A stretch of 64,000 nt of DNA from assembly GCF_900156505.1 (NCBI RefSeq), contig NZ_FTPR01000002.1, forward strand, positions 434,001 through 498,000. The letters run 5' to 3'. This document shows, one piece after another, positions 1 to 64,000 of the stretch. The notes beneath the pieces were generated by a model. The model had not been told where the DNA came from. It saw nothing but the letters and a program-made list of their open reading frames with translations, and searched no databases. The stretch comes from Yoonia rosea (GTDB lineage Bacteria > Pseudomonadota > Alphaproteobacteria > Rhodobacterales > Rhodobacteraceae). Both the position numbers and the translations under genes were made by a program. Positions within the stretch are counted from its first letter, which is position 1; each line of letters begins with the position of its first letter.

Positions 1-85
1 GACTATAGCGTCCTTCGGCCAAATCGCTGCGTAAGGCATCAGCGATGGCTTTCCAGATTGGGGTTCTACCTGAACTGTCACGCAA
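1..85 (-). CDS. phnF: PhnF-type GntR/HutC regulator (partial, N-terminus only)
   Basis: Reading leftward from a TTG at 85, 28 codons stay open to the window edge. They encode a start resembling the GntR winged helix: residues PIWKAIADALRSDLAEGRYS, the first helix and the E-G-x-Y-x turn of that family. An AGAAGAG stretch upstream can serve as ribosome binding site, and an in-frame stop lies just before the TTG. Divergence from phnG is the standard arrangement of PhnF, the HutC-type repressor of C-P lyase operons. Only the N-terminus is visible, so the effector domain and full length cannot be checked. The name rests mainly on context. Confidence 0.7.
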   Translation of the reverse strand, partial: MRDSSGRTPIWKAIADALRSDLAEGRYS

Positions 86-166
86 ATTTCACAAAACTCT
101 TCTGTCGCAAGACCACAAATGTGGTAAGATATGTATAGTTGTATAGTAAATGGAAAAGTTGTCGAG
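86..166. promoter_or_regulatory. phnF-phnG divergent control region with two repeat elements
   Basis: This 81-bp gap separates the divergent phnF and phnG starts. It contains an inverted repeat ACCACA-aa-TGTGGT at 112-125 and a tandem repeat GTATAGT-t-GTATAGT at 133-147. HutC/PhnF-type GntR proteins are known to bind TATA-rich repeats such as CTATACAACTATAC, which is the reverse strand of the second element. A TAAGAT hexamer at 125-130 could be a -10 box of the phnG promoter, and the GTATAGT repeats would then overlap the transcription start, consistent with repression. That role is inferred. Confidence 0.5.
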
Positions 167-622
167 ATGAAAGACACTTTACAAGAAAATAATCCCCGCA
201 AAGCGTGGATGAGCCTGCTGGCCAAAGCGCCGGAAGGCCGTGCCGCCACCTTGCTGGATGGGGCCATTGCGCGCCCTGCCTTCACATGGCTGCGCGCGCC
301 CGAGATCGGCAGCACCATGGTCCGTGCCCGCGCGGGTGCCACGGGTGCGCCTTTTAATCTTGGCGAAATGACAGTGACCCGCTGCGCATTGACCTTGGGC
401 ACCGGTGAGGTCGGACATGCCTATATTCAAGGGCGGCGCAAAGAAGATGCAGAAACGGCTGCTTTGATTGATGCGCTAATGCAAACGGCAATGTCGCAAC
501 CACTGCGGACATCAGTGCTTGAACCGCTGGAGGCCGAAATGACCACCGCCAAAGCTGCGCGCGCCGCCAAGGCTGCTGCGACAAAGGTCGATTTCTTCAC
601 AATGGTCCGAGGAGAAGACTGA
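167..622 (+). CDS. phnG: C-P lyase core subunit PhnG
   Basis: A 151-residue protein and the first gene of the C-P lyase operon. PhnG is a subunit of the PhnGHIJ core complex; with PhnI it takes part in joining the phosphonate to the ribose of ATP in place of adenine. I chose ATG 167 (MKDTLQENN) over the in-frame ATG at 131, because the latter would put coding sequence through the GTATAGT repeats and add residues not typical of the family. No strong Shine-Dalgarno is visible. The length fits the family, and the stop codon overlaps the phnH start by one base. Identification is firm from gene order and sequence character. Confidence 0.92.
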   Translation: MKDTLQENNPRKAWMSLLAKAPEGRAATLLDGAIARPAFTWLRAPEIGSTMVRARAGATGAPFNLGEMTVTRCALTLGTGEVGHAYIQGRRKEDAETAALIDALMQTAMSQPLRTSVLEPLEAEMTTAKAARAAKAAATKVDFFTMVRGED

Positions 623-1185
623 TGCAGGCAGATACTCTTTCCGGCGGATTTGCAGACCCGTCCATTGCATCATCCCACGCCTTCCGCGCCGTGATGGAGG
701 CAATGGCCCGTCCAGGGACTGTGCAGGAGATTTCGGGGGCCATGCCCCCGGCACCGCTCTCTCCAGCGGCAGGCACCGTTTTGCTCACTCTCTGCGATAC
801 TGAAACGCCGGTCTATCTGGCGGGCGCTGCCGATTGCGAAGCGGTGCGCGTCTGGCTGGCCTTTCATACGGGTGCCCCTTTGGTGGGTCCGGCGGAATGC
901 ATGTTCGCTGTGGGCATATGGGATGCGCTTGCACCGCTGTCGTCCTATCCCGTCGGCTCATCACAATACCCCGACCGATCAGCCACGTTGATTGTGGAAC
1001 GGCCCGACCTTTCCGCAACAGGCGCGGCCCTGACTGGCCCGGGTATCAAGGATCAGGCGGTACTTTCCCTGCCAGAGGTTGCTGCCTTCCAATCCAACCG
1101 CGCGCTGTTCCCGCTGGGGCTGGATTTCATCTTCACCAGTGGAGACTGCGTTGCGGCTCTGCCAAGAACGACAAAGGTGTCCTGA
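622..1185 (+). CDS. phnH: C-P lyase core subunit PhnH
   Basis: A 187-residue protein, a non-catalytic subunit of the PhnGHIJ core complex (in E. coli an alpha/beta fold resembling PLP-dependent transferases). It starts inside the phnG stop (TGATG) and its own stop overlaps the phnI start the same way, so translation is probably coupled. The sequence has the expected N-terminal segment with SHAFRAVMEAMARPGT near residues 14-29, where the family commonly carries an F-R-x-x-M-x-A-x-x-R-P-G pattern. Length agrees with known PhnH proteins. Confidence 0.92.
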   Translation: MQADTLSGGFADPSIASSHAFRAVMEAMARPGTVQEISGAMPPAPLSPAAGTVLLTLCDTETPVYLAGAADCEAVRVWLAFHTGAPLVGPAECMFAVGIWDALAPLSSYPVGSSQYPDRSATLIVERPDLSATGAALTGPGIKDQAVLSLPEVAAFQSNRALFPLGLDFIFTSGDCVAALPRTTKVS

Positions 1186-2273
1186 TGTATGTCGCAGTCA
1201 AAGGCGGTGAACGGGCAATCGAGAACGCTCATGCATGGCTTGCCGAAGAACGCCGCGGCAATACGGATATTGCCGAACTCGGCATCGCGCAGATACGCGA
1301 ACAACTCAGCCTTGCCGTTAATCGCGTCATGGCCGAAGGCTCGCTCTATGATCCTGATCTGGCGGCCTTGGCGATCAAACAGGCCCGCGGTGATCTGATC
1401 GAGGCGATCTTTCTGATCCGCGCTTACCGGACCACGCTGCCCCGCTTTGGGGCGTCTGAACCGGTTGATACCGGCGCAATGGCCTGCGACCGGCGCATCT
1501 CGGCGACGTTCAAGGACCTGCCGGGCGGGCAGGTGCTGGGGCCAACCTTTGATTACACGCACCGCTTGCTGGACTTTAAACTGGCGGCGGATGGCGAAGT
1601 ACCAGATGCGCCTGCGCGCGCGTCGGAAACTGGCGATGTGCCGCATGTAACGGGGTTCTTGAACCGCGAAGGGCTGATTGAAGAGGCCCGCCATGATGAC
1701 ACGCCACCGCGTGACCTGACCCGCGAACCGCTGGAAATGCCGGCAGACCGGCCCTTGCGCCTTCAGGCGCTTACCCGCGCGGACGAGGGTTTTACGCTTG
1801 GCCTCGCCTATTCAACACAGCGCGGTTACGGGCGCAACCACGCCTTTGTGGGCGAGTTGCGCATCGGGGCGGTGCCCGTTGAAATGGACATCCCGGAACT
1901 GGGCTTTGCCATTGAGATCGGCGAAGTGACCTTGACCGAATGCGAAACCGTCAACCAGTTCACCGGTTCCAAAACCGAACCGCCGCAATTCACACGCGGC
2001 TATGGGTTGGTCTTTGGCCAGACCGAGCGCAAGGCGATTTCAATGGCCTTGGTCGACCGCGCCTTACGGTGGGAAGAACTGGGCGAGGACAACGTTGGCG
2101 CCCCCGCGCAGGATGCGGAATTCGTTCTTTATCACGCCGACAACATTCAGGCGACGGGCTTTCTGGAGCATATCAAACTGCCCCATTACGTTGATTTTCA
2201 GTCCGAACTGGAACTGGTGCGCAAGCTGCGCCGCGAAGCAGGCGCGGAATATGTAAAGGAGGCTGCCGAATAA
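1185..2273 (+). CDS. phnI: C-P lyase subunit PhnI (nucleosidase/phosphonate coupling)
   Basis: A 362-residue protein starting MYVAVKGGERAIENAHAW, the usual PhnI N-terminus. The ATG at 1185 overlaps the phnH stop; the same frame is open further upstream, but that part lies inside phnH. With PhnG, H and L, PhnI displaces adenine from ATP to give ribose-triphosphate methylphosphonate, the first step of the pathway. Length and gene position match the family. It is followed by a 184-bp gap before phnJ, unusual in this otherwise overlapping operon; that gap holds a small ORF on the opposite strand. Confidence 0.93.
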   Translation: MYVAVKGGERAIENAHAWLAEERRGNTDIAELGIAQIREQLSLAVNRVMAEGSLYDPDLAALAIKQARGDLIEAIFLIRAYRTTLPRFGASEPVDTGAMACDRRISATFKDLPGGQVLGPTFDYTHRLLDFKLAADGEVPDAPARASETGDVPHVTGFLNREGLIEEARHDDTPPRDLTREPLEMPADRPLRLQALTRADEGFTLGLAYSTQRGYGRNHAFVGELRIGAVPVEMDIPELGFAIEIGEVTLTECETVNQFTGSKTEPPQFTRGYGLVFGQTERKAISMALVDRALRWEELGEDNVGAPAQDAEFVLYHADNIQATGFLEHIKLPHYVDFQSELELVRKLRREAGAEYVKEAAE

Positions 2274-2275
2274 TG

Positions 2276-2425
2276 TCAGTCGCCACCGTCCCCATCAGAC
2301 CAGCCGCCACCGCTTGGGCCATCGCCTCTCAGAACGAGCGCCAGCACGACGGGCACCGCAATACAGATCAGTACCTCGCGCGGATGATCTCGGATGGCCG
2401 CAATAAGGTCACTGAAAAACTCCAT
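2276..2425 (-). CDS. possible 49-residue membrane protein antisense within the phn operon
   Basis: Opposite to the phn genes, an ATG at 2425 opens 49 codons. The product has a short amphipathic start, one hydrophobic segment (about residues 18-32, VLICIAVPVVLALVL) and a Gly/Asp-rich tail ending GGGWSDGDGGD. Single-span proteins with such tails are a recognisable type in alphaproteobacteria. An AAGAGA stretch lies very close upstream as a weak ribosome site. A competing 62-codon ORF on the plus strand (2273-2461) starts at the phnI stop and ends over the phnJ start, as a coupled operon gene would, but its product looks like no protein I know. I prefer the minus-strand reading; both remain unproven. 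Confidence 0.45.
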   Translation of the reverse strand: MEFFSDLIAAIRDHPREVLICIAVPVVLALVLRGDGPSGGGWSDGDGGD

Positions 2426-2457
2426 ATCTCTTGCTGCCGCAGAATTGAGACTCTTTT

Positions 2458-3315
2458 ATGACAGAAGCCGCATACAACTTTGCCTATCTGGATGAACAGA
2501 CCAAGCGGATGATCCGCCGCGCGATCCTCAAGGGCCTTGCCATTCCCGGTTATCAGGTGCCTTTTGCCAGCCGCGAAATGCCGATGCCCTATGGTTGGGG
2601 CACTGGCGGCGTGCAGGTGTCCGCCGCAGTCCTGACCCCTGAAGATACCTTCAAGGTCATCGACCAAGGGGCCGATGACACCACAAACGCGGTGTCAATT
2701 CGCAGCTTCTTTCAGCGCACTGCAGGGGTGGCGACGACCACCGCGACATGCGACGCCACTGTGATCCAGACCCGCCACCGTATCCCCGAAGAGGCGCTGA
2801 GGGAGGGCCAGATCCTTGTTTATCAGGTGCCAATCCCTGAACCGCTGCGCTTTCTGGAGCCGCGTGAAAGCGAGACGCGCAAGATGCATAGCCTTGAGGA
2901 ATACGGGCTGATGCATGTGAAGCTTTACGAAGACATCAGCCGTCACGGGCATATCGCGACCTCATATGCCTATCCGGTCAAGGTCGAAGGGCGCTATGTC
3001 ATGGACCCGTCACCCATTCCGAAATTCGATAATCCCAAGCTTGGCGATATGGCCGCGATCCAGCTTTTTGGTGCGGGGCGTGAACAGCGCATTTACGCCC
3101 TGCCGCCCTATACCCGAGTGGTTAGCCTTGATTTTGAGGATCACCCGTTTGAGGCGACAAAGGCCGATCATCCTTGCGGGATGTGCGGGGCGCAGGACAG
3201 CTATCTGGATGAACTCATCATTGATGACGCAGGCGGGCGGATGTTCGTGTGCTCGGATACCGACTATTGCGAGGCGCGTCAGGCGGCGGGCCATAAAGGA
3301 AAGGACGCGGCATGA
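2458..3315 (+). CDS. phnJ: C-P lyase PhnJ (radical SAM-type carbon-phosphorus lyase)
   Basis: A 285-residue protein, the catalytic subunit that cleaves the C-P bond of ribose-1-phosphonate-5-phosphate with a 4Fe-4S cluster and S-adenosylmethionine, releasing alkane and the ribosyl 1,2-cyclic phosphate. The cysteine pattern C-x2-C-x21-C is seen at residues 240, 243 and 265, followed by the catalytic-type Cys at 271. The glycine proposed to carry the radical is in IPGYQ (Gly31). All key residues sit one position earlier than in the E. coli enzyme. The gene overlaps phnK by four bases. Confidence 0.96.
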   Translation: MTEAAYNFAYLDEQTKRMIRRAILKGLAIPGYQVPFASREMPMPYGWGTGGVQVSAAVLTPEDTFKVIDQGADDTTNAVSIRSFFQRTAGVATTTATCDATVIQTRHRIPEEALREGQILVYQVPIPEPLRFLEPRESETRKMHSLEEYGLMHVKLYEDISRHGHIATSYAYPVKVEGRYVMDPSPIPKFDNPKLGDMAAIQLFGAGREQRIYALPPYTRVVSLDFEDHPFEATKADHPCGMCGAQDSYLDELIIDDAGGRMFVCSDTDYCEARQAAGHKGKDAA

Positions 3316-4082
3316 CACCTTTGCTGTCTGTTCAGGGCGTTACCAAACGATACGGTGCCCATATCGGTTGCGCGGATGTCTCGTTCGACCTTTACCCGGG
3401 GGAGGTCATGGGAATTGTGGGTGAAAGCGGCTCTGGCAAATCGACCTTGCTCAATTGTATGGCAGGTCATCTGCGCCCCGATGCGGGGCAGGTCGTCTTC
3501 GATACGCGTGCCGATGGTCCGCGTGACACGATCACGATGTCCGAACCCGAACGCCGGATGCTGGGGCGCACCGATTGGGCCTTTGTCCACCAACACGCGC
3601 GCGACGGGCTGCGCATGGGTGTCAGCGCCGGTGGCAATGTCGGTGAACGCCTGATGGCTGTGGGTGAGCGGCACTATGGCGATATCCGTGACAAGGCGAC
3701 CGACTGGCTGGGGCGGGTCGAGATTGATGCCGCGCGCGTTGATGATCGCCCGACGACCTTCTCGGGCGGGATGCAGCAACGCCTGCAAATCGCCCGTAAC
3801 CTTGTGACCGGGCCGCGACTGGTGTTCATGGATGAACCTACGGGTGGGCTTGATGTGTCCGTGCAGGCGCGCTTGCTTGATCTGCTGCGCGGTCTTGTCC
3901 GCGACATGGGGCTGTCCGCGATCATCGTCACACACGATCTGGCGGTGGTGCGTCTGCTCGCGGATCGTCTGATGGTCATGAAGGACGGCCGCGTGGTCGA
4001 AGCCGGCCTGACCGATCAGTTGCTGGACGACCCGCAGCATGCCTATAGCCAACTCCTTGTCAGCTCCGTTTTGCAGGTATGA
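3312..4082 (+). CDS. phnK: C-P lyase ABC-type ATPase PhnK
   Basis: A 256-residue ABC ATPase. It shows Walker A GESGSGKST (residues 37-45), the signature FSGGMQQRL, Walker B LVFMDEPTGGLD and a switch histidine in IVTHDLAVV. Despite its transporter-like sequence, PhnK binds the PhnGHIJ core, on PhnJ, and belongs to the C-P lyase machinery; no permease lies nearby. Its start overlaps the phnJ stop (ATG inside the last codons), and phnL begins three bases after its stop. Position and similarity to dipeptide-type ATPases fit PhnK. Confidence 0.94.
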   Translation: MTPLLSVQGVTKRYGAHIGCADVSFDLYPGEVMGIVGESGSGKSTLLNCMAGHLRPDAGQVVFDTRADGPRDTITMSEPERRMLGRTDWAFVHQHARDGLRMGVSAGGNVGERLMAVGERHYGDIRDKATDWLGRVEIDAARVDDRPTTFSGGMQQRLQIARNLVTGPRLVFMDEPTGGLDVSVQARLLDLLRGLVRDMGLSAIIVTHDLAVVRLLADRLMVMKDGRVVEAGLTDQLLDDPQHAYSQLLVSSVLQV

Positions 4083-4085
4083 CCC

Positions 4086-4769
4086 ATGATTGAACTTACC
4101 AACGTCTCTAAAACCTTCACCCTGCACAATCAGGGCAGCGCGGTCATCGAGGTGATCAATGATGTGTCCTTCGCCGTTGCTGCTGGCGAATGTGTGGCGC
4201 TGACGGGCGCGTCCGGTGCGGGTAAATCCACGCTGATGCGGATGATCTATGGCAACTACCTGACACAAGCAGGCCAAATCCGTATTGGCGATGTGGATCT
4301 CGTACAAGCTGAACCACGCCAGGTTATCGCGGTGCGCCGTGAAGTTCTGGGCTACGTCAGCCAGTTCCTGCGAGTCGTGCCGCGTGTGCCAACACTTGAT
4401 GTGGTCGCCGAACCGCTACGGACGCTAGGCGTTTCCGCAGAAATCTCACAAGCCCGCGCCAAGGCATTGCTAGGCCAGTTGAACATCCCTGAACGCCTTT
4501 GGTCACTGTCGCCCACCACCTTTTCAGGCGGCGAACAACAGCGGGTGAATATCGCGCGCGGCTTTGCCCATGCCTATCCTGCGATGCTGCTGGATGAACC
4601 GACCGCCAGCTTGGATGCCAAGAACCGCGAAGTCGTGCTGTCCCTGATCGAAGAGGCCAAGGCACGCGGTGCTGCCATCATCGGGATTTTCCACGATGAG
4701 GCCGCCCGCGCCCGCGTCTGTGACCGCGAGATCGACGTCAGCCGCTTTACACCAAAGGTTGCCGCATGA
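4086..4769 (+). CDS. phnL: C-P lyase ABC-type ATPase PhnL
   Basis: A 227-residue ABC ATPase resembling the MacB/LolD type. It has Walker [10 protein letters not shown], the signature [15 protein letters not shown] and Walker [12 protein letters not shown]. PhnL is required with PhnGHI for forming the ribose-triphosphate phosphonate; recent structural work places a PhnK-PhnL pair on the core complex. Four-base overlap with phnN suggests coupled translation. No membrane segments are seen, as expected for a soluble subunit. Confidence 0.94.
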
Positions 4770-5311
4770 CCCAAGGTCGCCTCATAGCTGTTGTCGGCCC
4801 CTCGGGTGTCGGCAAGGACAGCGTGATGGCGGGCCTTTGTGAGGCAATGCCGCGCTTGCATCTGGTGCGCCGCGTCATCACCCGCGCGCCCGCGCTTGGC
4901 GGCGAAGACTATGACGCGGTGTCAGTATCGCAATTTGAGGATCTGGCCGAAAACGGTGCTTTCGCTGTGTATTGGAGCGCGCATGGGCTGCACTACGGCA
5001 TCCCGATCACCGTCATTGATCAATTGAACACCGGCACTGATTGCCTTGTCAATTTTTCCCGCAAGGCGTTGGTCGAAGCGGCCGCGATATTCCCGAACTT
5101 CCTCGTTCTCAACATCAGTGCAACACCACAAACACTAGCGCATCGTCTTTCTGCGCGGGGGCGTGAGACCGAGGAAGAAATTGCCAAGCGCCTTGCAGAG
5201 GCAAACAAGCCGTTGCCGGCGGGGCTTCATGTAATCCATCTCGCCAACGACGGCCCGATATCCCAGACCGTCGCCCGCGGGGTGGCGCTGCTTCAACCGG
5301 CGAGCGTATAG
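4766..5311 (+). CDS. phnN: ribose 1,5-bisphosphate phosphokinase PhnN
   Basis: A 181-residue kinase of the guanylate-kinase-like P-loop fold, with Walker [12 protein letters not shown] at residues 9-19. It converts ribose 1,5-bisphosphate, the end of the C-P lyase route, to PRPP. The length is right for a stand-alone PhnN (not fused to PhnM). The ATG overlaps the phnL stop by four bases. Its last 19 bases overlap the 3-prime end of the oppositely oriented DUF1045 gene. Confidence 0.93.
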
Positions 5312-5964
5312 CGATGGAGCATCTCAAAGTGCCCATCCTTCCGCTCACCACACAAGGCGATCTGGTCAAGAATGAAGGGCGCAGGCAAGGTGGGCAACAT
5401 GCGCTGCAGAGTGTCGGACCATGTTGTGATCGCGGCCTCGGGCAACTGCCCCGAAAGTGTCAGGTGAAAGCGGAATTCTTCCATCACATAGGGATAGCCC
5501 CATTGGACGAGCAAGGCATCCTGCCGCGCTGTGAGGCCGGATGCGCGACGGCGCGCCAACTCTGCGTCGCTGGCAGGTGCGCGAAAATCGTCAAGCGTGC
5601 TGACGCAGGCCGTTGCCACCCGCTGCAAGGCTGTTGTGTCACCGTGGGGTGTCAGGGCCAGAAAGCGGCCAAGTGTGGTCAGCGCCAGACCATCGCAGAT
5701 GGCAGGCGCAAGCGACGCCGCCATTTCCGCGACCGCCTTTTCAAGATCAGCGACAGTACGGCCATCCTTGAGCCGGAAGGGCGGCTTCAACGTCCCATGA
5801 AACCCGTATTTGCGCGGTGTCATTGTAATGTCACGCAGATCGGGCAGATCGGGCTGACGCGCCGCTTGACCGTTTACAACATCCCACCCGAGCCACGACG
5901 CCCCGAAATCGGCCAAAGGCCCTGCCGGCGGAACGTAATAAACTGCAAATCGAGAGTATGACAT
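5293..5964 (-). CDS. DUF1045 family 2H phosphoesterase, probable cyclic-phosphate hydrolase
   Basis: A 223-residue protein starting MSYSRFAVYYVPP. It carries two H-x-T-L motifs, KYGFHGTL (His56) and FRFHLTL (His167), the signature of 2H (LigT-like) phosphoesterases that open cyclic phosphates. DUF1045 proteins recur in alphaproteobacterial phn loci. No metallo-beta-lactamase PhnP is present in this window, so I infer that this enzyme hydrolyses the 5-phosphoribosyl 1,2-cyclic phosphate made by PhnJ. It runs against the operon: its 3-prime end overlaps phnN by 19 bases, and its ATG at 5964 shares the tetranucleotide CATG with the phnM start. Confidence 0.82.
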   Translation of the reverse strand: MSYSRFAVYYVPPAGPLADFGASWLGWDVVNGQAARQPDLPDLRDITMTPRKYGFHGTLKPPFRLKDGRTVADLEKAVAEMAASLAPAICDGLALTTLGRFLALTPHGDTTALQRVATACVSTLDDFRAPASDAELARRRASGLTARQDALLVQWGYPYVMEEFRFHLTLSGQLPEAAITTWSDTLQRMLPTLPAPFILDQIALCGERKDGHFEMLHRYTLAG

Positions 5965-7156
5965 GAATTCCCCTTTTCCTACGGCCTCTTTGACAAAGGC
6001 TTGTGACACGGATGTGTCAAGCAACCTGTGTCTTGCAAATGCGCAGCTTGTCCTGGCGGATCAGGTGATCACCGGATCGGTGACAATCGAAAAAGGGATC
6101 ATCTGCGATATTGCCGAGGGAGATCATGTGCCGGCAGGCGCCCTCGATTGTGCCGGTGATCTGGTGATCCCGGGGCTTGTTGAATTGCATACCGACAATG
6201 TCGAGCGCCACATCGAACCGCGCCCCGAGGTGGACTGGCCGCATCTGCCCGCGCTGATCGCCCATGATGCCGAACTGGCCTCAACGGGCATCACAACGGT
6301 GTTTGATGCGCTGCGCGTGGGCTCGATCCATAGCGGCAAGGCGCGCTATAGTGATTATGCCCGCAAACTGGCGGACGAGCTCTTGGCCGCACGTGCAGCG
6401 GGTTTCTTCAAGATCAGCCATTTCCTGCATCTGCGCGCTGAGATTTGTTCGGAGACGCTGCTTGAGGAATTGGCGGCCTTTGCACCCGAGGACCGCGTCG
6501 GGATCGTCAGCCTGATGGATCACACGCCGGGCCAGCGCCAGTTTCGTGACCTGACAGCTTTGAAAACCTATGTCGGCAAGAAACGCGGTTTGAATGACGC
6601 AGAATTTGACGCCCATGTCGCGAACCTGTTGGCCCTGCAAGAACGCTATGGCGCCAAGCATGAAACCGGTGCTGTCACCGAAGCAGTGCGCCTTGGTGCG
6701 GTGCTTGCCAGCCACGATGACACCACGGCCGAGCATGTTGGCACCTCTGCGGGCAATGGCGTGGGTTTTGCCGAGTTTCCCACAACGGTCGAGGCCGCCG
6801 CGGCATGTCGCACGCACGGGATTGCCGTGATGATGGGCGCACCCAACCTTATCCGTGGCGGGTCGCACTCTGGCAATGTCGCCGCCGAAGAACTGGCGAA
6901 AGCTGACCTTCTTGACATCGTGTCGTCAGACTATGTGCCTTCGGCGCTGCTTTTGTCCGCCTTCCGCCTTGCCGATATCTGGAATGATCTGCCACGCGCC
7001 ATTGCCACTGTGACGACCAACCCTGCCAAGGCTGTGCGGTTGCATGATCGTGGTGCCTTGAAGACAGGTTTGCGTGGTGATGTTTTGCGGGTGCGCAAAA
7101 TTGGCCAGACACCACTGTTGCGGGGCGTGTGGAGCCAAGGCAACAAGGTTGCATGA
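5963..7156 (+). CDS. phnM: alpha-D-ribose 1-methylphosphonate 5-triphosphate diphosphatase PhnM
   Basis: A 397-residue amidohydrolase-superfamily protein. The metal-binding motif ELHTDNVERH has His76 and Asp78, and the C-terminal SSDYVPSALL is typical of PhnM. It removes pyrophosphate from ribose phosphonate triphosphate before the C-P cleavage step. The ATG at 5963 is used here; family members usually begin close to the LANAQLVLADQ segment, so a GTG at 6014 is an alternative that would remove the overlap with the divergent DUF1045 start. The sequence around it has a GACAC-ggat-GTGTC dyad at 6005-6018. The stop overlaps the next gene by four bases. Confidence 0.93.
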   Translation: MNSPFPTASLTKACDTDVSSNLCLANAQLVLADQVITGSVTIEKGIICDIAEGDHVPAGALDCAGDLVIPGLVELHTDNVERHIEPRPEVDWPHLPALIAHDAELASTGITTVFDALRVGSIHSGKARYSDYARKLADELLAARAAGFFKISHFLHLRAEICSETLLEELAAFAPEDRVGIVSLMDHTPGQRQFRDLTALKTYVGKKRGLNDAEFDAHVANLLALQERYGAKHETGAVTEAVRLGAVLASHDDTTAEHVGTSAGNGVGFAEFPTTVEAAAACRTHGIAVMMGAPNLIRGGSHSGNVAAEELAKADLLDIVSSDYVPSALLLSAFRLADIWNDLPRAIATVTTNPAKAVRLHDRGALKTGLRGDVLRVRKIGQTPLLRGVWSQGNKVA

Positions 7157-8391
7157 CCCCGCTACGCATTGATCGCGACTACCTGCCCGCAATCGGGTTG
7201 GGGATCACACAGATCATCGGCTACGGCACGTTGATGTATGCCTACGCGGTACTGTTGCCTGAAATGGCCAAGGACCTTGGGCTTACCTTGTCAGAAGTCT
7301 TTGGCATCCTGTCGCTGGGCCTGTTTTTTGGTGGGCTGGTCTCGCCTGTGGCGGGCAAACTGGTGGACTGTTTCGGCGGGCGCTGGGTGATGACGCTTGG
7401 CACGATTGTGGCCTGTCTGGCAGTGATGGCAATGAGCCAGGTCGAAGGTCGGATAGGGCTCTTCATTCTGATATTGCTGGCCGAAGGGGCAGGCATGTTC
7501 GTGCTTTATAACGTAGCTTTTGCAAGCGTCGCACGGTTGGATTTGAGCGTTCCGCCACAGCGTTCGATTTCGGTCATCACCCTGTTTGGCGGTGTGGCAT
7601 CCACGATCTACTGGCCGCTGACACTTGCGCTTTTCAATCGCTATGGATGGGAAACAACCTGGGTGATCCTCGGGCTCAGTGCTTTGCTGTTCTGCACACC
7701 GATCCATTTCTTCGTTCTGCGCGGCCGCGAACGCGCGGCAGACGCCCCGAAGCCTGACAACGCACCGGATTGGCCCGAGCTGACTGGACGACTGCGCAGA
7801 CAGGCCATGCTTTGGATGGTCGTATCGTTCATCTTCTCGGGCTACCTGATGGGTGCCGTAATGACGCTTTGGGTGACCAACGTGCAGGATCTTGGACATA
7901 CGGCTGCCATGGCCGCCCTTGCCGGGGCGGTGATCGGACCGTTCAAGACGGTAGGCCGGTTTTTCGAGATGCTGGTCAGTCAGAATATGTACCCGCTGGT
8001 GACCTATGCCCTGAGTCTTGGGTTGATGTTTTCCGGCTTTGTCGTCCTGTTGACGCTTGGCTTTACCCTGCCGGGGCTTTTGCTGGCCGCAGCGCTTTAC
8101 GGGATGGGTGACGGGATCAAGACGATTGCCCGGGGCACACTGCCTTTGGCCTTGTTTGGAGCCAAAGGGTATGGCGCGCGGCTTGGCTGGATTTCATTTG
8201 TACAAATGGGGATCAACGCCTCTGCGCCTTTCGCTTTTGCATGGGCGACGCAGACCTATGGGGGGTGGTGGTCTTTCGCTGTTATGGCACTGTGCCTTTG
8301 CTGTGCGATGGCAACCTACATGTTTATTCCCGACCCGAGGACACATATAACTGACCCCGCGCAAGATCGGCACGTGCCTGACAATCGCTGA
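7153..8391 (+). CDS. MFS transporter, phn-linked
   Basis: A 412-residue protein with about twelve hydrophobic segments, a central hydrophilic loop (residues ~200-225, rich in Arg, Asp and Pro) and the loop pattern G-K-L-V-D-x-F-G-G-R-W between helices 2 and 3, as in the major facilitator superfamily. ATG 7153 overlaps the phnM stop (ATGA), so it is probably co-translated with phnM. A role in uptake of a phosphonate or export of a breakdown product is inferred from context only; the substrate cannot be read from the sequence. Confidence 0.8.
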   Translation: MTPLRIDRDYLPAIGLGITQIIGYGTLMYAYAVLLPEMAKDLGLTLSEVFGILSLGLFFGGLVSPVAGKLVDCFGGRWVMTLGTIVACLAVMAMSQVEGRIGLFILILLAEGAGMFVLYNVAFASVARLDLSVPPQRSISVITLFGGVASTIYWPLTLALFNRYGWETTWVILGLSALLFCTPIHFFVLRGRERAADAPKPDNAPDWPELTGRLRRQAMLWMVVSFIFSGYLMGAVMTLWVTNVQDLGHTAAMAALAGAVIGPFKTVGRFFEMLVSQNMYPLVTYALSLGLMFSGFVVLLTLGFTLPGLLLAAALYGMGDGIKTIARGTLPLALFGAKGYGARLGWISFVQMGINASAPFAFAWATQTYGGWWSFAVMALCLCCAMATYMFIPDPRTHITDPAQDRHVPDNR

Positions 8392-8589
8392 GACCCCTGT
8401 CCGCTGCAACTGCCTCACAGTCCTTTGGCGCGACGCAAGAAGAAATCACGCCTGTCGTCTTTCAGGCATACCCGGGTTGGCCGGCGTATGTTTCCGCGCC
8501 TGAATTGACAGAACGTCCGGAAATCACATCCCTAGCAAAGCTGTATTACATCATCTATGTTGATAAAACTCTTGCAAATGGATGATAAA

Positions 8590-9111
8590 ATGACAGTGAC
8601 ACCCGATCCAAAGCGCCGCATCGTCTCATCGCGTCACCTAGCCGAAGGGGAAGGCTGGGAAGCGTCCGAGGTCGAGTATGGCATGATTATCGCCTATAAT
8701 GCGTTCTCGCGCTGGATGACGCGCTGCATGTCGGCGGCGGGGAATACCGATCTGACGCCGCTGGAAATTCTGGTTTTGCACAATACCAATCACCGTGGGC
8801 GGGACAAAAGGCTGACGGATATCTGTTTTCTGCTCAACATCGAAGACACACATACTGTCAACTATGCTTTGCGCAAATTGATGAAGATGGAGCTTCTGTC
8901 GTCAGAAAAACGTGGCAAGGAAGTGTTCTACCGCACCTCTCCACAGGGTGCGGAACTCTGCGAGGCTTACCGCCAAGTGCGGACGCGCTGCTTCCTTGAT
9001 GGGCTGGCGCATCTGGACATGACGGGGGATCAGATGCGTGCGATGGCCGCCAGCCTGCGTGCCCTGTCGGGGCAGTATGATCAGGCCAGTCGGGCGGCAG
9101 CCTCGCTCTAA
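8590..9111 (+). CDS. winged-helix (MarR-like, COG5631-type) regulator
   Basis: A 173-residue protein resembling the predicted MarR-like family with a conserved RRIVSSRHLAEG start and a winged helix near residues 55-115 (ICFLLNIEDTHTVNYALRKL is the recognition-helix region, followed by GKEVFYRTSPQG as wing). I chose ATG 8590 because the conserved N-terminus follows at once; in-frame ATGs at 8557 and 8578 are possible. It ends in a four-base overlap with the convergent dctM gene. Its target is unknown; it could regulate itself or the MFS gene upstream. Confidence 0.75.
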   Translation: MTVTPDPKRRIVSSRHLAEGEGWEASEVEYGMIIAYNAFSRWMTRCMSAAGNTDLTPLEILVLHNTNHRGRDKRLTDICFLLNIEDTHTVNYALRKLMKMELLSSEKRGKEVFYRTSPQGAELCEAYRQVRTRCFLDGLAHLDMTGDQMRAMAASLRALSGQYDQASRAAASL

Positions 9112-10409
9112 TTCCCCATCATGTTTGGCAGAACGGTCACGATCTGCGGAAAGACCGTGATCAAGACCACGCCAAGCAAGAGCAGTAAGAAGAACGGGAA
9201 CGCCGCTTTGGCAATACGCAGGATGTCGATCCCCGTCAGGCCTTGGATCACGAAGAGGTTAAAGCCGACGGGTGGTGTGATCTGGCTCATTTCCACAACG
9301 ATCACGAGATAGATCCCGAACCAAAGCGGGTCGATGCCGACGGCCGTGACCATTGGCATAATGATCGACGTGGTCAGTACGATGACCGAAATACCGTCAA
9401 GAAAGCAGCCCAAGACAATGAAGAACAGGGTCAGCGCCACCAGCAATGCTGTGACCGACAGGTTCATATCTGAAATCCACGCTGCCAGATTGCGTGGCAA
9501 CCCTGTGAAACCCATAGATACGGATAGGAACGCCGCCCCCAAGAGGATCAGCGCGATCATGCAAGAGGTGCGGGTGGCCGACATCACCGCCGCACCGAAC
9601 AAGGCCCAGCTGAATGACCCGGACGCCCAAGCAAGGATCGTCGCCAGCACCACGCCCAACGCGGCAGCGTCCGTCGGCGAGGCAAGCCCGCCATAGATCG
9701 CGCCGATCACGCCACCAATCAACAGGGCGACGGGGACCAAACGCCGTGACGCCATAATCTTTTCCTTGAAGGAAAACGTCTCATCAATGGGCGGGATCAG
9801 GTTGGGGTTCATCCATGCGCGCACCGCGACATAGCCCGCAAAAAGGCCGATCAGCATAAAGCCCGGCAGGATGCCTGCCACGAACAGGCGGGCGATGGAT
9901 TGCTCGGTTGCCACGCCATAGACGATCAGGATGATTGAGGGCGGGATCAACAGGCCCAGCGTCGCGGACCCCGCAAGCGTGCCAAGGATCAGACTTTCGG
10001 GATAGCCGCGTTTGGTCAGTTCGGGCACGGACATGCGCCCGATCGTTGCCGCCGTGGCGGCGGACGATCCTGAAACTGCTGCAAAGATTGCACAGCCGAA
10101 GACATTCACATGCAGCAACCGCCCCGGTGCACGCGCAAGCCACGGGACAAGGCCGGTGAACATGTCGTCGCTCATCCGCGAGCGGAGCAGGATTTCCCCC
10201 ATCAGGATGAACAGTGGCAAGGCGGTCAATGCCCAGCTATGCGAATGGCCCCAGAATGTTGAGGCAATAATCAGTCCCGACGGAGCATTCGAAAACAGCA
10301 CCAGCCCCGCAAGACCGACAAGCGACAGTGACAGCGCGACCCAAACACCGCTGGCAAGAAGGGCAATTAGAAGACCGAGAAGTGTGAGGCCGATAAAGGG
10401 ATCTGACAT
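9108..10409 (-). CDS. dctM: TRAP transporter large permease DctM
   Basis: A 433-residue, strongly hydrophobic protein of the TRAP/IT superfamily with about 12-13 membrane segments. Typical DctM stretches are FGCAIFAAVSGSSAATAATIG near residue 105 and LIPPSIILIVYGV near residue 155. It forms the ion-coupled translocation channel of a TRAP importer in the inner membrane. It follows dctQ by three bases and shares the operon with dctP upstream. Confidence 0.92.
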   Translation of the reverse strand: MSDPFIGLTLLGLLIALLASGVWVALSLSLVGLAGLVLFSNAPSGLIIASTFWGHSHSWALTALPLFILMGEILLRSRMSDDMFTGLVPWLARAPGRLLHVNVFGCAIFAAVSGSSAATAATIGRMSVPELTKRGYPESLILGTLAGSATLGLLIPPSIILIVYGVATEQSIARLFVAGILPGFMLIGLFAGYVAVRAWMNPNLIPPIDETFSFKEKIMASRRLVPVALLIGGVIGAIYGGLASPTDAAALGVVLATILAWASGSFSWALFGAAVMSATRTSCMIALILLGAAFLSVSMGFTGLPRNLAAWISDMNLSVTALLVALTLFFIVLGCFLDGISVIVLTTSIIMPMVTAVGIDPLWFGIYLVIVVEMSQITPPVGFNLFVIQGLTGIDILRIAKAAFPFFLLLLLGVVLITVFPQIVTVLPNMMGN

Positions 10410-10412
10410 GGC

Positions 10413-10937
10413 TTAGACCTCATCCGGAGTAGAGAGAACGGGCGCGCGGGTGCGGACCAGATCAGCAAGCGTGTGAAGGACTGCGATCCAGAGCAAGACA
10501 ACACCGAACGCAGCGACGCTTTGCGGAATCCAGAGCGGGATGGGGATAATACCTGTGGAGACATCGCCATAGTGCAGGCTTTCCAGCACCAGTGCGATCA
10601 TAAACCAGGCAAGGTAGCCAATCAGCAGAATGGATATCAGCAGGACAAACCCCTCGAACCACAGTTGTATCGACGGGGGGAACCGGCCGACGACAAGGTT
10701 CACGCGGATATGGCCACCTGCACGCAGGGTATGGGCCAAGGCCAGAAAGGTTGCACCTGCCAGCATGTAACCCGAGAAATCAGCGTAAGACGGGATCGTT
10801 GATGGCAGCGTCCCGGGGCTCAGCCGGCCAAAACCGTTCAAAATGATCTGCGCACTGATTAAAATGCAGATGCAAAGGATCAGGACCCCCGCGATTGCAC
10901 CGCAGATGTCGTAAAGACGTTGTAAAGCTCGATCCAT
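10413..10937 (-). CDS. dctQ: TRAP transporter small permease DctQ
   Basis: A 174-residue protein with four predicted membrane segments (near residues 13-32, 48-70, 88-112 and 132-153), the standard size and topology of the DctQ subunit that pairs with DctM. Gene order P-Q-M on the same strand supports the call. It is separated from dctP by 71 bases containing a strong hairpin. Confidence 0.88.
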   Translation of the reverse strand: MDRALQRLYDICGAIAGVLILCICILISAQIILNGFGRLSPGTLPSTIPSYADFSGYMLAGATFLALAHTLRAGGHIRVNLVVGRFPPSIQLWFEGFVLLISILLIGYLAWFMIALVLESLHYGDVSTGIIPIPLWIPQSVAAFGVVLLWIAVLHTLADLVRTRAPVLSTPDEV

Positions 10938-10971
10938 CTAACCGCCCTGCTCGAAAACCCTGAAATGAAAT

Positions 10972-10998
10972 TGGCCGGCGGTAAGGTCCCGCCGGCCA
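10972..10998 (-). terminator. intercistronic hairpin between dctP and dctQ
   Basis: Perfect 10-bp stem TGGCCGGCGG/CCGCCGGCCA with a 7-base loop, directly after the dctP stop. It has no T-run on the minus strand. Such hairpins after a binding-protein gene usually protect the upstream message or reduce read-through, giving more binding protein than permease. That role is inferred. Confidence 0.65.
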
Positions 10999-11008
10999 GT
11001 CTAATTGC

Positions 11009-11968
11009 TTAGTTCTGGTAGGCTTCCAGGATCGCCTTCGCGCTGTCTGATGCGTTGGCATTCCAGTTGTCCAGCATCGTCGCGCCAATCGCCTGCAGCC
11101 CCTCGGTCAGTTCTGCGCTTGGCTCATACACGATAATTCCGTTGTCGGCCAAAGCGGCTGTCATGCTTGTCGCTTCTTCCTGAGACATCTCCCAACCGCG
11201 GGTTTGCGCGGTTGCAGCAGCTGCCATAACAGCGGCCTGCGTCTCTGCGTCGAGGCCATCAAACATGCGCTGGTTCACGACGACAATGTTCTTCGGCACC
11301 CATGCGTTGATCGGGGAATAATGCGTTACAAAATCCCATGCGGTCGAGTTTACACCTGTTGAGGGTGACGTGATCATCGCCGCAACCTGACCCGTGGCAA
11401 AGGCTTGTGGGATGTCGGATGCTTCGATCTGGACAGGCGCTGCACCTGCAAGGGTCGCAAATTCTTCAAGTGCGGCGTTATACGCACGGAAACGCAGCCC
11501 ATTGAGATCTTCCACGCCTGCGATTTCCCCGTTTGTATAGAGCCCTTGTGGTGGCCACGGCACAGAGAACAGCGGCATCAGGCCTTGCTCGGCCAGCAGT
11601 TCGGTGATGACAGGGCGCTGGGCTTCCCACAGGGTGGCCGCGTCCTCATAGCTGGTTGCGACAAAGGGTTGGCTGTCGATACCGAAGGCCAGATCTTCAT
11701 TCGACAGAGTCGAAAGGAAGAACTCTCCAATTGGTACGGAGCGGTTGCGCACGGCGCTTTTGATTTCCGAGTGCGGAAACAGTGATCCCGCAGAGTGGAT
11801 CGTGATATCAAGTTCGCCACCTGTCGCTTCACGCAGATCATCAGCAAATTGCATGATGTTCTGGGTGTGGAACGTGGAATCGCCGTAGGGCGTGGGCATA
11901 TCCCAGCTTTGTGCGGTTGCGGTGGTCGCCATCGCAATGGCGGCAGCGCAGATAACTGTGTGTTTCAT
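11009..11968 (-). CDS. dctP: TRAP transporter substrate-binding protein DctP
   Basis: A 319-residue periplasmic protein. The ATG at 11968 follows a GGAG sequence by about seven bases and begins a clear signal peptide (MKHTVICAAAIAMATTATAQ). The mature part has the DctP hallmarks: a segment around residues 125-165 with GLRFRAYNAALEEFATLAGA, and the arginine of that segment commonly binds the substrate carboxylate. The ligand is likely an organic acid; its identity cannot be deduced. First gene of the dctPQM operon, divergent from a LysR gene. Confidence 0.92.
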   Translation of the reverse strand: MKHTVICAAAIAMATTATAQSWDMPTPYGDSTFHTQNIMQFADDLREATGGELDITIHSAGSLFPHSEIKSAVRNRSVPIGEFFLSTLSNEDLAFGIDSQPFVATSYEDAATLWEAQRPVITELLAEQGLMPLFSVPWPPQGLYTNGEIAGVEDLNGLRFRAYNAALEEFATLAGAAPVQIEASDIPQAFATGQVAAMITSPSTGVNSTAWDFVTHYSPINAWVPKNIVVVNQRMFDGLDAETQAAVMAAAATAQTRGWEMSQEEATSMTAALADNGIIVYEPSAELTEGLQAIGATMLDNWNANASDSAKAILEAYQN

Positions 11969-12284
11969 TTCAATCTCCAGTGTTGGGCAAAGCGCGTCCG
12001 GTTGATCCGAATCTGTTCGCATTCATTACGTTTACAAATTGTCAGTGTTTTTCATGCAAATCAACAAAATTGTGATTTTCAGGATTATCGGCAGTGTCAC
12101 CTGCACAATAATCATGCAACCAAACAAGTGAATGCCGCCTGCGTTCCGAAAGTATCTCGTCATTCAAGACCGGGTACAGATGGTCCCTCGTGGCGCGTAC
12201 AGGCCTGAGGTGCCATTTGTTTTCTTCTTGCAAAGACGGTGCTGCATAGTTGTGCGTTGCTTGAGAAACACTCATGTTTGTCAA
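11969..12284. promoter_or_regulatory. dctP-lysR divergent intergenic region
   Basis: This 316-bp AT-richer gap lies between the divergent TRAP operon and the LysR gene and should hold both promoters and the LysR binding site. Several loose T-N11-A patterns occur, for example around 12030-12080, but none is a clear palindrome, so I do not mark an operator. No coding ORF inside it looks real. Confidence 0.45.
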
Positions 12285-13211
12285 ATGGACATTACGCTGC
12301 TGAAAACCTTTCTCGAAGTCGCCGCCACCGGATCTTTTGTCTCCGCGTCCGAGCGTCTTTATGTCACCCAATCCGCCGTCTCCTTGCGTATTCAGCGACT
12401 GGAAGATTCGTTGGGCAAGCCGATGTTCACACGCTCCAAGGCTGGTGCCGAGTTGACCAGCGCAGGCCGAGAGTTTGAGCGATATGCCCTTTCCATTATC
12501 CGTGTCTGGGAGGAGGCGCGTCAGCAAGTCGCTATTCCAGAGGGGTTTACGCGCAGCCTGACAATTGGTGCGCAATATTCACTCTGGCCGCGTCTTGGAT
12601 TTCGCTGGATCGACCGGTTGGAGATAGCGGCCCCCGATCTGAATATCCGCGCTGAAATCGGGATGCCTGATCGCCTGACCCGATTTCTGATCGAGGGCAT
12701 CATGCATGTCGGCCTCCTCTACATGCCGCAAATCAGACCAGGCCTTTCCGCAGAAGAGGTCATGGACGAAGAACTGGTGATGGTTGCGTCATATCCTGAT
12801 GCAGATATCGAGAACCTTCTGGACTATGTCTTTGTTGATTGGGGCCCCGAGTTTGTCGGGGCGCATGCACTGGCCTTGCCCGCACTCACCAATCCGGGCC
12901 TGACGTTTTCGTTAGGCGCTATGGTTGCGGAATATATCGTCAATCGCAAAGCTTCCGCCTATCTGCCCGCGCGCTACGTGAAGAAATACCTTGATAGCGG
13001 GCAACTTCACCTCGTCGCGGATGCGCCCCGTTTTCCCTATCCGGTTTGGGCAGTTTGGCGCGATGACCTCGACCCCGAGATTGCCGAGATTGCAAAATCA
13101 ACATTGGCCCAGGTTGCTGATGGGGCCGAAGCAGACAGTCAGGCAGTACTCGAGCAACTGCGGGCGATCAGCGAAGATAAGACGATCGTGGTACTTGGTG
13201 AGAATGAGTAA
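12285..13211 (+). CDS. LysR-family transcriptional regulator
   Basis: A 308-residue protein with the N-terminal helix-turn-helix of LysR proteins (residues 2-60: LKTFLEVAATGSFVSASERL, then TQSAVSLRIQRLE) and a substrate-binding-like effector domain from about residue 90. I chose ATG 12285 because the LysR N-terminus starts exactly there; the open frame extends upstream without family similarity. Divergence from dctPQM suggests that it controls that importer in response to its substrate or a metabolite, an inference from context. Confidence 0.9.
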   Translation: MDITLLKTFLEVAATGSFVSASERLYVTQSAVSLRIQRLEDSLGKPMFTRSKAGAELTSAGREFERYALSIIRVWEEARQQVAIPEGFTRSLTIGAQYSLWPRLGFRWIDRLEIAAPDLNIRAEIGMPDRLTRFLIEGIMHVGLLYMPQIRPGLSAEEVMDEELVMVASYPDADIENLLDYVFVDWGPEFVGAHALALPALTNPGLTFSLGAMVAEYIVNRKASAYLPARYVKKYLDSGQLHLVADAPRFPYPVWAVWRDDLDPEIAEIAKSTLAQVADGAEADSQAVLEQLRAISEDKTIVVLGENE

Positions 13212-13337
13212 AAATCGTTTTAAGTATGATTATTTTGAATTTCTCTTAGGTATAGTTTTTCCCTAGATATCCTCTCAGCAAAAGACGCTTCCGCGCCAAT
13301 GACGGTGCGGGTCACTGACTTGGGAAAGGATAGACCC

Positions 13338-14165
13338 ATGACAAAGAATGTATTTATCGTAGCGGCTGTCACGACAATTCTGGCGACCTCCGTATCAGCA
13401 CAAAACCTGATCGGTCGTGACACGGTTGCAGGTGATCTGAATGAAGACCTGATCGAAGCCATCGAAGACGACGCAGAGCGTGAACTGGACCGTTTCGGCA
13501 ACGAAGGCCGCCCACAGGGCTTTACCGGTTCCGTTGCATTGCGCGGTATCGCACAAAGCGGCAACACCGAATCCGTCAATATCGGTATCGGCACTGACAT
13601 GAACTATGTGTTTGGTCCGAACGGTGTCGAGCTGCAGCTGAACTATGCTTACAGCGACGATGATGACACTGCCTCGGAAGAAAGCCTGTTCTACGGGCTC
13701 GAGTACACACGCGACCTGAACCCACAGTTCTTTGGCTTTGCCAAACTGCAAGGGTCTGCTGACAGTGCGACAGATGCACAGTATGAAACCGATACGTTCG
13801 CCAGCTTTGGTGCGGGTTACCGCGTCTTTAACGAGGCTGATCGCCAGTGGTCACTTCAGGCTGGCCCAGGCTATCGTTTTGCGGAACTCAATGACATTAC
13901 CGACGGTGATGTAAGCGAAGCTGCATTCGGCGTGTCCTCTGACTATGCACAAAAGCTGACCGAGACTGTGTTCTTTACCAATGACACGGATATCATCTGG
14001 TCAGAATCAGACACAGTTGTCTTCAACGATCTGGCGATGAATGTGTCCATGACCGAAACACTGGCTCTGCGCACAAGCATCCTGACCGAGTTCCACACCG
14101 AGCCCGGTACAGCAGAAGATACAGACAATACCTTTGGTGTCTCGCTCGTCTATTCGTTCAACTAA
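13338..14165 (+). CDS. DUF481 family outer-membrane beta-barrel protein
   Basis: A 275-residue secreted protein: a signal peptide over about residues 1-22 with a cut after VSA, an acidic linker (EDLIEAIEDDAERELDRFG), then a series of amphipathic beta strands starting FTGSVALRGIAQSGNTESVN and ending with the C-terminal aromatic pattern VSLVYSFN. This is the layout of DUF481 (YdiY-like) outer-membrane proteins, and the terminal Phe-Asn suits outer-membrane insertion. Function is unknown. ATG 13338 begins the signal peptide. It stands alone, followed by a strong terminator hairpin shared with the convergent icd gene. Confidence 0.82.
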   Translation: MTKNVFIVAAVTTILATSVSAQNLIGRDTVAGDLNEDLIEAIEDDAERELDRFGNEGRPQGFTGSVALRGIAQSGNTESVNIGIGTDMNYVFGPNGVELQLNYAYSDDDDTASEESLFYGLEYTRDLNPQFFGFAKLQGSADSATDAQYETDTFASFGAGYRVFNEADRQWSLQAGPGYRFAELNDITDGDVSEAAFGVSSDYAQKLTETVFFTNDTDIIWSESDTVVFNDLAMNVSMTETLALRTSILTEFHTEPGTAEDTDNTFGVSLVYSFN

Positions 14166-14194
14166 GACCGAAGACCCGACCAAGCGACACAGAT

Positions 14195-14216
14195 GGGGGC
14201 GGAGCAATCCGCCCCC
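14195..14216. terminator. bidirectional terminator hairpin
   Basis: Perfect 9-bp stem GGGGGCGGA/TCCGCCCCC with a GCAA loop, placed between the convergent DUF481 and icd stops. A short TTTT lies further downstream on the plus strand (14223-14226). Likely serves both genes. Confidence 0.75.
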
Positions 14217-14230
14217 AAAGTCGTTTTGGC

Positions 14231-16456
14231 TTAGTCGATCAGCGCGTTCAATGTCGCCGAGGGGCGCATCGCGGCAGCGGCAAGCGCGTCCGAAGTGTTG
14301 TAGTACCCGCCCAGATCAACTGCATGGCCCTGACCTTGCGACAACTCGCTGAGGATCGCCGTTTCGTTTTGGGCCAGTTCCGCTGCAAGAGGCGCGATTT
14401 TTGCGGCCAACGCAGCATCAGTCGTTTGCGCGGCCAATGCTTCCGCCCAGTAGCGTGCGAACCAATAGTGGCTGTGGCGGTTGTCGGGTTGGCCCGCTTT
14501 ACGCTGGGGTGAATGACCCTCGGAGAGCAGTTTTTCTGTCGCGGCATCTACCGCATTGCCCAAGACATTTGCCGCAGCTTTGTTTTGCGCGTTGCCAAGG
14601 AAGCGCAGGCTTTCACCCAAGGCGCAGAACTCACCCAGGCTGTCCCAGCGCAGGTGGTTTTCGTTGACCAGTTGCTCGACGTGCTTGGGCGCGGAACCAC
14701 CAGCGCCGGTTTCGAACAGGCCGCCACCTTGCATCAGTTTCACAACTGACAGCATCTTGGCCGATGTGCCGACCTCAAGGATCGGGAACAGGTCGGTCAG
14801 ATAATCGCGCAGAACGTTGCCTGTGACGGCAATCGTATCCTTGCCTTGATAGATCAGTTCGAACGACCTTGATGTCGCCTCGCGCGGGGCCATGATTTTT
14901 ACGGCATCTGTCAAACCCGCCTTGGCCAAGGCGGGTTCCACGTACTTCAGCAATTCAGCATCGTGCGCGCGGTTCCGGTCAAGCCAGAAGATGGTCTCAA
15001 ACCCTGTCGCCTGCATCCGGTCAATCGCAAGCTGGATCCAGTTTTCAATCGGTGCGCGACGTGCCGAGGCCATGCGCCAGATATCGCCCGCCTCAACCGC
15101 ATGTGTGTGCAGCACGTCACCATTGCCTGCAATCACACGCATGGTGCCGTCCTGCGGAATTTCGAAAGTCGTGGGGTGAGAGCCGTATTCCTCGGCCTTC
15201 TGCGCCATCAGACCGACGTTTTGCACAGTGCCTGCCGTTACCGGATCAAGCGCGCCGTTCTCTTTGCAGAAGTTCACGGATGCCTCATAGACTGGCGCAT
15301 AAGAGCTATCGGGGATCACACAGTTTGTGTCGGCCTCTGCGCCGTCAGGGCCCCAGCCCTTGCCGCCTGCGCGGATCACCGCAGGCATTGACGCGTCAAT
15401 AATTACGTCAGAGGGCACATGCAGGTTTGTGATGCCGCGGTCAGAGTTCACCATGTAAAGCGGCGGGCGTTCGGCCAGTACCGCGTCGATTTCGGCCTTG
15501 ATCTCGGCGCCGTTCGGCATTTGCGCGATTGCATTGAACATCGTGCCAAAGCCCGCATTCGGGCCCACGCCCGCAGCGGCAAAAGCATCGGCATGGCGGT
15601 CAAAGACGGGCTGCAAATAGGCGACAACCGCATGGCCAAACAGGATCGGGTCAGAGACCTTCATCATCGTGGCTTTCAGGTGCAATGAGAACAGCGTGCC
15701 ATCAGCCAGCGTCTTTTCGATCTGCGCGTGATAGAACGCCTTGAGCGCCTTCGCTGACATGAACGTCGCGTCGACAATCGTGCCTGCCGGCATTTTGATG
15801 CCGTCTTTCAATGTCGTGACAGTACCATCGGCGGCAGTGTGTTCGATTTTGAGCGGGCCTTCGGCCTGCGCATCGGTCAAGGTGACCGAGGTCTCGTTCG
15901 AATAGAAATCATTGGCGGCCATGGTAGACACACAGGTTTTGCTGTCCTTTGACCACGCGCCCATGCGGTGCGGGTTGGCGCGGGCGTATGCCTTTACTGA
16001 TGACGGCGCACGGCGATCCGAGTTGCCTTCACGCAGGACGGGGTTCACGGCCGAGCCTTTGACGGCGTCATAGCGCTTGCGCGCCTCGACCTCATCGGGG
16101 GTCTGCGGGTTTTCGGGGTAATCGGGGATGTCATAGCCTTGGCCCTGCAATTCCTTCACCGCTGCCACAAGCTGTGGGACAGAGGCCGACACGTTGGGCA
16201 GTTTGATCACATTGGCGCTTGCGTCTTTCACAACCTCGCCCAGCAAGGCCAGATCGTCCGGCACTTTTTGCGCGTCGGTCAACCGCTCGGGGAATGACGC
16301 CAGAATGCGGCCTGCAAGCGAGATATCCTTGGTGCCGATGGTGATATCCGCTTCGCCCAGAAACCTGCGCAGGATCGGCAGCAAAGACGCGGACGCCAGT
16401 TGCGGCGCTTCATCGGTTTTCGTGTAAATGATATCGGGAAGGGTCTGGTCTGACAT
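14231..16456 (-). CDS. icd: NADP-dependent isocitrate dehydrogenase, monomeric type
   Basis: A 741-residue enzyme, the size of the monomeric (IDH-II) class that oxidises isocitrate to 2-oxoglutarate with NADP in the TCA cycle. Characteristic stretches are [18 protein letters not shown] (around residue 110-130), [20 protein letters not shown] (mid-protein) and [21 protein letters not shown] 16456 (MSDQTLPDI) was chosen because GAGG lies eight bases upstream; ATG 16462 is too close to it. A 6+6-bp dyad sits 115 bases upstream. Confidence 0.95.
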
Positions 16457-16571
16457 GCGCATATCCTCGTGGTTTGGTCGTGTTGCATAGGCAGGCGGCC
16501 TACATGAAAAGAACCGCACGCGTTTGATTCACATCACTAGTGGAACAGACTTCGAAAGGGAATGCATTTTG

Positions 16572-16587
16572 GTGTACTGTTGTACAC
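16572..16587. promoter_or_regulatory. GTGTAC-TGTT-GTACAC dyad upstream of icd
   Basis: Perfect 6-bp arms around a 4-base spacer, between the end of the hydrolase gene and the icd start, both on the minus strand. It has no T-run and lies about 115 bp before icd, so an operator is more likely than a terminator. The binding protein is unknown. Confidence 0.4.
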
Positions 16588-16595
16588 AAAGTGAA

Positions 16596-18035
16596 TTATG
16601 ACCCGACAAACAAGGGAAAACTGACCCCTAGTGCCCATGCGAGCACCAATCCAAGTGCTGTTCCGGATGTTGCGGCTCCCGACCGGCGTGCGACTTGACG
16701 CCCCATCGTGCCGAAGACTGCGTAGAAAAGCACAAGTACCGGCGCGATCATGATCAGAAAGAACAGCCCCTCGAAGTCCAACGCGACAGCGATGCCGAGT
16801 GATATGAGGAAGGCAAGGCGGACCAGCAGCCTGCGCCAGAACGCTGATTGTGCGCTCAAGACCATATCAGCGAGCATATAGGGCACGGCGCCAAGGGCGA
16901 GGACGCCCATAATCCAGATCCGCTGGGGCGTGGGCAGGAAATTTGCGGCATAACGATCCAGCAAGAAACCGAAAAGCGCGCACCACAGCAACAGAAGCGC
17001 TAGAGCGCTCCAACCGAAAGGCCCGATCGGATGCCGCCAATGCCAAAGCAGGGCAAGCTGTATTCCCCCAAAGATCAACAGGTGCAGGCCAAGGTAATCG
17101 GCCACAAGGACCGGCAAAAAACTGGGTGAAAGCGGTACGGCGATGAGGGGCGTAAGCACCATGGGGGCCAGCAACAAAACCGCCAAATGCTTGCGATCCA
17201 TCTCTGACACCGCAATCTGTTGCTGCGGCAGGCGCTTGGCAATCGGCCCGAACAACAGGACAATTCCGATCAAAAGCCCCAAAATCGCTGTCCCGGTTGG
17301 CAAGATCATGGGCCGTGATTGCCTCCCATAGAAGCCGTCAAGCCACGCGACCGCTTCGGCCCGCCCCGCGCGGCTATGCAGGACCGAGACATGTTCGCTG
17401 AACGGCGCAATGACAGCGCGGCGGCGCAGATCACCGGCGGTGACGGTCTCTCCTGTGGTGGCTGCCGGATCAACCATCTGCACGGCCTCTTGCGCAAAGT
17501 CGCGCAGGCCTGGCTCCCAGCTTCCGGTGATCAAGAGCAGATCGGGCGGGGTGTTGGCATCAATCACCTGCGAAAACGCCGAAACCAGAACCAGAGGGCC
17601 AATATCATCACGCTCTTGCGCAACACGGGCGAGGATATCGGTCGCCATGGAATGCCCCAAGAGCGCAACTGGCACACCGCCCGCATCAATGCTGTCGATG
17701 ACTGCGCTTGTTTGCGCTACCAACAAACGGGTCGTGCCATCCAACGCGTTCACATCGCCCGACATCGGTTGTTTGTGTCGCCCATGCCCGAGGAATTCAA
17801 AGGCGTAGACCTGATACCCTGCCTGAGCGAGTGGCAAAGCATAGCCCTGCATCATCTGCTGCGATCCGGCAAAGCCATGCGCAACCACTACGGAAGGGCC
17901 ATCCGCGCCTGCGCGCGCATATCTTGTCGCGGGTGTTTCGCCGACTGCGAAATGCGTGATGCTGACACCCTGACGGGCGGTTTCCAGCACGAAAAGCGAA
18001 AGGACCACCGCGATGAGGGCCAGAACCGCCTTCAT
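16596..18035 (-). CDS. alpha/beta hydrolase fused to a polytopic membrane domain
   Basis: A 479-residue protein. An N-terminal membrane anchor (residues 1-19) is followed by an alpha/beta hydrolase domain to about residue 250 with oxyanion-type VVAHGFAGSQ and nucleophile elbow LLGHSMAT (Ser in G-H-S-M-A, where the usual last residue is Gly). From about residue 250 to the end there are roughly seven to eight hydrophobic segments. The hydrolase part is probably periplasmic or membrane-proximal. It is the last gene of the Anbu cluster, 12 bases after the anbu stop, so a linked role is plausible. Substrate unknown. Confidence 0.72.
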   Translation of the reverse strand: MKAVLALIAVVLSLFVLETARQGVSITHFAVGETPATRYARAGADGPSVVVAHGFAGSQQMMQGYALPLAQAGYQVYAFEFLGHGRHKQPMSGDVNALDGTTRLLVAQTSAVIDSIDAGGVPVALLGHSMATDILARVAQERDDIGPLVLVSAFSQVIDANTPPDLLLITGSWEPGLRDFAQEAVQMVDPAATTGETVTAGDLRRRAVIAPFSEHVSVLHSRAGRAEAVAWLDGFYGRQSRPMILPTGTAILGLLIGIVLLFGPIAKRLPQQQIAVSEMDRKHLAVLLLAPMVLTPLIAVPLSPSFLPVLVADYLGLHLLIFGGIQLALLWHWRHPIGPFGWSALALLLLWCALFGFLLDRYAANFLPTPQRIWIMGVLALGAVPYMLADMVLSAQSAFWRRLLVRLAFLISLGIAVALDFEGLFFLIMIAPVLVLFYAVFGTMGRQVARRSGAATSGTALGLVLAWALGVSFPLFVGS

Positions 18036-18047
18036 CTTGCGGTGCCG

Positions 18048-18782
18048 CTAGTCAGCCTGATAGCTGGGAAGCTGCGCCAATGCGGTGCGCAAAGCCTCGC
18101 CCCAACTATTTGAAATATGTTGGAAATACGGGTCATCAGCCTCAATCCGCGGGCGTTCTGTCACCTTGAAACTGTCCGCCTCATAGATTTGCAGATCAAG
18201 TGGCAGCCCCACTGAAAGGTTCGCCTTGATCGTGCTGTCAAAAGAGACCAGCAAGAGCTTGATTGTATCTTCGAAACTCATGTCCGGATCATAGGCGCGC
18301 ACCAAAATCGGCTTGCCATATTTGGCTTCACCAATCTGGAAGAACGGGCTGTCTTCGGTAATTTCGATGAAATTGCCCTCTGGATAGATCAGGAACAGCG
18401 TGGGCTTGCCACCTTTGATCTGACCACCAAGGATGACCGATGCGCGGAACTTGGTCGAGGCTTCCTGCCCGTCAGGCCCGCTTTCCTCGATGACTTCTTT
18501 CAAAGTGGCGCCGACCAAGCGTGCCACCTGGAACATCGTCGGCAGTTCCAGCAAAGTGGGGTTACGTTCCGCTGTCGCCTTTGATCGCTCGTCCAGAAGG
18601 CTGACGAGGGCCTGTGTCGTGGCAAGGTTCCCCGCGGTCATCAGGGTGATGACCCGTTCACCGGGCGTGTTCCATGTGAACATTTTGCGGGTGACAGAAA
18701 AGTTATCTACACCGGCATTGGTGCGGGTGTCGGACATAAAGACCAGTCCCTTATTCAGGCGAAGCCCAACACAGTATGTCAA
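18048..18782 (-). CDS. proteasome-type peptidase Anbu (ancestral beta subunit)
   Basis: A 244-residue member of the Ntn-hydrolase proteasome superfamily. After removal of Met1 the N-terminal residue is Thr (MTYCVGLRL), the catalytic nucleophile. The companion residues are Asp18 in FMSDTRTNAG and Lys33 in SVTRKMF, matching the Thr1/Asp17/Lys33 site of HslV and proteasome beta subunits. Anbu is known as a self-compartmentalising HslV relative without an obvious ATPase partner. It sits with transglutaminase-like, alpha-E and ATP-grasp genes, its characteristic neighbours. Confidence 0.92.
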   Translation of the reverse strand: MTYCVGLRLNKGLVFMSDTRTNAGVDNFSVTRKMFTWNTPGERVITLMTAGNLATTQALVSLLDERSKATAERNPTLLELPTMFQVARLVGATLKEVIEESGPDGQEASTKFRASVILGGQIKGGKPTLFLIYPEGNFIEITEDSPFFQIGEAKYGKPILVRAYDPDMSFEDTIKLLLVSFDSTIKANLSVGLPLDLQIYEADSFKVTERPRIEADDPYFQHISNSWGEALRTALAQLPSYQAD

Positions 18783-18830
18783 TTCAGTGGTCCAGTACCG
18801 TTAAGAGAAATCCAGCATTCAAATATGCAT

Positions 18831-19628
18831 CTACTGCTGAATTTGAAGCGATACAATCATTGCTTCTGATGCAGACCCCAAACGCACGCCGGTAACCGGG
18901 GATGCATCGCGCGAATCCAGACCTGTTGCGATCCTCACATAGCGCTCGTCGGGCGAATAACCGTTGGATACGTCAAAACCGACCCAGCCAAGCTCATCGA
19001 TATACGCCTCCGCCCATGCATGGCTCGCGTCTTGGTCGATGCGGTCATTCATCATCAGATAACCGCTGACATAGCGTGCTGGCACACCCGCAAGGCGCGC
19101 TGCCGATATAAAAATCTGCGCATGATCCTGACAGACACCACCACCGGCCATCAGCGCCTCTTCTGCTGTGGTGCCGGAATAGGTTACGGCTTGGCCGTAA
19201 GGTGCCGCCGCGGTGATCGCGTGTGACAACGCGTGCAGCCCATCAAGTACATTGGGCGCTTTTTCCAAAGTCTTCGCCAGCTTGCGGATGCCTTTGCCCG
19301 CCTCGGTCCGCCGTGTGCTTTGCTTGAAATGCCACAGCGGCGCGGTGCCGTAGGTCTTGCCAAAAATGCCATCATTCGTATGAGTCTCGACCTCGCCGGA
19401 CACCTCGACCGTAACTTCGGTAGCACCCTTATCGGCCCGCACCAGAATGGTCTGGTTCTGATAATGGTCCTCGAACGTCAGTTCTTTGGTGCCGCCTGTC
19501 ACCGCGACCGTCCAGTTATGAACCGTCTGATGGCTGGAATTGACAGGTGTCAACCGCACCTGTTGCAGCCCATAGGACACAGGCGCGTCATAGGTATATT
19601 TCGTTGCATGTCTGATACTGAGTCTCAT
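18831..19628 (-). CDS. transglutaminase-like cysteine protease (first copy)
   Basis: A 265-residue protein with an N-terminal beta domain (residues 1-80, a bacterial transglutaminase-like N-terminal region starting MRLSIRHATKYTYDAPVSY) and a transglutaminase core. The catalytic triad is visible: Cys166 in GGVCQDHA, His203 in ASHAWAEAY and Asp219 in VGFDVSNG. No signal peptide, so probably cytosolic. It lies between anbu and the alpha-E gene in one transcription unit. The substrate is unknown; in this context it may process a peptide made by the ATP-grasp partner (inference). Confidence 0.9.
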   Translation of the reverse strand: MRLSIRHATKYTYDAPVSYGLQQVRLTPVNSSHQTVHNWTVAVTGGTKELTFEDHYQNQTILVRADKGATEVTVEVSGEVETHTNDGIFGKTYGTAPLWHFKQSTRRTEAGKGIRKLAKTLEKAPNVLDGLHALSHAITAAAPYGQAVTYSGTTAEEALMAGGGVCQDHAQIFISAARLAGVPARYVSGYLMMNDRIDQDASHAWAEAYIDELGWVGFDVSNGYSPDERYVRIATGLDSRDASPVTGVRLGSASEAMIVSLQIQQ

Positions 19629-19641
19629 GGTCTGAAAATAC

Positions 19642-20583
19642 CTATCCTACAAAACTGTAGTCTTGTTCGATCTGAAGCCCGATCGCGTTGTTTTCACGGA
19701 TGAACGAGGTGATGAATTCGTGCAGCCCCTCATCAAAGACCGTTTCAATCGTGCTGGCGCGCAGTCTGTCGCGCTGGGCTTCGATCATGTCATGACATGG
19801 CAGGCGACTCCCATAGTCCTTGGCCAGATAGCCTAGGTTTTCATCAAGGATCCGGCTACAGAATGACAGGGACCGCGGAAAGCGGCTGTCGAAAATCAAA
19901 AAGTCCGCAATGCTCATCGGTGAGATATCGTCGTTGTTCAGCCACCGGAATGACCGGTAGGCCGACACCGACCGCAGGATCGTTTCCCACTGCACGTTAT
20001 CAAGGGCAGAGCCGACGAAACTGGCTGATGGCAGCAGCGTATAATACTTTACGTCGATGATCCGCGCGGTGTTATCTGCCCGCTCAATCGCGATACCAAG
20101 CTGGGAAAAGTCGAAGATATCATTGCGCAGCATGGTGCCATGTAACGCGCCCCGCACGAGAGCAGTATGGCGGCGGATTTCACCCAGAACTTCTGGCAGT
20201 TTTGCCTGTGTGACGGGCAATTTCAACGCCGCCTTCATGGCCATCCAGCTTTCGTTCACGGCCTCCCAGACTTCGGTTGTCAGTGCCGTGCGCACCATCC
20301 GCGCGTTGGTGCGCGCGTTGTTGATCGACGACATGACACTTGACGGGTTGTCGGTATCACGCAGCAGGAAATCAATCGCATCCAGTGCGGTATAACCATC
20401 ATATTTCTGGTCATAGTTCATCCGCACACCGGCGGTTGTCAGAACGGACTTCCACTCTGATTCAGGGTCTGACGATCGCGTCAGGGCAATCCGGAACCCC
20501 GCCTCAACCAGTCGTGCGGTATTTTCACTGCGTTCCAGAAAGCGGAACATCCAGTACAGCCCACCTGCGGTTTTTCCAAGCAT
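19642..20583 (-). CDS. alpha-E domain protein (DUF403)
   Basis: A 313-residue, largely helical protein beginning MLGKTAGGLYWMFRFLERSE with NTARLVEAGFRIAL, the start typical of the alpha-E family. A second helical segment with IERADNTARIIDVKYYTLLP near residues 170-190 resembles the first. Conserved E-x-x-x-x-T-A-R patterns suggest a binding groove. The biochemical role is unknown. It is almost always next to a circularly permuted ATP-grasp gene, here upstream by 3 bases. Confidence 0.9.
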   Translation of the reverse strand: MLGKTAGGLYWMFRFLERSENTARLVEAGFRIALTRSSDPESEWKSVLTTAGVRMNYDQKYDGYTALDAIDFLLRDTDNPSSVMSSINNARTNARMVRTALTTEVWEAVNESWMAMKAALKLPVTQAKLPEVLGEIRRHTALVRGALHGTMLRNDIFDFSQLGIAIERADNTARIIDVKYYTLLPSASFVGSALDNVQWETILRSVSAYRSFRWLNNDDISPMSIADFLIFDSRFPRSLSFCSRILDENLGYLAKDYGSRLPCHDMIEAQRDRLRASTIETVFDEGLHEFITSFIRENNAIGLQIEQDYSFVG

Positions 20584-20586
20584 CGC

Positions 20587-22014
20587 CTAGTCCTCCAAAA
20601 CCCAAGTGTCTTTTGTGCCGCCGCCCTGGCTGGAATTCACCACCAGTGATCCGGCTTTCAACGCAACGCGTGTCAAACCACCGGGTGTGATGTTCATGCC
20701 GTCAGGCGACACCAGCGCAAAGGGCCGCAGATCGACGTGGCGGGGGGCAAGGCCCTTCTTGGTAAAGATCGGAACGGTCGACAACGACAGTGTCGGCTGC
20801 GCGATATAATTGCCGGGAGATCTTCGCAGTTTCGCTGCGAATGCCGCCAATTCCTTCTTTGATGCGGCGGGGCCAACCAGCATGCCGTAACCACCTGATC
20901 CGTGCACTTCTTTCACCACCAGATCAGCGAGGTTATCGAGCACGTATTTCAACGCATCAGGTTCGGAACAGCGGAAGGTCTGGACGTTCTTCAGGATCGC
21001 CTTTTCACCGGTATAAAACTCGATGATGTCAGGCATGTAGGAATAGATCGCTTTGTCATCGGCAATACCTGTGCCGGGGGCGTTGGCGATAGTGATATTG
21101 CCGGCACGGTAGACATCCATGATGCCGGGCACACCCAACATAGAATCCGGGCGGAAGTTCAGCGGATCAAGGTAATCATCGTCAACACGCCGATAGAGCA
21201 CGTCGATAGTTTTATACCCTTCGGTCGTGCGCATCGCGATATGGCCGTCGACAACGCGCAGATCATGCCCCTCGACCAGTTCCACGCCCATTTGATCGGC
21301 AAGGAATGAATGCTCAAAATAAGCCGAGTTATGGATACCCGGCGTCAGGATCGCGACCGTCGGTTTGCCATTGCATCCCGCCGGTGCGCAGGCCGCAAGG
21401 GACCGGCGCAGGTTCTTGGGGTAATCGCTGACCGGCTGTACCTTGATCTGGCTGAACAGTTCAGGGAACATTTGCAGCATCGTTTCGCGATTTTCGAGCA
21501 TGTAAGACACGCCGGACGGGGTGCGCGCGTTGTCTTCCAGCACAAAGAAGTCATCTTCGCCGGTGCGCACGATATCGGTGCCCACAATATGCGTGTAAAC
21601 ATTTCCCGGCGGTGTCACGCCCATCATCTGCGGCAGGAACGCGGCGTTTTTCGCGATCAGGTCAATCGGCACCACACCGGCGCGCAGAATTTCCTGACGG
21701 TGGTAGATATCATGCAAAAAGGCGTTCACACCGCGCACGCGCTGTTCGATGCCTTTCGACAGCTTTGTCCATTCGCGGTTCGCGATGATCCGCGGGATCA
21801 GATCAAAGGGGATCAGCCGTTCTTGCGCCGCCGCCTGACCGTAAACGTTGAAGGTAATACCCGTCCTGCGAAAGAAGGCTTCTGCCTCTTTCGACTTTTT
21901 GGAAAGGCGCGATACGTCTTCATGCGAGAACCACTCTTGATATTCGGCATAAGGGGCGCGCACGCCTGCCTCGCCCAAAAGCATCTCATCAAAGTGCTGT
22001 CTATCTGTACTCAT
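20587..22014 (-). CDS. circularly permuted ATP-grasp protein (type 2)
   Basis: A 475-residue protein of the circularly permuted ATP-grasp family. Diagnostic segments are VLEDNARTPSGVSYMLENR (about residue 160-180), YRRVDDDYLDPL, NAPGTGIADDKA, VVKEVHGSGGYGM and the C-terminal VVNSSQGGGTKDTWVL. ATP-grasp enzymes of this class are predicted COOH-NH2 ligases that form amide or peptide bonds. It begins the four-gene run ATP-grasp, alpha-E, transglutaminase, Anbu. The ligation substrate is not known. Confidence 0.92.
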   Translation of the reverse strand: MSTDRQHFDEMLLGEAGVRAPYAEYQEWFSHEDVSRLSKKSKEAEAFFRRTGITFNVYGQAAAQERLIPFDLIPRIIANREWTKLSKGIEQRVRGVNAFLHDIYHRQEILRAGVVPIDLIAKNAAFLPQMMGVTPPGNVYTHIVGTDIVRTGEDDFFVLEDNARTPSGVSYMLENRETMLQMFPELFSQIKVQPVSDYPKNLRRSLAACAPAGCNGKPTVAILTPGIHNSAYFEHSFLADQMGVELVEGHDLRVVDGHIAMRTTEGYKTIDVLYRRVDDDYLDPLNFRPDSMLGVPGIMDVYRAGNITIANAPGTGIADDKAIYSYMPDIIEFYTGEKAILKNVQTFRCSEPDALKYVLDNLADLVVKEVHGSGGYGMLVGPAASKKELAAFAAKLRRSPGNYIAQPTLSLSTVPIFTKKGLAPRHVDLRPFALVSPDGMNITPGGLTRVALKAGSLVVNSSQGGGTKDTWVLED

Positions 22015-22072
22015 GCGATCAACCTAACGTACGTAAAAGGAGTTGCAAGCAGATGACGGGCTCCCTGCTGTT

Positions 22073-22852
22073 TCATCCGATGAAAGAAACATCAACTGAC
22101 TGTTTTTTCATCTCCATCCAACCATAGGACGTCATGAACGACACATCAGCCGCGTCACGCCCGACACCGATGCGGACAATCTCGCTTGGGTGGGCCATGC
22201 CTGTGGGGTCTACGATGTGCCATGCACCGTCCAGAAACACCTCGGCGACGGCATGGAAATCCTGCGGATCCACAGCCGGCCCATAGGCACTGGCAATCCG
22301 CGCTGGGATGCCAGCAGAGCGTGCCATGCCAATCAATACATGCGCGTAATCGCGACAGACGCCGCGCCGCGCCTGAAAGCTATCGGTCGCGGTGGTCAGC
22401 GCGTTGCTGGCGCAGATGTCGTAAGTAAAGTTCTCTCTGATCCAGTCGCTCATCTGCGCGATCAGCGCGCCACCCGCGAGTGACCCGAATTGTTCGGGGA
22501 CAAAGCCAAGGAAAGCTTCGGGAAAGCAATAGCGCGAGGGCATTAGAAACTTGGTCACGTCACTGGGCAATTGCGTGACATCATGGGCCGCAAGATGCGC
22601 CAGATCGGATGCAGGGCGCTGCACGCGTACCTTGGCCTCGTAGACGCACTCGAATGCCTGTTCGATCCGCCCCCAGCGACGCAAACCGATGTTCTCTTCG
22701 CCCGGAATGATGTTCCAGTAGATTTCTTTATTCGTGGTGAAGTGACTGCTTTCGCAGACCTGCGCGATATCCTGCGCTGCCTCGATCTGAAGCAGCAGGC
22801 TACAGGAGGTGGCCGTGGTGTAGCTGAGATGTGTCTTGATGGAGATGAGCAC
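22073..22852 (-). CDS. transglutaminase-like protein (second copy)
   Basis: A 259-residue protein. I chose GTG 22852 (MLISIKTHLSYTT) because an AAGG lies about seven bases upstream and the N-terminal beta domain starts there; the frame is open back to 22921 without similarity. The catalytic triad is Cys166 in RRGVCRDYA, His200 in QDFHAVAEV and Asp215 in HIVDPTGM, the same Cys position as in the other copy although the sequences are otherwise quite different. First gene of the Anbu cluster, 58 bases before the ATP-grasp start. Confidence 0.87.
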   Translation of the reverse strand: MLISIKTHLSYTTATSCSLLLQIEAAQDIAQVCESSHFTTNKEIYWNIIPGEENIGLRRWGRIEQAFECVYEAKVRVQRPASDLAHLAAHDVTQLPSDVTKFLMPSRYCFPEAFLGFVPEQFGSLAGGALIAQMSDWIRENFTYDICASNALTTATDSFQARRGVCRDYAHVLIGMARSAGIPARIASAYGPAVDPQDFHAVAEVFLDGAWHIVDPTGMAHPSEIVRIGVGRDAADVSFMTSYGWMEMKKQSVDVSFIG

Positions 22853-23053
22853 CCTGAGGCCTTTCCTTTCTCGATAACCACCACACCCCGCCATAGACGC
22901 GGCGAAGGAGTGCATCCTCAACGCTGCGCCAGAGACAGGAAATAGGGTTTAGATGTTGGTATCGCGGATCAAGGCCTCCCCTTGGCCCCATCGCTTTATC
23001 CGGCTGGTATCGTTTTCTATAGCGATGCGCAAATCCCCTTTTACAGATGTAAA

Positions 23054-23075
23054 ACAGGGCCCCGTAGGGCCCTGT
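23054..23075 (-). terminator. rho-independent-type terminator of the formate dehydrogenase operon
   Basis: 9-bp stem ACAGGGCCC/GGGCCCTGT with a CGTA (TACG on the minus strand) loop; on the minus strand it is followed by TTTTAC. It lies 24 bases after the last small gene of the operon. The remaining stretch to 22853 shows no gene and probably holds the promoter of the Anbu cluster. Confidence 0.7.
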
Positions 23076-23098
23076 GTTTCGTCGTATTTGACAGATCG

Positions 23099-23230
23099 TT
23101 AGTCTGACAGGCGCACGTTGTCGTTTGAAACGGTGGCTTCAGCGCTGGACGGGCCGACACGCATCAGGATCTGATTCGCGCCCACCGTGATGATGATCAG
23201 TGCCACCAGAGAGATCAGGAAAGCTTTCAT
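23099..23230 (-). CDS. 43-residue single-span membrane protein at the end of the fdh operon
   Basis: The ORF starts ATG at 23230, four bases after the FdhC stop, and encodes MKAFLISLVALIIITVGAN followed by a short polar tail ending NVRLSD. Residues 3-17 form one hydrophobic helix, so it is either a small inner-membrane protein or a signal-anchored peptide. It is too short for most gene finders. Tight spacing behind the gamma subunit and a terminator just downstream support expression as the last cistron. It may be an accessory subunit of the membrane-bound dehydrogenase, as small subunits occur in other respiratory complexes (inference). Confidence 0.65.
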   Translation of the reverse strand: MKAFLISLVALIIITVGANQILMRVGPSSAEATVSNDNVRLSD

Positions 23231-23234
23231 CGTG

Positions 23235-24416
23235 CTATGCCTCGCTCTTGGAGGGTTTGGCGTTCAGCACCTCATCGGCCCAGATGCTGTGGTGCTCGCG
23301 GGCCCATTGTTCTTCGACCTCGCCTTTGCCCATCGCATCAAAGGCGCCTTCCATGCCGACGGACCCAAGATAGATATGTGCAAAGATGATTGCGGTCAGG
23401 ACAAGGCTGACAATTGCGTGCCAAAGTTGGGCGAACTGCATCTCTTCGTGTGGCAACAGCGGGTAGGGCAAATCAGGCAGGCCGAACCACCCCGGCACGC
23501 CCCAGCCATTGATGACCGAGAATGTGTGCGCAAACATGTTGAATTCGAATGGGAACAGCAACGAAATACCAGAGGCCGAAATCGAGGTTCCGAGCACAAT
23601 CACCGCCCAGAAGATCAGCTTTTGACCTGCGTTGAACTTTTTCGCGGGGGGGTGATCGCCGCCAAACAAACCGCCCGCTTTTGCAAGCCATCTCAGATCG
23701 GTGCGGTCGGGGATGTTATGTACGACCCAGACGACAAAGACGATCACAAGCGCCAGCATGAAAGCCCAAGAGACGTTGTTGTGAATCCATTTGCTGGCGA
23801 TTGCCAAACCAGAAAAGGCCTCATGCCCAAAGGTGGGGATCAGAACCTTGCGGCCCAACAGCGATATCAGTCCGGTGAGCCCAAGCAGGATAAACGACGA
23901 TGCCAATAGCCAGTGGCCAAAACGTTCGAACGCCTTGAAGCGTGTAATCGTCCGTCCTGTCTTTTCGCCGTGAATACGGATGCGCCCACGGATCAGATAG
24001 AACAGCGTCAGCAGCACAAGCGTGCCGCCCAGCAAAGCCGCCGTCATTAAAACCAGTGGTCCTTCGCGGAAAGCCTGCCACCACATCCCACGGTCCTGGA
24101 TCATTGTCGTGACCGCAGGCCCGCGTGCCTGCGTGGTCAGATCGGCAACTTCATAGCGGTATGCGCGCCATAAATCGGGATCGGAGGCGCCACCCAAGGT
24201 GCCAAGCTGATCGGTAATCGGTGCGGCATTTTCGGGGTTGCCAGTCACATCACTCCGGAAACTGTCATCCATGACCAGACCTTCCTGACGGCGCAGGATA
24301 TCTTCCAATGTTTGCGCACCGCCAGTGGCTGCGCGCGGATCTTCGGTGGCCTCTTGCGCCGATGCGGGCGCTGTCATGGCGAATAGCAATGCGAAAACTG
24401 TCATCAGACGCAGCAT
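23235..24416 (-). CDS. formate dehydrogenase gamma subunit (cytochrome b-type)
   Basis: A 393-residue membrane subunit. A signal peptide (residues 1-20, cut after ASA) precedes a periplasmic region of about 90 residues, then a membrane helix near residue 120-140 and a four-helix cytochrome b561-like core. Histidines in FERFGHWLLA, SKWIHNNVSW and AQLWHAIVS are likely haem ligands. It passes electrons from the FeS subunit to quinone. Separated from the beta gene by 82 bases that contain a hairpin. Confidence 0.9.
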   Translation of the reverse strand: MLRLMTVFALLFAMTAPASAQEATEDPRAATGGAQTLEDILRRQEGLVMDDSFRSDVTGNPENAAPITDQLGTLGGASDPDLWRAYRYEVADLTTQARGPAVTTMIQDRGMWWQAFREGPLVLMTAALLGGTLVLLTLFYLIRGRIRIHGEKTGRTITRFKAFERFGHWLLASSFILLGLTGLISLLGRKVLIPTFGHEAFSGLAIASKWIHNNVSWAFMLALVIVFVVWVVHNIPDRTDLRWLAKAGGLFGGDHPPAKKFNAGQKLIFWAVIVLGTSISASGISLLFPFEFNMFAHTFSVINGWGVPGWFGLPDLPYPLLPHEEMQFAQLWHAIVSLVLTAIIFAHIYLGSVGMEGAFDAMGKGEVEEQWAREHHSIWADEVLNAKPSKSEA

Positions 24417-24445
24417 TGAGAAATCCTCTTTGGCTAATCAAAGAA

Positions 24446-24469
24446 GGGCGGCCCGTGAAAAGGCCGCCC
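24446..24469 (-). terminator. intercistronic hairpin between fdh beta and gamma genes
   Basis: 8-bp stem GGGCGGCC/GGCCGCCC with an 8-base loop. A TTTT run follows it only on the plus strand, so for the minus-strand operon it is more likely a message-stabilising or partial-termination hairpin than a full stop. Confidence 0.55.
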
Positions 24470-24498
24470 CTTTTATTTGCATCTCGCAAAAGGGGCGA

Positions 24499-25092
24499 TT
24501 AGCCGCCTTTTTGGTCGTAAGCCGTGCCCCAACCCCAAGCGCCGGACCCGAAACCACGGGCCACGACACGCTCGCGGTAGATGTCGGACACTGTGTCGCC
24601 ATCACCGGCCAGCAACGCCTTGGTTGCGCACATTTCGGCGCAGATCGGCAGCTTGCCCTCGGCAATCCGGTTCCGGCCGTATTTGGCGAACTCGGCTGTC
24701 GAGTTGTTCTCTTCGGGACCACCAGCGCAGAAGGTACATTTGTCCATCTTGCCGCGTGAGCCAAAGTTGCCCGCCTGCGGGAATTGCGGCGCGCCGAACG
24801 GACACGCGTAGAAGCAATAGCCACACCCGATGCACAGGTCTTTGGAGTGCAACACAACACCGTCGGCTGTCTGGTAGAAACAGTCTACCGGACAAACCGC
24901 CATGCACGGTGCATCCGAGCAATGCATACATGCGACCGAGATCGACCGCTCGCCGGGCTTGCCGTCATTGATTGTGACAACTTTGCGGCGGTTGATACCC
25001 CAAGGCACCTCATGTTCGTTCTTACATGCAGTGACGCAGGCGTTACATTCGATGCAGCGTTCAGCATCAACGAGAAATTTTGCTCTAGCCAT
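24499..25092 (-). CDS. fdh3B: formate dehydrogenase beta subunit (4Fe-4S ferredoxin)
   Basis: A 197-residue electron-transfer subunit with four cysteine clusters: [11 protein letters not shown] near residue 13, [13 protein letters not shown] near residue 55, [12 protein letters not shown] near residue 87, and CTFC with distal cysteines (CAEMC) near residues 119-155. This is the four-cluster pattern of FdnH/Fdh3B-type subunits. It relays electrons from the molybdenum/tungsten subunit to the cytochrome b subunit. It starts 12 bases after the alpha subunit stop. Confidence 0.93.
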
Positions 25093-25104
25093 TCTACTTC
25101 TCCC

Positions 25105-28068
25105 TTATGCTGTCCAGATTTTGCAAAGAGTCGCTTTGGTCTCTTGCATCTGGGTTACGCTGTCATAGCCATAGGTTTGTGCGGTGTTGGTGGATTCGCC
25201 CAAGACGTATGGGTCGGCACCTTCAGGATATTTGTCCCGCAGATCGACGCCCTCCATGTGTCCACCAAAGTGGAATGGCATGAACGCCACGCCTTCGCCA
25301 ACCCGTTCGGTGACCATGGCCATAACCTTGACCTTGCCGCCTTCGGGGCCTTCAACCCAGACCTGTGCACCGTCACGGACACCAAGGTTGTTGGCGTCGC
25401 GTGTGTTGATCTCGATGAACATGTCCTGCTGCAATTCGGCCAGCCATGGGTTCGAACGGGTTTCATCCCCGCCACCTTCGTATTCAACCAGGCGGCCCGA
25501 GGTCAGGATGATCGGATACTCTTGCGAGAAATCGTTTTCCTGAATTGAGGCATACATGGTCGGCACGCGCCAGAACTTCTTATCCGCATAGGTCGGATAT
25601 TCAGCGACCAGATCGCGGCGGTTGGTGTAGAGCGGTTCGCGGTGGATTGGCACAGGGTCAGGGAATGTCCAGACCACTGCCCGCGCCTTGGCGTTGCCAA
25701 ATGGCGCACAACCACGTGCAATTGCGACGCGTTGAATGCCGCCCGAAAGGTCGGTTTTCCAGTTCACGCCACCAACCTTGGCTGCGTAGTCGGATGCAAT
25801 TTCGCCTGTCTGCGACTGCTCGCCCGTTTCGGCCATTCCCGGCTTCATGTAGCCTGCGACCTGTTCGATTGACGCGCGTTCCTCGGCGGTCAGATCACCG
25901 TCCCAGCCAAGGTCGATCAGCATCTGCATGGTGAATTCTGGATAACCATCCTCGATCTGCGACCCGGGGGTAAACACGCCCTCGGCCAGCAGGTTTTCAC
26001 CATCGCGTTCCACCCCAAAGCGAGCGCGGAATGTCAGACCGCCTTCGGCGACCGGCATCGACATGTCATAAAGGTTTGCCGTGCCCGGGTGGTTCATCTC
26101 GGGTGTGCCCCAGCATGGCCAAGGCATGCCGTAGAAGTCACCGTCAGCCGGACCACCGACAGCCCGCAGTGTGGTGCGGTCAAAGGTGTGCTGGTTGGCC
26201 ATGTGCATCTTGAGACGCTCAGGGCTCTGGCCAGTGTAGCCGATGGTCCACATGCCGCGGTTAAACTCGCGGGTGATGTCCTCAATGTTGGGCTCGCCGC
26301 CCTCGTCGATCGCGATGTTGCGGAAAATCTTGTCGTGGAAGCCGAACTTTTCAGCAAACATCGCCATGATTGTGTGATCAGGCAGCGATTCAAACAGAGG
26401 CTCGACGACTTTGTCACGCCACTGCAGCGACCGGTTCGACGCCGTCACAGAACCACGCGTTTCGAACTGTGTACATGCCGGCAGCAGGTAAACACCGTCT
26501 GTCCGGTCCTGCAGAACAGCCGTCACTGTCGGATAAGGGTCAACCACGACAAGCATGTCGAGTTTCTCCATCGCCGTCTTCATCTCTTTCTGACGGGTCT
26601 GAGAGTTCGGCGCATGGCCCCAAAGCACCATCGCACGGGTGTTGTCGGGCTGGTCGATGTTTTCGGCATCTTCCAACACGCCATCAATCCATCGGCTTAC
26701 GGGAATACCTGTCAGGTTCATCATGGATGTATCGCCGTAAGACGCTTCCGAGAACCGGCCCTTGAGCCAGTCAAGGTCTTCTTCCCACACGCGCGCCCAG
26801 TGCGCCCATGATCCTGGTGCAAGGCCGTAGTAGCCTGGCAGCGTATCGGCCAGAACGCCAAGGTCGGTTGCACCCTGCACGTTATCGTGGCCACGGAAGA
26901 TGTTGGTGCCACCACCGGCGACGCCCATGTTACCCAGAGCCAGCTGCAAGATGCAGTAAGCGCGGGTGTTGTTGTTGCCGTTGGTGTGCTGTGTGCCACC
27001 CATGCACCAGATCACGGTGCCGGGGCGGTTGTTGGCGAGGGTGCGTGCGACGCGCTCCAGCTGGCTGCCGGGTGCGCCGGTGACGCGCTCGACCTCTTCA
27101 GGTGTCCACTTGGCCACTTCGATCTTGATCTCGTCCATGCCCCAGACACGGGTGCGGATGAATTCCTGATCCTCCCAGCCGTTTTCAAAGATGTGCCACA
27201 GGATGCCCCAGACCAAAGCCACGTCAGTGCCGGGCCGGAAGCGGACATATTCATCGGCATGGGCCGCTGTGCGGGTGAACCGTGGGTCACATACGATCAA
27301 TGGTGCGTTGTTCTGCTCTTTGGCTTTCAGCATGTGCAGCAGGGACACAGGGTGCGCCTCGGCCGGGTTGCCGCCAATCAGGAACATCGCTTTGGAGTTA
27401 TGGATGTCGTTGTAGCTGTTGGTCATGGCGCCGTAGCCCCATGTGTTCGCCACGCCGGCAACAGTGGTCGAGTGGCAAATACGCGCCTGGTGGTCGACGT
27501 TGTTTGTGCCCCAGTAGGCAGCGAATTTGCGGAACAGATAGGCCTGTTCGTTGTTGCTCTTGGCAGAGCCCAGCCAATACACAGAGTCCGGCCCGCTTTC
27601 TTCGCGGATTTTCATCATGCCGTCGCCGATCTCGTTGATCGCGGTTTCCCAGCTGATGCGGACCCACTCGCCGTTTTCTTTCTTCATCGGGTATTTCAGG
27701 CGGCGCTCGCCATGGGCGTGCTCACGGACCGCAGCACCTTTGGCGCAGTGTGCCCCGAGGTTGAACGGGCTGTCCCAGCCGGGCTCTTGCCCTGTCCAGA
27801 CGCCGTTATCGACTTCTGCGATCACGGTACAACCGACCGAGCAGTGCGTACAAACCGATTTGATGCTTTCAACGGCGCGTGTCGCGGCCTGTTGTGCTGT
27901 TGCTTGGGTCACACTGCCGCCTGTTGCGGCAATCGCAGCCAAGCCACCGATGGCAAGGCCGGATCCGCGCAAGAACCCGCGACGGTCAATTCCTTTGGCA
28001 CCTGTGTTCACCGTAATCGGCGAACGACCGGACCGGCGTGTATACCCGTTGGTCTTTTTCCTCAGCAT
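25105..28068 (-). CDS. formate dehydrogenase alpha subunit (Mo/W-bisPGD, Tat-exported)
   Basis: A 987-residue molybdopterin oxidoreductase that oxidises formate to CO2. It has a twin-arginine signal (DRRGFLRG, Arg29-Arg30), a 4Fe-4S motif with Cys73, Cys76, Cys80 and Cys108, and the active-site segment DHQARICHST with Cys198, followed by His199, in place of the selenocysteine of E. coli FdnG. The Tat signal puts it on the periplasmic side. ATG 28068 has a good GGAGG six bases upstream. The adjacent tup genes suggest that the metal may be tungsten (inference). Confidence 0.95.
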   Translation of the reverse strand: MLRKKTNGYTRRSGRSPITVNTGAKGIDRRGFLRGSGLAIGGLAAIAATGGSVTQATAQQAATRAVESIKSVCTHCSVGCTVIAEVDNGVWTGQEPGWDSPFNLGAHCAKGAAVREHAHGERRLKYPMKKENGEWVRISWETAINEIGDGMMKIREESGPDSVYWLGSAKSNNEQAYLFRKFAAYWGTNNVDHQARICHSTTVAGVANTWGYGAMTNSYNDIHNSKAMFLIGGNPAEAHPVSLLHMLKAKEQNNAPLIVCDPRFTRTAAHADEYVRFRPGTDVALVWGILWHIFENGWEDQEFIRTRVWGMDEIKIEVAKWTPEEVERVTGAPGSQLERVARTLANNRPGTVIWCMGGTQHTNGNNNTRAYCILQLALGNMGVAGGGTNIFRGHDNVQGATDLGVLADTLPGYYGLAPGSWAHWARVWEEDLDWLKGRFSEASYGDTSMMNLTGIPVSRWIDGVLEDAENIDQPDNTRAMVLWGHAPNSQTRQKEMKTAMEKLDMLVVVDPYPTVTAVLQDRTDGVYLLPACTQFETRGSVTASNRSLQWRDKVVEPLFESLPDHTIMAMFAEKFGFHDKIFRNIAIDEGGEPNIEDITREFNRGMWTIGYTGQSPERLKMHMANQHTFDRTTLRAVGGPADGDFYGMPWPCWGTPEMNHPGTANLYDMSMPVAEGGLTFRARFGVERDGENLLAEGVFTPGSQIEDGYPEFTMQMLIDLGWDGDLTAEERASIEQVAGYMKPGMAETGEQSQTGEIASDYAAKVGGVNWKTDLSGGIQRVAIARGCAPFGNAKARAVVWTFPDPVPIHREPLYTNRRDLVAEYPTYADKKFWRVPTMYASIQENDFSQEYPIILTSGRLVEYEGGGDETRSNPWLAELQQDMFIEINTRDANNLGVRDGAQVWVEGPEGGKVKVMAMVTERVGEGVAFMPFHFGGHMEGVDLRDKYPEGADPYVLGESTNTAQTYGYDSVTQMQETKATLCKIWTA

Positions 28069-28160
28069 TCTTTTCCTCCCTGATCCGATCTTCTCGGATA
28101 ATTCTTTTCGGGCCTATGGGTTATGGTCAGTCAAGACCACGATACGTACCCCAGACTGTT

Positions 28161-28352
28161 TTAGAACCGTGTGCTCTCAAGATAAGCGCGTGTATGATCT
28201 GTATCCTGCATCGTCTGCGATGACAGATCGACGGGCTGTGCTGCGGCTTGCGTCGCACCCCCCGCGGCCACGGCAGCAACAGCGGCTGGCGCGGCTGTGC
28301 CGGCCAGTTTTAGAAATCCGCGGCGGTTTGTGCCTTCTTTTTTCTCGGTCAT
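28161..28352 (-). CDS. formate dehydrogenase region Tat-target protein
   Basis: A 63-residue protein: a polar start, twin-arginine motif NRRGFLKLAG (residues 9-18), an Ala-rich hydrophobic stretch ending AAAQ, and a short mature tail ending YLESTRF. Such small Tat-signal proteins are a known family found beside formate dehydrogenase genes. The mature part is only about 20 residues, so its role may be assembly or membrane association of the enzyme. GGAGAC lies upstream of ATG 28352. Located between the chaperone gene and fdhA. Confidence 0.85.
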   Translation of the reverse strand: MTEKKEGTNRRGFLKLAGTAAPAAVAAVAAGGATQAAAQPVDLSSQTMQDTDHTRAYLESTRF

Positions 28353-28410
28353 AAGGATGTCTCCCTTTCTTTCATTGGCGGGCATCCCCACCGGTTTTGT
28401 CGCAAGCCCG

Positions 28411-29019
28411 TCAGCCTGCTGTCATGCGAAATGCTTCTTTTTCGATCTCCATGAATGCCTGTCCGACAGCGCCGACAGAGGCATAAAGGATCGATGACTT
28501 GGCCCCTTGCAGGTCGCTGAAATAGTGCGATGCCCAGGTGCCGATATGCGCGTTAAAGAACGTCTGTTGTTCGGCCACAGTTGCCACGCGGCCAAAACGG
28601 CCAACGATCATGCCAGCCATCATTTCCATCAAGGACGCGATGTTATCTTCGGGTTCAAACACGTTTTCGGCGCGGGTCATGCCAAAATCGGCCATTGTCC
28701 TGCGCAAGTTGGCCAGCGGCTTTTCGTTCAGGAACCCTGTGAGGTAGTAGCTGGCAAAAGGCAGCAACTCGCCCCGACCAAGGCCGATGAAGAGCGCGTT
28801 GAATTCCGAGCGCACCGCCTTTGGCTTGGAGATCTTTGCCACACGCGCCAGACCGTTGATTGCTTGTCCCAAAGCGGTATCATCGCCCGAAAGCCCCGCG
28901 GTCTGATCCAGCAGCAATTGATCGGGTGGTCCCGCCAGCATAACGCCAAGATAGTTATAGAGATCCGCGCGAAGACGGTCTTCCTCGGCGATATCGACTA
29001 TTTCGACAGCGGCGTTCAT
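28411..29019 (-). CDS. TorD-family molybdoenzyme chaperone
   Basis: A 202-residue all-helical protein of the TorD/DmsD type, with the helix segment RSEFNALFIGLGRGELLPFASYYLTGFL (near residues 70-97) typical of the family: E-F-x-x-L-F, then P-x-x-S-x-Y. Such chaperones bind the Tat signal and the apo-enzyme of a molybdoenzyme until the cofactor is inserted. Its place just before the Tat peptide and fdhA points to FdhA as the client. Overlaps the DUF3306 gene by four bases. Confidence 0.88.
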   Translation of the reverse strand: MNAAVEIVDIAEEDRLRADLYNYLGVMLAGPPDQLLLDQTAGLSGDDTALGQAINGLARVAKISKPKAVRSEFNALFIGLGRGELLPFASYYLTGFLNEKPLANLRRTMADFGMTRAENVFEPEDNIASLMEMMAGMIVGRFGRVATVAEQQTFFNAHIGTWASHYFSDLQGAKSSILYASVGAVGQAFMEIEKEAFRMTAG

Positions 29020-29594
29020 GCGACATCATCCTCAAATTGAAACTGCATACGGCGGGGGGTGAATGGTGCAGGGTCCTCCTCAACCGCTGCACCATCCTTG
29101 GGCAGATCAACAGACGGCGCGCGTGTCTCGGCGACTTCTTCGGTGGTGTCCTCCTCGACCTCCACCTTCGCGACGGCTGGACCTGCCTCTTTCTGGCGCT
29201 CGATTTCCAATAGATGCGCCAGCATCCCTTTGCCCACCTGATAGGTGGTCTTTAACGCATCTTGCCCAATGCTTTGCGCAAGATAGTCGTCATCATAATC
29301 GTTCAGCCCGTCAACACAGGCCAGAACCGGATTGCTGCGCCATAGCTTGCGCAGCGCGCGTTTGCGAATGTGTTCAGGCACGGCCTTGGACATGAAAGCC
29401 TTGAAATCATCGCCAATCGCAAGGCTGTCAGGATCAGGGAGGCCAAGCGTCTCCAAGATCTCTTCGTCCGATTTTTCGGCCAGCGCCTCTTGCTCTTGCG
29501 CCAAAGCCGCTTCCTGCGCAGTGCGGTTCTCTTGTTCGGCTTCGGCCGCGACAGCGGCGCGCCTGCGCGACCATGATGACAACATATCGCTCAA
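29016..29594 (-). CDS. DUF3306 family protein
   Basis: A 192-residue protein with a charged helical N-terminus (many Ala, Glu and Arg up to residue 45), a conserved core LGLPDPDSLAIGDDFKAFM and ALRKLWRSNPVLACVDGLNDYDDDY (about residues 48-105) and an acidic C-terminal tail ending RRMQFQFEDDVA. This matches DUF3306, found only next to formate dehydrogenase genes with DUF3305. Function unknown; a role in maturation is inferred from constant linkage. Its ATG overlaps the DUF3305 stop by four bases. Confidence 0.87.
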   Translation of the reverse strand: MSDMLSSWSRRRAAVAAEAEQENRTAQEAALAQEQEALAEKSDEEILETLGLPDPDSLAIGDDFKAFMSKAVPEHIRKRALRKLWRSNPVLACVDGLNDYDDDYLAQSIGQDALKTTYQVGKGMLAHLLEIERQKEAGPAVAKVEVEEDTTEEVAETRAPSVDLPKDGAAVEEDPAPFTPRRMQFQFEDDVA

Positions 29595-30157
29595 TTCACC
29601 ACCTCTTTGCGGCGCGGTGCGCGATAGACATCGGTTGTTTGGCGGATACGCGGATCACCAATGCCGTCCTGGCTTCGATCGATGCGGGCCTTATCGCGCC
29701 GGCGCTTTACGAACACCTCTTCCTCGTAGTGCTTGTCTACAAATTCGGTGATCCACGCCCCGAGACCATCCGGCATTGGAATTTTCTCGACCTGCTCTTC
29801 GGCGGAATCGCAATAGTCCTGCGCCTCATAAGGGGACGCAGTAACAAGCGCGACAGTCCAGGGTATATCCTTGTTCCCCGACACCGGACGCAACACCACA
29901 TAAACAGAAGGTTCGCGTGCCTGCAGTTCGTGGGCATACGCCTCGACGTCAGACACATAGAGCGTCAGTGGAAGCGTTGCGGCATGAAATTCAGTCACAT
30001 CACCATCGGTGCGCAGCATTTTCCAATCCGCAGGACCCGCACCCGGCAGGACAGCAGAGGCTTTCCACGCGTGCTTGGCCCAACGCGTTACACCCGGCGC
30101 GCGTCTTACGACGACGCCAAGCGGCAATGACTGCGAACCTGGGTATTCGAATTTCAA
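29591..30157 (-). CDS. DUF3305 family protein (TTG start)
   Basis: A 188-residue protein with the family-like start KFEYPGSQSLPLGVVVRRAPG and WAKHAWKASAVLPGAGP, and a C-terminal segment LGAWITEFVDKHYEEEVFVKRRR. I assign a TTG start at 30157 because CGAGGA lies six to seven bases upstream, the conserved sequence begins at once, and no ATG fits; the open frame to 30382 upstream lacks similarity. First gene of the leftward formate dehydrogenase operon. Function unknown, presumably assembly or regulation. Confidence 0.85.
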   Translation of the reverse strand: MKFEYPGSQSLPLGVVVRRAPGVTRWAKHAWKASAVLPGAGPADWKMLRTDGDVTEFHAATLPLTLYVSDVEAYAHELQAREPSVYVVLRPVSGNKDIPWTVALVTASPYEAQDYCDSAEEQVEKIPMPDGLGAWITEFVDKHYEEEVFVKRRRDKARIDRSQDGIGDPRIRQTTDVYRAPRRKEVVN

Positions 30158-30459
30158 AAGAAATCCTCGTTTAGTGTGCCTCGGTGCACGGACAGATTGC
30201 CGCAGAAAGTTGCAAACGAAAAGCTTGTTTTTATGTAAAGATGTCGCACCCTTAGCATACTGCACTGCAGCATTTCGCAGAGGCCAAGCGCACAAGGGTT
30301 CTGCGTGAGAAAGAGACACGCTATGTATTATTAGATTGTTTGAATTGCTGCACCTGCACAACCAGTTGGAAGTGAATCGCACTGATATTTGGGTTTACTG
30401 TCTGGTCATTTCCTGAATAGCTACGCCGCGATCTGCGTTCATGAAATTTGGGGGTGACC
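30158..30459. promoter_or_regulatory. divergent promoter region of the two formate dehydrogenase operons
   Basis: This 302-bp gap separates DUF3305 (leftward) and the ferredoxin gene (rightward). It is AT-richer than its surroundings and carries no supported gene. Promoters for both operons must lie here. I see short repeats around ACTGCACTGCAG (30260-30271) but no convincing operator, and no molybdenum-cofactor riboswitch fold that I could identify by eye. Confidence 0.45.
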
Positions 30460-32409
30460 ATGTCGAAAACACTGCTGGTTTGTGACTGTCTTGGTTCCCA
30501 AACGGTTGATTCCTCCGCGCTGGAAGCCGCTACAGGCCAAAGCTGTGGCGCATGTTACACAAGTCTTTGCACCGATCAGATCGACATTGCAGCCAAGGCA
30601 ATCGCGCAAGGTGACGTGACGATCGCCTGCCAGCAAGAGGCCCATCGTTTTCTTGCCCTGTCTGAAGAGATCGACGCAGAGGCACCTGCCTTTGTCGATA
30701 TTCGTGACCGTGCCGGCTGGACTGATGATACTGCGGACACGACGCCGAAAATGGCAGCATTGATCGCCGAGGCGGCTTTGACGCCTCCGGCGCAAAAGGC
30801 CTTTGATGTTGTATCGGAAGGCACCTGTCTGATCGTGGGTGCGAGCGAGGTTGCTCTTGCTGCGGCCGAAAAGCTGTCAGAGGCGCTTTCGGTCACTGTG
30901 CTTCTTGCGCCAGGTGCCGAAATCATGCCGAACCCGAACTACGACACTGTCGTCGGCACCTTGCATCAGGCTAGCGGCACGCTTGGCCGCTTTCAGGTGC
31001 GTATCAACGTGTTCCAGCAAAGCATGACAGGCGGGCGTGGTACCCCCGCGATGACAGCGCCACGCGATGGTGCGTTGTCGGACTGCGATATTATTCTTGA
31101 TCTGACGGGCGGCACCCCCTTGTTCCCCGCCCCCGACAAACGCGATGGCTATGTGCGGGCTGACCCTAAAAGCCCGGTTGCCGTCGCAGACGCAGTGTTT
31201 GCGGCCAGCCAATTGGTCGGCACGTTTGAAAAACCCTTCTATGTGCGTTTGGAAACCAGCCTGTGCGCCCATTCGCGCGCCGAAAAACCGGCCTGTTCCA
31301 ATTGTCTGAACCTTTGCCCCACGGGCGCAATCACTTCGGCGGGCGAACATGTCAGCATTGATCCGATGATCTGTGCCGGGTGTGGTGCCTGTGCGGCGGT
31401 CTGTCCGTCGGGGGCAATCAGCTATGACGCGCCCTCGGGCGATTTCACATTTCGCCGCATCAACTCCCTTGCCAGTACCTATCGCGCTGCGGGCGGCAAA
31501 AACGCCACGCTGCTGGTACACGATGACCACGGTGCCGAAATGATCAGCCTTGCGGCACGCTACGGGCGCGGCCTGCCCGCCAATGTGATCCCTTTGCAGG
31601 TGGATGCTTTGGCGGGGTTTGGTCACGCCGAGATGGTGGGCGCTTTGGCGAGCGGGTTTGCCCGTGTTGATATTTTGCTTGCGCCAAAAACGGAACGCGA
31701 CGCGCTGGTGCCTCAGGCAGACTTGGCCAACGCGATTTCGCCAGACAAGGTTGCCTTGCTTGATATCGCCGATCCAGATGCACTGTCTGACCATTTGTTC
31801 GCACAGACCAAATCGGCCGCGATCGCAACGCCCATTCTGCCTTTAGGATCGCGCAGGCAGGTGGCCCGCCTGTCGGCCAAAGCGCTCAACCCTGATGTTG
31901 AAACGCTGCCGCTGCCCGCCAATGCGCCTTATGGCGCGGTGATCGTGGATACAGATGCCTGCACATTGTGTCTGGCCTGTGCCTCGCTTTGCCCCTCTGG
32001 CGCGCTGGGCGATAATTCCGATCTGCCGCAACTGCGGTTCCAAGAGGATGCCTGTCTGCAATGCGGCCTGTGCGCCAATGTCTGCCCCGAAAAGGCGATC
32101 ACCTTACAGCCGCAACTGGACCTGACCGATGCCGCCCTGTCGCAAACGGTGCTCAACGAGGAAGAGCCTTTCGCCTGTATCGACTGCGGCAGCCTTTTCG
32201 GGGTGAAATCTACTGTGGAACGGATCACTGAAAAGCTGGCGAACAATCACGCGATGTACCAGAACCCGAACGCGATCCGCATGATCCAGATGTGCGACAA
32301 TTGCCGGATCAACGCACAGTATCATTCCGAGAATAACCCTTTCGCATCTGGCGAACGGCCCCGCCCGCGCACGACCGATGACTATTTGTCCAAGCGCAAG
32401 GATCACTGA
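30460..32409 (+). CDS. multi-cluster 4Fe-4S binding protein of the fdh locus
   Basis: A 649-residue iron-sulphur protein. The N-terminus has LVCDCLGSQ and SCGACYTSLC (residues 7-37). Ferredoxin-type pairs follow: CSNCLNLCPTG and CAGCGACAAVCPSG (about residues 282-325), then CTLCLACASLCPSG and CLQCGLCANVCPEK (about 505-555), and two further Cys pairs near the end (CIDCGS, CDNC). That gives four probable 4Fe-4S clusters plus extra sites. It leads the rightward operon beside formate dehydrogenase. Such proteins occur with DUF3305/3306 loci, but the electron partner is unknown. ATG 30460 has GGGGTGA upstream. Confidence 0.8.
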   Translation: MSKTLLVCDCLGSQTVDSSALEAATGQSCGACYTSLCTDQIDIAAKAIAQGDVTIACQQEAHRFLALSEEIDAEAPAFVDIRDRAGWTDDTADTTPKMAALIAEAALTPPAQKAFDVVSEGTCLIVGASEVALAAAEKLSEALSVTVLLAPGAEIMPNPNYDTVVGTLHQASGTLGRFQVRINVFQQSMTGGRGTPAMTAPRDGALSDCDIILDLTGGTPLFPAPDKRDGYVRADPKSPVAVADAVFAASQLVGTFEKPFYVRLETSLCAHSRAEKPACSNCLNLCPTGAITSAGEHVSIDPMICAGCGACAAVCPSGAISYDAPSGDFTFRRINSLASTYRAAGGKNATLLVHDDHGAEMISLAARYGRGLPANVIPLQVDALAGFGHAEMVGALASGFARVDILLAPKTERDALVPQADLANAISPDKVALLDIADPDALSDHLFAQTKSAAIATPILPLGSRRQVARLSAKALNPDVETLPLPANAPYGAVIVDTDACTLCLACASLCPSGALGDNSDLPQLRFQEDACLQCGLCANVCPEKAITLQPQLDLTDAALSQTVLNEEEPFACIDCGSLFGVKSTVERITEKLANNHAMYQNPNAIRMIQMCDNCRINAQYHSENNPFASGERPRPRTTDDYLSKRKDH

Positions 32410-32442
32410 TCCGGCGACCCATCATATCAAGGAGAAATCACG

Positions 32443-32637
32443 ATGAGCGAAGACTTTAACATGTCCATGCGCAAGTTCCTCAAACAGGTTGGCGTGACAT
32501 CGCAGCAGGCGATCGAAGAGGCGATGCGCAACGCCGGTGACACCGCTGGGCGCAGTTTCGAGGCCAAGGTCGTGCTGACAATCGACGGGCTTGATCTGGC
32601 ACATGTCGTGACCGGCAAAATCGAAGGGCAGTCGTAA
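32443..32637 (+). CDS. DUF6494 family small protein
   Basis: A 64-residue soluble protein beginning MSEDFNMSMRKFLKQVGVTS. A helical first half is followed by a beta-like end (AKVVLTIDGLDLAHVVTGKIE). I recognise it as the small DUF6494-type protein commonly found in this position. An AAGGAGAA site lies eight bases before the ATG. It precedes the Mrp gene by one base. Function unknown. Confidence 0.75.
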   Translation: MSEDFNMSMRKFLKQVGVTSQQAIEEAMRNAGDTAGRSFEAKVVLTIDGLDLAHVVTGKIEGQS

Positions 32638-32638
32638 C

Positions 32639-33706
32639 GTGGCGCTTACCCGTGAAGCCGTTCTTGAGATTCTCAAGACGATCGAAGACCCTATAAGCGG
32701 CACATCCATCGCCGAGGCGGGGATTGTCAAAGCCCTGACGGTGCAAGACGGCGCTGTGCGCTTTGTCATGGAAGTCAGCGGCAGCCATGCAAGCGCCTAT
32801 ACCGCGATCAAAGACAGCGCCGAAGCGCAGATCAAGGCGCTGGATGGCGTAGCGTCAGTGTCGGTTGTCATGACGGCGCATAGCACACCGGCTGCGCCGC
32901 CTGATCTGAAACCACAGCGTGGCGGCGCGCCTGCGGGGCCCGAGAAAATCCCCGGTGTTGACCGGATTATCGCGGTGGCCTCTGGCAAGGGCGGGGTCGG
33001 GAAATCGACTGTTTCAGCCAACCTTGCCTGCGCACTTGCTGCCGAAGGACGGCGCGTTGGTTTGTTGGACGCCGATGTTTATGGGCCCAGCCAGCCAAGA
33101 ATGCTGGGTGTCTCGGGCAGGCCCGCTTCACCTGATGGCAAAACCATTTTGCCAATGCGCAACTATGGCGTCACCATGATGTCGCTGGGGCTGATGGCAA
33201 ATGAGGATCAGGCCGTTGTCTGGCGTGGCCCGATGTTGATGGGTGCGCTGCAACAGATGCTGACGCAGGTGCAGTGGGGCGCGCTGGATGTTTTGATCGT
33301 TGATCTGCCCCCCGGCACAGGTGACGTGCAGATGACATTGGCGCAGAAATCGCACCTGAACGGGGCGATTATCGTGTCTACACCGCAGGACATTGCCTTG
33401 CTCGATGCGCGCAAAGGCATTGATATGTTCAACCAGTTGGGCACGCCGATCATCGGGATGATTGAAAACATGTCCACGCATATCTGTTCGGCCTGCGGGC
33501 ATGAAGAACACATGTTCGGTCATGGCGGTGTGGCGAAAGAGGCGGAAAAGCTGGGCGTTCCTCTGCTGGCGGAAATCCCGCTGCATATGGATATCCGTCT
33601 TGCGGCCGATGGCGGCGCACCGATTGTGGTGTCCAAGCCCGACAGCAGCCAAGCGGCTGCCTTCCGGCAGGTGGCCCGCGACCTGATCGCCGAAGGCCAC
33701 GCATGA
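32639..33706 (+). CDS. apbC: Mrp/NBP35 (ApbC) iron-sulphur carrier ATPase
   Basis: A 355-residue P-loop ATPase. An N-terminal MIP18/DUF59-like domain (residues 1-80) is followed by the deviant Walker A GKGGVGKST (about residue 118), switch motif DADVYGPSQP and Walker B-like VLIVDLPPGTGD, and the cluster-binding CxxC in ICSACGHEE (near residue 285). It carries 4Fe-4S clusters to target enzymes, plausibly FdhA, FdhB and the upstream ferredoxin. GTG start at 32639, immediately after the DUF6494 stop; overlaps the next gene by four bases. Confidence 0.92.
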   Translation: MALTREAVLEILKTIEDPISGTSIAEAGIVKALTVQDGAVRFVMEVSGSHASAYTAIKDSAEAQIKALDGVASVSVVMTAHSTPAAPPDLKPQRGGAPAGPEKIPGVDRIIAVASGKGGVGKSTVSANLACALAAEGRRVGLLDADVYGPSQPRMLGVSGRPASPDGKTILPMRNYGVTMMSLGLMANEDQAVVWRGPMLMGALQQMLTQVQWGALDVLIVDLPPGTGDVQMTLAQKSHLNGAIIVSTPQDIALLDARKGIDMFNQLGTPIIGMIENMSTHICSACGHEEHMFGHGGVAKEAEKLGVPLLAEIPLHMDIRLAADGGAPIVVSKPDSSQAAAFRQVARDLIAEGHA

Positions 33707-34404
33707 GCGAGCCGTCGTTTCCACCGCTCTTTACAGGGCAGGATGCGGCGGGCAGCGATCCTTTTGCGCGTGCTTGCGCCACGGCTGAGGCCGGGTGTGA
33801 TGCAGGTCTTGTGGTCTATGACCTTGCGGCTGATCTTTTGCGCGCGGCAATTATCTTTGCCCCCGACGTGCCACTGCGTAAAGCGGCCGTAATACTGCCC
33901 ATTTGCGGCGTCGGGTTTCAAAATGCCCTTGGCGCCTTGGCCCCGCCCGAGGTGGCGGTTCATCTTGGTTGGGATGGTCCAATCTATGTCAACGGCGGGC
34001 GCTGCGGCGCATTGAAAATGGCGGCCCCCGGCCAGCCAGAGGATGAACCCGATTGGTTGGTCATCGCGCTGGAACTGGCACTTTGGCCACCGAGCGAAGA
34101 CACCGGCCTGACCCCCGATGAAACGGCACTCTACGCCGAAGGCTGCGCCGAGGTGGATGCGATCACGTTGCTGGAGTCGTGGGTGCGCCACACTTTGGTC
34201 GGAATCAACACATGGGTTGACAGCGGTACCGCGCCACTGCATCGCGAATGGATCGGCCTCGCGCATGCTTTAGAGGGTAAGGTGACTGTCAAAGGCAAAA
34301 CCGGCACCTATACCGGACTGGACGAAGACCTTGGCCTTTTGCTCAAAATCGGGGACAAGATAGAACTGGTTCCCCTGACCGCTATCCTGACGAGGCCTAC
34401 ATGA
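33703..34404 (+). CDS. biotin/lipoate protein ligase-like protein (DUF4444 C-terminus)
   Basis: A 233-residue protein. The first ~170 residues resemble the biotin/lipoate A/B protein ligase fold (DWLVIALELALWPP, then a segment with HTLVGINTWVD and PLHREWIGLA), and the end resembles DUF4444 (KGKTGTYTGLDEDLGLLLKIGDK), a domain paired with such ligases. Whether it still transfers biotin, lipoate or another acyl group is not clear. Fixed position between apbC and DUF6505, with four-base overlaps on both sides, argues for a role in formate dehydrogenase maturation (inference). Confidence 0.72.
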   Translation: MSEPSFPPLFTGQDAAGSDPFARACATAEAGCDAGLVVYDLAADLLRAAIIFAPDVPLRKAAVILPICGVGFQNALGALAPPEVAVHLGWDGPIYVNGGRCGALKMAAPGQPEDEPDWLVIALELALWPPSEDTGLTPDETALYAEGCAEVDAITLLESWVRHTLVGINTWVDSGTAPLHREWIGLAHALEGKVTVKGKTGTYTGLDEDLGLLLKIGDKIELVPLTAILTRPT

Positions 34405-34892
34405 AACTTGCCCGCGCAATCCATTTTGACGAAAGCGACAGCCGTGTGTTCCATAATCCCGCGCGCACGGGTGAATGGTGCATTTCAGGCGGCTTTGAAT
34501 TCTCCAACTGGAGCGAGGCGGACTTGATGGGCAAGGCGAAACAGGCCTTTTCCAATGGCTGGATGGGGTGTGAAACCTTCGGACGGGTCAGTTTTGTTGC
34601 GGTCACCCAGATTGAGCCGCAGGAAAAGGACGCCATCGCAGGCCTGCTTGCCCAGCATTTCGTTGATATCTACGGCGCGCCCTCGCTGGAAGCGGCGCAT
34701 GCTGTGGCCCTCGAAGAGATCGCCCAGATGGCCGAGCTTTGCGCCGATCACGACCCCAACACCCTGCTGACTGTCGCGCGTGAATTGACCGACGCAGGTG
34801 TGCGGGAAAGCTACCGCGTGATTGCGCCCCAAGACGCCGACCTGACGCAATTTGCCGTGCACGGCTCACTGGACGAGCCGCACACGCATTGA
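34401..34892 (+). CDS. DUF6505 family protein
   Basis: A 163-residue protein with a DUF6505-like start MKLARAIHFDESDSRVFHNP and TGEWCISGGFEFSNW, rich in acidic residues toward the C-terminus, ending DEPHTH. The five-gene set ferredoxin, DUF6494, Mrp, ligase-like, DUF6505 is a recurring block with this class of formate dehydrogenase. No catalytic motif or membrane segment seen. Function unknown. Its stop meets the convergent tupA end directly. Confidence 0.75.
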   Translation: MKLARAIHFDESDSRVFHNPARTGEWCISGGFEFSNWSEADLMGKAKQAFSNGWMGCETFGRVSFVAVTQIEPQEKDAIAGLLAQHFVDIYGAPSLEAAHAVALEEIAQMAELCADHDPNTLLTVARELTDAGVRESYRVIAPQDADLTQFAVHGSLDEPHTH

Positions 34893-35696
34893 TCACTCAG
34901 CTTTGGCGTTAAACACAAACAGCGTTTCGCCGTTGATCGTGTAATCGTTGATCAATGCCGCCGCACGCGGACTGACCAGCCAGGTTTCAAGCGCCATCGC
35001 CAGATCGTTGCGGACGTTCGCGTTCTTGGAAGGGTCAACGGGCAGATAGGCGTATTGGTTGAACAGCACCGGATCGCCAGAATAGAGCAGCGCCAGATCG
35101 GCCTTGTTGGCAAAGTTCAGCCAGCTGGCGCGGTCTGAAATCAGGTAAGCGTCCATTCCTGCCGCTGTGTTCAGCGCTTGGCCCATGCCAGCACCGACAG
35201 GCCGGTACCAGCCGTCAAAACCTGCTGCATCAAGACCTGCTGTCGCCCAAACGCCAAGCTCGGCTTTATGGGTGCCGCTTTCGTCCCCACGGCTGACGAA
35301 AGGCGCCTCGGCAGCCGCGATCCTTTGGAGCGCATCAGCAGCGCTTGCGGCATTGGCGATATCGGCAGGGTCCGACGCAGGGCCGATCAGGACGAAATCG
35401 TTATACATGATTTCACGGCGATGCGTGCCGTGGCCTGCGGCAACAAACGCCTCTTCCGCAGGGCGCGAATGGACCAGAACCGCATCGACATCACCCGCCT
35501 CGCCCAGTCGCAACGCCTGACCTGTGCCCACAACAAGCAGTTGCAGGTCAATATCAAGGTCTTCCTTGATCGCAGGCAAGAGCACCTCGGCAAGGCCCGA
35601 ACTATCAAAGGATGTCGTCACCGCCATCCGCATGTCTTCGGCAACAGACGTTGTCGCCCAGATGGCCATGATACCGGCCAGAATTCCCTTCATCAT
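34893..35696 (-). CDS. tupA: tungstate ABC transporter substrate-binding protein TupA
   Basis: A 267-residue periplasmic binding protein with a signal peptide (about residues 1-19, cut after SVA). Motifs fit TupA: TTSFDSSGL near residue 28 (the T-T-x-S-x-x-S-G-L anion loop), VVGTGQALRLGEAGDVDAVLVH, IMYNDFVLIGP and SRGDESGTH. TupA binds tungstate with high affinity. It overlaps tupC by an ATGA. In this organism gene order is tupB, tupC, tupA. Beside a Cys-type formate dehydrogenase it suggests a tungsten-dependent enzyme. Confidence 0.9.
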   Translation of the reverse strand: MMKGILAGIMAIWATTSVAEDMRMAVTTSFDSSGLAEVLLPAIKEDLDIDLQLLVVGTGQALRLGEAGDVDAVLVHSRPAEEAFVAAGHGTHRREIMYNDFVLIGPASDPADIANAASAADALQRIAAAEAPFVSRGDESGTHKAELGVWATAGLDAAGFDGWYRPVGAGMGQALNTAAGMDAYLISDRASWLNFANKADLALLYSGDPVLFNQYAYLPVDPSKNANVRNDLAMALETWLVSPRAAALINDYTINGETLFVFNAKAE

Positions 35697-36397
35697 GTCA
35701 CAATATCTCCTCTCAAAAACGCAGCCAGTTCTTCGGTTTGCGGGCGCGCAAATGCAACCTCTGCTTGGCTGACATCATGTACCTTGCCATGCAACATGAA
35801 TATCAGATCCTGCGCGAGCCGGCGGGCCTGCCCCATGTCATGGGTGGACATCACAAGGCGGGTTCCAGCGGCAGATGTCTCCTGCAAAAGCGCCTCAATC
35901 TCGCGTGTGGTATGGCCGTCAAGGTTGGCGCAAGGCTCATCCAGAAACAGCACCTGCGGTTTGCGGATCAGCGCGCGGGCAATGGCAAGTTTTTGCCGCT
36001 CACCGCCGGACAGGCGTGTCGCAGGGTTACCTGCGCGCTCGGTCAGCCCGATCCGGTCAAGCCAATGATCCACGGCTTGCGCGATTTCGGCCTTTGAACG
36101 CCCCAAGAGCCTGAGGGGATAGGCCAGATTATCCGCCGCGGACCGCCGCAAGACGATGGGCGATTGAAAGACAAAGGCGTGCTGCGCCGGATCATCGTGG
36201 TGCCAGGTCACCGTGCCGCTTGTGACGCGCTCAATCCCGTGCATCACGCGCAGCAGGGTTGTTTTTCCGGCCCCATTTGGCCCGATGATGATTGTCGGTC
36301 CCCCCGCATCAAGCACAAGGTCCGTTGGGCCAATCACAACCTTGCCACGGCGGCGTACCAGTACCTTGTTCAGGGTTAGTGGAAACATCTGTGTCAC
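35693..36397 (-). CDS. tupC: tungstate ABC transporter ATPase TupC
   Basis: A 234-residue ABC ATPase. Walker A GPNGAGKTT (about residue 38), signature LSGGERQKLAIARAL and Walker B VLFLDEPCANLD are present, with the switch His in STHDMGQA. It energises import of tungstate through TupB. Overlaps both neighbours by four bases. The short length without a regulatory domain fits TupC rather than ModC. Confidence 0.9.
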   Translation of the reverse strand: MTQMFPLTLNKVLVRRRGKVVIGPTDLVLDAGGPTIIIGPNGAGKTTLLRVMHGIERVTSGTVTWHHDDPAQHAFVFQSPIVLRRSAADNLAYPLRLLGRSKAEIAQAVDHWLDRIGLTERAGNPATRLSGGERQKLAIARALIRKPQVLFLDEPCANLDGHTTREIEALLQETSAAGTRLVMSTHDMGQARRLAQDLIFMLHGKVHDVSQAEVAFARPQTEELAAFLRGDIVT

Positions 36398-37098
36398 CAG
36401 CGGCCCTCCCGCTCGGTTTGCGAGAGGGTGTGGATGGCAAGATTCACAAAGATCGCAAGGCCAATCAGGACAAAGCCGAGACCAAGCGCCAAGGCAAAGT
36501 CACCCTTGCCCGTTTCCAGTGCAATTGCCGTGGTCAGCACCCGGGTGACATTGTCGATGTTGCCGCCAACGATCATGATCGCGCCTACCTCGCCAATGGC
36601 GCGCCCGAACCCGGCAAGCGCCGCCGTCAGCAGATTGCGCCGCCCATCCCAGATCAGCGTCATGATCCGCTGCCTTTTCGATGTGTTGAGCGATATCAGA
36701 AGGTCATGATACTCGGCCCAGAGCTCGCGCATGGATTGATGCGCGATCGAGGCAATGACCGGCGTGATAATAATGACCTGCGCGATGATCATCGCTGTGG
36801 GCGTAAAGAGCAGGTCCAGCACACCAAAGGGGCCGGACCGCGACAAAAGTATATAGACAACAAGGCCGACAACGACAGGCGGCAGCCCCATCAAAGCGTT
36901 GATCATCGAGATAACGAACCGGCGATAGCGGAAACGCTGTACCGCAAGGAAAGTGCCCAGCGGGATCGCAATGACAGAGGCAATCACCAGCGCGGTCAAC
37001 GTTACGCGGAGCGAGCGCAGGCTGATTTCCCACAGCTCGGCGTCGAAGGTGACGACCAGCCAGAATGCCGCGATGAGACCATCAAGAATATCAACCAT
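36394..37098 (-). CDS. tupB: tungstate ABC transporter permease TupB
   Basis: A 234-residue permease with about five to six membrane helices and a cytoplasmic EAA-like loop (ALAGFGRAIGEVGAIMIVGGN, residues ~160-180), typical of ModB/TupB permeases. It forms the channel of the tungstate importer. First gene of the tupBCA operon. The 3-prime part overlaps the ATPase start by four bases. Confidence 0.9.
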   Translation of the reverse strand: MVDILDGLIAAFWLVVTFDAELWEISLRSLRVTLTALVIASVIAIPLGTFLAVQRFRYRRFVISMINALMGLPPVVVGLVVYILLSRSGPFGVLDLLFTPTAMIIAQVIIITPVIASIAHQSMRELWAEYHDLLISLNTSKRQRIMTLIWDGRRNLLTAALAGFGRAIGEVGAIMIVGGNIDNVTRVLTTAIALETGKGDFALALGLGFVLIGLAIFVNLAIHTLSQTEREGRW

Positions 37099-37403
37099 GG
37101 AAGCACTGCACTCGCGCTATTGCCGGGGCCGCCAACGTCCGGCTTTCGGGCAGAAAAGACAAGTCTCAATCAGGTCTGGCTCTGGCCAAGGTCGCGGTGC
37201 CTTGGGCCTTACATCCGTATCTGTTGATAGACGCGGTGCGCCCGAAAAGCGACAAAAGGCCGATATCCAATGATTGGGAAGTTACGACCGATTATCTGGT
37301 GGTGTGTTCTTTTGTGAAAGCTGACGAATAGATCTGCGGAAAAGTTCGCGCGCACATGCGGCAACGTACTCACCGGCGAATGTCGTACCACTTTTCGGGA
37401 TTT
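37099..37403. other. intergenic region between tupB and tRNA-Leu
   Basis: 305 bp without a supported gene. It holds the tupBCA promoter on the left side and trailing sequence of tRNA-Leu on the right. Six-frame reading gives only short peptides with no similarity. No clear operator palindrome is seen, although a metal-responsive site would be expected here. Confidence 0.5.
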
Positions 37404-37490
37404 TGGTGCCCAGGAGAGGACTCGAACCTCCACGTCCATACAGACACCAGCACCTGAAGCTGGCGCGTCTACCAATTCCGCCACCTGGGC
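37404..37490 (-). tRNA. tRNA-Leu (anticodon CAG)
   Basis: Reading leftward, 87 bases fold into a leucine-type tRNA: acceptor arms GCCCAGG/CCTGGGC, D-loop with GGTAGAC, anticodon stem CCAGC/GCTGG around loop TTCAGGT (anticodon CAG), a long variable arm (TGTCTGTATGGACG), the T-arm GGTTCGAGTCC, and an encoded CCA end at 37404-37406. The long variable arm confirms a class II tRNA. Confidence 0.97.
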
Positions 37491-37648
37491 AGGTCACGTG
37501 GCGCGGATTTACGCGCGGTTTAAGGGGCTGTCAACGCGATTCGACCACAAATATCTGGGGAACAAATAAAACGTCCCAGATTGCGCCTTGTCTTACAGGG
37601 GGGGCGGGGGGTAAACCCGACACCAGCTACTTATCTAAAGGCCCAGGG

Positions 37649-38629
37649 ATGTCACAGCTTGTCACTATCTTCGGCGGTTCCGGCTTTGTCGGACGCTATA
37701 TCGCGCGGCGCATGGCGAAAGAGGGTTGGCGTGTCCGCGTCGCGGTGCGCAACGTCAACGAGGCGATGTTTGTCCGCCCGTACGGTGTGGTGGGTCAGGT
37801 TGAACCGGTTTTCTGCAATATCCGTGATGATGCCAGCGTTGCAGCGGTGACCGAGGGTGCCGATGCTGTGGTCAACTGCGTGGGTGTGCTCGACGAGGTT
37901 GGCAAGAACACATTCACGGCCGTGCAGGCCGAAGGTGCCGGGCGCATCGCCCGCATCGCTGCGGCACATGGTGTGGCGCGGATGGTGCATATCTCTGCGA
38001 TTGGCGCGAACGCCGAGGCGGCAAGCGAATATTCCAAGACCAAAGCTGCAGGCGAGGCGTCAGTACTGGAGCATATGCCGAACGCCGTCATCCTGCGTCC
38101 GTCGATCGTATTCGGTGCCGAGGACCAGTTCTTTAACCGCTTCGCTGGAATGTCCCGTTTAGGGCCAGTCTTGCCTGTGATCGGTGCCGAGACCAAGTTC
38201 CAGCCCGTCTATGTGGATGATGTTGCAGCTGCTGCGGTCAAAGGCGTTCTGGGGCAAGCCGAAGGCGGTGTTTATGAGCTGGGCGGGCCCGATGTGCATA
38301 GCTTCCGTGAGCTGATGCAACTGATGCTGCGTATCATCCGCCGCCGCCGTTTGATCATCAATACGCCGTTCTGGATGGCGCGGATCATGGCAACTGTTTT
38401 TGGCATTGTGCGTGCTGTGTCGCTGGGTTTGATCAAGGGGCCTGTGACGAAGGATCAGGTTATCAATCTGGGCGTGGATAATATCGTATCCGGGGATGCC
38501 AAAGGGTTTGCCGCTCTGGGTTTGCAGCCAACCGCGATGGAGGCCGTGCTGCCTGATTACCTTTGGCGGTTCCGTCCGTCGGGGCAGTATGACGCGATCA
38601 AGGAATCCGCGAAGAACCTGAAAGCCTAG
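37649..38629 (+). CDS. NAD(P)H-binding SDR of the complex I NDUFA9 subunit family
   Basis: A 326-residue Rossmann-fold protein. ATG 37649 begins MSQLVTIFGGSGFVGRYIA with the G-G-S-G-F-V-G nucleotide-binding loop. It has a YSKTKAAGEASV stretch (degenerate Y-x-x-x-K region), HSFRELMQLMLRIIRRRR and a C-terminal region typical of NDUFA9-like atypical SDRs. In mitochondria the relative is an accessory complex I subunit; many bacteria have a stand-alone version. The stop overlaps that of the convergent uppP. Confidence 0.87.
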   Translation: MSQLVTIFGGSGFVGRYIARRMAKEGWRVRVAVRNVNEAMFVRPYGVVGQVEPVFCNIRDDASVAAVTEGADAVVNCVGVLDEVGKNTFTAVQAEGAGRIARIAAAHGVARMVHISAIGANAEAASEYSKTKAAGEASVLEHMPNAVILRPSIVFGAEDQFFNRFAGMSRLGPVLPVIGAETKFQPVYVDDVAAAAVKGVLGQAEGGVYELGGPDVHSFRELMQLMLRIIRRRRLIINTPFWMARIMATVFGIVRAVSLGLIKGPVTKDQVINLGVDNIVSGDAKGFAALGLQPTAMEAVLPDYLWRFRPSGQYDAIKESAKNLKA

Positions 38630-39429
38630 GTATAGGCGATCCAGAGCAGCACCACGCCAACCGCGATCCGGTAGATCACGTAAGGTGTGAAGCTGACGGT
38701 TCTGAGCAGGCGCATCATGAGCGTCAGTGCAAACAGTGCCGCCGCGAATGACAGTACGACGACTAGCCCGATATCGCGCCATGCGCCGATGTTGCCTGAT
38801 CCGACCACATCGAGGCTGAGCAAGGCCGCAGAGGCAATGATTGTCGGGATCGACATCAACATCGCAAGGCGCGCGGCATCTGTACGTGTATAGCCCAGCA
38901 TCCGTCCTGCGGTGATCGTAATGCCGGAACGCGATGTGCCGGGGATCAGGGCAACCGCCTGCCAGAGCCCCATTTTCAGGGCGTCTTTCAATGACCAACT
39001 GGTGGCTGTCTTTTCCTCTACGCCTTTCTGGTCGGCCCAATAAAGCACGATCCCGAAGATGATCATGGCCCAGCCGATCACGGCGAGACCGCGCATCGCG
39101 TCAGAGAGCCCTGTTACCTTGAGGATCAGGCCTACGATGATCACGGGAATTGTTGCGATGATCAGGCAAAGGGCAAGAAACGCGCCTTGGGTGTCGATCT
39201 TGCCGCGCAGCAGGCGCAGGGTGCCGCCGAGGGCCAGTTTCACGTCGGACCGGAAATAGAGCATGACCGCGCAGAGTGTACCGACATGGGCCGCGACATC
39301 GATGACCTGTCCCTGATCGGGCATGCCTGTCAGTAATGGCAGCAGGATCAGGTGACCGGATGATGACACGGGCAGGAACTCGGTGATCCCTTGGACGATC
39401 GCGATGATGAGCAGGTGGAGTGTTGTCAT
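38626..39429 (-). CDS. uppP: undecaprenyl-diphosphate phosphatase UppP (BacA)
   Basis: A 267-residue membrane enzyme that recycles undecaprenyl pyrophosphate, the lipid carrier of cell-wall synthesis. It has the family motif GITEFLPVSSSGHL (residues ~14-27, with the Glu and Ser needed for activity), a second motif PGTSRSGITITAGRMLG (about residues 163-179), and around seven to eight hydrophobic helices. Length is standard. Monocistronic, convergent with the NDUFA9-like gene. Confidence 0.96.
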   Translation of the reverse strand: MTTLHLLIIAIVQGITEFLPVSSSGHLILLPLLTGMPDQGQVIDVAAHVGTLCAVMLYFRSDVKLALGGTLRLLRGKIDTQGAFLALCLIIATIPVIIVGLILKVTGLSDAMRGLAVIGWAMIIFGIVLYWADQKGVEEKTATSWSLKDALKMGLWQAVALIPGTSRSGITITAGRMLGYTRTDAARLAMLMSIPTIIASAALLSLDVVGSGNIGAWRDIGLVVVLSFAAALFALTLMMRLLRTVSFTPYVIYRIAVGVVLLWIAYT

Positions 39430-39648
39430 TGATCCGGCTTTTGATTCGTCTTGTCCAACCTATAACCTGCATGAATCTTGGGGAAAGAGGGGATATAGGT
39501 AACATACCGGACCTAATTTTAACCTTTTGACCTTGATCTTTCGTGCGCTGCGACAAATTTTCTTCGATATAGGTCAGTAGTACTGCCTTTTCATTTGGTT
39601 TGGACCGTTTTAAAAGGCGTCTCGCTCTGGAATACGGGAGGGTAGCTT

Positions 39649-41076
39649 ATGGCTGGCCAAAAGATGTTGAAGTTTACACAGGTCTCGCGCGAGATGCCGG
39701 AAAAGCGTCCGCCGAACTTACGCAAGGAAGACTTTGGCGAGATTTACGCCGAGTATGCGCGTGAGAAGGCCGCTGAACAGGCGAGCCGTTGCAGCCAATG
39801 TGGCGTGCCTTATTGCCAGACCCATTGTCCGTTGCACAACAATATCCCCGACTGGCTGCGTTTGACAGCCGAGGGGCGTTTGCAGGAAGCCTATGAAATT
39901 TCGCAGGTCACCAACACGTTCCCCGAAATTTGTGGCCGTATCTGCCCGCAGGACCGTCTTTGCGAAGGGAACTGTGTCATCGAACAATCCGGCCATGGCA
40001 CTGTCACGATCGGGTCGGTCGAAAAGTACATCACCGACACTGCATTCGAAGAAGGCTGGGTGCAGCCGATCCGCCCCCATGCCGAGCGCAGTGAGAGTGT
40101 TGGCATTATTGGTGCAGGCCCCGGTGGTTTGGCGGCTGCCGACATGCTGCGCCGTCAGGGCGTGCAGGTCACAGTCTATGACCGCTATGATCGCGGGGGC
40201 GGTTTGCTCACCTACGGTATTCCCGGCTTCAAGCTTGAGAAAGATATCGTCATGCAGCGCATGGCCCAGCTTGAAGACGGCGGCGTGCAGTTTGTGCTGA
40301 ATTGTAACGTGGGTGAGGATTTGTCCTTTGATGCGATCCGCGGCAAGCATGACGCGGTTCTGATCGCAACAGGTGTCTATAAAACACGTGATCTGCCGGA
40401 TTCCGGTGCAGACGGGATTGTTGACGCGATTGATTATCTGACCGCAAGCAACCGTAAAAGCTTTGGCGATGATGTGCCCGAGTTCGACAGTGGTGAATTG
40501 AACGCCGAGGGCAAGCGCATTGTCGTGATCGGCGGCGGTGATACCGCGATGGACTGTGTCCGCACAGCGATCCGTCAGGGTGCCGAAAGCGTGAAGTGTT
40601 TGTACCGCCGTGACCGTGCCAACATGCCTGGATCACAGCGCGAAGTGCAGAACGCCGAAGAAGAAGGTGTCGAGTTTGTCTGGCTTGCTGCCCCCAATGG
40701 TTTCGAGGGCGATCCAGTCACAGGTGTGAAGGTGCAAAAGATGCGTCTTGGCGCGCCTGATGCGACGGGGCGCCAAGCGCCCGAGTTGATCGAAGGGTCG
40801 GACTATGTCGAGGGTGCGGATATCGTGATCAAGGCGCTGGGCTTTGAACCCGAAGATCTCCCGAAGTTGTGGGGCGTCGATGGGCTGGAAGTAACCCGTT
40901 GGGGCACTGTGAAAGCGGACTTCAACACCGGCGCGACAAGCCTTGATGGTGTTTTTGCCGCCGGTGACATCGTGCGCGGTGCGTCGCTTGTTGTTTGGGC
41001 TATTCGCGACGGCCGTGACGCGGCGACCGCAATGCTGGAGTATCTGGGGCAAGCAGCCACTGTTGCTGCCGAATAG
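39649..41076 (+). CDS. gltD: glutamate synthase small subunit GltD
   Basis: A 475-residue FeS flavoprotein of the glutamate synthase heterodimer. The N-terminal domain has the cysteine set CSQCGVPYCQTHCPLHNNIPDW (about residue 46) and CGRICPQDRLCEGNC (about 95), which bind 4Fe-4S clusters. The FAD-binding IIGAGPGGLAAA (about 151) and NADPH-binding VVIGGGDTAMDCVRTA (about 292) loops follow. It feeds electrons to GltB. Here gltD precedes gltB, separated by 2.1 kb with three unrelated genes. Confidence 0.95.
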   Translation: MAGQKMLKFTQVSREMPEKRPPNLRKEDFGEIYAEYAREKAAEQASRCSQCGVPYCQTHCPLHNNIPDWLRLTAEGRLQEAYEISQVTNTFPEICGRICPQDRLCEGNCVIEQSGHGTVTIGSVEKYITDTAFEEGWVQPIRPHAERSESVGIIGAGPGGLAAADMLRRQGVQVTVYDRYDRGGGLLTYGIPGFKLEKDIVMQRMAQLEDGGVQFVLNCNVGEDLSFDAIRGKHDAVLIATGVYKTRDLPDSGADGIVDAIDYLTASNRKSFGDDVPEFDSGELNAEGKRIVVIGGGDTAMDCVRTAIRQGAESVKCLYRRDRANMPGSQREVQNAEEEGVEFVWLAAPNGFEGDPVTGVKVQKMRLGAPDATGRQAPELIEGSDYVEGADIVIKALGFEPEDLPKLWGVDGLEVTRWGTVKADFNTGATSLDGVFAAGDIVRGASLVVWAIRDGRDAATAMLEYLGQAATVAAE

Positions 41077-41154
41077 GCCGTACAAGCCGCGTACATACGG
41101 ACGTCTTACACGCGATTTAGGTAGGTCACATCTGCTGACCTGGAGGGTAAAGAA

Positions 41155-41826
41155 ATGATGAAACCGATGATCATTCTGACTGCTTTGGTTGTGGCCGCTC
41201 CGGCCACGGCCCAGCAGAGCTTTGCCGCGCCAGAGGGGTGTGAAGCCGTGCTGACCGTCCAGAACAAGGGTTGCGTCATGACCAATGTCTGGCAATGCGC
41301 CGCCGATGAGCCGGGTGATCAATGGATCGCGCTGCTGACGCAGGCGGGTGTCTTCAGCGTGCAAAAGGTTGACGCCGAATTCCAGTGGGTCGAGGCCTAT
41401 AAGGTCACAGGAAACGAGCGTCTGATCACGCCTGCCGAGGACCCTGCGTCGCTGACCACGCTTTTCGAGACCCAGATTGATACGTGGGATTTCACGCTGG
41501 AAACCGATGAGGGCACCGAGCGGAACGTGGGTTTTGACATGCTGACCGGCGAAACCACCGAGATTGACGGGGAGGTCCTGCTCAATACCGAGTTTCAGGG
41601 GCGGACAATTGATGGCGACGGCAATATCATCGACGCAAGCAGTGGCCGCCAGTATGTCAGCGAAGAGCACCGATTGTTCTTTTTCGGTGAAACCTGGTCC
41701 GACGATACTCCTGATCAGGTGATTGATATGTCACCGGTCGAGTTCATCTATCCGGGTGAACCGGGGTTCTTTGCGGATATGCCTCTATACGAATGCAACG
41801 TTATAGAATCAGGGTTCCGCCCATGA
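41155..41826 (+). CDS. secreted cysteine-rich protein, glt-locus paralogue 1
   Basis: A 223-residue exported protein of unknown function. It has a signal peptide (residues 1-20, cut after ATA), then the pattern C-x10-C-x7-C at GCEAVLTVQNKGC...WQC, a beta-rich body, the stretch VEFIYPGEPGFFA and a C-terminal Cys (YECNV). The same spacing occurs in the next two genes, so four cysteines may form two disulphides in the periplasm. GGAGGG lies seven bases before ATG 41155. Overlaps the next gene by an ATGA. I do not recognise the family. Confidence 0.75.
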   Translation: MMKPMIILTALVVAAPATAQQSFAAPEGCEAVLTVQNKGCVMTNVWQCAADEPGDQWIALLTQAGVFSVQKVDAEFQWVEAYKVTGNERLITPAEDPASLTTLFETQIDTWDFTLETDEGTERNVGFDMLTGETTEIDGEVLLNTEFQGRTIDGDGNIIDASSGRQYVSEEHRLFFFGETWSDDTPDQVIDMSPVEFIYPGEPGFFADMPLYECNVIESGFRP

Positions 41827-42485
41827 GACTTGCGTGCGCCCTGATCCTTTTGGCCGGCCCTGCTGCTGCGCAAGACACATTCGCCCTGCCGGGTGGGTGC
41901 GAAGCCTTTGTGACTGTGCAAAGCGAGAGCTGTCAGGTGGATCACCACTTTATCTGTCTGAACGATCCTAAGGGGCACAAGCGCCGTGTCAGCCTTGATG
42001 AGCAGGGCATGACTTATACAGGCGTCACCGATGCAGAGGCGCAGTGGATCAGCAGTTTTCATGTCCTCAGCGGGCATAGGGAAGTATTGGAAAGCGCACC
42101 GGTTGATCCTGCATCCTTCAGCGAACTGATCGCGACAGATCTTGATACTTTTGATTTTCGCACCCTGTCCGACGAGATCGGCGAAACCCGCTATGTGGGC
42201 CGCGATACGTTGACCGGCCGCCAGATCACTATTGATGGCGTGACACTGGATGAGACCACCTACGACATCACCGCCTATGACGGGGCGGGCAATGAGGTAT
42301 GGGCGGCCCAGGGCCGTGAATTTATCAACCGCGATTGGCGTATGTTTCTGGCCGGAACCGGCACGGTAACGACATCGGACGGAACTTATGAGCGGTCCAA
42401 TCGCCCCGTTGAATTTATCTTCCCCGGCGAGCCCGGGTTCCTGAGCGCCAGCCCGAAGCACGGGTGTGGGGTGGCGATCTCATGA
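41823..42485 (+). CDS. secreted cysteine-rich protein, glt-locus paralogue 2
   Basis: A 220-residue exported protein. ATG 41823 starts a signal peptide (MRLACALILLAGPAAA) and overlaps the previous stop. C-x10-C-x7-C is seen at GCEAFVTVQSESC...FIC, then VEFIFPGEPGFLS near the end and a last Cys in HGCGV. Similarity to paralogue 1 is evident throughout (TVQ, AEAQWISSFHV versus AEFQWVEAYKV, DTLTGRQITIDG versus DMLTGETTEIDG). The frame extends upstream of the chosen start only inside paralogue 1. Function unknown. Confidence 0.75.
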   Translation: MRLACALILLAGPAAAQDTFALPGGCEAFVTVQSESCQVDHHFICLNDPKGHKRRVSLDEQGMTYTGVTDAEAQWISSFHVLSGHREVLESAPVDPASFSELIATDLDTFDFRTLSDEIGETRYVGRDTLTGRQITIDGVTLDETTYDITAYDGAGNEVWAAQGREFINRDWRMFLAGTGTVTTSDGTYERSNRPVEFIFPGEPGFLSASPKHGCGVAIS

Positions 42486-43228
42486 ATCTGCCGCGCTTCA
42501 TTATTCTAGTCGCCGGACTGTGGCCGACCGCGGCGTTGACCGACGAATATTCGGACATGCGCGCGTCTTGTGATCCTGTTGTAACGGCGCTTTTTGACGA
42601 TTGCATCGTTCAGAATTTCTATCGCTGCGCATCTGGTGGCACATACGCCGAAACGCTTGTCACCTCGGAGGTGCGGTCCGCCATGCTCGTCGGTCCTGAC
42701 TATGAGTTGATTTATCAACGGGATGTCGCAACTGGCACTGGGCTGGAGTATGTGATCGATGCAAATGATGCATTTTCACTGACCGATCTTTTGAGACGCG
42801 GTGAGGAACGTGTAAGCATCGTGGTCCGGAATTCACTGGTCCCGGGCCTTGAAATGGACTCAGAATTGCTGACCAGTGTTCGGCTTTACGACGATCACCA
42901 ACCTTTCTCGGTGGGAAATTTTAGCATCGCCGCTTTCCATCAAAATATTCTGATGCCGGACCATTATCGGATGATTGAAAGCCAGGGCATCTACTTGATC
43001 GATCCTGTAACCCGCATTCTTGTCATTGCAGAATCTGCGACGCGGTTTCGCGACTTTGCTTCCAACGATGACTTCGACTGGCAGCGCTCTGCGAATGTAA
43101 TCGATATCGTCGGTCCGGATTCACCCTATTTCATGTCTCAGACTCCGGAAGAAACTTGCAGATTGCTGTTGTCTTCCTTCGTCCCTTCAACTGCCCAGAA
43201 ACTGGAGAATAACCATGACAACCTATGA
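42482..43228 (+). CDS. secreted cysteine-containing protein, glt-locus paralogue 3 (divergent)
   Basis: A 248-residue protein with a signal peptide (MNLPRFIILVAGLWPTAALT) and the same C-x10-C-x7-C spacing at SCDPVVTALFDDC...YRC, ending with a Cys in EETCRLL. The rest has diverged strongly from the other two, but VGPDSPYFM lies where they have YPGEPGF. ATG 42482 overlaps the previous stop; the 3-prime end overlaps gltB by 14 bases, so gltB translation may be coupled to it. Function unknown. Confidence 0.72.
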   Translation: MNLPRFIILVAGLWPTAALTDEYSDMRASCDPVVTALFDDCIVQNFYRCASGGTYAETLVTSEVRSAMLVGPDYELIYQRDVATGTGLEYVIDANDAFSLTDLLRRGEERVSIVVRNSLVPGLEMDSELLTSVRLYDDHQPFSVGNFSIAAFHQNILMPDHYRMIESQGIYLIDPVTRILVIAESATRFRDFASNDDFDWQRSANVIDIVGPDSPYFMSQTPEETCRLLLSSFVPSTAQKLENNHDNL

Positions 43229-46200
43229 CAAAACCTGGGTCGCCGCCGAAGAGGCCAAGCGTCAGTGGATGGCCGAGAATGGCCTGTATAAGGCGGACGA
43301 TGAACATGCTTCTTGTGGTGTGGGCCTTGTGGTGTCGATTGATGGCACCCCGTCGCGTGATGTTGTGGAAAAGGGCATCAATGCGCTGAAGGCAGTCTGG
43401 CACCGTGGTGCTGTTGATGCCGACGGAAAGACAGGGGATGGCGCGGGTATTCACGTGCAGATCCCTGTGCCCTTCTTTAACGACCAGATCCGCCGGACCG
43501 GCCATGAACCAATCGACGACAAGCTGATTGCTGTGGGTCAGGTGTTTCTGCCGCGCACCGATTTTGCCGCCCAGGAACGCTGCCGCACGATTGTGGAGTC
43601 CGAAGTGCTGCGCATGGGCCACTATATCTATGGCTGGCGCCATGTGCCGGTGAACACCGAAGTGCTGGGTGACAAGGCCAATGCGACACGCCCCGAGATC
43701 GAGCAGATTCTGATCCGTAACGAAAAGGGGCTGGACGAAGAGGCGTTCGAGCGCGAGCTTTACATCATACGCCGCCGGATCGAGAAGGCGGCGACTGCTG
43801 CTGCGATCAATGGTATGTATGTCTGTTCGCTGTCGTGCCGGTCGCTGATCTACAAGGGTATGATGCTGGCCGAGCAGGTGGCCGAGTTCTACCCTGACCT
43901 GATGGATGCGCGGTTCGAGAGTGCTTTTGCGATCTATCACCAGCGCTATTCCACCAACACATTCCCGCAGTGGTCGCTGGCCCAGCCGTTCCGCATGTTG
44001 GCCCATAACGGCGAGATCAACACGCTGAAAGGCAATGTCAACTGGATGAAGAGCCATGAAATCCGCATGGCGTCCAATGCATTCGGCGACAAGGCCGGTG
44101 ACATCAAGCCAATCATCCCGTCGGGTGCGTCGGATAGTGCCGCCTTGGACTCCGTATTCGAGGTTCTGGTGCGTGCGGGCCGCAATGCGCCGATGGCAAA
44201 GACCATGATGGTACCCGAGGCGTGGTCGCAGCAGGCCGTGGAAATGCCACAGGCGTGGCAGGATATGTATGGCTATTGCAACGCCGTGATGGAGCCATGG
44301 GATGGGCCTGCCGCCCTTGCGATGACAGACGGGCGTTGGGTTTGCGGCGGTCTGGACCGCAATGGTCTGCGTCCGCTGCGTTATGTGGTGACAGGTGACG
44401 GTCTGCTGGTGGCAGGTTCCGAAGTGGGCATGGTGCCTGTGGATGAAGCCACAGTTGTCGAAAAAGGCGCGCTTGGTCCGGGGCAGATGATCGCCGTGGA
44501 TATGCAAGAGGGTCGCTTGTACCACGACAAGGAATTGAAGGACAAACTAGCCGCCGCCCAGCCCTTTGGTGACTGGGTCGAGAAAGTCGTCGATCTGAAC
44601 GACATCATGCGGGATGTGCCGGAAAACGCGATCTTTGAGGGGGCTGACCTGCGCAAGCGTCAGGTTGCTGCCGGTTACAGCATCGAAGAGCTGGAACAGG
44701 TGCTCGCGCCCATGGCCGAGGACGGCAAGGAAATGATCGCGTCCATGGGGGATGATACGCCCTCTGCGGTCCTGTCCAAGACCTATCGCCCGTTGTCGCA
44801 TTTCTTCCGGCAGAACTTTAGCCAGGTCACGAACCCGCCAATCGACAGTTTGCGCGAAAGCCGTGTGATGTCGCTGAAAACGCGGTTCGGGAACCTGAAA
44901 AACGTGCTGGACGAGGATTCTTCGCAAACCGAGATCTTGTTGCTGGCCAGTCCGTTTGTCGCCAACGCCGAGTTCGAGCAGATGATGAAGCAGTTTGGCG
45001 ACAGCGTTGCTGTGATCGACTGTGTCTTCGAGCCGGGTGCGGGATCTCTGAATGCAGGTCTGCAACGTATCCGCGCCGAGGCCGAAGACGCCGTGCGTTC
45101 AGGTGCGGGCCATATCGTGCTGACCGATCAGAACCAGTCCGAAGATCTGGTGCCGATGCCGATGATCCTTGCGACCTCTGCGGTCCATTCAGGTCTGACA
45201 TCGAAAGGCCTGCGGACCTTCTGTTCGATCAACGTGCGCTCGGCCGAGTGTATTGATCCGCATTACTTTGCGGTGCTGATCGGCTGTGGCGCCACGACTG
45301 TGAACGCGTATCTCGCACAGGATTCCATCGCGGACCGTGTGCGTCGCGGCCTGATTGAGGGCACATTGACCGAAGCCATCGCGCGCTATCGTGCGGCCAT
45401 TGATGCGGGTCTTCTCAAGATCATGTCGAAGATGGGGATTTCGGTTCTGTCGTCCTATCGCGGTGGTCTGAACTTTGAGGCTGTGGGTCTGTCCCGTGCG
45501 ATGGTTGCGGAATACTTCCCCGGGATGCACAGCCGGATTTCCGGCATTGGTACATCCGGTATCCAGACCAAGCTGGAAGAAGTACATGCAAAGGGCTGGA
45601 AAGGCGGCAGTGATGTTCTGCCGATCGGGGGTTTCTACAAGGCCCGCCGGTCCGGTGAAAAGCACGCATGGGAAGCGCAAACGATGCATATGTTGCAGGC
45701 GGCCTGTAACAAGGCGAGCTATGCTTTGTGGCAGCAGTTCTCGAAATCCATGCAGTCGAACCCGCCGATCCATTTGCGTGATTTGCTGGCGATCAAACCT
45801 TTGGGTGCGCCGATCCCGATTGAAGAGGTCGAAAGCATTACCGCGATCCGCAAGCGTTTCGTCACACCCGGCATGTCTTTGGGTGCGCTCAGCCCCGAAG
45901 CACATAAAACGCTGAACGTGGCGATGAACCGGATTGGCGCAAAGTCCGACAGTGGTGAGGGTGGCGAAGATCCGGCACACTTCAACCCCGAACCCAATGG
46001 CGATAACCCCTCTGCGAAGATCAAGCAGGTGGCGTCAGGCCGTTTTGGTGTAACCGCCGAATATCTGAACGCCTGTGAAGAGCTTGAGATCAAGGTCGCG
46101 CAAGGTGCCAAGCCTGGTGAGGGTGGCCAGTTGCCGGGTATGAAGGTCACCGACCTGATTGCGCGCCTACGCCATTCGACCAAGGGTGTGACCCTGATTT

Positions 46201-47747
46201 CACCGCCGCCGCACCACGATATCTATTCCATCGAGGACCTTGCGCAGCTGATCTACGACCTCAAGCAGATCAACCCGCGCTGTAAGGTAACCGTCAAGCT
46301 GGTGTCGTCGTCCGGTGTCGGTACGATTGCCGCGGGCGTGGCCAAGGCCAAGGCCGATGTGATCCTGATTTCGGGTCACAATGGCGGCACAGGTGCGTCG
46401 CCCGGTACGTCGATCAAATACGCAGGCCTGCCATGGGAAATGGGTCTGACCGAGGCGCATCAGGTACTTGCCATGAACAACCTGCGTGAGCGGATCACCC
46501 TGCGCACGGATGGTGGTTTGCGCACAGGGCGTGACATTGTCATGGCGGCGATGATGGGGGCCGAGGAATACGGCATCGGCACCGCTGCGCTGATTGCGAT
46601 GGGCTGTATCATGGTCCGTCAGTGCCAGTCGAACACATGCCCCGTTGGTGTGTGTACCCAAGACGAAGCCTTGCGCGAGAAGTTCACCGGCAATGCCGAT
46701 AAGGTTGTCAACCTGATCACCTTCTATGCCACCGAGGTGCGTGAAATCCTTGCCTCGATTGGTGCGCGGTCCTTGGACGATGTGATTGGCCGTGCCGATC
46801 TGTTGACCCAAGTGTCGCGCGGCTCGGCGCACCTGGATGATCTGGACTTGAACCCGCTGTTGATCACCGTCGATGGGGCCAACAAGATCACCTATGACCG
46901 CAACAAGCCGCGTAATCCTGTCGATGATACGCTGGATGCACAGATTGTGAAGGACGCCGCGCGCTTCCTGAATGATGGCGAGAAGATGCAGCTGGACTAT
47001 GCGGTGCAGAACACGCTGCGGACGATCGGCACACGCACATCCAGCCACATCGTGCAGCAGTTCGGGATGCGCAACGCGTTGCAGCCGGATCACCTGACGG
47101 TGAAATTGCGCGGCTCTGCGGGCCAGTCGCTGGGGGCGTTTGCCGCTCCGGGCCTCAAGCTTGAGGTGTCGGGTGATGCCAACGACTATGTGGGCAAAGG
47201 TCTGTCGGGGGGGACAATCGTGATCCGTCCGCCCATGGTCAGCCCGCTGGTGGCGTCGGACAACACGATTATTGGCAATACCGTGCTTTACGGTGCGACG
47301 GCGGGGTATCTTTTCGCCGCCGGTCGCGCGGGCGAGCGCTTTGCGGTGCGCAACTCGGGTGCCCATGTGGTGATTGAAGGCTGCGGCACAAACGGGTGTG
47401 AATATATGACCGGTGGTGTGGCTGTGATCCTTGGCACGATTGGTGCGAACTTCGGGGCGGGCATGACCGGTGGTATGGCCTATCTTTATGACCCCAAGGG
47501 CGAGGCCGCAGAGTTGATCAACATGGAAACACTGGTGACGAACCCTGTGACGGTCGATCACTGGGAGACCCAGTTGAAAGGCCTGATCGAACGTCATGCC
47601 GCGGAAACAGGCAGCCGCAAGGCCGCTGATATCCTGCAGCATTGGGACCTTGAGAAAGCCAATTTCCTGCAGGTCTGCCCCAAAGAGATGCTGGTGCATT
47701 TGCCTGCACCGCTGAGCATCGAGGACGCGGCAATCCCTGCGGAATAA
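43215..47747 (+). CDS. gltB: glutamate synthase large subunit GltB
   Basis: A 1510-residue enzyme that forms glutamate from glutamine and 2-oxoglutarate with electrons from GltD. A 33-residue propeptide ends before Cys34 of SCGVGLVVS, the nucleophile of the class II glutaminase domain. The FMN-binding synthase domain (region ~870-1250, with SGHNGGTGASPGTS and the 3Fe-4S cysteines CIMVRQCQSNTCPVGVC) and the C-terminal beta-helix GXGXG domain (NTVLYGATAGYLFAAG) follow. Length and order are typical. Confidence 0.97.
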   Translation: MTTYDKTWVAAEEAKRQWMAENGLYKADDEHASCGVGLVVSIDGTPSRDVVEKGINALKAVWHRGAVDADGKTGDGAGIHVQIPVPFFNDQIRRTGHEPIDDKLIAVGQVFLPRTDFAAQERCRTIVESEVLRMGHYIYGWRHVPVNTEVLGDKANATRPEIEQILIRNEKGLDEEAFERELYIIRRRIEKAATAAAINGMYVCSLSCRSLIYKGMMLAEQVAEFYPDLMDARFESAFAIYHQRYSTNTFPQWSLAQPFRMLAHNGEINTLKGNVNWMKSHEIRMASNAFGDKAGDIKPIIPSGASDSAALDSVFEVLVRAGRNAPMAKTMMVPEAWSQQAVEMPQAWQDMYGYCNAVMEPWDGPAALAMTDGRWVCGGLDRNGLRPLRYVVTGDGLLVAGSEVGMVPVDEATVVEKGALGPGQMIAVDMQEGRLYHDKELKDKLAAAQPFGDWVEKVVDLNDIMRDVPENAIFEGADLRKRQVAAGYSIEELEQVLAPMAEDGKEMIASMGDDTPSAVLSKTYRPLSHFFRQNFSQVTNPPIDSLRESRVMSLKTRFGNLKNVLDEDSSQTEILLLASPFVANAEFEQMMKQFGDSVAVIDCVFEPGAGSLNAGLQRIRAEAEDAVRSGAGHIVLTDQNQSEDLVPMPMILATSAVHSGLTSKGLRTFCSINVRSAECIDPHYFAVLIGCGATTVNAYLAQDSIADRVRRGLIEGTLTEAIARYRAAIDAGLLKIMSKMGISVLSSYRGGLNFEAVGLSRAMVAEYFPGMHSRISGIGTSGIQTKLEEVHAKGWKGGSDVLPIGGFYKARRSGEKHAWEAQTMHMLQAACNKASYALWQQFSKSMQSNPPIHLRDLLAIKPLGAPIPIEEVESITAIRKRFVTPGMSLGALSPEAHKTLNVAMNRIGAKSDSGEGGEDPAHFNPEPNGDNPSAKIKQVASGRFGVTAEYLNACEELEIKVAQGAKPGEGGQLPGMKVTDLIARLRHSTKGVTLISPPPHHDIYSIEDLAQLIYDLKQINPRCKVTVKLVSSSGVGTIAAGVAKAKADVILISGHNGGTGASPGTSIKYAGLPWEMGLTEAHQVLAMNNLRERITLRTDGGLRTGRDIVMAAMMGAEEYGIGTAALIAMGCIMVRQCQSNTCPVGVCTQDEALREKFTGNADKVVNLITFYATEVREILASIGARSLDDVIGRADLLTQVSRGSAHLDDLDLNPLLITVDGANKITYDRNKPRNPVDDTLDAQIVKDAARFLNDGEKMQLDYAVQNTLRTIGTRTSSHIVQQFGMRNALQPDHLTVKLRGSAGQSLGAFAAPGLKLEVSGDANDYVGKGLSGGTIVIRPPMVSPLVASDNTIIGNTVLYGATAGYLFAAGRAGERFAVRNSGAHVVIEGCGTNGCEYMTGGVAVILGTIGANFGAGMTGGMAYLYDPKGEAAELINMETLVTNPVTVDHWETQLKGLIERHAAETGSRKAADILQHWDLEKANFLQVCPKEMLVHLPAPLSIEDAAIPAE

Positions 47748-47753
47748 ATACCA

Positions 47754-47783
47754 CGCCCCCGCGCTGAAAATCGCGCGGGGGCG
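47754..47783 (+). terminator. terminator hairpin after gltB
   Basis: Perfect 11-bp stem CGCCCCCGCGC/GCGCGGGGGCG with an 8-base loop (TGAAAATC), 6 bases after the gltB stop. No downstream T-run, so termination may be partial or rho-assisted. Confidence 0.65.
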
Positions 47784-47829
47784 CTGCACCTTCTTGACCG
47801 CTTCACACCGCCTATGGCTTATGGGTCGG

Positions 47830-48594
47830 ATGGCAGAACCGAGCACAGCTAGAAAGCGAACGGCGCAAAAGCCGGCACCCAAAAAGAAACCTGCGAGGAA
47901 GACCGAAAAGCTGGGGCTTGTAGCCCGCGTGCGGCGGTTTATCCGCAGGACGGTTTTTTGGGGTGCTGTAGCTGTCTTTTCTTTCGCCCTGCTTTGGACG
48001 CTGCTTTACGCGTTTATCAATCCGCCCACGACACCCTATATGCGCGCAGAGGCCCACCGTTTGGTGACGATTGAACGGGAATGGGTGGATATCGAAGATA
48101 TCGCCCCTGTCATGGCGCGGTCCGTGGTTGCCGCGGAAGACGCGAATTTCTGCCTGCACTGGGGCCTGGATGTCAACGCGATCCAGGATGCGGTGGAACG
48201 CGGGCGCGGCGGGGCCTCGACCATTTCACAGCAGGTCGTGAAAAACGTCTTTCTCTGGCATGGACGCAGCTGGTCGCGCAAAGCCATCGAGGCGCTCTGG
48301 ACGCCCTTGACCGAGGCGATCTGGTCCAAGCGCCGGATTGTCGAGCTTTACCTGAATGTGGCCGAATTTGATGAAGGTGTGTTTGGCGTGCAGGCTGCGG
48401 CGCGGCATTATTTCGGTGTGGATGCGGCCGATCTGACGCCAACACAGGCGGCGCGCCTTGCGGCGATCCTACCTGCGCCCAAGACCCGTTCGGCCAGCAA
48501 CCCCAGCACATTTACGCGCGAACGCACGCGCGCGATCATGAGCGGGGCTGCAACGATTGCGGCGGACGGGCGCGCGGAATGCTTTGAAAACTGA
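47830..48594 (+). CDS. mtgA: monofunctional peptidoglycan transglycosylase MtgA
   Basis: A 254-residue inner-membrane protein. A basic cytoplasmic start (KKKPARKTEK) precedes one membrane helix (about residues 44-62) and a glycosyltransferase family 51 domain with AAEDANFCLHWGLD (catalytic Glu), GRGGASTISQQVVKNVFLW, RKAIEALWTPLTEAIWSKRRIVELYLN and AARHYFGVDA. It polymerises lipid II without a transpeptidase domain. ATG 47830 is used, with 47821 possible; no strong ribosome site is seen for either. Confidence 0.93.
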   Translation: MAEPSTARKRTAQKPAPKKKPARKTEKLGLVARVRRFIRRTVFWGAVAVFSFALLWTLLYAFINPPTTPYMRAEAHRLVTIEREWVDIEDIAPVMARSVVAAEDANFCLHWGLDVNAIQDAVERGRGGASTISQQVVKNVFLWHGRSWSRKAIEALWTPLTEAIWSKRRIVELYLNVAEFDEGVFGVQAAARHYFGVDAADLTPTQAARLAAILPAPKTRSASNPSTFTRERTRAIMSGAATIAADGRAECFEN

Positions 48595-48658
48595 CCCAGC
48601 CATTGAACAGAGGCGCAGCTTGCGGCATTGAAGGGCGAGTTATTGTTGTGAGCCACGC

Positions 48659-49324
48659 ATGAATACCCTGTACCATTATCCGTTGTCCCCGTTTTCACGC
48701 AAAGTCCGCCTGTGTCTGGGCGAAAAGAAGATCGAAGTTGCTTTGGTCGAAGAACGCTATTGGGAAAAAGATCCGGATTTCTTGCGCCGCAATCCGGCGG
48801 GCAAGGTTCCTGTGCTGAAAATGGACGGGCGCATGATGTCGGACAGCGTGGCGATCTGCGAGTATATCGAAGAGACGCACCCGACGCCTGCGTTGTTGCC
48901 CAAAGGGGCCGATGCCCGCTGCGAGGTCCGGCGTCTGGTGGGGTGGTTTGATGACAAGTTCTATCAAGAGGTCACGACAAAGCTGACCGGTGAGCGTGTC
49001 TACCGCAAGATCATGGGCACGGGCTATCCGGACAGCACGAATGTGAAAGCCGGCGCGAAGGCGATCAAATACCATTTGGATTATATGGCGCGCCTGCTGG
49101 ACGAACGCCGCTGGCTTGCGGGGAACGAGATGACGATGGCGGATTTTGCCGCTGCGGCACAGCTGTCGTGTCTGGATTATACCAGTGATGTGGACTGGAA
49201 CCGGCATGAGGTGCTGAAGGACTGGTATGCCAAGATCAAGTCCCGCCCTGCGTTCCGGTCTATTCTGGCGGATGAGGTGCCGGGGTTCCAGCCTGCGGCG
49301 CATTATGCTGATCTGGACTTCTAG
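48659..49324 (+). CDS. glutathione S-transferase family protein
   Basis: A 221-residue protein with a thioredoxin-like N-terminal domain (YHYPLSPFSRKVRLCLGEK, residues 5-23; KVPVLKMDG near 49; MSDSVAICEYIEE near 61) and an all-helical C-terminal domain containing LAGNEMTMADFAAAAQL (about residues 161-177). This is the GST fold; the active-site Ser/Tyr cannot be told apart safely. Probably a cytosolic detoxifying or stress enzyme. A REP-like palindrome follows the stop. Confidence 0.9.
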   Translation: MNTLYHYPLSPFSRKVRLCLGEKKIEVALVEERYWEKDPDFLRRNPAGKVPVLKMDGRMMSDSVAICEYIEETHPTPALLPKGADARCEVRRLVGWFDDKFYQEVTTKLTGERVYRKIMGTGYPDSTNVKAGAKAIKYHLDYMARLLDERRWLAGNEMTMADFAAAAQLSCLDYTSDVDWNRHEVLKDWYAKIKSRPAFRSILADEVPGFQPAAHYADLDF

Positions 49325-49336
49325 GGGCTCTGCCCC

Positions 49337-49357
49337 GTCCCGGACGATGTCCGGGAC
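49337..49357. repeat. REP-like intergenic palindrome, copy 1
   Basis: GTCCCGGAC-gat-GTCCGGGAC, 9-bp arms, preceded by GGGGCtctGCCCC (49325-49336) and followed by CTCCCCGGGATATTTT. This composite is familiar from intergenic regions of Rhodobacterales genomes. It could act as a bidirectional terminator after the GST gene. A related palindrome lies at 57534-57554. Confidence 0.7.
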
Positions 49358-49411
49358 TCCCCGGGATATTTTCGGGCCAATAATAACGGGCATGCTGCGG
49401 GGTGCGCTGCT

Positions 49412-50458
49412 TTGCAAGAAACGGGTGATCTGAAACAGCGTTTGATCGGCTTTGCGCAGGAGGCGGGTTTTGCCGCTGTTGGTGTGTGCCGGCCTGATGC
49501 TGTGCCGGAATTGCCCGAACGGTTGCAGGCATTTGTTGCGGCCGGGATGCACGGGCAGATGGGCTGGATGGCCGAGCGGATGGCATGGCGTGCGGACCCG
49601 ACAGCGCTTTGGCCTGCGGCGCGGTCGGTGATCATGCTGGCCGAACCCTATACGCCCGCGCATGATCCTTTGGCGGTGTTGGAGGAACGTGACCGTGCGG
49701 CGATCAGTGTTTATGCGCAGAACCGTGATTATCATGACGTGGTCAAGAAGCGGCTGAAACGCGTCGGGCGATGGCTGATCGAGGCGGTGCCGGAGGCGGA
49801 GATCAAGGTCTTTGTGGATACCGCCCCTGTGATGGAGAAACCGCTCGCGCAGGCGGCCGGACTGGGGTGGCAGGGCAAGCATACCAATCTGTTGTCCCGT
49901 GATCTGGGCAACTGGTTCTTTCTGGGCGCGATCTTTACCACGGTGGATCTGGCAAGCGATGTGGCAGAGACGAGCCATTGCGGATCCTGCACCGCCTGTC
50001 TGGATATCTGTCCGACGGGGGCGTTTCCGGCCCCTTACCGTCTGGATGCGCGGCGGTGTATTTCCTATCTGACAATTGAGCATAAGGGGCCGGTGGACGC
50101 CGCGTTGCGCCCGCTGATGGGCAACCGGATTTATGGTTGTGATGATTGTCTGGCGGTTTGTCCGTGGAACAAATTTGCCCATGAGGGGCGGGACGCAAAG
50201 CTTGCGGCGCGGGATGAATTGATTTCACCACCATTGGCAGATTTGGCGGGTTTGGATGATGCGGGCTTTCGTGCGCTGTTTTCGGGATCACCGATCAAGC
50301 GGATCGGCCGTGACCGTTTTGTGCGTAATGTGGCCTATGCGATTGGCAATTCCGGTGATCAGACGTTGATCGCGACCGTTTCACCTTTGGTTGACGATCT
50401 TGATGCGGCAGTGGCCGATGCGGCGCGCTGGGCTATCTCACGTTTGAAGGAGGACTGA
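49412..50458 (+). CDS. queG: epoxyqueuosine reductase QueG
   Basis: A 348-residue cobalamin and iron-sulphur enzyme that reduces epoxyqueuosine to queuosine in tRNA. It shows the [12 protein letters not shown] segment with the catalytic Asp, [13 protein letters not shown], and two 4Fe-4S motifs, [16 protein letters not shown] and [14 protein letters not shown], about residues 190 and 240. A short C-terminal HEAT-like part follows. I used TTG 49412, with GGGGTG six bases upstream; no in-frame ATG precedes the family start. Confidence 0.94.
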
Positions 50459-50460
50459 TC

Positions 50461-51609
50461 ATGTTTCGAATTCTTGCTTTGATGATGTTACCCGTTGCCG
50501 CCCACGCGCAGGTGGACCAAGGGCGCCCGAATGCCGATTTCGCCCCCGCGTTTGCAGAGCAGACACGTGCGCCCGCGCTGCCTGTCACCGATGTCACAGT
50601 TGAGGTTTTTGCCGATGGTCTGGATGGCCCATGGGGGATTGCGAACCTCGGGAACGGGCAGTTTCTGGTGACCGAGAAGGTGGGAAATCTGCGCCTCATG
50701 AATGCGGATGGCAGTTTGAGCAGCCCATTGGCGGGGTTGCCTGATGTGGCGGCGCAGGGCCAGGGCGGGTTGCTGGATGTGGCAGTGTCGCCCAATTTCG
50801 CGCAAGACCGGACGATTTTCTGGACCTATGCGAAATCCGTGCGTGGCGGTTTGGTGACGGCGGCGGCCCGCGGGACTTTGGGTGCCGACGGTGTGATCAG
50901 CGATGCGACGGATATTTTTGTGCAGGATAACCCCGCGCGCAACGGGCGCCATTTCGGAAGCCGTATTTTGCCAATGGCAGATGGTACCGTCTGGATTACG
51001 ACTGGTGATCGTGGTGCCGGCGATAGTGGCACGTTGGTGCAGGATATCGAGACGACCCATGGCAAGATCATCCGTGTGAATGCGGATGGATCGGCGCCTG
51101 CGGACAATCCTTTTGTGGGCCGTGCGGGCAATGATCTGGTCTGGTCGCTGGGTCATCGCAACGTGCAGGGTGCCGCGATGGGGCCCGGCGGGCTTTGGAC
51201 AATCGAGCACGGGCCGCGTGGCGGGGATGAGTTGAACAGACCGCAGGCGGGGCTGAACTATGGTTGGCCGGTGGTTAGTTATGGCATCAACTATCGCGGA
51301 TCAGATGTGGGCCGTGGCAATGCAAGCGGGCCCGAATTTGAAGAACCCGTTTACTATTGGGACCCTGTGATCGCGCCCGGTGGGATGATGTTTTACGACG
51401 GGCCATATGCTGCGTGGCAGGGGGATTTGCTGATTGCCTCGCTCAACCCCGGTGCGCTGGTGCGTCTGGATATCCAGAACGGGCGTGTGGTTGGCGAAGA
51501 GCGTTTGCTGACTGATGTGGGCCGCATCCGTGACGTGGAAGTGCTGGAGGACGGTGCGGTGCTGCTGCTGTTGGATGCAGGCGAGGTGCTGCGGGTGGCG
51601 CCGGGGTAG
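50461..51609 (+). CDS. PQQ-dependent sugar dehydrogenase-like beta-propeller (YliI type)
   Basis: A 382-residue periplasmic protein with a signal peptide (MFRILALMMLPVAAHA) and a six-bladed propeller of the glucose/sorbosone dehydrogenase family. Recognisable segments are GLDGPWGIANLGNGQFLVTEK, GLLDVAVSPNF, NGRHFGSRI, VWSLGHRNVQGAA, TIEHGPRGGDELN and YYWDPVIAPGG. The family oxidises aldose sugars with PQQ as cofactor; no PQQ genes are in this window. Two bases after queG, probably co-transcribed. Confidence 0.92.
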   Translation: MFRILALMMLPVAAHAQVDQGRPNADFAPAFAEQTRAPALPVTDVTVEVFADGLDGPWGIANLGNGQFLVTEKVGNLRLMNADGSLSSPLAGLPDVAAQGQGGLLDVAVSPNFAQDRTIFWTYAKSVRGGLVTAAARGTLGADGVISDATDIFVQDNPARNGRHFGSRILPMADGTVWITTGDRGAGDSGTLVQDIETTHGKIIRVNADGSAPADNPFVGRAGNDLVWSLGHRNVQGAAMGPGGLWTIEHGPRGGDELNRPQAGLNYGWPVVSYGINYRGSDVGRGNASGPEFEEPVYYWDPVIAPGGMMFYDGPYAAWQGDLLIASLNPGALVRLDIQNGRVVGEERLLTDVGRIRDVEVLEDGAVLLLLDAGEVLRVAPG

Positions 51610-51692
51610 TGTGCACGTTGAGCGTCACGCGGCGAATGTCGGCTTGGCGGTGTCAGTCTTTTGACGAAATTGAAGAAGGTACGCCCACCAAT

Positions 51693-52325
51693 TTAGAGCA
51701 TCGTCGCAAAACGTACCGCGGCTTGAACGCCATCGATCAATTTGATGGAAATGTCGTCGCTTTCCTCAACGATGTGCACCATGCCCGCGCAGCCAAGCAC
51801 GACGCTGTTGATGCCGTCTTCCCGTACGGCTGCTCTGATCTCGGCCTTAACTTTCTCTGTTGCATTGGCGCGATCATCTTCGAGGGCGAGAACCGGCACG
51901 CCACTTGCCCGAATGCGCCCCAGGTTTTTGGCGAGCCCGTAATCGCTGACATTTGCGTTAAGAATAGGGACCGATACATCCAGTGTTGTCACGACGGAAA
52001 AACGTTGGCCAAAAAGGGATGCCAGATGGTAGGCCGCTTGCCCGATGCCAATGACCGGACATGTCGCTAACGCGCGTGCTGCGCTAAGACCGGTATCATC
52101 AAAGCAACCTATGATGATTGCGCGCGCTCCTGCCCCATCCGCCTTTTTTACGAGCTCCAACAGCGGCGGGATTGCTGCGTTCCCGTCCTGCTCGCCTTGA
52201 ATTGCGGGTGGGCCGCCCGCTGATGTCCAGCCAACCACTTGAGTCTCCGGGGCAGCCTTGTGTGCGGTTTCGAGCATTGCCGTCGTCATCGAATGGGTGC
52301 TGTTTGGGTTAATGATGACGATCAT
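51693..52325 (-). CDS. Asp/Glu/hydantoin racemase family protein
   Basis: A 210-residue enzyme of the aspartate/glutamate/hydantoin racemase superfamily. It starts MIVIINPNST, and two catalytic-type cysteines are in place: Cys74 in IIGCFDDTG and Cys179 in VLGCAGM. Hydantoin racemases and allantoin racemases share this arrangement. It is the last gene of the ABC importer operon and overlaps the permease by four bases, so it likely acts on the imported compound, perhaps a hydantoin or a ureide (inference). Confidence 0.87.
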   Translation of the reverse strand: MIVIINPNSTHSMTTAMLETAHKAAPETQVVGWTSAGGPPAIQGEQDGNAAIPPLLELVKKADGAGARAIIIGCFDDTGLSAARALATCPVIGIGQAAYHLASLFGQRFSVVTTLDVSVPILNANVSDYGLAKNLGRIRASGVPVLALEDDRANATEKVKAEIRAAVREDGINSVVLGCAGMVHIVEESDDISIKLIDGVQAAVRFATML

Positions 52326-53161
52326 AAGTGGCCCTTGCCTGCATCAGATCCGTGGCGGGCGCGGCGCTTGTTCGCGATCAGAGCAACACACAGAAAGGCG
52401 CCAATGATAATCAGGGAAAAGACTGTCGTCAGTGTCCCCAAAGCATAAAGAACGGGCGAGGTAACGTTGGTGGTCATCCCGTAGATTTCCAATGGCAATG
52501 TGTTGTAGCTACCCGAGGTCAGCAAGGTCCGGGCAAACTCATCATAGCTGAGTGTGAAGCCGAACAGGGCCACCCCGATCAGCGATGGCGCGATAATCGG
52601 CAGCACAACATGGCGCAGCGTTTGCCATGGGGTGGCACCCAGATCGCGCGCGGCCTCTTCATAGCTTTTGTCGAACCGGTTAAAGACCGCAAACATGATC
52701 AACAAACCAAAGGGCAGCGTCCACGTCAGTTGCGCCCCGAACCCTGATGTGGACCAATGCACGTTGAGGCCGGATTGGGAAAACAGCAAACCCACGCCGA
52801 GCGAGATCAGAATTGACGGGATCACCAGCGACGTGATGATCAGGTAAAACAGGATATTCGACCCTGGAAATCTGTTCCGGAACGCAAGCCCGCCCATCAC
52901 AGAGACCACAACCGTGACGACCATCACCATCAGCCCGAGCATAAAGCTGCGCCGGAAACTGCCCCAGATGTCGCCAACCGCTTGCTGTTCAAAGAGGTCA
53001 TAGAACCAATACAGCGATACGCCGCGCATCGGGAAGGTCAGCCCGCCCCCTTCACCTTGGAACGACAGGATACCGATGGTGATTGTCGGTCCATAAAGAA
53101 ACAGAATGAACAATGCGAAGAATGCGCTGAGGACGTAGAAGGACCGTGGACGTGGCTCCAT
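52322..53161 (-). CDS. ABC transporter permease (PotC-like)
   Basis: A 279-residue permease with about six membrane helices and the EAA-type loop YEEAARDLGATPWQTLRHVVLPI (near residues 190-212). It resembles the spermidine/putrescine PotC permease. Partner of the upstream PotB-like gene, one base apart. Substrate is not identifiable from sequence alone. Confidence 0.92.
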   Translation of the reverse strand: MEPRPRSFYVLSAFFALFILFLYGPTITIGILSFQGEGGGLTFPMRGVSLYWFYDLFEQQAVGDIWGSFRRSFMLGLMVMVVTVVVSVMGGLAFRNRFPGSNILFYLIITSLVIPSILISLGVGLLFSQSGLNVHWSTSGFGAQLTWTLPFGLLIMFAVFNRFDKSYEEAARDLGATPWQTLRHVVLPIIAPSLIGVALFGFTLSYDEFARTLLTSGSYNTLPLEIYGMTTNVTSPVLYALGTLTTVFSLIIIGAFLCVALIANKRRARHGSDAGKGHL

Positions 53162-53162
53162 C

Positions 53163-54026
53163 TTACAGCTCCTTCCGAATATCGACGAAGCGTAGCAAGA
53201 TGCCGATCGTCAGCAGTACTGTCAGCAGCAAGACAATCGCCGTGGCCGAGGCGCTTGGATATTGCAGTAAGGCGATATCGTTCGAGATCAGACGCCCCAC
53301 ATTCGCGGACTGGGAGCCCGACATAAACCGCACGGTGATGAAATCACCCATCACCAGCGTAACCACAAAAATCGTGCCGATCATAATGCCGGGTTTGGTC
53401 AGCGGGATGATGACGTTCCACAGGATTTGCGCTCCGTTTGCGCCAGCGTCCCGTGCCGCCTCGATCAGGGATTTGTCGATCCGCATCATGGTATTGAAGA
53501 TCGGGACGACCATGAAGAGCGTATAGAGATGGACAAAGGCCAGAATGACGGCGAAATCCGAGAATAACAGCCACTCAATCGGCTCATCAATCACACCCCA
53601 CGACATCAATGTTGAATTGGCGATCCCGTTGCGGCCCAAGAACGGGATCCAAGAAATCATGCGAATGATGTTCGACGTCCAGAACGGTATGGTGCACAAA
53701 AGAAACAAGGCGATCTGCCACGTCAGGGTGCGGATGTGAAATGCGAGATAATAAGCGACTGTAAATCCGATCAACAGGGTGAAAACCCAAGTGATCAAGG
53801 CGTACTTAAAGGTGTTGAAAAAGACCGTATAGGTCACCGGGGACCCAAAGAGGAATGCGTAGTTGTCGAACTCAAAGGCCGGGATAATCGAAAACTCTGT
53901 CGCGCGCCAAAAACTGACGATGACAATCAGAACGATTGGTAACACCAGAAAGATGATCAAGACCGCCGCGAGCGGGGAGACCATCAGCCAACCCTTGAAG
54001 GCCGTATTGTCACGCCAATTCTTCAT
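53163..54026 (-). CDS. ABC transporter permease (PotB-like)
   Basis: A 287-residue inner-membrane permease with about six helices and the EAA loop SLIEAARDAGANGAQILWNVIIPL (residues ~190-213), typical of PotB-like subunits. ATG 54026 (MKNWRDNTAF) is used; an earlier ATG at 54044 is also in frame. Preceded by a 73-base gap containing a hairpin that follows the binding-protein gene. Confidence 0.91.
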   Translation of the reverse strand: MKNWRDNTAFKGWLMVSPLAAVLIIFLVLPIVLIVIVSFWRATEFSIIPAFEFDNYAFLFGSPVTYTVFFNTFKYALITWVFTLLIGFTVAYYLAFHIRTLTWQIALFLLCTIPFWTSNIIRMISWIPFLGRNGIANSTLMSWGVIDEPIEWLLFSDFAVILAFVHLYTLFMVVPIFNTMMRIDKSLIEAARDAGANGAQILWNVIIPLTKPGIMIGTIFVVTLVMGDFITVRFMSGSQSANVGRLISNDIALLQYPSASATAIVLLLTVLLTIGILLRFVDIRKEL

Positions 54027-54050
54027 TGAATGTTCTCTGGGCAAGAGGGT

Positions 54051-54079
54051 GGGTGCGCCCCCTCAGGAAGAGCGCACCC
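54051..54079 (-). terminator. intercistronic hairpin after the ABC binding-protein gene
   Basis: 8-bp stem GGGTGCGC/GCGCACCC with a 13-base loop, between the binding-protein stop (54100) and the permease start. No T-run. Same placement as the hairpin after dctP, so it may favour the binding-protein message. Confidence 0.55.
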
Positions 54080-54099
54080 GTTGATCAAGATCATGCAGC

Positions 54100-55377
54100 T
54101 TAGGCTGCGATGAACTCGTTCCACTTACGGACCATGTACTGGTTTTCGTCCATGACGGAGTTCCAGCAAACGACCGATCCCATACGGTCCAAGAAGGACC
54201 CGCCATCGCGGACTTCGCCCGCACCGGCAAGCTTGTCACCTGTTGGGGACAGGATGTCGCCTTCGGCGGCTTTGCCTTCATACCAGAAGCCCCACTCATC
54301 GGCGGACATGAACGCTTTGGAGGTTTCAGGAACCGCAGAGTAATAGCCCTGACGCATCAGGTAGCCACCAACCCAGCCAGAGAGGTACCAGTTGATGTAC
54401 TCATAGGCTGCATCCAGTTCGATACCCGACAGTGCCGCAGAAATGCCCAAGCCGCCGCCCCACGAGCGATAGCCTTCTTCAAGCGGCTGGTAGACGCAAG
54501 GGATACCTTGGGATTTCACAGCCGTGATCGCGGGGGACCACATTGACTGGATCACCACTTCGCCGGATGCCATCAGGTTGACGCTCTCGTCAAACGACTT
54601 CCAGAATGCGCGGAACTGGCCGTTTTGCTTGGCCTCGGTGAAGATACCGATGGTCAGATCAATCTCTTCGCGCGTCATGTTGCCTTTGTCCGGGTAGGTA
54701 TACTCACCCATGGATTCCACAACCATTGCCATATCCATGATCCCGATGGACGAAATATCAAGGATCGAGGCTTTGCCTTTAAACTCGGGGTTCAACAGCT
54801 CGGACCAATTGGTAATCGGACGGCCGATCAGGTCTGGTCGGATGCCCAATGTATCCGCGTTGTAGATGGTCGGGATCAGCGTCATCCAACCGGATTCTTC
54901 CTGAACAAAATCAGTGCCGTTCGGACCGGAAGTAAAGCCGACAGTGTGCGGCGCGGTGCCCTGCGCGATTGTGCTTGTCGGTGTCAAAAGACCGCTGCGG
55001 AATGTTCCGGCGATTTTGTCGTAGTTGTCAATTTTGGTCGTGTCCATTGCCTGCAGGTTGCCCGCAGCCCAGACCTTTTTGCAGATAAAGTATTCGATGT
55101 CGGCAATATCGAAACTATTGGGCTGGGTCGCTGCGCGCTGTGTCACACTGTCTGTGTCCAGCGCTGTCATTTCGAGCGTAAAGCCAAGGTCCTCTTTCAC
55201 TTTGGTTGCAACATCATTGAGGTTGGACACCCCTGTTCCGAACTGTCGCAGAGTGACATCTTTGATGTTTTGCGCCCAGAGCATCGGGGCACCCAATGTG
55301 CCGCCAGCCACGGCAGCAGTTGCGCCTTTCAGAAGTGTGCGACGGCTTAGGCCGTTACGATGTGTAAATTTTGTCAT
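54100..55377 (-). CDS. ABC transporter substrate-binding protein (PotD-like, Tat signal)
   Basis: A 425-residue periplasmic binding protein of the extracellular solute-binding family used for polyamines and similar amines. The N-terminus has the twin-arginine-like SRRTLLKGATAAVAGG and a cut after LWA. Family stretches include NWSELLNPEFKGKASILD, QSMWSPAITAVKSQG and AAYEYINWYLSGWVGG. It is larger than PotD, as is common in Rhodobacterales. The ligand is unknown; the linked racemase hints at a hydantoin or ureide-like compound. Confidence 0.9.
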   Translation of the reverse strand: MTKFTHRNGLSRRTLLKGATAAVAGGTLGAPMLWAQNIKDVTLRQFGTGVSNLNDVATKVKEDLGFTLEMTALDTDSVTQRAATQPNSFDIADIEYFICKKVWAAGNLQAMDTTKIDNYDKIAGTFRSGLLTPTSTIAQGTAPHTVGFTSGPNGTDFVQEESGWMTLIPTIYNADTLGIRPDLIGRPITNWSELLNPEFKGKASILDISSIGIMDMAMVVESMGEYTYPDKGNMTREEIDLTIGIFTEAKQNGQFRAFWKSFDESVNLMASGEVVIQSMWSPAITAVKSQGIPCVYQPLEEGYRSWGGGLGISAALSGIELDAAYEYINWYLSGWVGGYLMRQGYYSAVPETSKAFMSADEWGFWYEGKAAEGDILSPTGDKLAGAGEVRDGGSFLDRMGSVVCWNSVMDENQYMVRKWNEFIAA

Positions 55378-55429
55378 TGGTTCGTCTCCTTGTCAGGTAT
55401 TTTCTTGTTTGAAAGAATTGCGCCGCAGT

Positions 55430-56410
55430 TCATGCGGTCAGTTCGTGTTGGTTATTGGCGTCCCAGTGGAGACCGATCCGGTCACCGGGGTGGTGCGGGT
55501 TGTTGTAAAATTTGCTGTCTGGAATAAGGGCCAAGACTTCTTGGTCACCGGCAATCCGTGCCGACAAAGAGACATGGGTGCCCTGATATTCGACGGCTAT
55601 GACTTGGCCTTCGACCGCTCCTTTCGAAGGCTCCGTGACCGACACGGCATCAGCACGGACTGCGAAATGTCCTGCGGGAAGCGCAATGACATTATGTCCG
55701 CCCATGAACTGGGCGACGAATTGGGTTTTCGGAGAATTGAACACATCTCGGGCTGGGCCAGCTTGCTCAATCACGGCATTGTTCATAACGATGATCTCGT
55801 CTGCCAAAGCCAGCGCTTCGTCTTGACCGTGCGTGACGTGAATGAAGCTGATGCCCAGTTCTTTTTGTAGCTTCCGCAATTCCGCGCGCATGCGCACCCG
55901 CAGGAATGGATCAAGCGCGGACAACGGCTCGTCGAGAAGCAGTACCTGAGGGCGGGTGATCAGCGCTCTTGCAAGCGCAACGCGCTGTTGTTGCCCCCCA
56001 GAAAGCTGATCTGGCAACCTTTCCGCGAGGTCTGTAAGGTCTACGAGATCAAGCATTTCGCGCGCCTGTGCGTGGCGCTTGACAGTATCGACACCCTTCA
56101 TCTTGAGGCTGAAGGCCACATTGTCCAACACGCTGAGATGCGGAAACAACGCGTAATTCTGAAACATCATCGCCGTGCCGCGCTGTGCAGGAGGCAAGTT
56201 CGAAATATTACGTCCTGCCAGCAAAATTGCGCCGTCACTGACGCTTTCGTGGCCAGCTATCATCCGCAGCGTGGACGACTTTCCACAACCGGATGGACCC
56301 AGCAAGCAGGTATAGCTCTCGGATTTGAAGTGGTAGTTGATTGCGTCAACAGCAGTCGTCCTGCCGTATCGTTTGCTCACTGACACCAATTCTAAATCTT
56401 GCTTGCTCAC
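55430..56410 (-). CDS. ABC transporter ATP-binding protein (PotA-like)
   Basis: A 326-residue ATPase with Walker A LLGPSGCGKSS (residues ~36-46), signature LSGGQQQRVALARAL, Walker B VLLLDEPLSALD, switch VTHGQDEALALAD (where Gly replaces the usual Asp after TH) and a C-terminal TOBE domain. I chose GTG 56410 because GGAG is seven bases upstream; a TTG at 56428 is an alternative. First gene of the importer operon, divergent from a GntR gene. Confidence 0.91.
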   Translation of the reverse strand: MSKQDLELVSVSKRYGRTTAVDAINYHFKSESYTCLLGPSGCGKSSTLRMIAGHESVSDGAILLAGRNISNLPPAQRGTAMMFQNYALFPHLSVLDNVAFSLKMKGVDTVKRHAQAREMLDLVDLTDLAERLPDQLSGGQQQRVALARALITRPQVLLLDEPLSALDPFLRVRMRAELRKLQKELGISFIHVTHGQDEALALADEIIVMNNAVIEQAGPARDVFNSPKTQFVAQFMGGHNVIALPAGHFAVRADAVSVTEPSKGAVEGQVIAVEYQGTHVSLSARIAGDQEVLALIPDSKFYNNPHHPGDRIGLHWDANNQHELTA

Positions 56411-56556
56411 AGCGGACTCCAAACGCAATGTTGGGTCCAGCAGCGAGACAACTCATACACAACGCAATCGTTTTAGGGCTGTCTGGTGGGTCTTTTATCG
56501 CGACTGCCTGCATTTTGGGCGGGAATAAACGCTCATGATGCATTCTTGTACGCAAA

Positions 56557-56568
56557 ATTGTATACAAT
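56557..56568. promoter_or_regulatory. 12-bp palindromic operator ATTGTATACAAT
   Basis: A perfect palindrome in the divergent gap (56411-56647) between the ABC importer and the GntR/FCD gene. Its core TTGTATACAA fits the T-x-G-T-x-x-x-A-C-x-A type of sites bound by FCD-family GntR proteins. The neighbour GntR is the obvious candidate binder, so it probably controls the importer and itself. Confidence 0.6.
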
Positions 56569-56647
56569 AATTGTTTAAATTGTAGTGAGGGGAAATTGGG
56601 TTGTGTCTTCAATCCTGCTCTGGCATTTCGATTCAGAGGAGGCACGA

Positions 56648-57358
56648 ATGACGCTGACAACGCCAACAACGGAAAAACCCAGCGTCAGCGCTGCGTCCAT
56701 TTCGAGCGCGTTGTCACTCGCTATTCATGAACACCGCTTGGCGCCGGGAACCAAGTTGGGCGAAGATGATCTGTCAGACATCTATGGGGTATCACGCACC
56801 ATTGTTCGATCTGCACTCCAATCCCTTTCGCATCAACAGATTGTTGAAATCAAACGAAACCGCGGTGCGTTCGTGGCACAGCCCAGCCTCACCGAGGCGC
56901 ACGAGGTGTTCGAGGCCCGCGAATTGCTTGAACCACGGACCGCCCGCAGCGCAGCATTGAATGCAGCGCCTGAAGACGTTGCGCTGCTTAAAGATCACAT
57001 CACGCAAGAACATGCTGCGTTAGACGCCGGGGATCGGGGGCGTGCGTTGTATCTGTCTGGGAAATTCCACCTGGAAATTGCACGGATCGCCAATCAGAAG
57101 ACGATTGCCGATATGATAGATATCTTGATTGCGCGCTCATCATTGATCATCGCGCTGTACTGGCGGCGTGAAAGTGCGCTGTGTGAAAGTCAGGCGCACC
57201 ATGCCTTGATCGCTGCGATCGCCGAAAACGACGGGCAGCGCGCTGAAGAACTGATGCAAAGCCATCTTGTCGACCTGCATTCCGCGCTAAACCTGCACGA
57301 ACGACCCCCGATCGAGCAGAACCTGCGCGCCATGTTGTTAGGAGACACACGACGCTGA
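56648..57358 (+). CDS. GntR family regulator, FCD domain
   Basis: A 236-residue protein with an N-terminal GntR winged helix (residues ~15-80, DDLSDIYGVSRTIVRSALQSLSHQQIVEIKRN) and a C-terminal helical FCD ligand domain with conserved His/Asp positions (LSGKFHLEIARIA, SQAHHALIAAI). ATG 56648 has AGGAGG eight bases upstream; the frame is open earlier but lacks similarity. Divergent from the ABC importer and racemase operon, with a palindromic site between them, so a substrate-responsive repressor is likely. Confidence 0.92.
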   Translation: MTLTTPTTEKPSVSAASISSALSLAIHEHRLAPGTKLGEDDLSDIYGVSRTIVRSALQSLSHQQIVEIKRNRGAFVAQPSLTEAHEVFEARELLEPRTARSAALNAAPEDVALLKDHITQEHAALDAGDRGRALYLSGKFHLEIARIANQKTIADMIDILIARSSLIIALYWRRESALCESQAHHALIAAIAENDGQRAEELMQSHLVDLHSALNLHERPPIEQNLRAMLLGDTRR

Positions 57359-57533
57359 GCGCGACCTTCAAGGTGCAACTTACAGTCGGGCAGATTATGA
57401 GGGCATAGGCGCCAGAGCAGACCTTGGCAAACGTGCAGTGAATGGCGGTTCGGTCCCACAAAACAGCCATTCGGACGCTTGGTGTAGAAGGTCTGCTATA
57501 GGTCTTTGCTATCCTGCCGCGGTCAGGCATGAG

Positions 57534-57554
57534 GTCCCGGATCAGATCCGGGAC
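57534..57554. repeat. REP-like intergenic palindrome, copy 2
   Basis: GTCCCGGATC-a-GATCCGGGAC, 10-bp arms, between the GntR stop and the convergent desaturase end. It shares GTCCCGGA...TCCGGGAC with copy 1 at 49337-49357. Its position between convergent genes also suits a bidirectional terminator. Confidence 0.65.
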
Positions 57555-57563
57555 TTCGGGGTG

Positions 57564-58583
57564 CTAGGCGGCCAGCTTGCGCGCTGCGGCAAAAGAAATC
57601 AGGCGCTTGGACTTTTCGTCCCAAAGATCAAGGCTTGCGCATTTGATGCTTTGGGCGATTGTCATGCGGCTCACCTCGACCAGTTCGTTGTGATCGCGCA
57701 GCACTTCTGTCAACCGGTAGAATGGAATACGGCTATAGAGATGGTGAACATGGTGGATGCCGATGTTGGCAGTGAACCAGCGCAGGATCGGTGGCAGATC
57801 ATAGTGTGAGCTGCCGTGCAAAGCGGCCTCGTGCAGTTGCCAGTCATCGTTCTGTTCCCAGTGCGTCGTTTCAAACTGGTGTTGAACGTAAAACAGCCAC
57901 ACGCCGATGGATGCGGCGATCAGGGTTGTGGGCAGAAACACCAGAAACAGCGCCTGAAACCCGCCGAAATAAACGATTGTGCCAAGGGTCGCCACGATGG
58001 CGGCATTGGTGCCCATCGCACTGATCCAGTATTTGCGTCCTTGCAGGCCCAGCGGCAGGCGATTTTGCAGGAAAAACAGATAGGTCGGGCCAAGGCCGAA
58101 CATGACGAAGGGATGGCGGTACGCCCGATAAAGGAACCGTCCGAAAGGCGTGCGCTGGTGGTATTCTTCGACCGTCAGCGTCATCACATCACCGATGCCG
58201 CGCTGATCAAGATCACCCGCATGGCTGTGATGGATCGAATGTGTGCGCCGCCAGACATCATATGGCGTAAGCGTGACAACGCCCAAGGCCCGCCCGACCC
58301 AATCACTGACATCGCGGTTGCCAAAGAAGGAACCATGACCGCAATCGTGTTGGATACAAAAGAGCCGCAACAGGAAAAGTCCGTTCGCCGCCGAGATCAC
58401 AAGTGCGCCAAGATAGCTATACTGCGCGACCCAGCAGGCCAGCACCCAAAGCACCACAAAGGGGATCAAACTGACTGCGAGTTCAAAGCTGCTGCGGATG
58501 CTGCTTGGTTCGCGGTATTTTGCCAAAATCTGGACCCAGTCACGGGGGGTCATGTTCGCGGGGGTCTTATTTTTGTCTTGCAT
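57564..58583 (-). CDS. membrane fatty acid desaturase
   Basis: A 339-residue membrane enzyme with the three histidine boxes of the desaturase family: HDCGHGSF (about residue 79), RRTHSIHHSHAG (about 112-123) and NIGIHHVHHL (about 280). Several hydrophobic segments place it in the inner membrane. It introduces double bonds in acyl chains using a di-iron site. ATG 58583 (MQDKNKTP) is used, with an earlier in-frame ATG at 58628 less likely. Confidence 0.92.
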   Translation of the reverse strand: MQDKNKTPANMTPRDWVQILAKYREPSSIRSSFELAVSLIPFVVLWVLACWVAQYSYLGALVISAANGLFLLRLFCIQHDCGHGSFFGNRDVSDWVGRALGVVTLTPYDVWRRTHSIHHSHAGDLDQRGIGDVMTLTVEEYHQRTPFGRFLYRAYRHPFVMFGLGPTYLFFLQNRLPLGLQGRKYWISAMGTNAAIVATLGTIVYFGGFQALFLVFLPTTLIAASIGVWLFYVQHQFETTHWEQNDDWQLHEAALHGSSHYDLPPILRWFTANIGIHHVHHLYSRIPFYRLTEVLRDHNELVEVSRMTIAQSIKCASLDLWDEKSKRLISFAAARKLAA

Positions 58584-58698
58584 ATACTGCTTCTTAGCCT
58601 GTGATGATTTTCGATACCCTAACGTCAACGATTAGCAAGCGAAAAAGGCTTCAATGTGGTCTACCTGCGTCCTAGTGTAGCGAAAAGAGGAACACATC

Positions 58699-59619
58699 AT
58701 GCAGCCGCTTCGGGGCATTATCTTTAAAGTCCTGTCTGTCTGCATGTTCATGGGGATGGCCAGTCTGGTCAAAGCCGCCTCGGTTGATGTCCCGCCGGGG
58801 CAGGCTGTTTTCTTTCGGTCTTTCTTTGCTTTGCCCATTATTCTGGGGTGGCTGGCGATCCGGCATGAACTCCGGGATGGCTGGAAAACCAAGAACCCGA
58901 TGGGCCATTTCTGGCGGGGCTTGGTGGGCACATCGGCAATGGGGCTGGGGTTTACCGGGCTCGGCCTGCTGCCATTGCCCGAGGTGACAGCGATTGGCTA
59001 TGCCGCGCCGCTGTTGGTCGTCGTCTTTGCGGCGATGTTCCTGAATGAAAACGTGCGCGCGTTCCGTCTGTCGGCTGTTGCGATGGGGATGGTTGGCGTT
59101 CTGATCGTGTTGTCGCCGCGGCTTTCGGTCGGGGCGAGCTTGAACCATTCCGAAACGCTGGGCGCGATTGTCGTTTTGATGGGGGCGGTTCTTGCGGCCC
59201 TCGCGCAGGTTTTCGTGCGCAAACTGGTGGCGACAGAAACAACGGCTGCGATCGTGTTTTGGTTTACGGTCACGTCCTCGGTGATGGCGCTTTTCACGTT
59301 GCCTTGGGGCTGGGTCGTGCCGACTTGGCAGATCGCGGTGATGTTGGTGATGGCTGGGCTCTTGGGTGGGGTGGGGCAGATCTTGCTAACCTCAAGTTAC
59401 CGCTACGCCGATGCGTCGCTTGTGGCGCCTTTCGATTATAGTTCGATGATCCTTGCCCTGTTGATCGGCTACTTCATCTTTGACGAAGTGCCGACCGGCA
59501 CCATGCTGATTGGCGCAGGGATCGTGATTGCGGCGGGTGTGCTGATTATCTGGCGCGAGCGCAAGCTGGGTCTGCAACGCGCACAGCAACGCAAAGCGAC
59601 CGGGAATATCGGATCCTAG
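58699..59619 (+). CDS. EamA/DMT family permease
   Basis: A 306-residue protein with ten hydrophobic segments arranged as two repeats of five, typical of EamA transporters; PPGQAVFFRSFFALP (about residue 31) and AALAQVFVRKLVATETTAAIVFWF (about residue 160) are at the expected places. The substrate cannot be deduced; relatives export metabolites or amino acids. Convergent with the following gene: both stops share CTAG. Confidence 0.88.
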   Translation: MQPLRGIIFKVLSVCMFMGMASLVKAASVDVPPGQAVFFRSFFALPIILGWLAIRHELRDGWKTKNPMGHFWRGLVGTSAMGLGFTGLGLLPLPEVTAIGYAAPLLVVVFAAMFLNENVRAFRLSAVAMGMVGVLIVLSPRLSVGASLNHSETLGAIVVLMGAVLAALAQVFVRKLVATETTAAIVFWFTVTSSVMALFTLPWGWVVPTWQIAVMLVMAGLLGGVGQILLTSSYRYADASLVAPFDYSSMILALLIGYFIFDEVPTGTMLIGAGIVIAAGVLIIWRERKLGLQRAQQRKATGNIGS

Positions 59620-60248
59620 GCCTGTCGCGCGCCTTGTCGCAGCCGCGCAAAAAGCCATCGCACCTGCGCGATTCGTCGGGCAAACCCCGGTGGGGATGTG
59701 TGCACATTGAGGCCCAAATCGGAAAATAGTGACCAGATTTCCCGGATCTCATTGGGTTGCAGATGTGGCGGCACTTTGACGGGTGATCCGCCGGTCGGAT
59801 CAATAAAGGCCGGTGGGATCGTGAAGGGCAGCGTGCCTTCGGAGTAAATCATCAATTTTTGTCTGACCTGTGACACGATGCTTGGATCGGCATCGATTGC
59901 TTCGAGCTTCAGGCGATGTGTCCTGTAAGATCCCGTTTCCCAGTTGCGCAGGATAAGCGCAAAGATGTCATGGGTTCGCGGACGTGCGGGCAGTGGCCGG
60001 GGATTGTCCAGAAAATCAGTGGGGTTGCAGCGATAGAAGGCGTGCACCGCCACAGCAAAATCGCATTCAGGCTGGCACAACATCCAGTGGACAAGCGCGC
60101 AATGCTCTGTACCGCGTGTGCGGCGCAGCGTGTCAAGCCAGAGGTCTTGGGGGGATGACCTGAGCAACCGTCGCACGGCACGCTCTTTTTCAGTGAGCTT
60201 TGGTTGTGCGGTGATATGATCGGTGGTGTCCGTGTGCGGTGGGTACAT
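59616..60248 (-). CDS. hypothetical protein of 210 residues
   Basis: I do not recognise this protein. It starts at ATG 60248 (MYPPHTDTT) or possibly at an upstream in-frame ATG (60293). It is soluble, with Trp and Cys in a segment near residues 40-65 (LWLDTLRRTRGTEHCALVHWMLCQPECDFAVAVHAFYR), which could be a helical bundle, and a Pro-rich middle (PLPARPRTHD). No signal peptide or membrane segment. Codon use agrees with the surroundings. Confidence 0.65.
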   Translation of the reverse strand: MYPPHTDTTDHITAQPKLTEKERAVRRLLRSSPQDLWLDTLRRTRGTEHCALVHWMLCQPECDFAVAVHAFYRCNPTDFLDNPRPLPARPRTHDIFALILRNWETGSYRTHRLKLEAIDADPSIVSQVRQKLMIYSEGTLPFTIPPAFIDPTGGSPVKVPPHLQPNEIREIWSLFSDLGLNVHTSPPGFARRIAQVRWLFARLRQGARQA

Positions 60249-60478
60249 GACGACTCTAACTAACAAACCAAGCTGAATCAGAGTCCCATTCAAACCTGCC
60301 GGAACTTAGGCCCCTCTGGGCGGACCTGCCCGTTTATTGTTGCGGTTAAGGCTACAGTAAGCAAGTTTCTATGAATTAATTCCCTCAAATGGCGCAATGA
60401 TAGCGCAAGTCGCGTTTTGAGTGATTGGGCAGAATCAGCAAGTTTGTGCTATGGTGAATGGACATAGTGGAGGATGAC

Positions 60479-60664
60479 ATGAAAAAACATGTACTCGACA
60501 GACCAAACACCGTGACGCCTGCACGTATGGTCCGGGCTATTGCGATCGAACGCCACGAAGGACCGCACAAAGCGACACTGGACCTTCAGCGCCGCAAACG
60601 GCAGCGGACGCTTGACAGCCGCACCAGTTTCTTTGTGCGGTTTGCGCGCGGTATGCGGCCCTAG
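60479..60664 (+). CDS. small basic protein of 61 residues
   Basis: A short ORF with a strong ribosome site (GGAGG six bases before ATG 60479) and a terminator nine bases after its stop. The product is very basic (many Arg, Lys and His), with LDLQRRKRQRTLDSRTSF near the middle and an FVRFARGMRP end. It could bind nucleic acid or ribosomes; no family is recognised. An earlier in-frame ATG (60458) lacks a ribosome site. Confidence 0.6.
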   Translation: MKKHVLDRPNTVTPARMVRAIAIERHEGPHKATLDLQRRKRQRTLDSRTSFFVRFARGMRP

Positions 60665-60672
60665 CCGACGAA

Positions 60673-60696
60673 AAAGGGGCGCCCGAGCGCCCCTTT
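60673..60696. terminator. bidirectional terminator
   Basis: Stem AAAGGGGCGC/GCGCCCCTTT (10 bp) with a CCGA loop between the small basic protein gene and the convergent ilvE end. The A-run and T-run ends make it a good terminator in both directions. Confidence 0.8.
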
Positions 60697-60716
60697 CGAT
60701 TGCCGTATGGGATCCG

Positions 60717-61586
60717 TTACGCGCGGACCAGTTTCTCATAGTCGGCTGAAATCTCGCGTGTGATGGCACCGACCTCAAAGTTATAGTCGCCGATTTGTCC
60801 CACAGGGGTCACTTCGGCGGCGGTGCCTGTGAGCCAGCACTGTTCGAACCCTTCGAGTTCTTCGGGCATGATAATCCGTTCGTTGACCGTCAGGCCCTTG
60901 TCGCGCAACATGCCGATCACTGTCTGGCGGGTGATGCCGTTCAGGAATGCATCGGCAACAGGTGTGTGCACCTCACCGTCTTTGACAAAGAAGATATTCG
61001 CGCCTGTCGCTTCGGCCACATAGCCGCGATAGTCGAACATCATGGCGTCGGAACAGCCTTTGGCCTCGGCGGCATGTTTGGACATGGTGGCGATCATATA
61101 AAGACCCGCCGCTTTTGCCTGCGATGGTGCTGTTTCAGGGCTGGGGCGTTTCCATTTCGCGATATCGAGCTTGGCGCCCTTCATCTTGGCGTCGCCATAG
61201 TAGTTGCCCCATTCCCAGACCGCCACGGCAAGGTGGACAGGGTTGCGGGCCGCCGCGACACCCATGTCTTCGCCTGATCCGCGCCATGCAACGGGGCGGA
61301 CATAGGCGTCTTTGAGGCCGTTGGCATCAAGAGCGGCTTGTTTTGCCGCTTCGATTTCATCGACGGTGTAGGGGATTTGGAAATCGATCAACTGGCCGGA
61401 TTTGATCAGACGCTCGCTGTGTTCGCGTGATTTGAAGATCTTGCCGGAATAGCAGCGCTCGCCCTCGAACACGGATGAGGCGTAGTGCATGGCGTGGGTC
61501 AGAATGTGGACTTTGGCATCGCGCCATTCGACCAACTGGCCGTCCATCCAGATTTTACCGTCTCTGTCGTCATATGCACCGGCCAT
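60717..61586 (-). CDS. ilvE: branched-chain amino acid aminotransferase IlvE
   Basis: A 289-residue class IV PLP aminotransferase. Starting MAGAYDDRDGKIWMDG, it has HAMHYASSVFEGERCY (about residue 32), the PLP-binding Lys in the YMIATMSKHAAEAKG region, SDAMMFDYRGYVAEATGANIFFVKDG and NGITRQTVI. It catalyses the last step of Leu, Ile and Val synthesis. GGAG lies seven bases before ATG 61586. It is divergent from petP. Confidence 0.94.
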   Translation of the reverse strand: MAGAYDDRDGKIWMDGQLVEWRDAKVHILTHAMHYASSVFEGERCYSGKIFKSREHSERLIKSGQLIDFQIPYTVDEIEAAKQAALDANGLKDAYVRPVAWRGSGEDMGVAAARNPVHLAVAVWEWGNYYGDAKMKGAKLDIAKWKRPSPETAPSQAKAAGLYMIATMSKHAAEAKGCSDAMMFDYRGYVAEATGANIFFVKDGEVHTPVADAFLNGITRQTVIGMLRDKGLTVNERIIMPEELEGFEQCWLTGTAAEVTPVGQIGDYNFEVGAITREISADYEKLVRA

Positions 61587-61697
61587 CGTAATCTCCATCC
61601 CGTTTTGCATTTGTTACGTCAATAGGTCCGTTTCGGACATAATGTTGCGTAGTTTCTGCGTTTCGCTAGCAGTTGATTCTTGGAATGTCAACAAAGC

Positions 61698-61715
61698 TGA
61701 CGTATTGTAGCGTCA
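61698..61715. promoter_or_regulatory. TGACG-N8-CGTCA dyad upstream of petP
   Basis: An inverted repeat of 5-bp arms with an 8-base spacer, 19 bp before the petP ATG and just before its GGGAGG ribosome site, in the ilvE-petP divergent gap. The placement suits an autoregulatory site for the MarR-type PetP protein; this is inference. Confidence 0.4.
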
Positions 61716-61734
61716 AGACCAAGGGAGGACGCGC

Positions 61735-62241
61735 ATGAATGACGGGTTGCCGCCGCAGATGGGCCAAAGCCTGCTGTTCCTGACGGATGAGCAGTTGCGC
61801 AAAGGGATCGAGGCGATGTTTTTTGCCTATCGCGGCTTTACCGCTGATCCCGACCGTATTCTTGCGCAGAAGTCATACGGGCGTGCGCATCATCGTGCGA
61901 TCCACTTCATCCACCGCAGTCCGGGCACAACGGTCAATAACCTTTTGTCCATTCTTGGCGTTACAAAACAATCGCTCAATCGTGTCTTGCGCAGTTTGAT
62001 CGAAGACGGTTTGGTAGCGAGCACTGTTGGACAGCGGGACAAGCGCGAGCGACATTTGCACCTGACTGCAGCGGGTGAAGCGCTCGAGCGGGAATTATCC
62101 GATGCCCAGCGTGACCGGATGCGGGCTGCCTATCGTGCGGCAGGTCCGGCGGCGGTTGCCGGTTTTCGGCAGGTTTTGGAGGCCATGATGGATGAAGAGA
62201 CGCGCCACCATTATGAGGCGATGAAGGATAAACCGGAATGA
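61735..62241 (+). CDS. petP: MarR-family regulator PetP
   Basis: A 168-residue winged-helix protein with the MarR core (HHRAIHFIHRSPGTTVNNLLSILGVTKQSLNRVLRSLIEDGLV at about residues 43-85, then a basic wing QRDKRERHLHLTAAG). Size and the tight overlap with a response regulator beside ilvE match the PetP/PetR pair described in Rhodobacter capsulatus. A GGGAGG site lies six bases before ATG 61735. The ATGA overlap with petR suggests coupled translation. Confidence 0.85.
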   Translation: MNDGLPPQMGQSLLFLTDEQLRKGIEAMFFAYRGFTADPDRILAQKSYGRAHHRAIHFIHRSPGTTVNNLLSILGVTKQSLNRVLRSLIEDGLVASTVGQRDKRERHLHLTAAGEALERELSDAQRDRMRAAYRAAGPAAVAGFRQVLEAMMDEETRHHYEAMKDKPE

Positions 62242-62939
62242 GCAATGACGATGCCCACCTGTTGATTGTCGATGACGATGAACGCATCCGCGGACTTTTG
62301 CAGAAGTTCCTGATGCGCTCGGGTTTTCTGGTCAGCACCGCCCGCGACGCCGCCCATGCGCGGCGTATTCTGGCGGGGCTGGAATTTGATATGATCGTTC
62401 TGGACGTGATGATGCCGGGCGAGGACGGTATGTCGCTTTGTCGTGATCTGCGCCAGACGATCACAACGCCGATCATGCTGCTGACCGCGAAGGGTGGCAC
62501 CGATGACCGGATTACGGGGCTCGAGGCGGGCGCGGACGATTACCTGCCCAAGCCGTTTGAACCCAAAGAACTGCTGCTACGGATCAATGCGATTTTGCGC
62601 CGTGTGCCTGCCGCTGAACCCAGCGTGGTCTTGCCTAAGGTTCTGAACATGGGGCCGGTGCGCTATGACATTGAACGCGGCGAGATGTGGCATGGGGACC
62701 AACTGGTCCGGCTGACCGCCACCGAAAGCCAGCTGATGCGGATCTTCTCGGGGTGTCCCGGGCAATCCGTGACGCGCACCAAACTGGTCGAGGAGCTGAG
62801 CCGGTCGGGGGGGCAGACGCAGGAACGCGCGGTGGATGTCCAGATCACGCGCCTGCGCCGCAAGATCGAGGTGGACCCCAAACAGCCCCGCTACCTTCAG
62901 ACGGTCCGTGGTGCGGGTTATATGTTGGCGCCTGAATAA
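62238..62939 (+). CDS. petR: OmpR-family response regulator PetR
   Basis: A 233-residue response regulator. The receiver domain has the acidic pocket LIVDDDE and the phospho-acceptor Asp56 in IVLDVMMPGEDG, with Lys in LPKPFEPKEL; the C-terminal OmpR-type winged helix (VTRTKLVEELSRSGGQTQERAVDVQITRLRRKIEVDP, about 175-211) follows. In R. capsulatus PetR was required for photosynthetic and respiratory growth. No histidine kinase gene is adjacent. Confidence 0.87.
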   Translation: MSNDDAHLLIVDDDERIRGLLQKFLMRSGFLVSTARDAAHARRILAGLEFDMIVLDVMMPGEDGMSLCRDLRQTITTPIMLLTAKGGTDDRITGLEAGADDYLPKPFEPKELLLRINAILRRVPAAEPSVVLPKVLNMGPVRYDIERGEMWHGDQLVRLTATESQLMRIFSGCPGQSVTRTKLVEELSRSGGQTQERAVDVQITRLRRKIEVDPKQPRYLQTVRGAGYMLAPE

Positions 62940-63221
62940 GGGGGGTATCCCTGCATTCTCACCTCAGAACGGCCTTTGTTGCGGTGCGAGGGAACTGGAA
63001 AGTGCGGACACAGTTACCTTCTCCGTTTCACCCAAAAGCACCCCCACAGCAAAACAGGCCGACACATTAGGCTCAAACTGGACTTTCGCCGCGCCTAAAC
63101 CGGCGGTCTGGTTTGTAAAAGTCAGCACCGCGACCTAGCTGGTGCCTGATCTCGCGCGGTAAATGCCGTGAAGATCACAAACATAGTTGTGCTTCCCACC
63201 TGAATTGCGTTTTCTGCGCCT
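62940..63221. other. intergenic region with no supported gene
   Basis: 282 bp between petR and the histone-deacetylase-family gene. Both strands have short open frames: a plus-strand one ending at 63138 and a minus-strand stretch of about 50 codons opposite it, but neither has a ribosome site or a recognisable product. It may hold a promoter for the next gene or a gene remnant. Confidence 0.4.
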
Positions 63222-64000
63222 ATGACAACAGCTTTGATCTCTCACCCCGATTGCGCGGATCACATCACACCCCCGGGCCACCCTGAACAGGTGGCGCGGT
63301 TGGCGGCGGTCTTGAATGCCCTTGAGGGCATGCCCCTGACCCGTGTCACAGCCCCTTTGGTGGCAGATGACGATCTGTTGCGCGCCCATCCGCAGACCCA
63401 TATAGATGCAATCCGCGCGGCTGCCCCGACCGAAGGATGGCGGTCACTGGATGCCGATACCCACATGTCGCCCGGTACGCTGACCGCCGCTTTGCGTGCC
63501 GCAGGTGGCGTTGTGCGCGCCGTTGATATGGTGCTGGGCGGTGAGGCAAATAATGCCTTCGTTGCAGTGCGCCCGCCGGGCCATCATGCGGAACGCGAAA
63601 CGGCGATGGGGTTTTGCTTTTTTGGCAATGTTGTCATCGGGGCCAAGCACGCGTTGGACTATCACGGGTTGGACCGGGTCGCGATCGTGGATTTTGACGT
63701 GCATCACGGCAATGGCACGCAGGATCTTGTCGAGGATGATCCGCGGATTCTGTTTTGTTCGACCCATCAGTCCCCGCTTTACCCAGGCACCGGTGCCGCC
63801 CATGAGGTGGGTGTCGATAACGTGTTGAACGTGCCCTTGCCCGAAGGCACCGGATCAAAGGCCTTTCGTGATGTGATGGAGCGCCTTGTTTTGCCACGGC
63901 TTGACGCATTCTCTCCACAACTCGTCATAATTTCGGCCGGTTTCGATGCACATATGAGTGATCCCTTGGCGGGGATGAACCTGACGACAGAAGACTTTGG
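63222..64000 (+). CDS. histone deacetylase family protein (partial, 3-prime end outside)
   Basis: About 259 residues are present from ATG 63222 (MTTALISHPDCADHITPPGHPE), with the frame open at the window edge. HDAC-type motifs are RPPGHHAE (tandem catalytic histidines, about residue 125), GFCFFGNVVIGA, VDFDVHHGNGTQ (zinc-binding Asp and His, about 160), LYPGTGAAHEVG and ISAGFDAHMSDPLAG (zinc-binding Asp). In bacteria such proteins deacetylate acetylpolyamines or other small amides. Truncated only by the window end. Confidence 0.93.
   Translation, partial: MTTALISHPDCADHITPPGHPEQVARLAAVLNALEGMPLTRVTAPLVADDDLLRAHPQTHIDAIRAAAPTEGWRSLDADTHMSPGTLTAALRAAGGVVRAVDMVLGGEANNAFVAVRPPGHHAERETAMGFCFFGNVVIGAKHALDYHGLDRVAIVDFDVHHGNGTQDLVEDDPRILFCSTHQSPLYPGTGAAHEVGVDNVLNVPLPEGTGSKAFRDVMERLVLPRLDAFSPQLVIISAGFDAHMSDPLAGMNLTTEDF

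What the first reader, a model, noticed from the sequence alone, without database searches (positions are those of the whole stretch)
16596..22852. Anbu proteasome-like peptidase in a cluster with ATP-grasp, alpha-E, two transglutaminases and a membrane hydrolase
Seen: six same-strand genes, transcribed as transglutaminase 2, ATP-grasp, alpha-E, transglutaminase 1, Anbu, membrane hydrolase, with short gaps. Active-site residues are intact in Anbu (Thr after Met1, Asp18, Lys33) and in both transglutaminase proteins (Cys166/His/Asp). Known: Anbu is an HslV-like peptidase, and alpha-E and circularly permuted ATP-grasp proteins accompany it in many bacteria; comparative genomics has proposed a peptide-synthesis or tagging system, but to my knowledge its substrate is not established. 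Inference: the ATP-grasp ligase builds or attaches an amide-linked peptide, the transglutaminase-like enzymes trim or transfer it, and Anbu degrades the product. This is the strongest candidate here for an incompletely described system.
Basis: partly seen in the sequence, partly recalled or inferred. Interest (0 to 1): 0.75.

Follow-up and report, generated by a model that had tools for sequence, protein, structure and literature searches.

The report
Anbu operon with extra transglutaminase-like gene

Summary
The six ORFs exist as described and the named active-site residues are intact. Four of them (circularly permuted ATP-grasp, alpha-E, transglutaminase-like TG1, Anbu) are the published Anbu operon: 77 of 81 other same-family Anbu loci have all four in this order and strand. 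The membrane hydrolase does not belong: among 25 same-family genomes with it, only the window's own has it beside Anbu, and two congeners carry the cassette without it. TG2, the first gene, is a real but separable fifth component. It leads the operon in one roseobacter lineage and otherwise stands apart, yet genomes with it nearly always have Anbu: 20 of 20 (family sample), 21 of 21 (class), 37 of 40 (phylum, against 142 of 352 overall; not corrected for phylogeny). Where Anbu was missing and I looked, ATP-grasp and alpha-E were present (5 of 5), so TG2 may depend on that core rather than on Anbu. TG2 has the fold of Cytophaga 3ISR. The likely mechanism, ATP-driven amide ligation by ATP-grasp/alpha-E with cleavage or transfer by the TG-like proteins and Anbu, is inference. 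Ordinary for the core; a modest new variant for TG2.

The parts
22073..22852 (-). TG2: transglutaminase-like protein, 259 aa, GTG start; C166/H200/D215; 3ISR-type
20587..22014 (-). Circularly permuted type-2 ATP-grasp protein, 475 aa
   Evidence: CP_ATPgrasp_2 1.4e-164; solved homologue 3N6X 1.5e-194
19642..20583 (-). Alpha-E protein, 313 aa, conserved ER motif (R14, E17, R18)
   Evidence: Pfam Alpha-E 3.7e-89; R14/E17/R18 in 75 of 75 aligned rows; AlphaFold model pLDDT 89.7, all helical
18831..19628 (-). TG1: transglutaminase-like protein with Bact_transglu_N, 265 aa; C166/H203/D219
   Evidence: triad in 75 of 75 aligned rows
18048..18782 (-). Anbu, proteasome-like Ntn protein, 244 aa, TTG start, Thr after Met1
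   Evidence: 5LOY 9.6e-88 and four further Anbu sequences of solved structures; Thr2/Asp18/Lys33 conserved
16596..18035 (-). NOT part of the system: alpha/beta hydrolase with hydrophobic C-terminal half, 12 bp after anbu; may share a transcript in this genome
23055..23074 (-). Inverted repeat followed by TTTT between a 43-aa ORF (start 23230) and TG2: possible terminator that separates the cassette from the upstream genes
   Evidence: read by eye in the sequence printed, coordinates; the mechanical terminator scan did not list it

Best explanation
A five-gene cassette TG2 / ATP-grasp / alpha-E / TG1 / Anbu: the known four-gene Anbu operon plus a lineage-specific upstream TG2. The membrane hydrolase is a neighbour only. 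Shown: family membership, gene order, conserved active-site residues, and strong one-way co-occurrence of TG2 with the Anbu / ATP-grasp / alpha-E set. Inferred mechanism: the ATP-grasp protein, with alpha-E as partner, uses ATP to make an amide or isopeptide bond on a peptide or protein in the cytoplasm; TG1 and TG2, Cys-His-Asp enzymes of which only TG1 has a Pfam Bact_transglu_N domain, hydrolyse or transfer such bonds; Anbu, an N-terminal-Thr hydrolase, removes or degrades the product. TG2 would be an optional second TG-like enzyme acting on the same modification, which is why it is kept where the core is present but need not be linked. A nitrogen-economy role is suggested by published regulation in other bacteria. 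The confidence is for the identity part; the mechanism alone I put near 0.3.
For: Core: 77 of 81 other same-family Anbu loci with ATP-grasp, alpha-E, TG1, Anbu in order on one strand; of the 4 others one is a contig end, two have only a distant TG on the opposite strand, one has Anbu alone. The 77 include L068, whose ATP-grasp and alpha-E are only 30% and 27% identical, and L030, whose ATP-grasp match is in two pieces. TG2: 20 of 20 TG2 genomes in the family sample have Anbu (82 of 120 overall); 21 of 21 in the class sample (93 of 289), and 21 of 21 have alpha-E (120 of 289); 37 of 40 at 190 bits or more in the phylum sample (142 of 352; Fisher p 3e-13). TG2 presence needs at least 16 changes on an Anbu tree of 83 rows, so it is not one inherited block. 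Cassette: two congeners carry TG2-ATPgrasp-alphaE-TG1-Anbu with other flanking genes. Linked TG2 copies are 10 of the 12 rows of one branch set (support 87) and need 3 changes, against 9.7 in shuffles. In Burkholderia cenocepacia H111 the cluster I35_5080-83 (DUF404/407, DUF403, two transglutaminase-like proteins) is NtrC- and sigma54-dependent (PMC5491218, passages). The Yersinia bercovieri ATP-grasp protein releases phosphate from ATP (PMC6376114, passages).
Against: No reaction, substrate or complex is shown here for any gene. PMC6376114 reports no Anbu peptidase or amidase activity and no specific interaction among the operon proteins; PMC5666114 argues that protein degradation fits Anbu better than peptide synthesis. 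TG2 occurs without Anbu in 3 of 40 phylum-sample genomes and 5 of 30 named genomes. Unlinked TG2 has no conserved neighbour. No nitrogen-regulation consensus stands out upstream: strict sigma54 0 of 80, NtrC 1 of 80 sequences. The co-occurrence counts are not corrected for phylogeny, all three samples contain the window's own genome, the samples overlap, and the TG2 profile was built from genomes of the family sample. At a laxer cut-off (E <= 1e-35) 66 of 76 have Anbu. For 3 of the 21 class-sample genomes the Anbu match is only a distant one.
Confidence: 0.75

Rival explanations
1. TG2's obligatory partner is the ATP-grasp/alpha-E core, and Anbu is incidental to TG2.
For: All 5 of the 5 named TG2 genomes without an Anbu match (of 30 tested) have alpha-E and ATP-grasp; in Sphingomonas yunnanensis L178 ATP-grasp, alpha-E and TG1 lie about 2 kb before TG2, with no Anbu match in the 18.8 kb locus. 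The NtrC-regulated Burkholderia cluster has two TG-like genes, and the word proteasome does not occur in that paper's main text (PMC5491218, passages).
Against: Among the 120 class-sample genomes with alpha-E, 90 have Anbu, yet all 21 TG2 genomes do (chance 0.0012, not phylogeny-corrected). The three Anbu-less phylum-sample genomes were not tested for the core. In Psychrobacter glaciei the alpha-E family search found nothing, though I read a degenerate alpha-E in its ATP-grasp protein.
Confidence: 0.5
2. Anbu is a true protease that degrades proteins under nitrogen limitation; the ATP-grasp/alpha-E and TG-like proteins tag or prepare them. No peptide is synthesised for its own sake.
For: PMC5666114: epoxomicin and MG132 bind Thr1 of the Pseudomonas aeruginosa Anbu; it cites Anbu upregulation in nitrogen-limited P. 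putida (passages). PMC5491218: related cluster NtrC-dependent.
Against: No substrate cleaved in the assays of PMC5666114 and PMC6376114; PMC5666114 notes no AAA+ partner on the genomic level, and no gene family besides the core recurs in more than 20 of 82 loci here.
Confidence: 0.25
3. The six genes including the membrane hydrolase are one functional system, as the first reader grouped them.
For: Same strand, 12 bp gap after anbu.
Against: 25 of 120 same-family genomes have a near-full-length orthologue, only the window's own beside Anbu, and two of the 25 (G076, G083) have no Anbu match; 14 of 14 orthologue neighbourhoods read lack other Anbu-operon genes; two congeners have the cassette without it.
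Confidence: 0.04
4. TG2 is an unrelated transglutaminase-like protein that happens to sit before the operon.
For: Directly upstream in only 2 of 81 other same-family loci; no conserved neighbour elsewhere.
Against: Co-occurrence in three partly overlapping samples; the cassette keeps TG2 with new flanks.
Confidence: 0.12

Closest known systems
Four-gene Anbu operon (ATP-grasp, alpha-E, transglutaminase, Anbu), PMC5666114 and PMC6376114 (passages seen)
   Same: Same four families; [quoted passage not shown] here the order is ATP-grasp, alpha-E, TG1, Anbu with intact active-site residues
   Different: A second transglutaminase-like gene, TG2, precedes the operon here; Anbu has Thr instead of an aromatic residue at the S1-pocket position 31 (Met numbering)
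Burkholderia cenocepacia H111 cluster I35_5080-83 (PMC5491218, passages seen)
   Same: DUF404/407 (ATP-grasp), DUF403 (alpha-E) and two transglutaminase-like proteins
   Different: One of its transglutaminase-like proteins is described as large; no proteasome-like gene is named in the passages; NtrC/sigma54 dependence shown there, no such site found here
3ISR, putative cysteine protease of Cytophaga hutchinsonii
   Same: TG2 matches it over its full length in sequence profile and predicted fold. PMC6376114 expressed two Anbu paralogues of C. hutchinsonii
   Different: 27% identity; its activity is not known to me; its genome neighbourhood was not examined
HslUV
   Same: Anbu and HslV belong to the same proteasome-like family (PMC8665760, passages)
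   Different: Best solved-structure matches are Anbu entries; none of the seven genes scanned at the locus is an AAA+ protein

Membership tests
Anbu | Thr directly after Met1, no propeptide | tested here: met
   MTYC start; Thr2 in 77 of 78 rows, the other row misread by my script
Anbu | Asp17 and Lys32/33 (Thr1 numbering) | tested here: met
   Asp18 and Lys33 in the window and in the 77 correctly read rows, window included
Anbu | Closest solved relatives are Anbu proteins | tested here: met
   5LOY, 5NYJ, 5NYF, 5NYW, 5LOX at 1.2e-67 or better; the only other hit is a proteasome beta subunit at 1.8e-4
Anbu | Open split-ring assembly | not testable with these tools
   needs biophysics
Anbu-1 S1-pocket signature (reported as highly conserved, not defining; PMC5666114) | Aromatic residue F30 (Thr1 numbering) | tested here: not met
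   Thr in the window; 65 of 78 rows have F or Y, 66 if misread L067 is corrected. Filed as Anbu, not as a typical Anbu-1 pocket
Anbu operon | ATP-grasp, alpha-E, transglutaminase, Anbu together in conserved order | tested here: met
Anbu operon | Single transcript | not testable with these tools
   short gaps only
Circularly permuted type-2 ATP-grasp | CP_ATPgrasp_2 domain above cut-off | tested here: met
   547.9 bits against 32; 3N6X 1.5e-194
Circularly permuted type-2 ATP-grasp | Amide ligase activity | not testable with these tools
   no assay
Transglutaminase-like cysteine enzymes (TG1, TG2) | Cys-His-Asp triad | tested here: met
Transglutaminase-like cysteine enzymes (TG1, TG2) | Acyl transfer rather than hydrolysis | not testable with these tools
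   no assay
HslV/HslUV | Adjacent AAA+ unfoldase gene | tested here: not met
   none of the seven locus proteins scanned has an AAA+ domain; neighbours in other genomes were clustered but not domain-scanned

The most novel reading that the evidence does not exclude
The conserved unit is a conjugation-deconjugation module: ATP-grasp with alpha-E as ligase and two distinct transglutaminase-like enzymes as cleaving or transferring arms, with Anbu as a replaceable end peptidase. TG2 is its overlooked, usually unlinked fifth part. In one roseobacter lineage TG2 joined the operon, the cassette moved as a unit, and Anbu's S1 pocket became polar.
Probability: 0.3. Interest if true: 0.7.

Novelty: new variant of a known kind. 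Interest (0 to 1): 0.4.

Why it matters
Anbu has solved structures, but the papers of which I read passages give it no known substrate and failed to find activity or partners with the four-gene set. A fifth gene that co-occurs with the system gives a concrete further component to add to reconstitution and a second mutant to compare. It also warns that gene neighbourhood alone misses partners. I did not see TG2 described as an Anbu associate in the listings of searches (20 of 221 shown), 51, 56, 57, 79 and 80 or in the passages read, but the two key earlier papers (Iyer 2009; Valas and Bourne 2008) were not held, so this may already be in print.

Tried and rejected
Membrane hydrolase as a component: rejected. 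One of the 15 hydrolase regions fetched (L304) was cut short by my own coordinates and left out, so the count is 14 of 14 read.

Conserved partner gene around unlinked TG2: none shared by more than 2 or 3 loci apart from TG2 itself and frames overlapping it. Conserved extra gene around the Anbu operon: apart from the four core genes and frames overlapping them, no cluster recurs in more than 20 of 82 loci (40 largest clusters printed, not domain-scanned).

Nitrogen-regulation sites: strict sigma54 0 of 80, NtrC 1 of 80 (shuffle mean 0.56), loose sigma54 33 of 80 (shuffle mean 26.8); the consensus patterns were typed from recall.

S1-pocket change as evidence that TG2 and Anbu co-evolve: not independent. 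The non-aromatic residue needs 3 changes on the tree, and the paired test had at most 3 pairs.

Papers PMC11237479 and PMC10318531 (passages) had nothing on this system.

Limits: in the TG2 profile searches at most 9 (class) or 7 (phylum) candidate places a genome were scored, so some TG2 may be missed. Rows dropped or misread: A1 holds 20 of 21 TG2 (L116, misread by my script, left out; also left out, with truncated L184); one search left out 2, 3, 4 and 3 rows of odd length (ATP-grasp, alpha-E, TG1, Anbu), L102 had no Anbu row, and L067's Anbu row was from the wrong strand; one search left L067 out.

Full report
What is there. Six minus-strand ORFs at 16596-22852 were confirmed with their domains. 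Gaps between successive genes are 58, 3, 13, 48 and 12 bp. TG1 and TG2 both have their catalytic Cys at position 166. Anbu's Thr2, Asp18 and Lys33 are present in 77 of 78 aligned rows; the 78th was misread by my script and its true frame has them too.

The core. Anbu is found in 82 of 120 genomes of the same family. I fetched the 81 loci other than the window's. In 77 of 81 the order is ATP-grasp, alpha-E, TG1, Anbu on one strand. The 77 include L068 with a distant ATP-grasp (30%) and alpha-E (27%), and L030 with ATP-grasp in two pieces. The four exceptions are a contig end (L052), two loci where only a distant TG lies upstream on the opposite strand (L074, L088), and one Anbu alone (L082) whose ATP-grasp, alpha-E and TG1 lie on another contig. 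This is the operon described in PMC5666114 and PMC6376114 (passages). In Psychrobacter the ATP-grasp gene continues into a C-terminal part that I read as a degenerate alpha-E (808 aa in L261; my reading of the translation); the Pfam alpha-E search found nothing in the P. glaciei genome at E <= 1e-10.

The hydrolase. 48 of 120 genomes have some match, 25 of them near full length at 190 bits or more. Only the window's own lies beside Anbu; 2 of the 25 have no Anbu match (searches compared by position; contig breaks limit this in draft genomes). In 14 of 14 orthologue regions read no other Anbu-operon gene is present. In two species of the window's genus the cassette is present with other neighbours and without the hydrolase.

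TG2. At 180 bits or more, 20 of 120 same-family genomes have full-length TG2 (21 matches); all 20 have Anbu (Fisher p 3e-4). In the class sample 21 of 289 match the TG2 profile at E <= 1e-40, 16 of them above 190 bits; all 21 have an Anbu match (93 of 289), for 3 of them only a distant one, and all 21 have alpha-E (120 of 289). In the phylum sample 40 of 352 have TG2 at 190 bits or more and 37 of these have Anbu (142 of 352); the exceptions are G603, G599 and G622. At E <= 1e-35 it is 66 of 76. The samples overlap, each contains the window's own genome, and together they hold 65 distinct TG2 genomes. Among 30 of the named loci, chosen by me from the 80 returned, 25 genomes have Anbu; the 5 without, three of them metagenome-assembled, have alpha-E and ATP-grasp. 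These counts are not corrected for phylogeny, but TG2 presence needs at least 16 changes on an Anbu tree of 83 rows, so it is not one inherited block.

Linkage. TG2 stands at the operon in the window, L022, L023, L120, L121, L125, L140, L154, L300 and L301; in L121 it precedes Anbu, with ATP-grasp, alpha-E and TG1 further on. On the TG2 tree these 10 need 3 changes against 9.7 in shuffles (quick method, SH-aLRT only). The three Psychrobacter TG2 copies lie inside an alphaproteobacterial, mainly Rhodobacterales, group of 9 rows (support 97), which suggests horizontal transfer.

Function. In Burkholderia cenocepacia a related cluster is NtrC- and sigma54-dependent (PMC5491218, passages). In marine metagenomes DUF403, 404, 407 and Bact_transglu_N go with urea-metabolism domains (PMC3597751, passages). 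PMC5666114 cites Anbu induction in nitrogen-limited P. putida. I found no such regulatory site here. The ligation and cleavage scheme is inference from the families and follows the published proposal.

Verdict. The core is already known; TG2 as a co-occurring, mostly unlinked component is a new variant as far as my literature searches reach; the hydrolase is a bystander.

Noticed in passing
window 18690-18692 (Anbu residue 31): Anbu has Thr at the S1-pocket position that is Phe or Tyr in 65 of 78 rows (66 with L067 corrected); so do 10 of 10 TG2-linked operons, window included, within a 15-row clade with T, S or A there. One lineage change cannot be told from phylogeny.
   Followed up: partly
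window 18782: Anbu starts with TTG; among 80 other same-family rows my script picked mostly ATG (74), but at least 4 of those rows were misread or of odd length.
   Followed up: no
window 23055-23230: A 43-aa hydrophobic ORF and a GC-rich inverted repeat with a T run lie between the upstream 393-aa ORF (23235-24416; resembles a formate dehydrogenase cytochrome subunit, recalled) and TG2.
   Followed up: no
L261-L263 (Psychrobacter): ATP-grasp gene continues into an alpha-E-like C-terminal part (808 aa in L261), followed by TG1 and Anbu; TG2 lies elsewhere and groups with alphaproteobacterial, mainly Rhodobacterales, copies.
   Followed up: partly
L082 and L277 (G061): Anbu is separated from ATP-grasp, alpha-E and TG1, which lie on another contig.
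   Followed up: partly
L030 5802-7222 (coordinates oriented to Anbu): The ATP-grasp match falls in two pieces in different frames: a frameshift or an assembly error; left as it is.
   Followed up: no
L306, L309, L311, L313: Orthologues of the window's membrane hydrolase share some neighbours in these four loci, among them an ORF of about 800 aa; not studied.
   Followed up: no
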